Shown in pieces: positions 1 to 64,000 of a stretch of DNA of 64,000 nucleotides; positions within the stretch are counted from its first letter, which is position 1, and each line of letters begins with the position of its first letter. The translations under genes were made by a program, and so were the position numbers. The stretch comes from Apus apus (lineage: Eukaryota > Chordata > Aves > Apodiformes > Apodidae). The notes below the pieces were generated by a model. The model did not search any database, had not been told where the DNA came from, and saw only the letters and a list, made by a program, of their open reading frames with translations. The stretch lies in NCBI RefSeq assembly GCF_020740795.1, contig NC_067301.1, positions 2,232,001-2,296,000 on the forward strand, in the 5' to 3' direction.

Positions 1-3000
1 CTGGGGTGACTGAGAGGGAGTTTATGGAAAGCAAACCTCTCAAAAAATGGCAATAATTGCAGTATGGTTAGACTATAATTACAGGAACTATTATAATAGC
101 AACGTGTGTTGTTCTTTTTTAGAAGTGGCTGTGTGCTGCTCCTCTTTTTTTGGAGATTCATCTAAGTCAAACTTGAGTCATGTAGGATCCAAATTATTTC
201 CTCTTGGCTGTGTGGCAGGAGAAGAATCTCTTTAGGTGCAGGCTGTCAGGACAGGACTGTAGATTAGTTCTGGAGCACTTCTGGATCAGTTGTTCTTTGA
301 CAAAGGATCCCTCTGGTCCATAAGCCTGCCCAAATGCAAGGGAGATCTGTAGGTACCTGCTCAGGTGAGGAGCTTGGAGATGTCCTGGTGTCTGCTGAGG
401 ATGCACATGTCTTCTCTGCAGGATCTCAAGATGGTGATGCGCATTCAAGTGAGAAGCAACAAGGAGAGCCAAGCTCCTGGATTGTCACTCTCTGATCCAA
501 ACCAACCACCTGCAGCAGAAAAACCTCAGATGCCAGACAACCACCACCCCCCAGGGAGCAGACAGGTGCAAATGCAGAGGTTGGTGAGACCAAATTCCTT
601 CCTGCTCTCCATGTTCAGCCTCAAAGGAACCATACAGGCTGGTCCCTGGCCTCTCTCATGTTTATTGTGGTTTCTATCATAGAATCATCATCATTTCTGC
701 TTGAAAGATGGTTGAAGAAAGTGTTAGTTCCTGGCCCCACTGTCATCTAGTTCTTGTAACTGACTTGCTGCCAGGTCTGTCTCGACTGAAGCAGACTGGT
801 GGTGTTGTGTGATTGAACTCCCAGCCTGCTGTGAGTGCTGTGCTGGAAAAAAAACCCACCAGAGGCTCTTGTGTGACTGGTGTGTGCTCTGCACCTGCCT
901 CTGCTCTTGAACTGTGGGCTGAAGTGTGTGTTGTGGGGAGAGAAAGAGGAGGTACTGCTGAGTGAGTCAGCATGGATTTCCTACTAGCCAGAGGAGATGG
1001 TGGGAAGGGAGTCTGGACTGACTGCAAGAAATCTCCTCCCTTCCAGTGATGGTGACTTAAATACCCTGTTTTCTTTAGCAGACTAAAGGAATTCTGCATG
1101 ATGGAAGCAAACCATCTGCAGCAGGAAGGGTGGCTAAGAATTCTTTCAGTCTCTATAAATAAGAGGCATGAAGTTGTACATTAGAGCTGCAACTTGCTAA
1201 TTTTTTCCACTAATTAATCAGTAATCTGTCAAGATCTGCAGGAGCAACCAGACATTGAAGATCTGAAGTTGTCTCATCTCCAAGGTTATATGTAATCTGG
1301 AAGCAAGGGCTTACAAGAAAAGACTGGGAATCTTCTGAGCTTAGCTGAGACCTTGGTATTAAAACTCCCTGACACTTGGGCCTGTTGCTCTATCAGACAT
1401 CCCCAGCACAATGTGTTCTCCAGCCCCAGTCTGGGGGAAAGCAGGAGAGGAGAGCTCTGGGGAGGGGAGTCCCTTGGAAGGGTCAGAGGTTCAGAGAACA
1501 GGATAGAATTCCTACAGCATGGTACTTGTGTTGCTGTTGTACCTGGGAGCCTAGTCAGGGACCTGGATCCTGTTGTATTGGATGCTGCAGAGGCACAGGA
1601 GGCAGTGTTTGCTGCCTCAGAGCACTCACAGAAAACCAGTTGGTTTTGCAAAAGGAAGAAAATGTCTTTCTGAGGCTGCAATTCATCAAAGTCTGGCCAT
1701 AAGCCAAAAACTGACTCTGAAAATAGTGCTTCCTCATTTAACTTATTTATCCTTTGTGTGTGTCCAGGTCATATCTGCTCAGTTTACTGGAGCAAACAAG
1801 ATTTAATTTCTGTTTTATCTGTAGAGGAGGCTTCTGGATTTCATTCTAAATTCAGCCTGATCCTACCTGTTCTTATCTGCCATTTTTGGTTGTTCCCTTA
1901 ACCCAGGGTCTCCCCAGGTCAGACACTGTGCTTTGCCTGTTCCTTTAAAGTCCTGCCCATCCTGCTTTGACAGGTAACATCTGCATGGACACACAGAGGA
2001 TATTCTGCCCATCTCAGGGAGGGAGTTGTGTGGGTGTAACTGGAGGTGAGGGTCGACGTGGTGATGGCAGAATGGCCTTTCCTCAGCTCCGTAGAGTGGG
2101 CACCATCAGAAAAGGCAAATATTGGTTTTGTTTGGCAAATGTGTTCTGCCAGGACAGAGCTCATGGTATGCTTGGTGTGCTTTTCTTTTACTTGATCTAT
2201 CATCAAGGAATTACTGAGCAGCTGGAGGCTGTTATTTACCCTGCAGGAGGTGTGTGATAAGGAGAGCAGAAACCAGCTTTCTCCGGAAGGTCTCGATGCC
2301 AAGAACAACATCAGACCTCAGCAGAGCACAGAAGGGGCCATAGAGCCAGTGCCAAGGGCTCAGCCTTGGGTGGCTGAGACCAGCAGATTCCAGAGGAGCT
2401 CTGGATGGCCAAATGTGCATGTTGATGGTTTTATAATGGGGGAAATCTGAGCTGAAGGCTGGGTTATGATTTTTTTTTTTTCCTGAAAGTTCTGTGTGGT
2501 GGCAGTATGCTGGCTTGGGAAAGCTCTAAGTGTCTATTTAGAATTGGAGTTTATTGCTCCATGGATATGTTTTGGTATCACATGATTAATATTAAAGCAG
2601 TTCTGCAATTCATTTTGTTCTAAAGCATAACTTATTTTGTATTTATGTGGTGTATTAGATGTTCATTTTCAAGCAGATATCACAGCAACTAATGCAATCT
2701 GCTAGTTTTGCCAAAAGAAGTTAAATTGGGACAAACTTCTGCATGTGTTGGAGTTTTTTTCCTCTGCTTGCCATTTCTGAAATAGCATTTTGCAATCTCT
2801 CTTGACATACTGAGATGGGGGGGATTCTGTTTTGTTTCCTACCCCTGTTGCAGCTGGAAAGACATAGTTAACAAAGTGGATGCCCAGAGGGATGAGGAAC
2901 AAGTGCACAGTTACCCAAAGAGCCTTCATCTGGATCCCAAGCCTGGGCAAGAGATGCAGAAAGGCAGCCCCCAGCCAGCAGCAGGTCAGAAGAGAGGGGA

Positions 3001-6000
3001 AGAGCATCCAAGAACTGCTCAGGAGGGTGAGAAGGAAAGGACAGATGAGGAGGAACTGGAAATGGGTATGTTTCCCTAATCCTGTGCTGGACAGGACTAA
3101 TTTATTGCTGATCAAGGTGGGGAGGGAGGAAGTGCTTGTGTATGAGAGTGTTAGTGTTCAAGGAAACCTTACAACTCTTGGAAAACTCTGATGCTTTTAT
3201 TGTCCTTGGTCAAATGAAAAGCCTGGACCATTTTCCATTCTTGTTCCCTGTTGTCCTGCAACCTCACACATTTTCAAAGTAGTGGACTCACAATCTGTGT
3301 AAGTGAAGTCAATTCTCCTTTCTTTATTATGGGAGTGAGAAGGAAAATGTCCTCTTTTTTTTTTTTGTTTGCAAGACTTGATCTCAGTCTCCCATAGGAA
3401 TTGATTTAATCTTTTTAGAAGTGGGTCTTCTAACTTAGGGAAGAAAATTTCCCAACTCTCCTTAGGAGGCTAAAAGCAAATAAATGAAGGGGCAGCTACT
3501 TGGACTGGACAGTCAGCTACCAGGGCAGCTACAGCTGTTTTGAAGCCTGGTAAGTAACTGCAGTTGGGCATTGGAGCTCTTGGAACAGGGTGTTAGAATT
3601 CCTCAGCCTTCTGCTCTGGGTCTCTTCAGACCCCCGTGCACTGACTCACTCAGCTAATGACAGGCTGGGAGAAACATTTGCCTGGGTGTAAAGTTCATCA
3701 TCTCACCATGAAACCAACTAATGAATAATCCATTAGATGATGCATCTGAGGGCAGAATCTTTGCTTCCTTTTCCAGTGTGAACACTTTATAAACAGATTT
3801 CTCTGCTTCAAACAGCCTCTGCCCTGGATTTCTCTTGCACACTTGGAAAAGAACCTGCAAGACCTGGAAGTTAGCAAGTCAAAAAAAGGGACACTGAAAT
3901 GTAGATATGAGTAATTCTAATCCTGTGTGTTGCTAGGCTGAGGTAGAATGACTAAGTTAGGTGGCTTTTCATGTAGTAATTTTTTACTGTTGTCTTGGAT
4001 GCAGTAAGGCAGGGGAGCCAGGAGCTGAATCCTGGGAAGTTCTCATCTGAAATGCTGACTTGCATCCTCTTTAACATGGTTAAGATGGTCTCAGCCTGGT
4101 TTCTTCAGAGTAGATTTTGGCTCTGGATTTGGAACAGGGGAAGGATGTCATGGGGCAGGGATTAAAGCCTGTGGCTGAACCTTGGATCAAAAGGCTGAAA
4201 TCCCCCAAGATGGGGCATTTCTTCCCGGCCTCTTGGCTCAGTTCACTCTGTGCAGGTGAAGTTCTTCCTCCCAGAACAGCAGCATTTGGGTCACTCTGCT
4301 GGTGTGCACTGAGGGGCTGGTCTGGAGAGGAGGTTTGGTGTGCCTGTGCTGGCCCACAGCCACCTTTGGCTGCTATTTCATGTTTTGCTGACCTGATTTT
4401 CAGCAAGTTCCCTCAGAGGAACTGAACTAATTGGTTCACATCAAAGTGAATTCTACCCTGAGAAGAAAAGGCCTCGTGGCAGGTATAGGGGAGTGTGAGG
4501 ACCAGCAGCTCTTGACCTCTGTGTCCTAATTGGGATGAACAGCCACAGCACTGACTGGGCTGCCCTGGTGCTGGGAATGCTGGTATCTCACAGGGTCCTG
4601 AGGTGTCCCATTCTGGCAGCTGGAGGAGAATGGTTCTGCTCTGCCCTCTGAGTGGGCCTGAGGAGGTATCCCTCTGGAAGCACACATGGAGCCTGCAGGC
4701 AGGTTGAGACAAATCCCTGTGGGACATGGATTTAATTCAGCAAGAATCCTAACAGGTGAGACTGGATTTTGAGAGGTTGCACTGGTAACTGTCCCCTTTC
4801 CTTGCAGATGCAGGAGTGATTGAGAGAGAGGAGAACCTGCATTCTCAGAAGGAGCCTGTTGCCCAGGAGCCAATGGTAAGTGTCACCTGGGTGCAACCCC
4901 AGCTCTGAACAAGATTCCAGCTGTCCCACTTACATCCATGCTTTCCCAGAAGTTTGTGTAACATGCAACTCCAGACTCCTTGGTTCTGGAGGGGTCCAGA
5001 GATAACAAAGACTGAGGGGGGGGTGTTGTTTTCAGAACCACTAACATGCTTGAAGAGAGGTGTGGCTTCTTGCTGGTGAAGGCAGCCTCACCTTGGGCTC
5101 TGTCTCCCAAGGGGATGTCCTGCCTGGTATTCACAAGAGGCTTTTTTGTCCAGATGCCAGATGATGCTGCAGATCCTGCCCAGGATCCCAATAACCAAGG
5201 GGAGGATGAGTTTGAGGAAGCTGAGCTGGAGAGACCTGACTTTGAAGAGAAGGTGGGAGGTTTGGAGAAGTTCAAGGAGCCCAGCTTGAAGGAAGAGTCT
5301 AAGGAGAAGCCACTGAAGGTGACTGACCTGAGGGCAACCAGCAGGGTTAGGGTTAGGGTTAGAGAGAGACCCCCAGCTATGAATGGGGTGAGGCAGAGGG
5401 CTTAAGGACTCAGAGGAAAACAAATCATATTCCTGGATGGATCCAGAATCCCACCACAGGGCTATGGAGAAACCTTCAGAGAATCAGTGGGTTGGTCAGT
5501 ACCAGAACTTGTTCTCTCCCTGTCCTCTCTGCTTGCTGAAGGCAGCCCTAGCATTTGCAGCACCTACATGTCTGGAGAGACAAGGAGCAGGAGCTGGCTC
5601 TTGCTGCAGAGGTGCTGTGTCCTTTCAAGCACTTGAGAGACCAAAACCAGAGACAATGCCAAGGGCCTGTGCTGGGGGTCTGGTGAGAGCAGGCACTGCT
5701 GCTCCTGGGAAGGGCAGGCTCCTGGCAGCAGGGACACCACGTGAGGACTCTGCCTCCTCCTTTGCCTGCTTGCAGATGGAATCCATTTCATTTGCAAAGT
5801 GCTTCTTGCTGTCTGAAGCCAGGCCCTGCATCAGGACGATAGTAGCTTGTTTTGATAAGCAGCTGAGTGTTGCTTGTTTTAAAAAGGAGTGGTTTATCTG
5901 TCAGGCTCTAAAATCATGATTAATAGTGAGGTTTAAAAAGATATGTGTGTGTGTGTATATATATATAAAATTCAGGCCAATGAAAGCAAACAAGAAAGAG

Positions 6001-7843
6001 ATCTGGCACCAACAGAGCAACACCTCCTAAAGGTTAGGGAAAATGTGGAAAGAATTAGTGGCATAAATACCTGACTTTCAGATAGGACTGGGCTGTGCTG
6101 CCTGGAGCTCTGCCCTAAGGAACTTCTAGGTTCCCTGCAGCCCTGGGACCTTCCTGCTGCAGGAGAGGCCTCTCTCCCTGGTGGAAGGAACTGGGCAGTT
6201 GCCAATGGCAGGTGGGAAGAGAGACTGGTTGGAGAAAGTACAGATGGAGTTGGGGTGTCCTCATTGTCTCTCCACTGGCCGCTGATCCTTGATCTATAGC
6301 TCAGCCTTCCAGACCTGGGGCTCTAACGCAGGAGAGCTGTATCCCTGGCAGGGAACAGAAGTGGGTTGGGGCACCATCAGCAGTGTCTGACTTCCTGTGT
6401 TTTTCAGGATGCTGACAGACCTGCCAAGCCCAGGGAAGAGCCAGTGGAGGACTACCAAGAAGATCAGGAGCAAGAAATTGTACGACACCAAGGTTCTTCC
6501 TCTTTCCCTCTCTGGTGTGGTTGTTACCTGGGTATGTTGGTAGCCAGGAGCTGAGTGTGACCCAGTGTTTAGATGGGAGCCCCCACTTCAGTTTTGGCTC
6601 TGCCTGCTCAGTGAGGTGGGTCTCCAGAACAAACCTGGAGCCCACCTACCTCTGCTCCCTCTTCTTGTTCAAGCTTTCAGAGCACCCTTTACACTGTCTC
6701 CCCTCCTCATTTCTTTCTGCATCCATCTGCAGCAGTTGAGCTGTGAGATGTTCACCAAACAGCACCTGGGGGGATTATGAGCTGTGCTGGTGCAGCAAGG
6801 CAAGATCAACAGGTGTTTTTCTAATCATCACCCTGGGGTTTTAATTCCTGTGGTGAGAAATTCATTGAGAGCCCTGCAAGTCACATAAAAGTATGGGTGA
6901 CAGGAGAATGTGACATCTCACTCCTGAGGCAGGAGTGGAGGTGGTGGGTCGTTTGGGCCACAGTTGCCAGGAAGCCACTGCTCCCTTGTGTGGCTGAGAA
7001 CAGGTCCCAGAGCTCCAGGACTCCTGCAGTCAGTGACAGGCTGGCATTCCTCAGGGAGAAAGATTGGAGGCCACCAAAGATCAAGAGCATGAGCTCTAGA
7101 GAGGATCACCCTGGTGCCTCTGGCTCACGTAGATAGAAGTGAAGGATCCTCTTCATCCTCTGTTTGCCCTTTGTGAGTGGCTCCTGCTGGCTTGTTCTGC
7201 AGTTTGGAGGTGGTTGCTGAGGAGCTGAGGGTTTGGGCTGCCTGCTGGGAATGCAGGGGTGGGGAAATCAGGGGTGGGCAGAGCCAAGGTGATGGCAGGA
7301 GCTATCCTTGCCCTGGGTGTAGAACCTGGTGTGTACCCTGGGTAGCTGGACCTCTGAGTGCCCATGGAGGCTGTGCTGGCTGCTGCACATCATGGGGGGA
7401 TTTGTTACATGGTTTTAAGTGTGGTGGGTGTAGGAGATGTCCTGCTCATGTAGCAGTGGCAACAGGCTGTGATGTCAAAATGGCTTTGTAATGCCAGGGT
7501 ATGAAATGTGCTGGAATGAACAGGCTGATCATGGCAACACAGGCTTCTCACCTCTGTGTCTTGGCTTAGTGCCTTGCAAATGACTCCCAAAGGTCCCTGG
7601 CAGAGATGGATTCTTCCCTGTTTTCCTGAGTTTCCCAAGCTGGGCTGGCATGCTGAAAGAGCTATAGTGGTTAGGGTCTCCTTTTCCAGGCCTTGCTGAT
7701 TTTTTCCTTCCTGGCTGTTCCTCTGCACCCAGGAGGATCATGGAGGTGAGGTGGATGACAATGATGACCTGGAACTTGTCCAAGACCAGAAGGATCATGG
7801 AGGCATACAGGGAGCTGGGGGCAAGAAGGATGACTACTACTGA
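1..7843 (+). CDS. Golgi integral membrane protein 4-like gene (GOLIM4/GPP130 family), 3' part only
   Basis: This is a multi-exon gene whose 5' exons (signal anchor and most of the coiled coil) lie left of the window. The exons I can place are 422-565, 2247-2369 (tentative), 2854-3065, 4808-4875, 5154-5318, 6408-6492 and 7733-7843. Together they encode an acidic, Gln/Glu/Pro-rich tail. The strongest family signal is DPNNQGEDEFEEAE in exon 5154-5318, a segment I recall almost unchanged near the C-terminus of vertebrate GOLIM4. GOLIM4 is a type II Golgi membrane protein that cycles through endosomes and is sent to lysosomes when manganese rises; that role is known for the family and only inferred here. 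Junction 3065/4808 joins in frame, as do 4875/5154 and 5318/6408. Two junctions do not join cleanly (see findings). No in-frame stop is seen inside the exons, so it is more likely a live gene than a pseudogene. The sequence differs enough from GOLIM4 that a paralog is likelier than GOLIM4 itself. Confidence 0.72.
422..565 (+). CDS. GOLIM4-like exon: end of coiled coil and start of tail
   Basis: The exon sits between a tctctgcag acceptor and a GACAG|gtgcaa donor. It is 48 codons with both ends in phase 0. The translation begins DLKMVMRI, which resembles the QLKDTLNRI segment that closes the GOLIM4 coiled coil, then continues into a Pro/Gln-rich stretch (SDPNQPPAAEKPQ). The donor is not the strongest consensus. 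The assignment rests on position, phase and weak similarity. Confidence 0.5.
2247..2369 (+). CDS. Possible GOLIM4-like exon (tail region)
   Basis: The exon follows a ttaccctgcag acceptor and opens in phase 0, matching the end of exon 422-565. The frame stays open to 2450. It reads EVCDKESRNQLSPEG, compared with the EVQEVSRNNDVW region I recall in GOLIM4. The donor is uncertain: gt at 2370 (CCTTGG|gtggct) ends in phase 0, whereas the next good acceptor at 2853 needs phase 2. The exon, its end, or both could be wrong. Confidence 0.4.
2854..3065 (+). CDS. GOLIM4-like exon: acidic tail
   Basis: An excellent polypyrimidine tract and acceptor (tacccctgttgcag) precede the exon, and the donor is ATGG|gtatgt. 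Read from the acceptor, the frame is WKDIVNKVDAQRDEEQ and onwards, ending EGEKERTDEEELEM. This is the charged, low-complexity composition of the GOLIM4 tail. It ends in phase 1 and joins exon 4808-4875 precisely, making GAT (Asp) at the junction. A weaker alternative acceptor at 2887 would start the exon in phase 0. Confidence 0.7.
4808..4875 (+). CDS. GOLIM4-like exon: short acidic exon
   Basis: The exon is 68 bases between ctttccttgcag and ATG|gtaagt, a near-perfect donor. With the G carried over from the previous exon it reads DAGVIEREENLHSQKEPV and then AQEPM, ending in phase 0. The clean phase match on both sides is the main support. Confidence 0.78.
5154..5318 (+). CDS. GOLIM4-like exon carrying the family signature
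   Basis: Acceptor cttttttgtccag, phase 0 start. The translation MPDDAADPAQ continues with DPNNQGEDEFEEAE, the segment most diagnostic of the GOLIM4 family, then LERPDFEEK and a Lys/Glu-rich end. Two in-phase donors are possible: AAG|gtgggagg after 5252, or AAG|gtgactg after 5318. The longer form was chosen because the extra 22 residues keep the charged composition. A (TTAGGG)3 tract begins 26 bases past the longer donor. Confidence 0.82.
5344..5362 (+). repeat. Short interstitial telomeric repeat, (TTAGGG)3
   Basis: Three tandem GGGTTA units plus a final G sit in the GOLIM4-like gene, 26 bases after the putative splice donor at 5318. They are followed by an AG run. This is too short to be a telomere relic in itself, but the three units are uninterrupted. 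Confidence 0.9.
5943..5968 (+). repeat. (GT)n(AT)n microsatellite
   Basis: A short GT run followed by AT repeats (TGTGTGTGTATATATATATA) in the GOLIM4-like gene intron. Confidence 0.9.
6408..6492 (+). CDS. GOLIM4-like exon: Glu/Gln-rich tail
   Basis: The exon follows cctgtgtttttcag and reads DADRPAKPREEPVEDYQEDQ and then EQEIVRHQ, close in character to the QQEDNVDEQYQEEAEEE part of GOLIM4. The best donor is CAAG|gttctt, ending in phase 1. An alternative donor at 6480 (ATT|gtacga) would end in phase 0 and so fit the last exon directly. Confidence 0.72.
7733..7843 (+). CDS. GOLIM4-like last coding exon
   Basis: A strong tract (cctggctgttcctctgcacccag) precedes 37 codons that open in phase 0: EDHGGEVDDNDDLELVQDQ, and so on to KKDDYY and TGA at 7841-7843. 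The acidic run fits the C-terminal end of the family. If the previous exon ends in phase 1 at 6492, this frame cannot be reached directly. Either an unseen small exon lies between, or the phase-0 donor at 6480 is used. Confidence 0.65.
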   Translation, partial: EDHGGEVDDNDDLELVQDQKDHGGIQGAGGKKDDYY

Positions 7844-10800
7844 AAGCTGCTGAAGGAAGATGGACTATGCTGGGAATGAGGAGATGGGAACTCCTCCTGG
7901 GAACTGGCTCCTGTGTTCAACACTGCCTGGAACAGACACAGGCAGGAGGAGGTAACTGTCTCTGCAGGCACTGAGCAGGCTGCTTGCAGATGTGCATCAC
8001 ATCTGCATGTGTGGGGCAATTGCTGCCTCTCCAGTCACCAGCATGGAAGTGCTCTCAGACTGTAGGAATGATATCATTCTGCTGCTTCTCTTAGAAGCAC
8101 TTTTTGATTTACTGTGTTCTTCACCCTCTTGTTTTCCCTATCCCCTCCCAAGCTGGAGAGTTTCTTATTTTTTAACACCCTGGTCAGCAGAGTGGAGCCT
8201 GAACTGGTCCCTGGGCTTTTACTTGACTGATGGCTAATACAAAGGAATCTGTCTTCATAAAATATTTTGCTCAGTGGTGTTTCTTTAAAACGTCCTTTTC
8301 CCCCACCAGAGTGAGGTGGAGAGGCAGTTAGCCTGCTTTGTCTGGAGGGATGCAAGGTGAGAGCTAACCATGAGCACCAACAGAAATTACTCTGTGTGTG
8401 TGTCTGTGAACAACTGGGTCCTCTCACTGGTGCAGAGACTCTTCCACTGACTCAAAGCAGAGCCTGTAGAGTTCTCCCTTCCTTGGCTTTGAGCTGGGAC
8501 TGTCCTGCTAGGCTTGAAGCCTCCCCTAATGTTGTGCCTCTTGTCTTGACGTGTCTGCTGCCCCCTGGGCTCCTGGAGATGCGGCTGGCCTGAGCTAAGC
8601 CAGGCTCTTCTGGGCTGGTGGCAGGGATTGCCACAGAAATAGCCAAGCGTGGTGGATGGAGCACTTCATGGCACAGCTGTGGGATATTGTTCTTAATTTG
8701 TGTAGTATTTTGGTGGTGTGGAAGCCCCCAGCGGGACACGAACAGATTCCGAGGAGGGCCAGACTTAAAGTTTTCAGATGGAAGCGGCAGGCTGGGAGCA
8801 GACACCCAGTTCTGTGCATCTGCTGTAACCTTCCTGTTCCTGCTGCAGGCACGGCATCCAGGCAGAGCTGTCCCTGCTCTGCCCTCCTCAGGCCACCAGC
8901 AGAACCGAGCAGAGCAGAACTCAGCCTGCCTCTGCCCCTCGGACCCCGAGGCTCCTCCCTCCCTGACCTCCTGAGAGACACTCAGCTTGTAAGATCTCCA
9001 AAGTGGCTTGAAATGGTTAATGCTCGTTGCTGCTTTGTTTTGCTGCCCTTGCTGTCTGATGCAATACTGCTCAGCCTCCACTGCCTGCTATAAATAGCAC
9101 ATTCAGAACAGATCAGCTGGAGTTGCAGATGAATCCTGATCAAAAATTGGCTGCAGGTCTCAGCTGGGCTGGTGAGATAGGTCTGTTTCACTGGTCAGTG
9201 CAGGATCAACAGCCAACATGTCTGTGACATGAGCTTCAAGTCTTCATGTCCAAGCTGCCCCAGTGAGATCTGCAGCAGTTATTTCTGCTGAATTTCACTC
9301 CTCTTCTGTGCTTCTCTCAGCCTGTGACTGCCCAAGCACGGACATTCAGACCTCACTGGAAGTGAATCAAGTGCTGGAAATAGAACCCCAGTGGGGGTGA
9401 GGCTGTGTCTGACTCAGACTGCAGGAGCTATCTAGATTAGGAGGCAAATCCTCTGCTTTTGCTTGTCTAGGATGAGCAATCCTCAAAGTTATGACTCGGA
9501 GGGAATTGGAGCAACTCAGCCCTAAATGTGAAGCTGCCTGCCAGGAGGATGCTTTAGCAACCATATGTCAGATGGTGCCCTCAGCTGAGAGCTGAGCACC
9601 TCCTCTGCTCTAGGGATCCTCTGCCCTGGCTGCAGCCAGGACTAAAACTGGCAGTGCTGCAGAAATGGCTGGCTGGCTGCTGGGTGCTTGGTGCTGCCTT
9701 GCAAGTTGCCCCCATCTTCATGACTAGTTGACTGTAACAGGAGATGAAACAGGAGACAGACCCAGTGGAGGAGAACTGGAAAAGCAGAAAACCTGTGGTG
9801 CTGGGTCTGTCTGAAGGCCCAGAAAGCAAGATGGGGTGTCTCTGCCTGGGGGTTCACTGCCTAAAGGCAGTAGTAGTGTCTTGCCTGAGTGGTGAACTGT
9901 TGGAGCTAATACAGGAGAGGCCCAGGCTGAGTTTTACAGCAGACTGAGGCACAGAGGAAGGTCTTGGAAAGCAGCTGGATTACTAAGAGAGCAAACAATG
10001 AGACAGAGGATTCACAGTGCTGGCAGGCTGACCAAGCCAAAGCATATGTTTTCACTTGTCTCTTGCATAAATAATTGGTTTTTGCTTAGAGACACAATGC
10101 AAGGCCAAAGGACTCTGGGCAGGGTGAGGTGTAGTTAACCTGCAGTGGTGTTACACATGTTGTCAGGGGTTGCTCTTTATTTTTCTTCGGGCCCTGACAA
10201 TGATGTAGAACAGATTTTTGTAAACAAATCTATTTCCAGGATTCACATGATGGGAAAGTATTAAGTGGTTTGGCCACATCTTTAGCCAGATGATGAGAAT
10301 TAACAGTACATTCTGGCCCCTTACAAGTAAAGGCATGGACAAGGGCAACATATGCCTATCAGTTAGTTAAATGAAACATCTGTTTAATGAAGCCTACTTC
10401 TCTGTAACCCCCTTCTTACCTGGAATCCCATTTAGGATTATTAGGCTCATTTACGTGGCATTTTTAGGGGTTAAAATTTCACAATCTAATAGGAGTTTAG
10501 TGAGAAGTTTTCTCTAAGACATCCAAAATAGTTGGAGGAGAAAAATGCCCCAAACCCATGCATATCCTGTAGGTGTGAACTGTCTGCACATCCCCAAACC
10601 AAGAATGTCCTCTCGTTTCTAATTATAGCTGGGACTTAGAGTAACAGAGGTTTCTAAGGATGGCTGTTGTTCATATTCTGTGTAGTCTGAGTGGGACTGG
10701 CTGTTGTGAAACTTAAGGATTAACTATGAATCTAACCTAGACTGCTGGAGCACAGACCTGCCAGGGAATGAACATCCTTCAGTGCTCATTCCTTCTTTGC

Positions 10801-12579
10801 ACCTTGCAATAATATTTGTCTTTTCACCCCATCTGAGTGCCATTTTACACTTGAGCACCTCTGGAGTGAAACCTGCCAATTTTGCTGAACTCACTGCTGC
10901 TTTGGTGTTAGAGAGGAACAATGTGTGTGGAAAAGATGTCAATATATATGGAAAAGATGAGGTAGGCATAAGTATCACTGACAGGTTGGAGTGTTCTGTA
11001 TCCATACGTCCATGTGCCTGAAGATGTAGAAATCAAAGGAGTGTGTGTGTATCCATGTCTTATTGAAAAGAAGACTGGGTCTTGCAGGACTTGCAGGAGC
11101 CAGAGGTTCAGGACATGAACCCACAGGGAAGAATGATTATATCTTCCAGTTCCTGGTAACTTTGGCAGTCATCCTGGGAAGGACATTTGAGGAGGCTTCC
11201 ACAGCTTCCCAGGAAATGCTGTATCTCTAGTTAGCTTGTCTTTCCCTCTTCTACAACTTCAAATGCATGTATTTGAATTCAGTCCAGAGCTAAGGGATGT
11301 GGCACATGCAATCAGGTGTCTTCTCTGCTGTGCCAGCACTAGATCCTTCTTTCCATTGGATCTCTCAATGGAAGAACTCAACGTGTGTTGCAAATCCTAA
11401 GGAGCACCAGAGGCAGGTGCCAGATCTGATCCCTGAAACAACAGCTCTTGGTGCAATCTGCTTTTAACAGCATGAGAACTGCACAGAGTTTGAGGAGAGA
11501 CAACTGGCTTTGTTTGGCTCCAGCCACCTCCTGAACACCCCCCATGTCTCTCGGGAAGGCTGATGAGATCTTCAGTTTTGCATCCTAGCTGGAATTCCAC
11601 AGGTAAGTTTGCCTCAGCCACCACCAAGTGCCTTCAGCAGCACAGCCCTTCCTTTTGCCCTGGAATAATAACCAAGTGTTTTCCAGGGAGAGCAGCCATC
11701 ACTACAGCTTTAGCATCCTGCTGTTTGCTGGGCCTGTATTCTTCATTGATTCCTCTTGGTATCAAAGGAGGTCTCTAACAGCTTTCTCTAGGCAGGCACA
11801 CACCTCCCCCTCAGCATTGAATTTGCTTAAAAATTAGATGTGGAAATAAGTTCTAATACTTATTAAAGATTTTTTCCTCAAGAAACCATAGACTTTAAAA
11901 AGGCAAGGCTTTCAGACAGGAAAAGGTGTCCTGGTCTGAGGCCATTTTGGTCATGTTGATGTTCAGTGCATCTAGAAAACAAAACTAATTAAACAAGTTC
12001 CACGTTGCTGCAAATCATACTTTGTATGTGTTCATCTTACATCTTCAATGAAGTCCAAGGGGTATGATTTGGGTTTGGTTTTTGTTCAGATTATGAAAGA
12101 AAAACAGGCTTAAAAAAAAAATCTTATTTTTGTTGTATTTTAAACTTTTATAAGACAATAAACACTTTTAAAGAAAACTTGCATAGTAAGCTTGTATTTC
12201 CAAGTAGGTAACACAGGGGAAAACTACACTGATGTGCTTAGGCACGTTTCTGGGGTTTTTAACATGGTAATTGTTCTGCTTTGCAGGTTAAAGATAGACA
12301 AATGCATATGTTGTGCCAGAGAAACTGGAACAGGACACTGTGTAAAATCTGATCAAAACACAAACCAAAAACACCCCACTTTGTTTGTGTGGGATGAAAC
12401 CTGCAATGTAAGGACTTAAAGCAGCTTTTACCAGTTGAAGTATTCAAAGAATCTTCAAGGAGGTATTTGTGTTGCTGTTTCACGCAGAGATCTTTTGTTT
12501 ACACATTGAGCCAAGTTTGCACCTTAGTGTGAATCTTGCAAGGAGGCTCAGGAAGGGGCAGGGTGCAGGGCGGGGGCAC

Positions 12580-12580
<1 letters not shown>
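7844..12580. other. Intergenic region between GOLIM4-like gene and FNDC10
   Basis: The first part should be 3' UTR of the GOLIM4-like gene. I see no AATAAA within the first kilobase, only an ATAAAA near 8256, so its end is unplaced. The rest contains no exon series, no recognisable protein and no clear transposon. A TATAAATAG at 9089 stands alone. AT-rich stretches lie at 10400-10700 and 11820-12200. Confidence 0.6.
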
Positions 12581-13917
<1,337 letters not shown>

Positions 13918-15870
13918 GCCCGGCCGCCTCGCCCCCGCGGCGTGCGGGGTTTGCTGTGCCCCAGCTGCCGGGATTCGGGTGTTTCCTCAGGATTCGGAGC
14001 TCTCCTTCCTCCTAGGGTGGCTGCTCAGCCCGAGCCGTAGCTGAACTCGCAGGATCTCAGCGGATTTAAGGTCCACAAGTGCCAGGAAGGAACCGGCCCT
14101 TGGGACAAGCAAGGGACAGACCTCGGGGAGGACTCCAGGACGCTCTTCTTCCAAGCCTGTGCCGAAATCCCCTTGCTCTGCAGTTGGTTCTCGATTATTT
14201 TGTTGTTGTTGCCCCGAGGGAGGATGCTGTGCGAAGCCCGGGGGACAGCAGAGCTCTGGAACCACAAAGCCCACGGCTCCCTGAGCGTCTGCTCCAAAGC
14301 CCACCTAAAAACCGGGACTTCAGTGGGGTTTGTATCGTGCCTGGTGTTGTTCACAAGTTCTGGGGTCTAGACTGGTCGACTGTCCAAAACAGAGGGGGGT
14401 TTCTGGTCAGTTTGAGTAACCACCACCCTCCTACACCCAGTTAAACCTGCTGTTCTCCCCTTAGGACTGGACCCGTAGTGTCCCCAGAGAGCAATGCTCC
14501 AGGGACAAACGTGGTGGGAAAATCCTGTTTTGCTGTACGAGTAGGAACCGACCCTTAGTTATAAGCCCAGTGTAAGTGAGCACCATCACTGCCCCCTGAA
14601 ATCCCATCTTCTGGAATGCTCTGTGCAGCTACACTAAGGTAGAAGTGTCTTAAACACAGAACTCACTAAAAATAATGTTGTAGCCCAGTGCTTTGAGCAT
14701 AGAACACTCCTCGTTAGCTGCTCACTCGATGCTGTAGTCATTAAGGTTTTAGCCATAAAGTTTTAATTCTATTGTGCCTTAGTGCTGAGAATTTCCCCCA
14801 TTTATATTAGCATATCTGTTCCTGTAGTCTTCACAGACAACTGTACCTCCCCTAGTGTTTTTGTCTCTGCAACTGGTGGTTGTTGGTTTGTTCAGTTGTT
14901 TGTTCTGTTTGTTGTTTTTTAAAAAAAAAAAAACACCCTAAATTTAGGCGAACGGTTACTTGAACTTTAGTATAGACGAAAAATACAGTCTCCATCTGTT
15001 TATTTAGTGAGCTAGTTTTTGCTTAGTGTTTGTAGCTGTAGCAGAAGATGACTTTATTTCACTTAAACTGAGCACTGAAAGTGAAAGCAGGGGAAGAGAT
15101 GTTCCGGGAAGGGGTGGTTGCTGTTAAAATACTTCCCTTTCCTGTCGGATCTGTGTGTGAAAATGTTTATCACTGGTGAATGACCCGAATGCTTCTCTTT
15201 GTGAAAGTAGTTAGTGAAGTATAAACTTGCTAGTAGAGGATAAATATAAAAAAAAGTAGTTGGAACTTTTGATAAAATGTGCTAATCACAATCCCTCCAA
15301 TCATTTGAGAGTGGCTGAGAAGCTGAAACTCTGCGTTTCCCACGGCAGAAATTCCTTTTATTGGTTGGTGGTTATTGCCTTGTTTTCTTTCTCACATGCA
15401 GCTGACTCTAAATTTAAGTGTTCCCTTTTTATTAACTTGCCTACCTACTTGGTCTGAGCAGCCTGACAGCAGCATCCCAGTGACAGGGAGCTGGTGTTAC
15501 TGGTAGTGAAGGACAATGTCATTGGTTTTCTTCTTTTATCCCAGAGGAGACTGACTGCTCGGATAAAAGGCATTTAAGGGCATGAAGACAAACTGCACCT
15601 GGTGGTTTAGTCCAGTGAATTTAAACACAGAGTAAATTTGGGTCACAAGTATTTTGAAAGGTTTCCAGTCAGCCTTATCCTGTAGCCAGCTCAGGACTGT
15701 GAGGGTGGCACCAGTTCTGTAAATCTCTGTCAGCTCTGTCTGCCACTGTTCCTGTTTTGTTCTTCATCTTGTCGTGAATTGCCAGATGTGAAAATTAAAT
15801 GTGTAAATGATGAACCTTGTATCACCTTGGCACTGACCTTAATAAATTAAGAGAATAATGACAAGAAAAC
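13918..15870 (+). other. FNDC10: FNDC10 3' untranslated region
   Basis: Composition falls from GC-rich to AT-rich with no competing gene. The interval includes a T/G-rich run and an A13 tract at about 14880-14935. It ends near two polyadenylation signals at 15794 and 15841, giving a 3' UTR of about 1.9 kb, typical of a single-exon membrane gene. The exact end is inferred. Confidence 0.6.
15794..15846 (+). terminator. Candidate FNDC10 polyadenylation signals (ATTAAA 15794, AATAAA 15841)
   Basis: ATTAAA at 15794-15799 and AATAAA at 15841-15846 are the first canonical pair after the FNDC10 stop in a plausible 3' UTR. T/G-rich sequence follows (TTTGATGG, CTTGTTTGG). Usage is not proven by sequence. 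Confidence 0.55.
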
Positions 15871-17760
15871 GTCACAAATATTTGATGGCTTGAGATCTTG
15901 TTTGGCTCAAAGTGAGAAAATCTGCCCAGGGACTGCTCGTCAGGGCATTTCATCACCTGCTGTCAAATTATTACAACATGAGTGGGAAAATGAAAAGAGG
16001 TTTATTCTCTGAAAAGTGGGTGTTTGTTGACTAGAGGCTTAGACTATAGGATCACAGGGTAATTGAGGTTGGAGGGGACCTGGGGGGGGGTGATCTAGTT
16101 CAGCCTGCTGTTCAAAGCAGGACCAGGTGTGAGATCACTCCAGGTTACTCAGGGCTGTGTCCAGTGTTGCCTTGAAGTCCTCCAGGGACAGAGTCTGCAG
16201 AACCTCTCTTCTGCCTGAACTTTTACCATGGGACCATCCATGACTGTGAAAAAAGGCTGGGGCTAGACAGATCATCTGGTACAGCCCCAAAATATTTGTA
16301 TCAAGCAGGAGGTCAGAGCACCTACTAAAAGGAGCTCATGACCTGCATGTCCAACAAAATCAGAGTATTCCCTGTTTTATGTGACATCAAGCAAAAAACT
16401 CACTGACCCATTGATAACGGTTTTGTTTTTTTTTTCTCCCTGAATCAGGAGTATGGAAATTTCCTCCATCACAAGTACAGCCATTCCTTTTTTGCAATAG
16501 TGGGGAAACATTTTAGAATTGTCAGGTGGTGGCTTAATCCGACCTCTCCTGTTCCCACTATTCACTTCCCTCCAATTCTGTTAATCGTGGTGGCACCAAA
16601 CAGCTTCTCAGCTTCACTCAGCTCTGGAACTGCTCAGGTGGGACCTGTGATCAGATGGACTAGACCTGTGCTTAGAGCATGTGGCCATTGTCATGGTGTC
16701 ACATTTCAACAGACAGTTTTTGTCCTTACAGCCTGTACACATTCACGTTGGAGTTGGTTTCCTTTCTAATTCTGCACTGACTACAAAGATGTCCTGGTGT
16801 CCTCCAAGAGACATGAGGGTTTACTCCTCAAATGCAGAATTGCATGGTTACACATCACAGAAAACACGTGTCTGCCCCCCCTTCGCTACAGAGTCCTCAG
16901 CACAGCGTTCTGGGTGCAGGCAGAGATGGGACTGACCCAGCTCAATTCTGTCTTTTCTAGCTCTCCATCCAAATGCTGCTTCTCCGGATCTTCATCCATG
17001 GCCCAGCCCTGTGGATCCACGCCAACATTTGGCTGCCACCTAGTGCCGAGAGAGAAACCCAGCCAGAAGATCCTGCTTTTCAGGAAAAACTCCAATTCTT
17101 CTGAAAAAAAATATAAAAATAATAATAAAAAAAAGGACTGTGCGGCCCCCATTGGCAGCCAAATGGGAATTCGATGGGTGTGAAGTATGGAAATGGAGCA
17201 CGTTGGGGAAGGAGACGGGGAGACCCAAAACCTTATGTTGTCAGTTTGGAGTCGTTTGTTTCTGGATGATGGAAAATTGTGTGTTAAATGAGACGGGGGT
17301 GTCTGGCAGGGAAGTGAGGGGACTTGGGGGTGATGAGAATGTATCAGCTGATGTTGTCACAGCAAAATATCACATTTCTGTCTCTCTGGCACGGGCAGGC
17401 GAAACCAAACAGCACATGAGAGGTGAGTGTGCCTGAGGCTTGTCAGAACTACAGAAGTACCAGAGGAGCTGCTCTTGTCTCTGCTGGATCTTTGAGCTGT
17501 TGCAGTCGACTCTGGAAGAGCTGCTTGCTGATACGTGTAAGTATATAAGTGCTAGAAATAACATCACAGGGTCTGGGGATGTCATCCTCCTACCTCCCTG
17601 TGTTTAATTTACATGAGGGGTGTAAAAGTTCATCCAGCACAATATTATATACCCCTCGTTGTTACAATTTCACAGTAGTTAATGGTGATTAACAGCAACT
17701 TAGGGTGGCTTTTAGTCAGCAGCTGGCAAGTTAGGCCATGCTTTTAGTTTTAACAGCTCT
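15870..17760. other. FNDC10-SSU72 intergenic region
   Basis: Apart from the CR1 piece at 16048-16260, I see no gene or further clear repeat here. It includes an A-rich tract at 17105-17135 (AAATATAAAAATAATAAT). Confidence 0.55.
16048..16260 (-). mobile_element. CR1 LINE 3'-end fragment
   Basis: GGATCACAGGGTAATTGAGG, then TTGGAGGGGACC and GATCTAGTTCAGCCTGCTG, match the complement of the avian CR1 3' end, so the element is on the - strand. It is diverged and truncated. Up to about 16310 there may be more CR1-like sequence (AGATCATCTGGTACAGCCCC). Confidence 0.75.
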
Positions 17761-17764
17761 GTTT

Positions 17765-18090
17765 TCACAGAACCACAGAATGGTGGGGGCTGGAAGGGAG
17801 CTCCGGGGATCATCCAGCCCCCTCCAGAGCAGGATCACCCAGGGCAGGTCACCCAGGAACGTGCCCAGACGGAGCCTGGAAGTCTCCAGAGAAGGAGCAG
17901 GGATGAAGTTTCTCCTCACGTTGAGGCGGAACTTCCCGTCTTCCAGTTTTTGTCCGTTTGCCCCTGGTTCTATCACAGGACGCTGCCGAAAAGAGACTGG
18001 CCCGGCCCTCCTCACACCCACCCTGCCGATACCGAGACCCCCTCTGGGCCTTCCCTTCTCCCAGGCTGAGCAGCCCCGGCTCTGCCTCTG
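17765..18090 (-). mobile_element. CR1 LINE 3'-end copy abutting the SSU72 promoter
   Basis: Starting at CACAGAACCACAGAATGG, the sequence follows the complement of the CR1 3' region: GGAAGGGAGCTCCGGGGATC and CATCCAGCCCCCTCC, a repeat-internal GAAGTTTCTCCTCACGTTGA, and finally CCAGGCTGAGCAGCCCCGGC. The copy is on the - strand. It ends exactly where the GC-box minisatellite of SSU72 begins. A long antisense open frame across it is an artefact. Confidence 0.88.
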
Positions 18091-18520
18091 CCTGGCCCCG
18101 CCCACCCAGGCCATGGCCCCGCCCACCCAGGCCATGGCCCCGCCCACCCAGGCCATGGCCCCGCCCACCCGGGCCTGGCCCCGCCCACCCAGGCCATGGC
18201 CCCGCCCACATCGGCCAGCCCGGTCCCTCCCACATAGGCCCAGGCCCCGCCCACATCGGCCAGCCCGGCCCCGCCCAGCCGGGCATCGACCCCGCCCTCC
18301 CGCCCTGGCCCCGCCCATCCGGGCCTGGCCCCGCCCACACCGGCCAGCCCGGGCCCTCCCACACAGGCCCAGGCCCCGCCCACACTCAACCGCCCGGCCC
18401 CCGCCCAGCCGGGCATCGACCACGCCCACCGGCCCTGGTACCGCCCACCAGGTCCCCGGGCCCGCCCACCCCGGCCCCCCCGGCCCCGCCCCCCCGGCCC
18501 CGCCCCCCGCCTCTCTCCCG
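18090..18520 (+). repeat. GC-box minisatellite in the SSU72 promoter
   Basis: This 430-bp array is built on CCCAGGCCATGGCCCCGCCCA and diverged relatives. It contains 15 exact CCCCGCCC motifs (Sp/KLF-type GC boxes) plus variants (CACGCCC, ACCGCCC, GCCCGCCC). The first part repeats at about 21-22 bp. The second part is a higher-order duplication: GGGCATCGAC recurs at 18281 and 18411, 130 bp apart, with matching flanks. It begins at the edge of the CR1 copy. Confidence 0.92.
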
Positions 18521-18960
18521 CCGCCATTTTGTCGCGGCGCGGCGCGGTGCGGGCGGGAGGTGCGGGCGCCGCGCAGGCCGCAGGGCTCTGCCCGTCCCGC
18601 CATGCCTTCCTCGCCGCTCCGCGTGGCCGTGGTGTGCTCCAGCAACCAGAACCGCAGCATGGAGGCGCACAACATCCTCAGGTAACCGGGGCCTGCCCGA
18701 TTCCCCCGCCTCCCTCCGGCGGCGCGGCCTGGCCCGGCCCCGCGCCTCGCCAGCGCGTCCCAGGCCTTGGCGGCCCGTGCAGGCCGCTCCGGGCCCTGCG
18801 CCCGCCCTGCCCGGCGGCCGGGCTCGCTGGGGCTGCCAGGCCTGCTCCTGCCGGCCCGCGGGCCTGGGGACTTCATCTTGTTTACATCCCGCCTCCTCCG
18901 GGCCCGGCCCGGGCGGGGCTCGCCGCGCTGCCCGCGGCCTGCTCCGGCTGCCGCGCCTCT
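18460..18960 (+). promoter_or_regulatory. SSU72: SSU72 CpG-island core promoter and first-exon region
   Basis: The region is dense in CpG (GTCGCGGCGCGGCGCGGTGC) immediately before the ATG at 18602. GCCGCCATTTTG at 18520 resembles a YY1 motif (GCCATTTTG), common at TATA-less housekeeping starts. No TATA box is seen. The motif position suggests that transcription begins close to 18525-18550. Confidence 0.65.
18602..18681 (+). CDS. SSU72: SSU72 exon 1
   Basis: Encodes residues 1-26 and the first two bases of Ser27, including the catalytic loop Cys12-Arg18. The ATG follows CCCGCC, a fair Kozak context. Donor CTCAG|gtaacc, phase 2. Confidence 0.97.
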
Positions 18961-21900
18961 GGGACCGGCGCTGCAAAACAGCAGTTCCACCGGCGCACAA
19001 CAGCTCCCGTGTCTCGGCATCGCAAAACTTAAACGTTCCTTTTCTCTCTCTCTTTTTTTTTTTTTCCTGTAATGCATCTGACGACTGGGACCTGCACGGG
19101 AGCCTTTTCCTGTTGCAGGAAAGCTGCACCGAGTGTTGGGCTCAGAGTCTTAAATGCCTTTTGAGATTTTGAGGGTCCATCTCTTTAGCACTACAAGTAC
19201 TTTCAGCTTGAAACATTCAGAAGGAGCCTGGGGAGACCTGATCTGCCTGAAATCGTGGCCCTACATCTTCCCTCTGCACCGCAGGAACATGAGAAAGGCT
19301 TTTTTTTGTTGTGCAGAGTAACATTGACGTTATAAGATATTACTAGTGCAGTGAGCCAAACACCTAGGTATGAATTGTGCATTTAAATAAAAACAACAGC
19401 CTTGGAAGGAATAAATAACATCTGGTCTGGCAGCCATCTTCCTGTGAGAGGCAGATGATGCTGTAAATGCTTAAACTTGGCATCAAATCTTACCTGTGGC
19501 AGCTCTGTGCAAACCACTGTCTTGCCAGTACCTGCTTGGGGAGGAAGGATGCAGTTCTTCTGTGGGTTTTTTTTTCTGCTGGTAATACTGGAACTGAGTT
19601 TTAATTGAAATCTAGGTGGTTAGAGCAAAGTTAAATTCACTTTGAACGTCTAGCCTTTTTCTGCCTTCCTGTTTTTGAAGAAGAAATCCTGGTGTGACTG
19701 ATGTTCTGCTGGCAAATGTGGCAGGGAAATGTTTTTTTGGAAGTCTCCCTTAATGTTTTAATTAAAAATTGGCAAAAAAATGTATGTATTTGGGAAATGT
19801 TTTTTTCCAGCAGCATCCTATGTGATTATAGCAAGAACAGCATAAATGGCAAAAGAGAGATGAATTCCTGATGCTGCTCTAAGGAGATAAACAGCCCATG
19901 CAATGACATTTGCCAGTAAACTTAAGGAAAATGCTTTGTTGTTGGCTTAAAATTCCAGGGCAATAATGTCTTGATGTCTGTTGCACCACAGTTTGAAAGC
20001 ACACAGGATTAGAAGAGGAAGTAGAGTTAGAAAGTAATTGAGCTAATAAGAAACTTTTCAAGTGTTTTGTTAAGGCTACAGGACCTGCCAGCCTGGATTT
20101 CTGATTCTTCCTTGGTGTTCCTGATATCTCTGTGCTGCCTCTGGAAAACAAATTTAAATATTAGATCTTTTTTGTAGCTGCATAATCAGCTTCTGGTGTG
20201 ATCTTGGTTCAGTACAGTTTCAGTTCCCTTTGTAATGTGCTTCCATGTTTTCTAAGTAACCAGGTTTTAGACATTTTGCTCTAATCTTCCAACAGAAGTC
20301 AGACTGAAGGTCTTTTGAAGTTTAATAGCACAGTGCCCATCACTGCAGGGGCGTGTTGGGACACTAAAGCACAAGGAAAAGCAGTATGGACTGTGTGGAA
20401 GGATGTAATACTTCCTGCAGACCTGTCAAACTGGCTGGCTGGATGTAACCAGTCCCTGTGTCAAATCTTACTCATCCTTCATTTCTTGCTTTCACAAACA
20501 TAATCTGTGTATGGGCCTTGGCTTTGGGGTGTGCAGACTTGGGCCATGGTTCCCCTTCATAGTAGGGGAAGGTGGAAGGGTAAGACTTCTCTTATTGCCC
20601 AAATTTATTACACAGCAACTCCAGTGTTTCCTTTTTTGTACTTACTGGGTAGCACACTGGTGGCCTTTACAGAGCAGCTGCCATTTCAAGCTCTCCCACT
20701 GCACAGGAGGAGCTGTGATAGCTGTGTTTCCAGGCTTGCCAAGTACAGATACCCCACCTCAAATCTCCTGGCTTCAGGTCTCTGTTACTGCTGATAGTGG
20801 AGACTTGCAGGATCTGCTGTGCACTTACCATGTGTGTCCCTTTGTGTTGGGAAATTTGGTGAGTTAAGAAATTGGGAGTGTGAGTATGGGAGGACATGTG
20901 TGAGCACACTGCAATATTAAAGCCTTAGGAGCTGAAACTGAAATTCCATATGGATGTTGGGATTTATATTCAGCCTTGACTATGTGAGAGAACTTCTGTG
21001 ACCTACAAGGGTGCAAGTCAAGACACTAGTCACAGCTTCTCATTATCTGTCAGCAGCTAAATGCAGCGAGGTGTTAACATCAGTATTGCTTAATTAAAAA
21101 AAACCTTACATTGTATTAATAAACCCTTAAGGAGGAAATGTTTTAATATTTTTATATCCAAGCACTTTCATTTAATAGCATATAACTGACACTGCAGATT
21201 GCAAGTTGTTAATATTCCAAAGATTTCATCATCAAGATCAATTAACAATGTTTGTTGTGTTCCTGTTGTGTAGCAGGGGGTTTTGGGGGGGTGATGTTTG
21301 TTTTTTTTTTAATTTATATTGATTCTGTGGCATAAGATATTTCCAAAGTGGCCTGCAAGGAGGGGACTGTGCTAATTATTTTCCACCTGCACATCGTGGA
21401 AGGAGATTATTAAAATGAGTGATTTGTCCCCTGAAAATCTTTATTGCCACCATCTGCAGTGGTACTGCAGGATTTATGGCATGTGCTTTAATGCTGAGGA
21501 ATACTGATTGATTGCTGGCCACTGTGAGAAGAGGAGCTGAAAATACTTACCTGCACTAAGCATGTGTGAGATCCCACAATGACAATGAAATAGAAGAAAG
21601 TTGTGGGTAAAAGCCCATGTCCCAGGCTGCCTGGATTATGATTATTATTACCCCTCGTGTTGCCTGAAGCTGAGGGTAACAGCTCTGCCCTGTGTTGGTG
21701 CTTTGTTCCTGCAGGCCCCTGTTGATCCCAGCTTTCAGCAGCAGTTGTGTCCCAGATGGGACACGTTGCTCTGAGAGTCTTTGCAGGGAAATTCAATGAC
21801 TGGTTTTGGGTTCTTAGTTAAAAGTCTGTGAACTCCTGGGCACGTGGTTAGTCCATGTGATCTGCTTGTAATAAGCTCTGAAATTAAACTGAGGTGAGCA

Positions 21901-24900
21901 TACTTGCTGGAATTGAGACTTACATACTGGCTCAGGAGACTTATGTACTGGCTCATTTGTGTACTTAGTATATTGATAGTTTACATACTTTGGTCTTAAT
22001 AGAAACAACTTCCTGAAGTGTCACATGCACACAGACAGATCTGTCAGTTTTGAAGCTCCACATCTTCAGAAATCAGGGGTGAAGCTCATGATTTTCCATC
22101 TTCTTGGTAGTTTTACTATGCCAAGAACAAATACTTGGAACAACTGTTGCAAGAAATATGTTGAAACATTTCCAGACTATTTCCTAATAGCACACGTGGT
22201 ACATAAACAGTGCAAAACCCTGGAAGCTGCTGATGTCAGAGCCTGAAATTCCATGGGAGAAGTGTATATTCCAGCTATTCAAGGAAGTAATTTTTCAGTT
22301 GGAGACACGTTTGTTTTTTTTTAATGTGTGAAACTTCAGATTTCCACAAACTTCCACCTATTTCAAAGAGTAATCTTAAAGGAAAAATTAAAAGTTAGGA
22401 GGAAAGCATAGAAAAAAGACACTTTTTGCATCATTATGCTGCTGCTTTGCAGTGATGTGGGAGGAAGGAAAGAGAGCAGAAAGTGCAAGGTGCCCAAGTC
22501 CACTCATTTCTCAGTTAGTTGGCATTAAAATTCTTAGCAAAAACAGCTTTGAGTGGTAGATACAGAAAGGAAAGAATTATGAGACACCTGGAAAAAGAAT
22601 CAATTTGAAACATTTGTATTTTAACACTGCAGTTTCTTCTATACGTGTAGGGCTCACTTCATGTCCACGAGAATTAAACTTGGGTCTGGAAGTACTGCAG
22701 GGAAAATAAAGTCAGTGTAACTGATGCAGTTATGAGTCACTGTTCAGGGAGGGGTGGGAGTGGCCAAGAATTGCACTTCTTTCCACTTGTGTCCCTCTTC
22801 AGTCATCAGTCCTGCAGAAAGAAGAGAAAAATCATCATGTCTCCTGTGTTTATAGAAATGGGAACCTATAAATAGTTGCTGAAAGAAAAAGTGTAATGAA
22901 GCAAGGAAGAGAAAGGAGGGGCTGATTTCCAACAAGACAAATTAAAGGAAATAACACAGAAGGGGTTGAGCTTGAGACAAAGTTTGACCACAGGTAGTCT
23001 CTGTGTAGGAGTGATTGTGATCACTTTGGAGATGCCATTTGAACTGGTGTGTCTTCTGAATTCCCTTTGCTGTCTGGTGTATGAAGACCACGGAGTCAAG
23101 ATAAGACTTGTCTGTTGCTCGGGGGCTCTTGCTCTGGTTCCCAGTCTGCTCTCCTTGCAGCAGAAGGCCCTACAGCTTCTGTTATTTCTGGTGGCAGAGG
23201 AGGGGCTCTGGACTGTTTGCTTCTTCATTTTGGTTTAACACAGTTCTCTCTATTCAGTTTCTGATAAATCATGGGAGCTAACGTGTGAGTCCTTAAAAAA
23301 GATACTAAGCTGTGGTTTTGACCAGTTCCAGAAGGTAGCTTGTCTTTGCAAAGCCAGATGTTTCAGCGTTCTAGACAACAAAACCAACAGTATTTTACCA
23401 TGTAACTTGGGCCATTAGACCCCTAGAAAACGGGTTTTTTCTGTCCTTTTATTAAACATCTGTCTTGTGGTGTTCCTTAGTGCTACTGAAAGATTTGTAA
23501 TGAGGTTCAGGTTAATCACGAAGAACAGTTTGGCATTACCCTGAAGACAAGCAGGTTCCTGCCTCCTATTTATTGATATATTTTACAACTGTCATTATGA
23601 AATCAGTAGTTGTTCATGAGAATGGCACGAAGCTGCCCCTGCCTCACCCAGCAGTGTTCAGGTGCCAGCCAGCAGACTGTGTGTCCCTCTGCTGCAAAGG
23701 TAATTAGTTACGCCCTGTGTTTCTCAGTCCACTCAAGTGCCAGGCACAGCAATGCTAAAGAAATCACTCTAGAGGTAGTTCTGGCAACATAATCAGGGGA
23801 ATAATGTGGTTAGCCCAGAAACTTTAGTAAAATACAGAAATATTGATCCGGTGGTATTGGTACTTATTTATGTCAAGATAATACATCTCTGCCTATACTG
23901 TGAGTGTAGAACACACCCATGATGCCTGAAAGCACAAAATGCTGGGTACCATAATTGCAGGAAAATGTCCTATAAAACAGAGCTTCTCCTTTTGAAGTGG
24001 GGGTGGGTTCTGGCTGTGACTGAGGAAACGGGCACCGCGGCTACACTTGGCTGGTTAGAATTGTTTTTTGGCTGATGGCTAAAGGGTATTTTTAAAATTC
24101 CCTATGTGTTCTTCAACACTTTGGTATTCAAAGTCCATCCAATCTAATGGCCTTTTCCCTCCCCTTTTCCCCTCTTGTCTTTCAGCAAACGAGGATTCAG
24201 TGTCCGATCCTTTGGGACAGGGACTCACGTGAAGCTGCCAGGACCAGCCCCGGACAAGCCGAATGTTTATGATTTCAAAACAACATATGATCAGATGTAC
24301 AATGATCTGCTTAGGAAAGACAAAGAACTGTATCCCTGGGGCGTGGCCTTTTTAAAAAATCCAATATGGTTCATCCTTGAAAGGTGTAATTCATTCTTTG
24401 GCATGATGCAGTAGAAATATGTAGTTGCTTGACTGGCAATCTTAAAATGTTATAGGTTTATAGGAGGGTTTTTTGACAGGGGCCTCTGATCCTCCCTTGC
24501 AGATGACTACCAAGTTCCAATGCATGTGTGCCAAATGCTCTTCTGTAGTATGACATGTTTAGCTCTGGAATGAAAGTACAGTTAATAGGATCACAGATGG
24601 TTCCTTATCTCCACTGCACTGTGGATGGTGTTTTCTCAGTGCAAAGACTGTCCTGGTAATGGATGTGTGAAGAGCCACCACCTCGACATTAATGTTGTAT
24701 TTAGCTCAGACAAACTGCCAGGTAAGGTTTCCAGTATACTTTCTCTGGGAGAGAGGATTCCTTGCATTAAAGAGCCCCCCCCTTCTCACTGAGGATTTCT
24801 TGATAGGTGATTTTAATCTGGAAAAAAAAAAGAAAATCCTATAGCATATTATAAATAATTTAGGTTGGGAAAGACCTTTAAGATCAAGTCCAACTGTAAA

Positions 24901-27900
24901 AGAATGGACATGGGAGAGTCCAGTAAGATATTTAATCCTGGAGAGCAGAGACAGTCAAGGTCTGCACACTACTTAGTACCATGGCTAATGTCAAACTGCA
25001 GGGGTTTAGAACATCCATATTTAAAGTTGACTTTTCATTTGTTTTTAAGGAAGCCTGCAAATCTGGGGCACTCATTCTAGGTATTCTTTTCTCAACGTGG
25101 AATCTGATTTTTAAATGTTTCTAATGTTACATGTGAAAGAAAAAACCCTAAGTAGGGGATTTCAGTTAGTGCTGAGTTTCTGCTTAAAAGACAGAGGATC
25201 CTTCAGGGTGAAGTACCCCAGAAATGAGTCCTGGTTGCTCAGTAGAGCAGTCTTGGCACAGTGGTGTAAGACTTTTCCTTAAAATCCTTGGATATGACCA
25301 TTTCAGGATCCAACAGGGATGTTAACATGGTTTAAATGTCTTAATTGTACTCAAACAGCCCAGTTTTCCTGCATCTTTTTTTGGTAAATTGGAATAAGAT
25401 GAAACAGGCTGTCAAGAGCTAGAAAACATGCAACAGGGTAGAAACTAGTTCAGGCTGTTACCCAGGGAGTCAGCAAAATTAGGGACTTTTAGAAAAAGAG
25501 CTCCACAGTTGTTTGGTAGCACAGATTATGCTGTGGCTTCATGTTATCAGCAAATTCTTTGTTGTATTTGCTGACCAGAAATAGGAAATTTGAGCACCCT
25601 GAGACCTCAGGCGTGGCAGCTGCTTTTGCAGTGGGTAAAGAAGGGCTGGGTTGTTTGATTAAAACTTAGCACAGGGAGAACTGATTCAACCTGAGAATAC
25701 CTGTCTGCATGGTGTTCCACACAAATGGCATCCCTTACAGGGGTGTTATTTTCCTAACACCTCATTAGAGGTCTTTTTAAGAAAGAAATTGAAAATGTAT
25801 AGTCCTAGTGGATCTCACGTGTGATGTCCTGGATTGGTTTTTTAATCCCCTTGCCTATAGAGAAAGGAAAATCTTGCAAACTCACCCTAAGGAAGCGTGC
25901 AATGTCTTGATTAAAAAAGAGTTGCTTCCAAAGAAAAGGAATGGGATTCAGAAGTAATTTTAACAAGCACTGATGACTTGTGGTTCCTTTATTGCCTTCT
26001 TCACTGCCGCTGTACTGAATGTGGCACCACTTTAAGATACAACCAACAGAAGTCCTACCTAGTTCCCCCTCAGCATAATTTGGAGTGACCATTTTGCTTC
26101 TGCTCTATGCTGGAGGTGCTTGTTATGTTCCCCAAGCATATTTGCAGTGTTACAGTTAAACGTTTTCTCAAGATAAAGCGAGTTTAAGCAGTAGCTGTTG
26201 CAAAGGAAATAGGGCAAGAACAGTTGTCTCTACATCTTGGCATTTTTTACTCTAAGATAATAGAAGTTGACATTTTCAGAGGGAAGACTCAGTGCAGAAA
26301 GCAACTCCCATTTCCAGAAATGGGTTTTGAGGGTAAAGACTTTTACAGTAACCAAAACTAGACTACGCTCCTCAGAGAATTGTGGAGTGGTTTTTTTGTG
26401 AATCAGGGGCATGGGGGCTCTGGGGTTTTTTGGGTGAGCATCACTCCATAGAAGTGATGGGTGTGGAAATGTTACCTGCTGGAGTTGAGGGGGGGGGGGG
26501 GGTGCTGCTCTTCTGCTGGGCTCTGGGTGTAGATGGGGTGGGAAAACAGGGTGATTTGGTGATGATGTAGGGGATTGGGATCTAGGTTTTTTTTCTCTGT
26601 GAACTCCACAGTTGAAAGGCCATATGGTACTTTTTGTGTCATGACTGTTGTGTGCTGGGTGGGTTCTTGATTTTTTTTTATATAGTGCTCTTCACATTCA
26701 GAACAAGTGGAAGCAGTTTCTTCTGCCATCTTCAGACAACTTTGCCAGTAACTGTTCATAGTGTTATGTCTCCCCATAGCTGACACTTGTCCCTGGTTTA
26801 TCCCCCATCTTCCATCTGCCTAAGAAGATGTGCACTGTTATTAACTGGTAAGATGCATTGTGATAGAACATCTGTAGAGGAAAATGTGGTGGCTTTGGAG
26901 CAAGGGCAGGCAAGAGAGACTATGTATAGCAGTTCCAGAAATGAGGGAGGGGGGAAACCAAACCTGAGGCAGATTCTGGCACATAGAACATCCATGGGGT
27001 GTCGATGGAAAAAATCTGAAATCTCCTAATTTCCCTTCAGAAGATGAGGGAGGCCAACGGAAATATGTCATTGGACCAAACTGGCTTCACTGTAGAACTG
27101 GGTAGGAAAGATTCAGTGCCTTTCCCAAAACTTATCAGTCCCTCTTGGAACATCATCTCCTGTGGCCATGAAGAGGAATAAATGTAAAGGGGATTGGGAC
27201 TAGCTGAGAAGAGGGGTCATCCAGAAGCAGTGAGGTTGTACGTGGGGGTAGTTTTTCTGGCTTGGTAGGGTGGTGATGAAGGGAGAGAATCCTTTAGTGC
27301 TCAAGTCTTAGGCATCACTGCAGTTAGACCATTTCTGGTCTTGGAGTCAGGCTTGACTTCATGGGACAGTACAGTTTGAGTATTGATAAGTCATCTCTTC
27401 CAGAGGATTTCCTCTGCTCTCCCTTCACACCAGTGATGGAAGAAAGGAATTGGTTCCTTGTGCAGTGTCTCTCACCTGCAGTAGAAAGTTGCTTGACATC
27501 AGCCACAGAATTGATAATCTACCAGCTGGAATCCTGCCTGTCCCTGGTGCTGGGTGTGCTTCTGGGTTCTGCTCCAGGCAGGAAATAAAACTGCCTGTTG
27601 GACCAAGGTCAGACAGTGTCACAGCTCACCACAAAGTCTGTCCTGCTCAAACTGAAGGGTGGGGTCAATGAGATGACTGTTCTAAAGTCAGGGACTAAAA
27701 CTGAAGAGGAATTGTCATACCACACCTCCTAATAAATGCACTTCTGTAAGTGCAGCTGGTCCAGGATGACACCTACCATGTTTTCCTGGTTGGGTGTAGC
27801 ATATCATCTGAAGTAGCAGTAATCTGTTGGAGCCTTGGTCTTAGTTGCTTAGAATTCCTGGGTTCAGGTAGTTGGGTTCTTGAGTGTTCTTGCCCTTGAA

Positions 27901-30900
27901 CTGATCAGTTTCTCCAGTATATCTTCTTAACAGTGGAGTAAGCTGATGTGGAGAAGCCAGTTAATAAATAGTAGCTTTAATCCACTTTCGTAGCCTGGTA
28001 AATACAAGCATTTCAATTTCTTGATAGAGTTAATCCAGAGCAGAAACCAGAAAGTTTTTTCTGCCCTTCAGATGTCTTAAATGGTTTGGTTATGTAAGGT
28101 CTTGCTTCCATTGGGCTTAGACTTCCATTTCCTTGAGAGGAGTGTAGTATCAAATAGTATCTTGGGTCTTGTTGCTTGGTTGTGTTTCCCCACTCCCAGA
28201 AAGTGTTACATGATGCTGGTACCCTGATGATTCCTGGCCTGGGGTGGTGACTGGAGGCACTGGTGGGGAAAGGCTGTTGGAAGAAAAGTGATGGGAATAT
28301 CTTGCTCTAACCCACTTCCCCAGTTTCTTCTAAATACTGCTTGTTGCAGAACCTTCTGCCACCTGTAACAAAGCTCTAGGATCCATAATACTTTAATAAT
28401 TCCTGTAATTTCTGGGTCAGTGAACAACCCTAATAGTTGGAACATTTCTATTGGACTTGAGTCTGTACAAAGCAGCCTTGAGGTGCCACATGGGGAAAGT
28501 TACCACTGCAGGGGTGCACAGGAAGACTAGTGAGAGCTGCAGAGCTTTAGCATCTCCATCTTATTGGGGCCATGTAGCTCAATCTTGAGGAGTAACTTAA
28601 TTTAATTCCACCTCAGGTAAGCTCTTCGCGCATGTATTTATCTTTTCATTTGCTTTTCTTCATAGATTTTGAAGTGATAAACAGTTGCCAGCTTCTGTTC
28701 TGAGCTGTCATTCCAGTGGTTGGTGGGATAGTTTCTGCATCTCTGTAAACCACTTTGGAATGTTTTATTTTAGGTGTGTTTGGGGTTTTTTGTTTTATTT
28801 TTTTTGGTGCTTTGCAAAAGCTAAAACTGGTGGAAATCGTGGCCTGCTGCATGTTGGGGAAAACTTCTTTTGAATGCAGGTGCAGCACAAGTCTCATTTT
28901 CTTTCTTAACGTGTCTTTCCAAGTGCTTTAATACTCCTAGAAATAGAGTGAAGGAAGGAGGATGGAAAGCAGTGATTAAACTGGATTTGAGCAGTCTTCT
29001 AAGGGACATTTCTGTGAAGCTGCACATTTCCAGCCATGAGCTGAATCTAATCACTTTTTTGCTCCATTAAGGATCAGAGATCAAACCACAAAACCTCAAG
29101 CCTTTCAAAGGCAGCAGTTTTCAGTACTTTTCAGTTTGGCTTCTGATCAGACTGCTATAAAGCACATTAAAAAGGAAATACTTAAAATTATTTAAACGTA
29201 CGTAAAACATCTTATGTGGATGTTATTTTCTCTGTATTAGAACTTCAAGGACATGGTAGGAACTACAGACTCCAGTCTGATATTAAGTGTTTTTCAGCAT
29301 ATAAAACATCGTCTGCCATCCTGTCTGTCTTCTAGGTAGTCTGTGGAAAGTTTCTTTCCTTACCCAAGGTGAGTCACTAAATTCTGGCCATCCACGTAAG
29401 GGATGCTTGTCCATACTTTTTTTTCCCCTTAGATTGATTCCAGAGCAATTTCCATCCTAGGGCAGTGACTGTGATACCTTCAGCTGGCCTTAGTGCTGGG
29501 ACAGTGAAACCTCTGTGTCTGACTTCTGGGGTTTTAATGCCACTTTTCTTGGGTGTGCAGGAGGCCAGTGAAGACATTTACCAGGTGGTCTGAAGGCAGC
29601 TTTTCACACAAACTCGGCAAATATATGTTAGCCCTTCTTTGCTCTTGTATTTGTAACTGAAGATACTGAATTTTTTGCCAGAGCAATTTCTCTTACAGGG
29701 TTTTCTGCTTGAGCTTTGTGTGTGGACTGTTAGTGTTATGTCTGCCACCTTTTCAATTGGTAGAGTTTTTAGGTATAAATCACACTTGCTTCTCTTCAGG
29801 CCAGCTTAGCATTCTCTTGCTGCCAGCATTGCTTCCTGCCAAAGCTCCAGCAGCTCTCCAGGCAATTGATAGTTTCTACCTTTAACAAAGCATCTAGAAC
29901 CTTGTAGCAAACCCAACAGCTTAGGTTACAGAATATAGTTTTGAAAAAAACCTACTATTTCATTTACTGAGAAGAAATAAATCTTCCTAGTTTTGGCAAT
30001 GAATTTTGATGCTTTTAATTCTAGAGTGATCAAGTTATATTCATGTCAGACAAGTCTCAGTGCTTTCAGGTATGGAAGAGCAAGGGAAAGTTGATTCTTC
30101 ATAGTTTTTGCTTAATGACTCTGATCTTAAAATTTTCTCAATGCTGCCAAAGGTGCAGATCATAGAAACTGAGTGAACTGGGCCAAGTTTTTTTCTGATG
30201 ATCTACATCTGAGATGGTTTATGTGTCACCTGCTTCTGTGAAGCATTTTTAAACCTCACTGCTGTGCAGCTTGTCCCATGTCCACATAATATGGCATGAA
30301 AGATCTTTCAGCTACTTACAGGGGAACATTTTGAAAACTTCTAACAAAAATGCAGGATGTGTGGGAAACTCTGGATGCATTTGGAAGCATGAACAATAAC
30401 CCCCATCTTGAAGGAGGGAAGATCAGAAAAATGTGGCAGGTAAGAGAGACCTGAGTAACATGGTCATTGTTACCATTTTATGCTGGTCATAATCCTTGTG
30501 CTCTTTGAGCACCCAGGGTTGTGCAGGGATGTGCTGCAAGCACTGGCAGAATTCTTTGGATCACAGTGTTTTGTGCAGGATGGTCTATATCCTTCTGTGT
30601 ATTCCAAATATAATTGTTCTGGCACTTGGGGTCCTGGTGTGTGCCTGGTTCTTACTTTCCATCTCTGTAGAAACAAGTTGGCTGACACAGCTGTATTTAT
30701 AAACTCCCCCTCATTATAGAGAATAGTGACTGTTGTAGTTGGAAGATCTTATTCATGTGCTGCTGGTGTCCATGTGAGAATGTCTGGAGGGCTTCATACC
30801 CATGACAGCTCCATCAGCCCCAAGAAATTCATAGACATGAGAGCTCTGCTAAAAGGTCATCTGCAACAAACTTCCGAGAGAAAGTCAGCAAAAGAGGGAA

Positions 30901-33900
30901 TCTGATAGAGATAGAAATACACATTTAAATGCTCACCTTTCCTAAATGTGATGCTGTTCCTTTGTAGGATACTTATTTTTGACTGCTTTTGATACAAGAT
31001 AGTGAAAGAAGTGTTAAACTTGGAAGTCGTATTAATGACTGAAGTCCCAGTTTTCAGGATGTGTGAAGGAAATTCAGCCTGTCCTGCTGCCACGTGGCTC
31101 ATTGGCTGAGCACAGGTGCCATTTCAGGACAAAACCCAAAGTGATTAAGGTGCTGGATTTTCAAAAGAAAGTTGGGGTGGGGTAAGGAGGGGAAGGTGTT
31201 CTGGCTTTATTGCTGCCCAGTGACAGAACTGGCAACACCAGGATCCTTGGAATTTATTACAAGAATAGACACACATTTAAGGACCAGTGTGAGAAGAGCT
31301 TATTGTGAGAAGTGTTAACCTAAGGCACCCAAGTTACGTGCTTGTGTGGAATTGTTGGTTAGTCAGGCTGTGGAGTAACCACATCCCTCTGTTCCTCAGT
31401 TCCTGCCTTAGGGGTGTGCTGAGGAGGGGCTGCTGCAGACCTCACCCAGCCTCCTTCCTCTGCTGCTGATTAGAAGTGGCCCTGCTGTCTTGATGAAGAG
31501 GTGGCCCTGCTGTCTTGGTGAATGTGTTCTCGGGTTTCCCAAAAGAGTTGAATGAAACAGCTTAATTGATTTCAGTTTGGTAATGCGTGTGCTTTGCTTT
31601 ATCTGAGTTACCCCATCCAGGCAGAACTCTATTCAGTTGAAAATTACCTTGGGAGTTCTGCAGTACAAAGCAATGACAACAACGGAAACCAATTTGAAAA
31701 TAGTTGTTGCAGACCCAGTTTCTCCAGGACGTGAGGTGGGATGACTAATCCCTGGCTCACAGGCCTCTCCTCACAGCCACCTCCCAGTTCTTCCCTCCAC
31801 CCGATCCTACCACACTCGCTGCTCATCATTTGAAATCTGGCACTTGTCTCAAACCTGGGAAGAGCATCCAAAAGTAATGTGAAATACTTCTGAATCCTGT
31901 TATGATTCCCTGCCTCTTGCCTGCTGATCCTGAGAATGGTTTCTATATTCCTCTGTTATGTGTCCATGTCACATACTGGACTTACCAGTAATTGGAGCTC
32001 TCTTGTCCAGTGACCAAGGCTGTAGATTCCAGCAGTCACAGACTCCTCTTGAAGCACGTGCTTGGGTGAAGTCATCGTAGTCAGATGTGCCTGAAGTCTT
32101 CTTGTTGTGTTCTGTCTTTGGAATCCTTGTCTTCCAGGTAGTCCCTTCAGCATGTCTGTCATATCCTTTCTCCAGCTCTTTGGCAGTGGTCTTTGCTCCC
32201 TTTCTTTCCCCCTTGACAGCTTGTATCTACCCAGGTTGATCCTCAGATACAGTTTCAGCTGTTCAGCACTGACAAGTCATTGTCTAGAACTTGAGCTAAA
32301 CTGAAGATCTTCCATCTTCCAGTGATGTGTGGGCCTGTAGCCCTCAGCTTTTGGGCTCAACTAGATGTGAGGAAATGAGCATGGCCAACATGTTGGACCA
32401 GCCTCTGGGAGTGTTTTCAGCTGGGTTTATCTGTGCAGCTTGGAAGTGCTGTGCAGTTGTCCTTAGCAATGAAAACCAAGTAGCACTTCAGCTCTTTGCA
32501 AGTTGTTCATGCAGGCACAAATGTTACCAGAAATGCTATTTAACCCAAATTAGTATTTTTGTGATAATTTGGATGTCACCTTCTCAGTGTTAAGACTATA
32601 AGTTACCCAGTGCCACAAATTACTTAAGAACAAGCTCTGGTTTGTACTAAACCCACCCCATTTCAGTTCCCAATGACAGCCCGTTTGGCCTCTGGGTATG
32701 GAATGCAGGCAGTTCCTCTTGCAGGCATCATCACAGTTCCTTGGAAAGTAGAACTCCTGGTGCTGGTGCCCATTTTTAGTCCTTTAATTCCCTGTCAAAG
32801 GAAGTCATTCTGAAGGGGAAGAAGGTTGGATAGTCTCACCATCCCACATGCCTTTAAGGAAGTGTCTAGTTACCAGGCATTTTTCCCAGCAAGGTTTGAC
32901 ACAAGAAAGCTGCTGTTTATGATACAGATACTAGTGAATAAATTGGTGTGGAAAAGAGACCTGCAGAGGCCATTCATACTGGTGTGGGAAGTAGCCTGCT
33001 CTGCTGCTGGTTTGTCATGCAGAAGAGTTGCAGCATTTGAGGCTGATGGAGGCTGCACCAAAGTCAATGATCAGCCTGTCAGGTTTATTTGGAGATGTAG
33101 CATCTTCAGGACCACGACTGAACCACTGCTGAAACCTCCCTGCTGAATTAAAAGAGCATTCTGATTGCAGTTGGACACTGGGACCAGCAGGACAATAATG
33201 TAGTGGGAGCCAGGACTCATCTGGCTGTGTCCAACTCTGGTTTCAGTCCATTCCATTTTCCTGAAGTTCTTACTCAGATTTCTGTTATCTTGTGTCTCAG
33301 AACTGAGATGGGAGGTGGAGGCCCCATCATCCAGTTTTTTACTGGAAAAAAAACCCCTGCCATTAGCTAGATATCTTCCCAATGAAGTTAATAGCTGGTC
33401 TTGATTCCTGCTGCTCTGGGGGAAGCAGCAGTGACCTGTGCTCTGACAGATTGAATGTGGCTGCTGCTGTGCAGTTGCCTCTTTCAACCTTTAACTGTCT
33501 GATCCTGGGATTTCCCAAAGCCTCCTGTTTTTTTCTTTGCTAATCTGTTGCTTTTTGTCAACCTCAAGTGCAGGTTCTCTAAATATAACCCACAGCATTT
33601 TCTGTGCAGACTATTACATGCTGTACCCTGGATCTTGCCATATGCTTTGTGCCCTCCCAAGAGTATCTGGTTTTCTTTCATGCAAATAAAACTTGATTTT
33701 CTTCTGTGATTTTCTGCAAGCTTGTTTGGTGATAGAAATGCTCAAGTTGCAGCCAGTTTTCTGAGCTTTCTTCTTGCTGTCCTCTTGAGCTTCTGCCTGA
33801 GAAATGTCTTCAACATCAAATGTTGATGTCTGGAAGTGCTTGGAAGGTCTGAGGCCGGGTCAGGTGTGATGCACAGATAGCACTTGGTGCTGGAGGGGAG

Positions 33901-36900
33901 GGGGGCAGGATTGTTCTTAATGGAAATTTAAATCTGATGCATTTAACTCTTCTAATGTGAATTATTTAGTACTCTTTCAGGTGCTGGCAGTCTACTTTAA
34001 TATTGATGTATTGAGGAAATTATCTCAAGGTACTTCTTTAGGGAATATGACATTTTATCCAGGAACTAGTCACCAAAAAAAAGGCACTATCCCTGTAGAG
34101 AAATTCCATGTCTCCATGTCAGTTTCCTGCTAACTTCTGCTGTGTGGTGTGAAGAGGGGAATGCTTAGACTCCCTTTAATTCTTCATAGACAAATTTACG
34201 AGTTGTAAAGACCATCTTTAGTTTCCTGAAAAGTTGTCTTCTGAAATAGCACTTGGAATAACTGATCTTCTCAAGTATGTCTAAACAGAGGAGTGAGTGT
34301 ATTGTTCACAGGCATAGATAGGGAGAAAGCACTAACACTTGAGTCATTAAAAAATAAATCCCCCTATGAGTGATGGCAATTCCTACAAGCAACAAGGCTG
34401 TGTCTTTTGGAGGAACTCAACTTGTACTCCCGCATCTCCTTTTTTTATGTCAAGCCTTTCCATTACTGAGTTGTCGCGCATAAATTTCATCACATTTTGG
34501 ATCTGCTTAGCATAGTTATTCCAATAAAAGTGATATCTGAGTTGGACTCACTGTAAAAATGTGATGGATTTACTGTCCCAGCAGTTTGCAAGTAGGTGAA
34601 GGGCTCTCAGATACATGGAGAGAAGCTGAGTTGTGAGTGTGCATTGGGAACAGTCATGCAGATCACACCCCCTGCTTGCCCAAAGGATGCTGTCTTTTCC
34701 AGGTGAATGATTTCAGACAGCCAAATAGGAAAGTGTCCTCAATCCCAGCTGCTTATTTCAGTCTCCTTTTATAGGCAGATGGACCGTTGGGGAAAAAAAA
34801 AAACCACAACCAACAAAAACCCCCAAACTAGCTGGAAGTTGGCAGCAGCAGGTTTGCATGTGTGAGGCAGAAAGCCTGAGTGTGTGGGATTTGGGATGTG
34901 CGTAATTCTGTCTCCAGGCTCAGGCAGCAGAGCTAGGGGACAGATGCCAGCAACGTTTTATCCTAGAAAGGGAAAAAAGAACCCAAAAAAGTGTGTGGGA
35001 TGTACATTTTATTATTTATTTTTTTTCCTGGAGCCGCATGATGTAGAGATGAGGGCTGTGCAGCCCAGCAAGGGCTCCCAGCTGCACCCAGCAGGGCAGG
35101 CAGGTGTTGATGAGGATTTTGCAAATCTTGCAGTCACTGTCACGCTCTGCAAATAACCAGAGGTCTGAAGTGGCTTCAGGAAAGTGGATTTTTTCCAAGG
35201 CTGACAAAGCCAGGGGTGCTGTGGGGAAGCAGTGGGTTGCTAGAGCACAGGAGCTGCTTGGGAGGTAGCTCTGGGCTGTTAAGGATTATTCTTTAATTAT
35301 ACGGGGGGAGAAATCTTCTGGGGAGGAAGAGTGGTGAAAGGCTTGGGGGTGGCCTGAAGAAAAATGAATTAGAAGTCAGTTGGCTGAGGGAGAATGGGCA
35401 AAGATGCATTTGTGATAAACAGCTTGTTCTGTTTGTGATTCCAAATTGAAATTCCCTTTAGTCAAGTGGTTAAAGTGTGATGATACAGACACGTAAGAAC
35501 TGAACAAATCTCCCATATAAAGTAGAGTCTTGGAGATAGAAAGATGGGTTTAATTTTTAACATAGCTTAAACACTTGAAAGACTTAAAAGCTCTGGAGGC
35601 TGTTTGCTTGGAAACTGTTGAGGAACACTTTGAAGCCCATAGATGAGCAGGTGTAGGTCTTGCTGCTGAGGGCAGGAGAACTGGGGATACCAGAGAGCAG
35701 CTGCAGAAAGGTAGGCAGAAAGGTGCTGCCCTTTTGTTACAAAGGACTAAAACTGTTCTGAGGGAAGAATTAAAGTACCTGCTAGGTGTGCATATGAGTT
35801 TTTCAACACAGAAATAAACCAAGATGACCTCTTACATATTTGCTATTCATGATGGAAATGGTTTTGGTTTTTTTTTGCTCAGAATCCCATTGTCAAGAAA
35901 TTATAGATTGTTATCCTTGCTGCAGTGCTAATGGAAAAATACCTGTTTGGATGGTTAAAAATACTGCTGCTTCCAAGGAAGGAAGGGATGCATCCATATC
36001 CAGACCTTTTAAATCCTAATTTACCCATGAAACTTTGCCTTCAAGAGGGAGTTTGGTTTGAGGCAAGTGAGCAGAGAGATGTGATAGTCAACCCTGGTGT
36101 GCTCCTCATCAAACTGCATGTCCCAGAAGGCTGAGAAGACAGTGGGATGGGTGAATCCTGCCTTGAAGGGGATACAGGGTGTATAAATTTGAGCCTGAAG
36201 GTAACACAGCCGCATAAATATAGCTACCCAGCAGCATAACAGATTCCTTTCACACAGTGACTAAAGTTCTGACAGGCATCAGATCAGTGTTTTGCTTCAT
36301 TCCCTTTTATATATCTTGGGTATTTTTAAATAATGATGCTTCTGTGTTTAATTTTCTTTGGGAGTTGGGTGGTGTAAACCTGAGGCCTGAGAGGACACCT
36401 GCAGATGTGCAGGTGACACCAGAGACCCCCCATGTCAGTGACTTTCAAGACAGAGTGAGGGACAGGGACTTGAGTAAATGTGGGACACTCTGCTCCCACT
36501 AACAGCTCAGCCTGTGTGTTCTAAACATGATGGGTATAAAAATAGTTGCCCAAGAGAAGTTGTCCTTCTGAGGAACTCTGCTTTCATGAAGGCTCTTTAA
36601 AGCTGTCTCTGCCATTGTGGTGACAGTGACAGGACTCCAAAAACTAGAAGCTGCACGAATTACCCTGGTAGGGGGCCATGCTGCCACCTTAGGAGTCTAT
36701 TCAGTGGTCACTGATCCCTGTATTTGCAAACAGAAAAAACCTTTTTTAAAGATACAGTAATAACTTATGCTGATCATTTCCTCAAAACCATGACTTTCAT
36801 TAAAGTAAAGGTACTTAACTCAAGTGACTTCAGATACACACAGAATGGGATTTTACACATGTTGGACAGAAATAAGAGAATCAAGCCACGACCAGAAAGG

Positions 36901-39900
36901 TTCCAGAACTGCAAAGATGTTTTTGATTTGATCCTAACGTGTGAAGAAAGAGTCTATGATCAAGTAGTAGAAGGTAAGGACCTTGAACTGATAAACCAAG
37001 TTAACTTTGAGTGCTTTTTCTTCCCCTTCCCCCTGAAGTCCTTCATAAATCTAGACCCATCTCTGTCTCCTCTGCCTGCTGCTGCTGGGACACCAGCAGG
37101 GACAAGAGCTCACAAGCCATTGATGTAGCCTTGATGTACCAAAGGAGTGATGGGTCGGTAGTTATTTCTGAAAGATGCTGCTGTTGGCAGCTACACAGAA
37201 TGTGTATGTATAGTCATTGTAAGGGCTGGCATAAGGAATTAGCAAGCATTTAGAGGAACTCCAGTGCATGGTTGGTTTCATAATGCTCACGGATCTGGAA
37301 GACTAGCAGTTTGTACGTGCTGAGCATTTTTGCACCCTGGGTTGGTGGAGAAGCAAAAGTCTAAGCTGTCTTCACTTCCCTTTCCCTCTCTGCAGATGAC
37401 TTCTTGTGACCTCCCAAGCAGTTTATCCACCATAAATGTCTCCTGTGCAGGTGGAGAGACTGTTCTGGAGCCTGGTTACCACTGCAGGCATGCTGGGAGT
37501 TTGCCCTTAAATGAGTCAAAGTGAGATGAGCCAGAGGGATCTCAGCTGGGGCTTGGGCTGTGTGAACACAGTGCAGCAAGCTTGGTGTGAAAGTCCTGGG
37601 GCTTCAGCAGGGACTCAGTGAGCTCCTGGCAGAGACCCTGTGTCTGCTGGACATGAGCTTGTGGGAGGTTTAAGGGTTTCTTTTACATTGAAAGACCAGC
37701 CAACTGAATGAGAGTCATACACAGAATTTAAAAGGCCTTCTCAGTCTGCAGTGGTTGTGGCACAGGCATTTGTGTCACGACACGTTTGGGCTTCTGCAAG
37801 CTGAGCAGCTAGTGTTCTGAGTGTTGAAGTGTTTGAATTGTGTTGGGAAGTTCTGAGAGCAGCTGCTCTGGTCCTCGAATGGATCTTCAGCCAGTTCAGC
37901 ATGTCTCGTGGAAAGAAGCTTTCAGGTAGATGTTTTAGGAGAGGATCCTGAGGAAGGGAGAGGAGGAGCAACCTCTTGCTAATTTGAGCATCTCTCTGTC
38001 TTCATGGTAGTGCCCCTCATACTTGACCAGTGAAAGGAAGAAGGTTTGAATGCCAACACAGGACTCTGGGTGTGAAAGCTGAAGTTCTAAAATGGCCTCA
38101 ACAGGTTTGCCAGAATGAAGCTGCAGAAGGGGACTAGGAGAGAGCAACTTGTAGGTTAAAACCTGTAACAGGAAGGTTGTATTAGAGAGGCATAACAATA
38201 ACATGTAGTAGGAGGAGGATCCTTTGTTCTGCCCTCCTCACCCCTTGGTAATGGGAGTAACACATTAACCCTGGGGTTGTCTAATGTGACTTGAGCTCAA
38301 CCTGCAGCTGAACTTTCAGAGGGATGGATGTACAGGGCTTTTTTTAAGAATGGGCAAGTAAAGCTCCAGGTGAGGGAGCCCAAAATCATTCTTGACTTTG
38401 AGGATGTGGATATTTAAATACTGTCAGAGTAAGGTGAGCAGGAACTTTTCTTGACTGGGGCAAATAAACAGTCTAGACTCTGAATTCTTTTTGTTTCCAA
38501 AATCCATCCCTTGTTTTTAAAATAAGAGGGACTGTGGTTTATTAAATAAAGCATTTTCTAAAGACAAGTTTGGAGAAGGCAGAGGTGGACAGTGTCTGTG
38601 TGTTTCTAAAAATCTTACGAATACTGAGTCAAAATCTGCTCCCATTCCACCCAAATTTTTACTCTTATGTGTGTTCTGTTTTCAACTAGATTTAAATTCC
38701 AGGGAGCAGGAGACGTGTCAGCCAGTACATGTGATCAACGTGGACATTCAGGATAACCACGAGGAGGCCACCCTGGGGGCTTTCCTCATCTGTGAGCTCT
38801 GCCAGTGTGTAAGTAGAGATAGGTCCTTGCCTGGAGGTGCCTTGGACCCACCTGACTGCACAGGGTCCCTTAGTGCTCCTTCAAGGTGCTTCATCCTGCA
38901 GAAGTTGTTTAGTCTGTGTCAAGATGTGAAAGCTTCTAAATTCTTGTGTTTGGAGCTGTTGTGCACATGGATGAATTGTAACTTGAGTTCATGGCTTCCC
39001 AACTGGACTCTGTGTGTTCAAAACCAGTGCATGGGTAGTTCCTGAGCCCAGCACACAACCCTTGCACCTGGGGAGCCCATGCTCAGGAAACAGTGTTCAT
39101 GGCAGAATTCGTTTCAAAGGCAGTTGCAGTATGTGGGATTGAAACATCAGAGTTGCCTTCTGGATCATGATGTACTTGAAAAACATCCTGTGTAGGTGTA
39201 TTTCATAGTGCCACCCTGGTGTGTGGATGGTGTGGAAGATAAAGCTGATGCCTTTTGTCATCCACAGTCAGGGGCTCAGCCCTGGAAATAGGACTGAAGG
39301 AAGCTGCACTGGTAACAGTCAATGGAACTGTCAAGAGACCAGAGAAGGATCCTTGTCCTTTTATGGAGTTCACCTATTCCAGTGTGGGAACAGGCAATTT
39401 TTTTTTAAACTCCAGCCTGTGTGATCTATTCTGGTCTTAAATCCTTTCTAGATTCAAAAAGCCTGAGAGGGTTCAAGGAGTTGAAATTCTAGCCATCTGT
39501 TCAGTGTGGTTGTAGCTTTTCTGGAGCTCCTGTTTGTTCCCCTGTGAGGATGGATGTTGCCTCCTCAACAAAGTAGCAGCTAAAGTGCTGGTTCAGTGGG
39601 TTGGAGAAGGAAGGGTAAGCAGATAAACATGGTGTGGGATAGATGGACCCTTGGGAATGCTGGGGAGCTCAGCAGAGCACCCAGTGCTGCACTGGTTGGT
39701 ACAGCTTTAGGTTGCACAGTGAGCCCAAAGCATGGAAAATTAGTAGTTGTATTAACTGCATGGTATCCTTGGAGTCTGGTTGCTTAGTATCTTTTCTCTT
39801 CTAGATACAGCACACAGAGGACATGGAAAACGAAATAGATGAGCTGTTACAGGAATTTGAAGAGAAAAGTGGAAGGACTTTTCTTCATACTGTCTGCTTT

Positions 39901-39906
39901 TATTAA
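18602..39906 (+). CDS. SSU72: RNA polymerase II CTD phosphatase SSU72 (whole gene, 5 exons)
   Basis: The coding exons are 18602-18681, 24186-24329, 36834-36973, 38690-38808 and 39805-39906. They total 585 bases and give 194 aa, the length of human SSU72. All four introns are GT-AG and all phases join. The protein is a low-molecular-weight-type Cys phosphatase that removes phosphate from Ser5 and Ser7 of the Pol II CTD and works with the 3'-end cleavage machinery. Its P-loop is CSSNQNRS, with nucleophile Cys12 and Arg18, and the general acid is Asp143 in NVDIQDNHEE. The C-terminal helix and the end FLHTVCFY are intact. The sequence is nearly identical to mammals; Val104 is where I recall Leu. 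Introns are 5.5, 12.5, 1.7 and 1.0 kb. It lies between FNDC10 and TMEM240, in the same orientation as in human. Confidence 0.98.
18682..24185. other. SSU72: SSU72 intron 1
   Basis: The first 300 bases are still CpG-island sequence. The rest is AT-richer, with no other exon series or clear mobile element. A short duplication of ACTTACATACTGGCTCAGGA and its variant ACTTATGTACTGGCTCA lies at 21919-21957. Confidence 0.6.
24186..24329 (+). CDS. SSU72: SSU72 exon 2
   Basis: Acceptor cctcttgtctttcag, donor GAACT|gtatcc. Encodes Ser27 (completed) to the first two bases of Leu75, including KRGFSVRSFGTGTHVKLPGP. The donor is off-consensus after GT, but the resulting junction restores Leu-Tyr exactly as in the family. 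Confidence 0.97.
24855..24896 (-). mobile_element. Short CR1 3'-end remnant
   Basis: TAGGTTGGGAAAGACCTTTA and AGATCAAGTCCAACTGTAAA match the complement of the CR1 3' terminal region over about 40 bases, too little for subfamily assignment. Confidence 0.65.
31476..31522 (+). repeat. Two-copy direct repeat, 25-bp period
   Basis: GTGGCCCTGCTGTCTTGATG at 31476 recurs at 31501 as GTGGCCCTGCTGTCTTGGTG. It is a simple local duplication in SSU72 intron 2. Confidence 0.85.
36834..36973 (+). CDS. SSU72: SSU72 exon 3
   Basis: Acceptor caagtgacttcag, donor GAAG|gtaagg. Encodes residues 75-121 (YTQNGILHMLDRNKR through VYDQVVE) and one base of Asp122. It contains Val104 in CKDVFDL. Confidence 0.97.
36974..38689. 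other. SSU72: SSU72 intron 3
   Basis: A 1.7 kb intron with no recognised repeat or gene. Confidence 0.6.
38690..38808 (+). CDS. SSU72: SSU72 exon 4
   Basis: Acceptor tgttttcaactag, donor TGT|gtaagt, ending in phase 0. Encodes Asp122-Cys161, with the general acid Asp143 in VDIQDNHEEATLG. Confidence 0.97.
38809..39804. other. SSU72: SSU72 intron 4
   Basis: A 1.0 kb intron with no recognised repeat or gene. Confidence 0.6.
39805..39906 (+). CDS. SSU72: SSU72 exon 5 with stop
   Basis: Acceptor cttttctcttctag. Encodes IQHTEDMENEIDELLQ to the terminal CFY (162-194), then TAA at 39904-39906. Confidence 0.97.
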   Translation: MQHTEDMENEIDELLQEFEEKSGRTFLHTVCFY

Positions 39907-40392
39907 AGCACATCTGTCTCCTAGGCCTTAATACAGATGAGGGAAGCATGTGTTTAAAGTTCTGATTATACTGTATTTTCCTGGAAAATTAATATTGATC
40001 TTTTTTTTTTTCTGTTTGTTTGTTTAAAAAACTCCTTTTCAGTGTCTTTTTGTTTTGTTGCAGGTATTCTGTCACAGGTAGGCAGAGATACTGGTTGGGT
40101 TTGTACATATGAGATGATTAAAAGTATACACAAAGGCCACCTATTTAAAAATGAAAATCAAGATTTTCTTTAAATCCTACTTTAATTATTACAAGTAGGC
40201 TTTTAATTATAAAGAGAATGTTTCTTGAGTATAAGTTTATAATGTATTTTTCCAACTTACAAATTTATTTTATTTCAGTTGTGCTTTTTTTTTTATGTTG
40301 ATGTGACAGAATGGCTGAACCACGTGAGGATGTGAATGGAATAATGAAAAACAAGTATCTGTATATTATTAGATATAAAGTTGGAAGCATCC

Positions 40393-40398
40393 AATAAA
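40393..40398 (+). terminator. Candidate SSU72 polyadenylation signal AATAAA
   Basis: This AATAAA lies 487 bases past the SSU72 stop and is followed by TTTGTCTGTTTTC, a GU-rich element of the expected kind. Other AT-rich sequence between 39960 and 40270 lacks a better-placed signal. Confidence 0.6.
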
Positions 40399-40399
40399 A

Positions 40400-43300
40400 A
40401 TGAAAAACCTGTAAGTTTGTCTGTTTTCAACATAGAAGCCAGGTGAGTGTGAGGTGAAACAGAGTGTCTGAAGCAGCAGAGGAGTTGTTGTTTATCTGGG
40501 GAGGGTGGTGACAGTGAGAGGACCCTGACAGGAATCAGGAGCCCCAGCTGTGGCCCTTGCTCAGGGAGCCTGTGCATCTGGGCAGCTCATAATGATTTTT
40601 TGATGCTGTGTTGAACTAAAATGAAGTGCTTGCTCTGCATGAACTAGGGCACTGACAGGAAATCTTTTGGGGTCTCAAATTGCTTTTGTATTATTGTGTG
40701 TGAGATTAATAAGACTGTACCTGTAGCCACCAGGGCCAGTTGTGTGTATGTCTTCTGTAAAGAGGATAGGGAGAAACTGCAAATTTCACTATCAGTGGAA
40801 AGAGTTTAAAGCTTTTTTTAAAATCTGAAATATCTTTTGAATAGAAGCATTCTCTTCCCCTGCAGTGCTTGTCACAGCTCCAAACCCAGAAACAGAGCAG
40901 AAGCTCAGACTCATCTTTGCTGAAACTGGTAAAAGTTAAACCAAATTATTAGGCATTCAAAGTGTAAATGGTGAAGTGCTGCTGCTTGTTTTGTTAAAGG
41001 AACCTGTAAATGATTTGCAGCAAATGAGGTCTGGGTGCTCTTTAAGACTTGGGTATGTGAGGACAACTCTTTAAACATCGTGTTAAAAGTGAAGCAGCAG
41101 AAAACGGGGGCAGAGCTCCTGGCTTCCCTCTCTCTCCTCTCACTCACCTAAATTGGCTGAACTTTAATCATTTTGCAGGGGCAGGAAGCTAGTGCTGAGT
41201 GCTTGGTCTGAACGTAGGGCAGCATTACCCATCTCTGCAGACAGCTCCAGCTGTGTAGGTAGTAAGTCCTGTTGCAATGCTGCTTGACCTCTGCAGGGAG
41301 CAGACTTGGGTGCAGGAAAAGGCACCTGCTCCACACCTGAAAGCTGCAGGTCCACATCTGAGAATCCTCCTTTGCAGTCACAAAGTGTGCAACTCTCAGC
41401 CAGGCCCACGAGGGAATCTTCAGCCCCTGCTGGGATCTGGGGCTGGCTGTGGTTTCAGCTGCCCTGTGGGAGAAGCAGGGCCCTGCCAGCTCACTCTGTG
41501 TCCTGGGCTGTGTCCAACGGGGTCATTGCATCGTGCTCGGGTCGCAGGGATGTTTCATAGCCCTGAATTACCTGGTGCTGTTTTCCTTCTCTGGTAAAAA
41601 TCCCTAAAACAAGGGTTTTGTGGGGAAGGAATGAATGGATGGGAACAATCAGGGGATGGGGAGTCCCAGCAGCAGCTGTGGTGAGGCTGGCAGGGGGTTG
41701 TGTTCTGACTGCCTTGTCCTGTCCTGTTTTGTTGCTGGAGACTCCGTGTTGGAAGGATTTCATTCAGCCTCCTCTGCTTCTGCTCATCTGGCTGGTACCA
41801 GGGCTGGTTACCATGGGGACATTCACAGCCAAAGGAAGAAGATGGTTCTGTAAGGACTGAACTGCTTTAGTTGGTCTCTTTAAAAAGGCATGTCAAGCAA
41901 GCACAGTACTGAGTTATTTTGAGCAGTTTTCCTTCCCTATCCAGTGTCTGTGCTAAAGTCTGCTCTGTGGCAAGGTGAAACTTGGGGACTGTTTGAGAAT
42001 GTTTTCTACTTTCAACTTCATTAATCCTGAACAGAGCTCTTTGTTGGTGTTTTACAGAACGGCAGTAAAAAAACAAATGGCATCTTTTCATCTGTGTTTT
42101 GTGTGTACGTAGAGATCTACACAAGTGTCCTTTTTATTACATAAAAATTGTACTTTTCATGTGCATAATGGGCAGAGAATTCTGGTTGCTGAGGTGCCAA
42201 GTGTGGGTTAACTGGTAGAACCTCAGCTTGCTCCATCTCCTCAGCTGAGAGGAGAAACCTTGGTCTAAAACCATGATGGAATAAACAGGAATTGACAGGA
42301 TTGTTCTTTCCTAAACACTCTATTTGTAAGGAAAAGCAACACGGGGAGCAGGTCACTTGTCATTTCTTTATTGACCAGTGTGCAGATGGATGACCTGGTT
42401 GGGTGGATGACCTGGATGGACAGACAAGTATTCTTGGCACCTGCAGTGCCAAGATGCATGATACTGCATGATACTGAGGTGCTGGAGCAGCAACAAGGCT
42501 GGTAAAGGGACTAGAGGGAAAGTCTTATAGGGATAGGCTGAGGGACCTGGGCTTGTTTAGCCTGGAGAAGACTCAGGGGGGACCTTCTCACTCTCTACAA
42601 CCACCTGAAGGGAGGTTGAAGTCAGGTGAGGGTCTGGGCTCTTCTCCCAGACAACCAATGACAGGACAAGAGGGCCTGGCCTGAAGCTGCTCCAGGGGAG
42701 GTTTGGGTTGGATACCAGGAAGCACTTCCCCATGGAAAGGGTGATCAGACATTGGGATGGACTGCCCAGGGAAGTGCTGGAGTCATCATCCCTGGAGATG
42801 TTTATGGAAAGACTGGATGTAGCACTTAGTGCAATGGTCTAGCCCATGTGGTGGTGTTAGGTCAGAGACTGGACTTGGTGACCTCAGAGGTCTTTTCCAG
42901 CCTCAATGATTCTGTGATCCGCAGTGCAAAGTATTTCAAATTTCTGTGAGCAAAACTTGTTCTTCAGCTCAACCTGTTCTGACTGACATCACTTCCCATT
43001 TCACTGACAGGTTAGTGAAAAATGTATGGCTTGATGTACTTACTGTGTCTCAATATGCTCCATTTGCATCGAAATCCATAGTGGAGCTCAGTTCATACAG
43101 GAACTTTCTGGGGTCTGGTTGGAGAGATGTGTATTTATACGTGCACACAAATATATATGTAGGTATCGAATTCTGGCTAAAGCTGAGGTCAAGGCTGTTC
43201 TCTGTCAAAAAGAGATTTCAAGAGAAATTTTGGCTTAAGGGAAATGGGAAAAGAATGTATTATTTGAGGGTGGGGTGGCATGCATGTGTGGTGCTGGTGT

Positions 43301-46280
43301 TCCCTGCCTTGTGGGCACATTGATGTTCCTGCTCTAAGTGTGGGTGCTGAGAGATGGTCCCCTGCCTTTGAAGTCCTGCAGTTGGCATTCCTGCTGTGTG
43401 CTGGAGGGGTAACACCTGGGGAACACAGACTCTTCAGAAGGGGCTGCCAAGGGGCATTTTCTGCTGTCAAGGAGAGTTTTCTGCTCTCGAGGTTCTCCCA
43501 GTTTCCATAGGGCCAGCAGAGGTGGCTTTAAAATGCAGGTTCCCCCCAGAGGTCCCCCCTGCCCTGTTTTGTCAGCATTTCTCTCACTTTTTTGACTTTC
43601 TATTGATTATTTAATTTTGATGAAGGAATAACATCTATTGAGGTGGCTTTATAAGATTTTGCTCTTGAAGTTGATGGTACCTCCTGTGTGGGCAGATCTT
43701 TGCCGAGCACTTCCTGAGGTTTCCATCTCTCATCTCAGCCCTCTGCAGGTCCTGCCCGTAAGGCACAGAGCAGCAGAGCCCTCTTTGCTTCTACATTGCA
43801 GCCTGTTCTTCCCCACAAGTCACTTTTGATCTTGTGTCTGGTTTCTGTGTCTCTAACCAAGCTTCAGGCCTTCCTAACATTAACAAACGTTCTTCTCTCT
43901 GTCTGAGACCTCAGCACATCTTCCAAACAGGTTCATGGAAATCAAGAGTCCTGCCTTTTCTCCCCTCTGCCCTGCCTGTGTCTTCTCCCTGAAGTTCTTT
44001 CCTTCTTGGCCTCCTTCTCCTGCCTGCTCAGTGCACACAGGAGTGCAGATCATGCAATCAGAGTGATGATGGTGGAAAAGAGCTTTTTTCCTCAGGTTTC
44101 CACGTTGCTGGATCTGACTGTGCAAAGAGCAATGATCCTAGTTAATTTTTTCCCAATGTGGCAGCCCGAGGAATTTGTTGCTAGGCAGATTATCCAGCTT
44201 TAACTTTTATTTCTCCTACGTGTAGGAGCTCAGGAGAAGGCATCAGTGAAGGCAAACACAAGTGCTTGTACCAGCACGGGAACTGTGCGAAGAGCAGGGG
44301 AATAAAATCCAGCCTGTGGAGGGTGGGGAGGGTATAAGGCAGCTGGGGGGGTTCCATGGAGGAGAAAAAAAAAAATGGGAAAAGGAGAGAAATGCTACCT
44401 CTGGTTGTTGTTTGACTCTGCTGCCAATTCTGAGCTGTGCCAGCACCGCAGAACTCCAGCTGAGGTCTGTGCTCCCTTCCAGAGGGAGGCAGTTCTTGAT
44501 GGCTTGGGATAATATCCCAACCTGGGGCTGCACACTCAGGGGGGAAAAACCTGAGGTGGTTCCCATACAGATCTCTGGTCCTTTCCATCACCTCCACCAG
44601 TATTGCTGGGAGTTAACAGGTACTTAACACAGAGGGAGGGACACGTTCCCTGTGTGCCCTCAAGTGCTGAGGGCTAAAGGAGCTGTGGCAGCTCAGGCAG
44701 CAGGGCTGGGGGAGAAGAGAGGGAAAGGCAGAGAATGGTCACTTCCCTGTGTGAGGGTGATGGTGACAGTGCAACGTGAGGCCTGGAGCTGCACAGGAGC
44801 CACGGGGAGCGTGGGTGCTGGTTGTCACGAAGGAGCAGCTTCTAGCAAGCTTCAAGTGCTGAGGAGCAAGTTTAACAAACCTGCTGTCAACTCGTGTGGT
44901 GACGTCCCCAAACACACCTGTTGGCACCTGCAGAGCCAAGGCAGCCTGCACCCGGGTGGCACCAGGCACAGGCAGTTCCTGCTTCCTCCTTCCATCAGAT
45001 GGAAGGCCCTGGAGAAACTCTTCTCGGCCTGATTTCCCCTGGACAGGCAGATGAGTGGCCGGGGTGGCTGAGCACGGTGCACAGCCTGGGCTTGTTCTTG
45101 GGGCTGGAGCTGGTGGGGCTGTGTGGGAAACTGGCAGCAGCCAAGGTTCAGTGTGTGCTGCACTGAGGGGTCAGAAGTGCTGCTGTTGGTTTGTTCCTGC
45201 TGCTGGTTTGCCCAGGCTGGTCTCCAGGCTGATCCCAGCCGTGGCCGTACACAACTCATGACAGCGATGCCTGGGATCCCATCAGCCAGGACTTCAGCTC
45301 CAGGAGGACCACAAGGTAAGATGGTTCCTCCAGAGCTCTGCTGAGGAACCTGGATGAGACAGTGACAAAATCCCCTGGGTGCCCCAAGCCCCGTGGAGAG
45401 CTGACCCAGCTCTTGTGGGGGGAGCAGGAAGGTTGGCTGGAATCCCACAACTTCAGGCACACAAACTTCTGGAGACTTGTCTTCAAATTGTCTGTTCTGT
45501 GGTTGGATTTGACTGTTACTTTAAAAATGCTCTCTAAAAAAAAATAAATAATGAAAGGACTGTTTTCTCCAAGTAGCAGAGTAACTCCCTGTGTTATCCC
45601 TGCATTGCTTCTGTGGAGAGGGGGTAGAAACCAGCTCCTGGCTCAGTGAGGGCAGCTCAGGGCAGGGGAGGAGGGAGCAGGAGCTGGGCAGGGTTGGGTG
45701 ACAAGCCCCTTCCCAGCCTGGATGCTCTTTTTGAGCAAATGTTTAATGGGTGTGGTTTCATTTTTTTTAATTTATTTTTTTTTTAGTTTTACAAAAAGAT
45801 ATTAAAAAAAAAAATCTGCAATGCAATCTGTGCTCTAATTTGAGGGCACCATTTAGTGATTTTAATTGTGTGGCAGTATTTTGGTATTTTCAATACCCAG
45901 TAGTAGGTTAATGACTGTTCCTTGAAGAATGGAGTTTATGTAACACCAGCCATTGCATAAGGAGGCTGGTGGTGGCCTGAGGAACAGAAGGGAAAACAAA
46001 TATGGAAGAAAGCAAAGCCCAGAGCAGGCAAAGTCTGCTCTGATGGCCCCAGGAAGCCTAAGAAATAAATGCTCCTCGGGTTGCAGCAAGGTGACACTCA
46101 CCTTGAGAGAAGCTGAGGGCTTGGAGGTGAAGGAACCATCAAGCTTTTGTGCTGCCACGTGGTGGCTGGGATCCTCTCCATCCACCCCGGGCTGCCTGGT
46201 TTGCCTTCAAGAAGAACAGCAAACAAAAATACAAGCTGAAAAGTTCTTGCCTGATCACTTGTTTATTTATTTGTTATCAT
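40400..46280. other. SSU72-TMEM240 intergenic region
   Basis: No exon series or RNA gene is recognisable. One CR1 copy lies at 42479-42918. A-rich and T-rich runs occur at 45530-45550 and 45765-45815. Confidence 0.55.
42479..42918 (+). mobile_element. CR1 LINE 3'-end copy, sense orientation
   Basis: The text follows the CR1 3' region in order: TTGTTTAGCCTGGAGAAGAC, CTCTCTACAACCACCTGAAG, CCAATGACAGGACAAGAGG, GGATGGACTGCCCAGGGAAG, and finally AGGTCTTTTCCAGCCTCAAT with a terminal GATTCTGTGAT. It is on the + strand with a near-complete 3' end and no tail beyond the terminal octamer. No functional ORF2 remains; only about 440 bases are present. Confidence 0.93.
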
Positions 46281-47800
46281 TTTTTATTTTATTGCTTTTT
46301 TTTTTTTTTTTTCCTCCCCAGACGTGGCCTGGGCTTGGGTTGATGCTCCATGGGGAGAAGCTTCCTGCTGGGACCTTCCATCTCAGGTTGGAGAGCTGGG
46401 ATGGAGTTGTTGGTTTTTTGGGGGGGGATAATTACATTTCTGGAACAAAAGTGACTACCCCCACCCCCCACCCCCCCCTTAAGTTTCCATCCCCAAGCTT
46501 TTCTTTGGGAGCAAAGTCCCACCTTGGCAGGGGTGGGAATTACTCCTGGCTCTGATGTTGGGATGGCTGAGGACAGACACTTCTGGGGACTTGTCCCTAT
46601 TCCCCTGGGGGGTGGGGAAGCCCCGGGGGTCCGGTCCGGACTGAATAGTCCGGACCGGACCCCCGGGGCTTCCCCACCCCCTGGAATGAGGGGGGGGATG
46701 GTCCCTATGTCCCCTCCTGGGATGCCAGGAGAGATGAGTCCGACCCAGTGATGAAGGGCAGGATGAGGACGGCGTGTGGGACTCGGAACGCGGGGTCGGG
46801 GCTCAGCTTTTGTGTTTGTTTTTTTTTTTTTTTTGGGGGGGGGAGAAAAAAAAAACCCAAGCAACGGGGAGGGAGGAACCCCCCCACACCCCAAAAAAAA
46901 AAAAAAAAGGGAAAAAACCCACCCCGGAGCAGGGCAGGGCCGCAGGAGCCGCCGCAATGAACCCGCTCCCGGAGCAGCGCCTGCCCTCCTAGGTAATGCC
47001 CGGGGCTGGGGAGGGGGCGGCGGGATCCGCCTGGGCGCATCTTCCCGCTGCATCCCGCATCCCGCATCCCGCATCCCACCCCCATTCCCGGCTGCGCGGA
47101 GCCACCCGGGCCCGGGGAGGGGCTGGACCGGGGGGGCTTCCAGCAGCGGGGACACGCAGCCCCGGCCGGCAGCTCCTGGTTCTTATCCTCAGCGTTCATT
47201 CTGAACATTTTAATTTTTTTTTGGGGGGGTGTTTTAGCCCACATCGATTTTTTAAATATTTTTTTTTTTGCACCTATCGGGAGGAGGGTGATTTAAAAAA
47301 AATATTTATTTAATTTTTTCGGGGGGGGTGGGGAGGGGTCGGGGAAGGAGGATGCGATGAGGTTCCCCCGGACTGGGTGATATATATTTTTTTTCCTGCA
47401 GCCTCCTCCTCTTCCTCCCCCCCCACCCCCCAAACCTCCCCAGCCTTTCCCCCCTCCCCCCCCCACCCCCTTCCTCTCCCTTTCCCCTTCTCCCCAAGCC
47501 TCCCCCCCCCCCCCCCCGCTTTTATGATTCTCTATCTCTGTCTCCCCCCTGCCTGGCTCGCTTTCCAGCTGCTGCAGGGAGGGCTGCGCTGCCCTGCGCT
47601 CGGCTCAGCCCGCGCTGCCTCCTATTTGTTTATTTGGGGGGGGGGGGGAAAGGCCAGAGAGGCTTTTTTTTTTTTGGGGGGGGGAGGCTGAAAAAATTAA
47701 TTTGAAAAAAGGAGGAAAAAAAAAAAAAAAAGAGGGGGGTGGGGGGGAGAAGAATTTTATATTTTTTTTAGAATTTTTTATTTATTCCCCCCCCTCCCCG
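46280..47800. other. Homopolymer and G/C-run zone upstream of TMEM240
   Basis: The zone has an unusual density of mononucleotide runs: T16-type at 46296, T14 then G9 at 46818-46843, A-runs at 46846 and 46889, C-runs at 47455-47515 (16 C near 47502), G-runs at 47636-47650 and 47676, and A18-type at 47716. Many G-runs could form G-quadruplexes. This is typical of bird GC-rich promoters, and such runs also invite base-calling errors. Confidence 0.85.
46608..46681. repeat. Perfect inverted repeat, 35-bp arms, 4-base loop
   Basis: The left arm 46608-46642 and right arm 46647-46681 are exact reverse complements, with loop GAAT at 46643-46646. The arms are GC-rich (centre TCCGGTCCGGACT / AGTCCGGACCGGA). 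Beyond the arms, pairing stops at 46607/46682. It lies about 1.4 kb before the TMEM240 start codon. Confidence 0.97.
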
Positions 47801-47960
47801 TCACGTTTATCCTGGAAAAATAAAAGCGTTCCGCCGGGCAGGGCGAGGGAGCGCGGGTGCGTGAGCCGGGGGGGGTAGGGGGGGGGGTTCCGGGCCGCCC
47901 CCCGCCCCGCAGCCCTGCGGGCGCCCCGCGCGATGCGCCCCGCGCTCGGCGCTGCGGAAT

Positions 47961-61444
<13,484 letters not shown>

Positions 61445-63241
61445 GGGACACCCCCCCCCAGGGACTGCAGGGAGCTTTTAAGCAAGGACCTCGCTCTTCC
61501 TCCAGGGGAACAGCTGCCAGTTTGCTCCTCTATGGAAGCCAGACCAGGACACAATTTGACTGCTCCATCCCGTGTGTCCCCGTGGCACAGCCTGATGCAC
61601 AACTAAGCCAGTCCCGGGCGCTGCGCAGCCCGGACGTTGCACTGTGTTCCACCTTCTGGTGTCAGACTGCTGTAAATATGTAAAAAGCAAAGAACACAGA
61701 GAAGAGATTTGCATTATCCTTTCAGCCCCCTTCTCCTGGCACTCACGGCTGTCCTCCTCACCCAGCTGCCCTCCAGGGAACGATGGACTAAGGGTATGGA
61801 GGTGGGACAACATGAAGAAGTTGCAGTTTCTCATCCAGGAGCTCCAGTCCCCCTTTTCTTTGGTCCTTTGGCTTGTTTCTGCTCTGCTCTGTCCCTTCTG
61901 TTGCTAGAATGGCTTGGCTGGTGGCAGGGTTGGAGGGGCACTGCTGCCAGCAGGGTGGGAAGGCACAGTGTCCCTTTTCTTCCTGGTTTTGGGAGCTGCT
62001 GTGGGGGGGGAGGAAGCCCTGGGCATGGATGCCCGAGTTGTTCCTGTCGTTGCTGTTCTCTGAAACCTGCCTTAAGCAATCCAAGAACCTGAGGAACCAG
62101 GAGGTGTCAGCCTGGTGAAGGGGGGGGGGGGGCTGGTGCTGCCTGGTTTGTTACCACCTTTCTGCTGGTGGGACCTTGCTGAGGTCAGTGCTGGTGTTTC
62201 TCCCCAAGGCTGGAGAGGAGCTGCTCCTGAGATCCGGGTGTGGTGGGTTGGAAGGTGTTGGATCTGGTTTGCACCCTGAGAGGCCCCTCTGCTGCACAAC
62301 AGCCCCCCCAGCCCCTGCCTGGGGGAGAGGAGCTGCTCCCCCCTCTCCTCAGAGCCTGGTTCATACCCCCTGGAAACACCAACAATGCCCTGAGAGGGTC
62401 CTGTCAATGGTCTCACTCTACCTGCACCCTCACTTCTCTGGGAACTGCTCCGAGCTGGAATTGCCCCTCAGCAGCAGGTTGGGCTTGGCTTGAGGGACAC
62501 AGGAAGATGTGGCCCTGAAACCAAACCCATCTGCAGCACTGGATGTCCCAGCCATGGGCTGAAAGAAGGTACATGGATGTTGTAAGGTGGGTTTTTGCCT
62601 TTGCCTCCCCCTGTGGGAAGGGTTTTGGATGTAGCTGAAACCAACCCCCACATCCAGGGAACATCCTTCCCTTCCAGGAGAGCTGCCTGGAGGAGAATTG
62701 ATTGCCAAGGTCTGTAGGCACCTTGAGAGCCTGGTGCTGGTTTCTCCAGCAGCCCTGCTGGCAGCAGGAGCAGAGGGATTGCCATGGAGAGGAACAAGGC
62801 TGGGAGATGCTGACCCCCAAGAACTGAAGGTGCTAGCCCTGAATCCCAGACATTTCTCCTTCATTCCTCATTTGGTATTGACGGGGCTTGTGCTTACAAG
62901 GGGGGGAAACATCCAGAACAAAAGGCTGATGAATATTATCAGGCTCTGCTGAGTTTTTCTGTGGATCCCTGTGCTCTCCCAATGTCTGATCCCACTGGCA
63001 GTGAGGGGAGGACACCAGGACTCCCTGCTCTTCCCTCCCTGCTCCAGCTCCTCTGTCTTGTTTGGTTTTTTCATTCCTTCCTCTGCCCGGGGTCAGTTCA
63101 GTTCCTTGCAAAGCCCCCAGGCTGGGGGGGCTGAGCCCAACATTCCTGTTCTCTGCCATCCCTCCCTTTGCTGTTCCCTAGTGCCTCTTGCCTTGGAGCC
63201 CCAGGTTCTGTCTGGACTTAAATCCTGGCCTGGTCTGCACG

Positions 63242-63277
<36 letters not shown>

Positions 63278-64000
63278 AGGGTGTCCCTCTGGTGTCACTT
63301 CTGCAACCCCCCCTGCCAGTAGCTACAGAACAACTTTTCCTTCAGCAGCCCCTGCCCAAGCCCCCGGGCTTGTCCCCTCCTTGGCTGGAGCAGCTGGGGA
63401 CCCTTGGCCAGGTGGGCTCCTCCTCAGGGGGCTCCAGCTGCTCCTTCCAGGAGAAGGTTCCTTGGGACCTGCCCAAGCAGCTCTTCTCCAGGCCCTGGGG
63501 CCATGGCACATGGACCCACAGTGCAGGTGTCATGAACCAGGGACCTGTCACAGCTGTGGCTTCAGGTGGGACAGTGTTTTGCAAGGGAGGAAATTCCACC
63601 ACAAGGACAAAATACTGAGTCTTGGGACTTAGTTATGGAGTGTGGTGGGGAAAAGCACTTTATCTATTCTGTCCTCTTGGTGCCTCTCACAAGAGAGACT
63701 CAAGGCTGTGCCCTCAGCTCAGCCTGAACCACTGGTCCTACCCCCCCTTCCAGCACCTGAGCTGAAATACCAGTAGACACCAGACTCAGAGCTGGAAGGG
63801 TGATGTGGTGGCTCACAGGGATTGAGGCTGATCCTCAGCAGAACTGCAGAAGAACATGAGGCTCTGGATGAGGGACAAAAATTAACCCCCAACATGGTGC
63901 ATGTGCCCATTCTTTAAGAACAGATCCATTATTTTTTAAACCTCCTGAGGCTGCAGCTGTTCCCCCTCAGCCCCTCTCTTGTTTGCACTTAGTCAAGAAA
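61445..64000 (+). other. TMEM240: TMEM240 3' UTR and downstream sequence
   Basis: The 3' UTR starts after 61444. No AATAAA is present before the window ends; an A/T-rich spot at 61671-61695 (TGTAAATATGTAAAAAGC) is the only nearby candidate for a weak poly(A) region. No further gene is recognised. Confidence 0.5.
63241..63278 (+). repeat. (GTCT)n microsatellite, about 9 copies
   Basis: Uninterrupted TGTC/GTCT tetranucleotide tract downstream of TMEM240. Confidence 0.95.

Follow-up and report, generated by a model that had tools for sequence, protein, structure and literature searches.

A probable second GOLIM4-family gene, seen in its 3' part beside FNDC10, SSU72 and TMEM240 in a bird genome

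Human GOLIM4 lies at 3q26, and exons that resemble its 3' end are found at the left edge of a 64-kb stretch of bird DNA (the window, 64,000 nucleotides) in a different chromosomal neighbourhood. The locus raises the question of whether these exons belong to a real gene, whether that gene is a member of the GOLIM4 family, and whether it is the 1p36-side partner of GOLIM4 that an initial annotation had proposed, kept in birds and lost in mammals. The exon chain, the GOLIM4 motif, the similarity that reaches jointly into the next two exons and the FNDC10-SSU72-TMEM240 neighbourhood speak for a real gene, and it is most likely a second GOLIM4-family member.

Seven candidate exons on the forward strand (422-7843) form one open reading frame that ends in TGA at 7841-7843, and their entry phases are mutually consistent (0-2-1-0-0-0-0), as expected from the earlier description of exons in one orientation with matching phases. 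The seen exons encode an acidic tail with a computed pI of about 4.5. The 5' part of the gene lies to the left of base 1, beyond the window, and no defensible exon was found between 1 and 421. Splice sites were scored with rough, approximate matrices and ranked as percentiles against all AG or GT sites in the window. On this rough scale, six of the seven acceptors and five of the six donors stood at the 88th percentile or above, and the weak sites were one acceptor (at 5976) and one donor (after 6479, ATT/GTACGA). The two donors of the motif exon, after 5252 and after 5318, score equally. The first exon in the window has an alternative donor after 583 (97.1th percentile), whose phase does not match that of the following exon. 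Frame and phases of the chain stand, but they are set against the two weak splice sites, the ambiguous donor of exon 4 and four exons with no GOLIM4 similarity beyond composition.

Table 1. Features of the window. Acceptor and donor values are percentiles among all AG or GT sites in the window (rough, approximate matrices); the last column gives the shuffles that scored equally high against the human GOLIM4 query when each exon was compared singly.
Feature	Position	Strand	Phase	Encoded residues or evidence	Acceptor	Donor	Shuffles
Candidate exon, first in window	422..579	+	0 in, 2 out	DLKMVMRIQVRSNKES...QVQMQ	98.5	91.7	810/1000
Candidate exon, acidic/Q-rich	2854..3065	+	2 in, 1 out		98.4	93.9	943/1000
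Candidate exon	4808..4875	+	1 in, 0 out		99.5	99.4	407/1000
Motif exon	5154..5252 (alternative donor after 5318)	+	0 in	...DPAQDPNNQGEDEFEEAELERPDFEEK		98.3 (each donor)	0/1000 (5154-5318)
Candidate exon, from spliced alignment	5976..6032	+	0-0	ANESKQERDLAPTEQHLLK	72		238/1000
Candidate exon, from spliced alignment	6408..6479	+	0-0	DADRPAKPREEPVEDYQEDQEQEI	99.2	73.9	111/1000
Terminal exon, stop codon included	7733..7843	+	in frame with chain	EDHGGEVDDNDDLELVQDQKDHGGIQGAGGKKDDYY, then stop	96.4		433/1000
FNDC10 coding region, including stop	13285..13917	+		Pfam PF17742, E=3.8e-71
SSU72 first coding exon	18602..18681	+		phmmer, first 26 residues against PDB SSU72 chains, best E=1.3e-11
SSU72 later exon, part	38689..38826	+		Pfam PF04722, E=2.1e-14, residues 57-102 of the ORF at 38521
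TMEM240, start codon to last stop	48068..61444	+		Pfam PF15207

An exon starting at 2247 was dropped in a by-eye check because no donor was seen in the phase required by the next exon. No AATAAA was found on the forward strand from 7801 to 12156. Between the last two exons, an open stretch at 7055-7099 encodes GERLEATKDQEHEL followed by a stop; it lies behind a weak AG site (75.9th percentile), has no GT before the stop, and may be a terminal exon that was lost or is used alternatively, or may be chance. The intron directly 3' of the motif exon contains three exact telomere-type GGGTTA units (5344-5361).

The motif exon encodes DPNNQGEDEFEEAE, 14 residues that are identical to human GOLIM4 from residue 553 onward in the 696-residue working version of the human sequence that served as the query. 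To our knowledge, GOLM1 and GOLM2/CASC4 are without this motif. This query sequence agrees with the residues printed in PMC12250082 (H67RSRLEK73, R148, K274 and R277) and with K11/R12 as printed in PMC11178546. The DNA pattern of the motif occurred once in the 64 kb, at 5184-5221 on the forward strand, and in none of 100 shuffles of the window, which upholds the initial annotation's description of an acidic tail with this motif.

When composition correction was turned off, tblastn of GOLIM4 against the window gave a match at 5172-5306 (E=3.8e-6, 51% over 45 columns), with the next match in the window at 0.73 and the best in the reversed window at 0.049. When the correction was on, the motif match was 10 residues long and not significant (E=2.3), and it ranked behind an unrelated match at 1.3 and the reversed window's 0.098. 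The part of the motif exon after the motif carried no signal by itself (420/1000 shuffles equally high). These values bear on the reading that there is no gene and that the open frames are chance acidic ones, which the corrected tblastn result and the high background scores of acidic low-complexity sequence would favour. The 14-residue identity to one protein, GOLIM4, is difficult to reconcile with chance, as are the failure of 1000 shuffles to match the motif exon and the absence of the pattern from the shuffled windows, and we consider a chance origin extremely improbable. Other searches gave no match to the exons: the DPNNQGEDEFEEAE string was not found in a full-text literature search, the motif pattern had 0 matches in viral and prokaryote contig collections, a Pfam scan of 5154-5318 and 422-583 and a PDB search with 5154-5318 had none, and Rfam gave 0 matches at gathering scores.

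When the GOLIM4 query was aligned with splicing to 1-7900, the score was 168.4, compared with 47.4-102.9 in the other 15 of the 16 strand and window pieces. The borders that this spliced alignment used were 580/2853, 3065, 4808-4875, 5154-5252, 5976-6032 and the start of 6408; a further alignment exon at 4138-4170 was judged spurious-looking and left out of the chain. The reversed GOLIM4 protein scored 116.1. Full shuffles of GOLIM4 had a mean of 111.6 and none of 100 reached 168.4, while local shuffles had a mean of 131.3 (sd 10.8) and 1 of 100 reached it (169.5). The region without the motif exon scored 98.9, with no excess over a shuffle mean of 109.4 (sd 10.0). The spliced score of the whole region is largely composition and is not decisive, and most exons depend on frame and composition, because the score without the motif exon falls below the shuffle mean.

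The per-exon shuffle test found significance in the motif exon only. The three exons before the motif, which correspond to the end of the stem and the Q/E-rich region, matched GOLIM4 no better than most or many of their shuffles, with no specific similarity in 2854-3065. The best placement of exon 422-579 was at GOLIM4 242-280, and its position in the spliced alignment was a different one, starting at residue 339; the best placements of exon 4808-4875 (569-582) and of the terminal exon were out of order, and the terminal exon was outside the reach of the spliced alignment. Exons 5976-6032 and 6408-6479, when joined and compared with GOLIM4 576-640, were equalled by 8 of 5000 shuffles, the segment having been chosen after the single-exon tests had shown where the exons fall. 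Among 127 overlapping 65-residue windows of GOLIM4, the five tied best for the joined exons start at 561-581 and all contain the 576-640 segment. The joined tail was equalled by 28 of 2000 shuffles when the motif exon ran to 5252, and by 429 of 2000, which is not significant, when it ran to 5318; the donor at 5252 is favoured as the better apparent fit to GOLIM4.

At the level of sequence comparison, GOLIM4-specific evidence covers three exons (the motif exon, 5976-6032 and 6408-6479), because the motif exon is significant and the next two are significant jointly only. The other four (422-579, 2854-3065, 4808-4875 and 7733-7843) fit by frame, splice sites and acidity only. The homology of the gene to GOLIM4, as the initial annotation had it, is supported by the motif match and by the joint collinearity of the two exons that follow. 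In the joined alignment about 75 columns after the motif are collinear with the human GOLIM4 (GPP130, GOLPH4) query. The acidic C-terminal tail is common to both: of the last 150 residues, D+E make up 33% in the present gene, if the 5318 donor is used, and 41% in the human query. From the motif to the end there are 102 residues here (with the donor at 5252) versus 144 in the human GOLIM4 query, most of the remaining exons could not be aligned, and the chromosomal neighbourhood is a different one. Counterparts of the GOLIM4 stem, type II anchor and short cytosolic tail with K11/R12 fall outside the window.

The GOLIM4-like gene is followed on the same strand by FNDC10, SSU72 and TMEM240, in that order. 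These are the neighbours that the initial annotation had named, and the Pfam and phmmer matches establish them. We take the same order of the three to be that of human 1p36.33, and on that footing the 1p36.33-type character of the neighbourhood is supported. MIB2 presumably lies next to FNDC10 in human 1p36.33, on the side away from SSU72 and TMEM240; none was seen in the window, whose left end falls inside the GOLIM4-like gene. Against PF15207, the TMEM240 ORF at 47963-48436 gave E=1e-27 and its first residues gave 2e-05; the later exons of this gene were placed by eye from the ORF list. Tandem repeats were observed just upstream of FNDC10 (a perfect 9-base repeat with 6.9 copies, 13102-13163), just upstream of the SSU72 start codon (a GC-rich minisatellite with units of about 21-24, 45 and 130 bases, 18090-18491) and within the TMEM240 span (a 16-base minisatellite with 22 copies and 92% matches, 53500-53849). 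Paired CR1-type tail repeats were sought in the window as a mark of bird DNA and none was found.

Whether this neighbourhood makes the gene an ohnolog of GOLIM4 depends on how the two regions are related. Some of the families ARHGEF16/26, CHD3/4/5 and MFN are, we presume, on 1p36. Families such as these define a 2R paralogon that contains the GOLIM4 region in the account given by PMC9664204, which did not count GOLIM4 among its defining families and whose authors were looking at duplicates of the TRPV7/8 region. In the same account, SERPINI and GOLIM4 are close together throughout vertebrates, sauropsids (duck) included, with one uncharacterised gene between them where TRPV7 and TRPV8 have been lost (PMC9664204). 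This source supports a distinct GOLIM4 locus in birds, with duck as its bird. It is highly improbable that the species has no GOLIM4 but this one and that it moved to the side of FNDC10: a second locus is beyond what the window alone can show, but the conserved place of GOLIM4 near SERPINI in sauropsids (PMC9664204) and the '4-like' ending of the chicken gene name both run counter to such a move.

A single GOLIM4 copy is reported for gar and reedfish (PMC9664204), which speaks against a 2R ohnolog, unless the second copy was lost or overlooked. The same observation favours a real GOLIM4 paralogue made after 2R, for instance in a tetrapod or sauropsid ancestor, placed beside FNDC10 and then fast-evolving; the divergence beyond detection outside the three exons would fit age or fast change alike. 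Such a paralogue would have had to be inserted at just the kind of region that 2R phylogenies pair with the GOLIM4 region (PMC9664204, taking some of its families to lie on 1p36), a coincidence that leads us to regard a later origin as possible but rather unlikely. The best explanation is plausibly that the gene and GOLIM4 are partners left by the genome duplications of early vertebrates, with this gene on the 1p36 side. The proposal of a 1p36-side partner is thus favoured in part, by the 1p36.33-type neighbours and the published paralogon, and is weakened in part by the single copies of gar and reedfish. Literature searches for GOLIM4 as an ohnolog, for FNDC10/MIB2/SSU72 in chicken, and for PRDM16/MECOM ohnologs and 1p36 found no paper.

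A probable orthologue of the window's gene is chicken LOC419409. We take chicken chromosome 21 to be the 1p36-syntenic chromosome, chromosome 9 to carry MME and LAMP3 on the side of GOLIM4, and chromosomes 20 and 27 to carry the genes that flank LOC419409 in probe order. The gene is annotated as 'Golgi integral membrane protein 4-like' in PMC6428269, where its probe ID (15468540; gene number 419409) sorts after that of CHRNA4 (15467262) and before those of a feather keratin (15480612) and ACE (15480996). The list has no further gene in this interval, and MME and LAMP3 have the IDs 15550074 and 15546981. The probe numbers of that source seem to run by chromosome, judged from those rows whose genes have a known chicken place. 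Indirectly, this number order fits chromosome 21 for LOC419409 and not chromosome 9. LOC419409 (UniProt E1BU50) and the window's gene are alike in name and in place by probe and gene number, and their probable orthology is drawn from name and place.

LOC419409 is reported to be 5.4-fold higher in the magnum of laying versus non-laying hens (PMC8088581), higher in crossbreed uterus than in that of Yaoshan chicken (log2 1.95, PMC12027243) and lower in the proximal than in the distal ductus arteriosus (ratio 0.84, PMC6428269). It is also listed, as E1BU50, in a vesicle proteome from chicken tracheal cells, where the ratios after two treatments were 25 and 17 (PMC8780788), and it appears among selection-signature genes (PMC8230197). 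If LOC419409 is the orthologue, the gene is probably not new, its chicken counterpart being already annotated and expressed, and the claim that it was kept in birds holds on that same condition, with the chicken gene named, expressed and in a proteome.

The chicken data also bear on the reading that the locus is a decaying copy, the motif exon being old coding sequence in a gene that is shedding exons in this species. The weak donor after 6479, the weak acceptor before 5976, the lack of specific GOLIM4 similarity in four of the seven exons and the open stretch at 7055-7099, with its weak acceptor and no GT before the stop, could all be seen as signs of decay. Set against these, seven of seven exons are open and in one frame, and the chicken gene, if orthologous, is transcribed (PMC12027243) and in a proteome (PMC8780788), so that we hold decay to be very unlikely. 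On balance, the exons probably form the 3' end of a second, functional gene of the GOLIM4 family, whose chicken orthologue is probably LOC419409 and which is most likely the 1p36-side 2R partner of GOLIM4.

What such a gene might do is suggested by GOLIM4. This protein is described as a scaffold of the Golgi that promotes secretion and keeps manganese in balance; its intraluminal domain binds ATP2C1, which requires stem exon 7, to drive secretion, and excess manganese that it binds sends it to lysosomes (PMC11178546). It cycles between Golgi and endosomes, with AP-5 and retromer helping its retrieval (PMC5806898), its tail binds GOLPH3 and its level drops without GOLPH3 and GOLPH3L (PMC8421267), and PC7 and Furin are able to shed it (PMC12250082). 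By homology, the unseen 5' exons would supply a short tail on the cytosolic side, an anchor in the membrane and a luminal stem, and the seen exons an acidic luminal tail that is presumably disordered. Like GOLIM4, the protein may shuttle between the Golgi and endosomes and be shed in part, and it may retain secretory machinery at the trans-Golgi; its acidic tail might bind calcium or manganese, or gather cargo in the lumen. Because the cytosolic tail, the anchor, exon 7 and the first cleavage site are outside the window, a manganese response or Golgi-endosome trafficking shared with GOLIM4, as the initial annotation had offered, would be carried over from GOLIM4 itself. GOLM1 and GOLM2/CASC4 are also described as Golgi proteins with GOLPH3-binding tails (PMC8421267), retrieval of GOLM1 is helped by AP-5 (PMC5806898), and PC7/Furin shed CASC4, which is of type II (PMC12250082).

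To judge from its regulation in the laying-hen magnum and in the uterus, LOC419409 may serve tissues that secrete heavily. A more specific scenario, which we put forward as doubtful, is that a GOLIM4 ohnolog kept in birds, perhaps in other sauropsids, and lost in mammals serves as an oviduct secretion scaffold, with a tail that handles calcium- or manganese-rich egg-white and shell cargo. If birds do hold a second, old copy, studies of chicken GOLIM4 would need to weigh both genes, and the pair could show a former division of duties that one mammalian gene now performs. Work on egg white and eggshell, in which the LOC419409 symbol is found just in gene lists and tables, would then gain a candidate with a mechanism.
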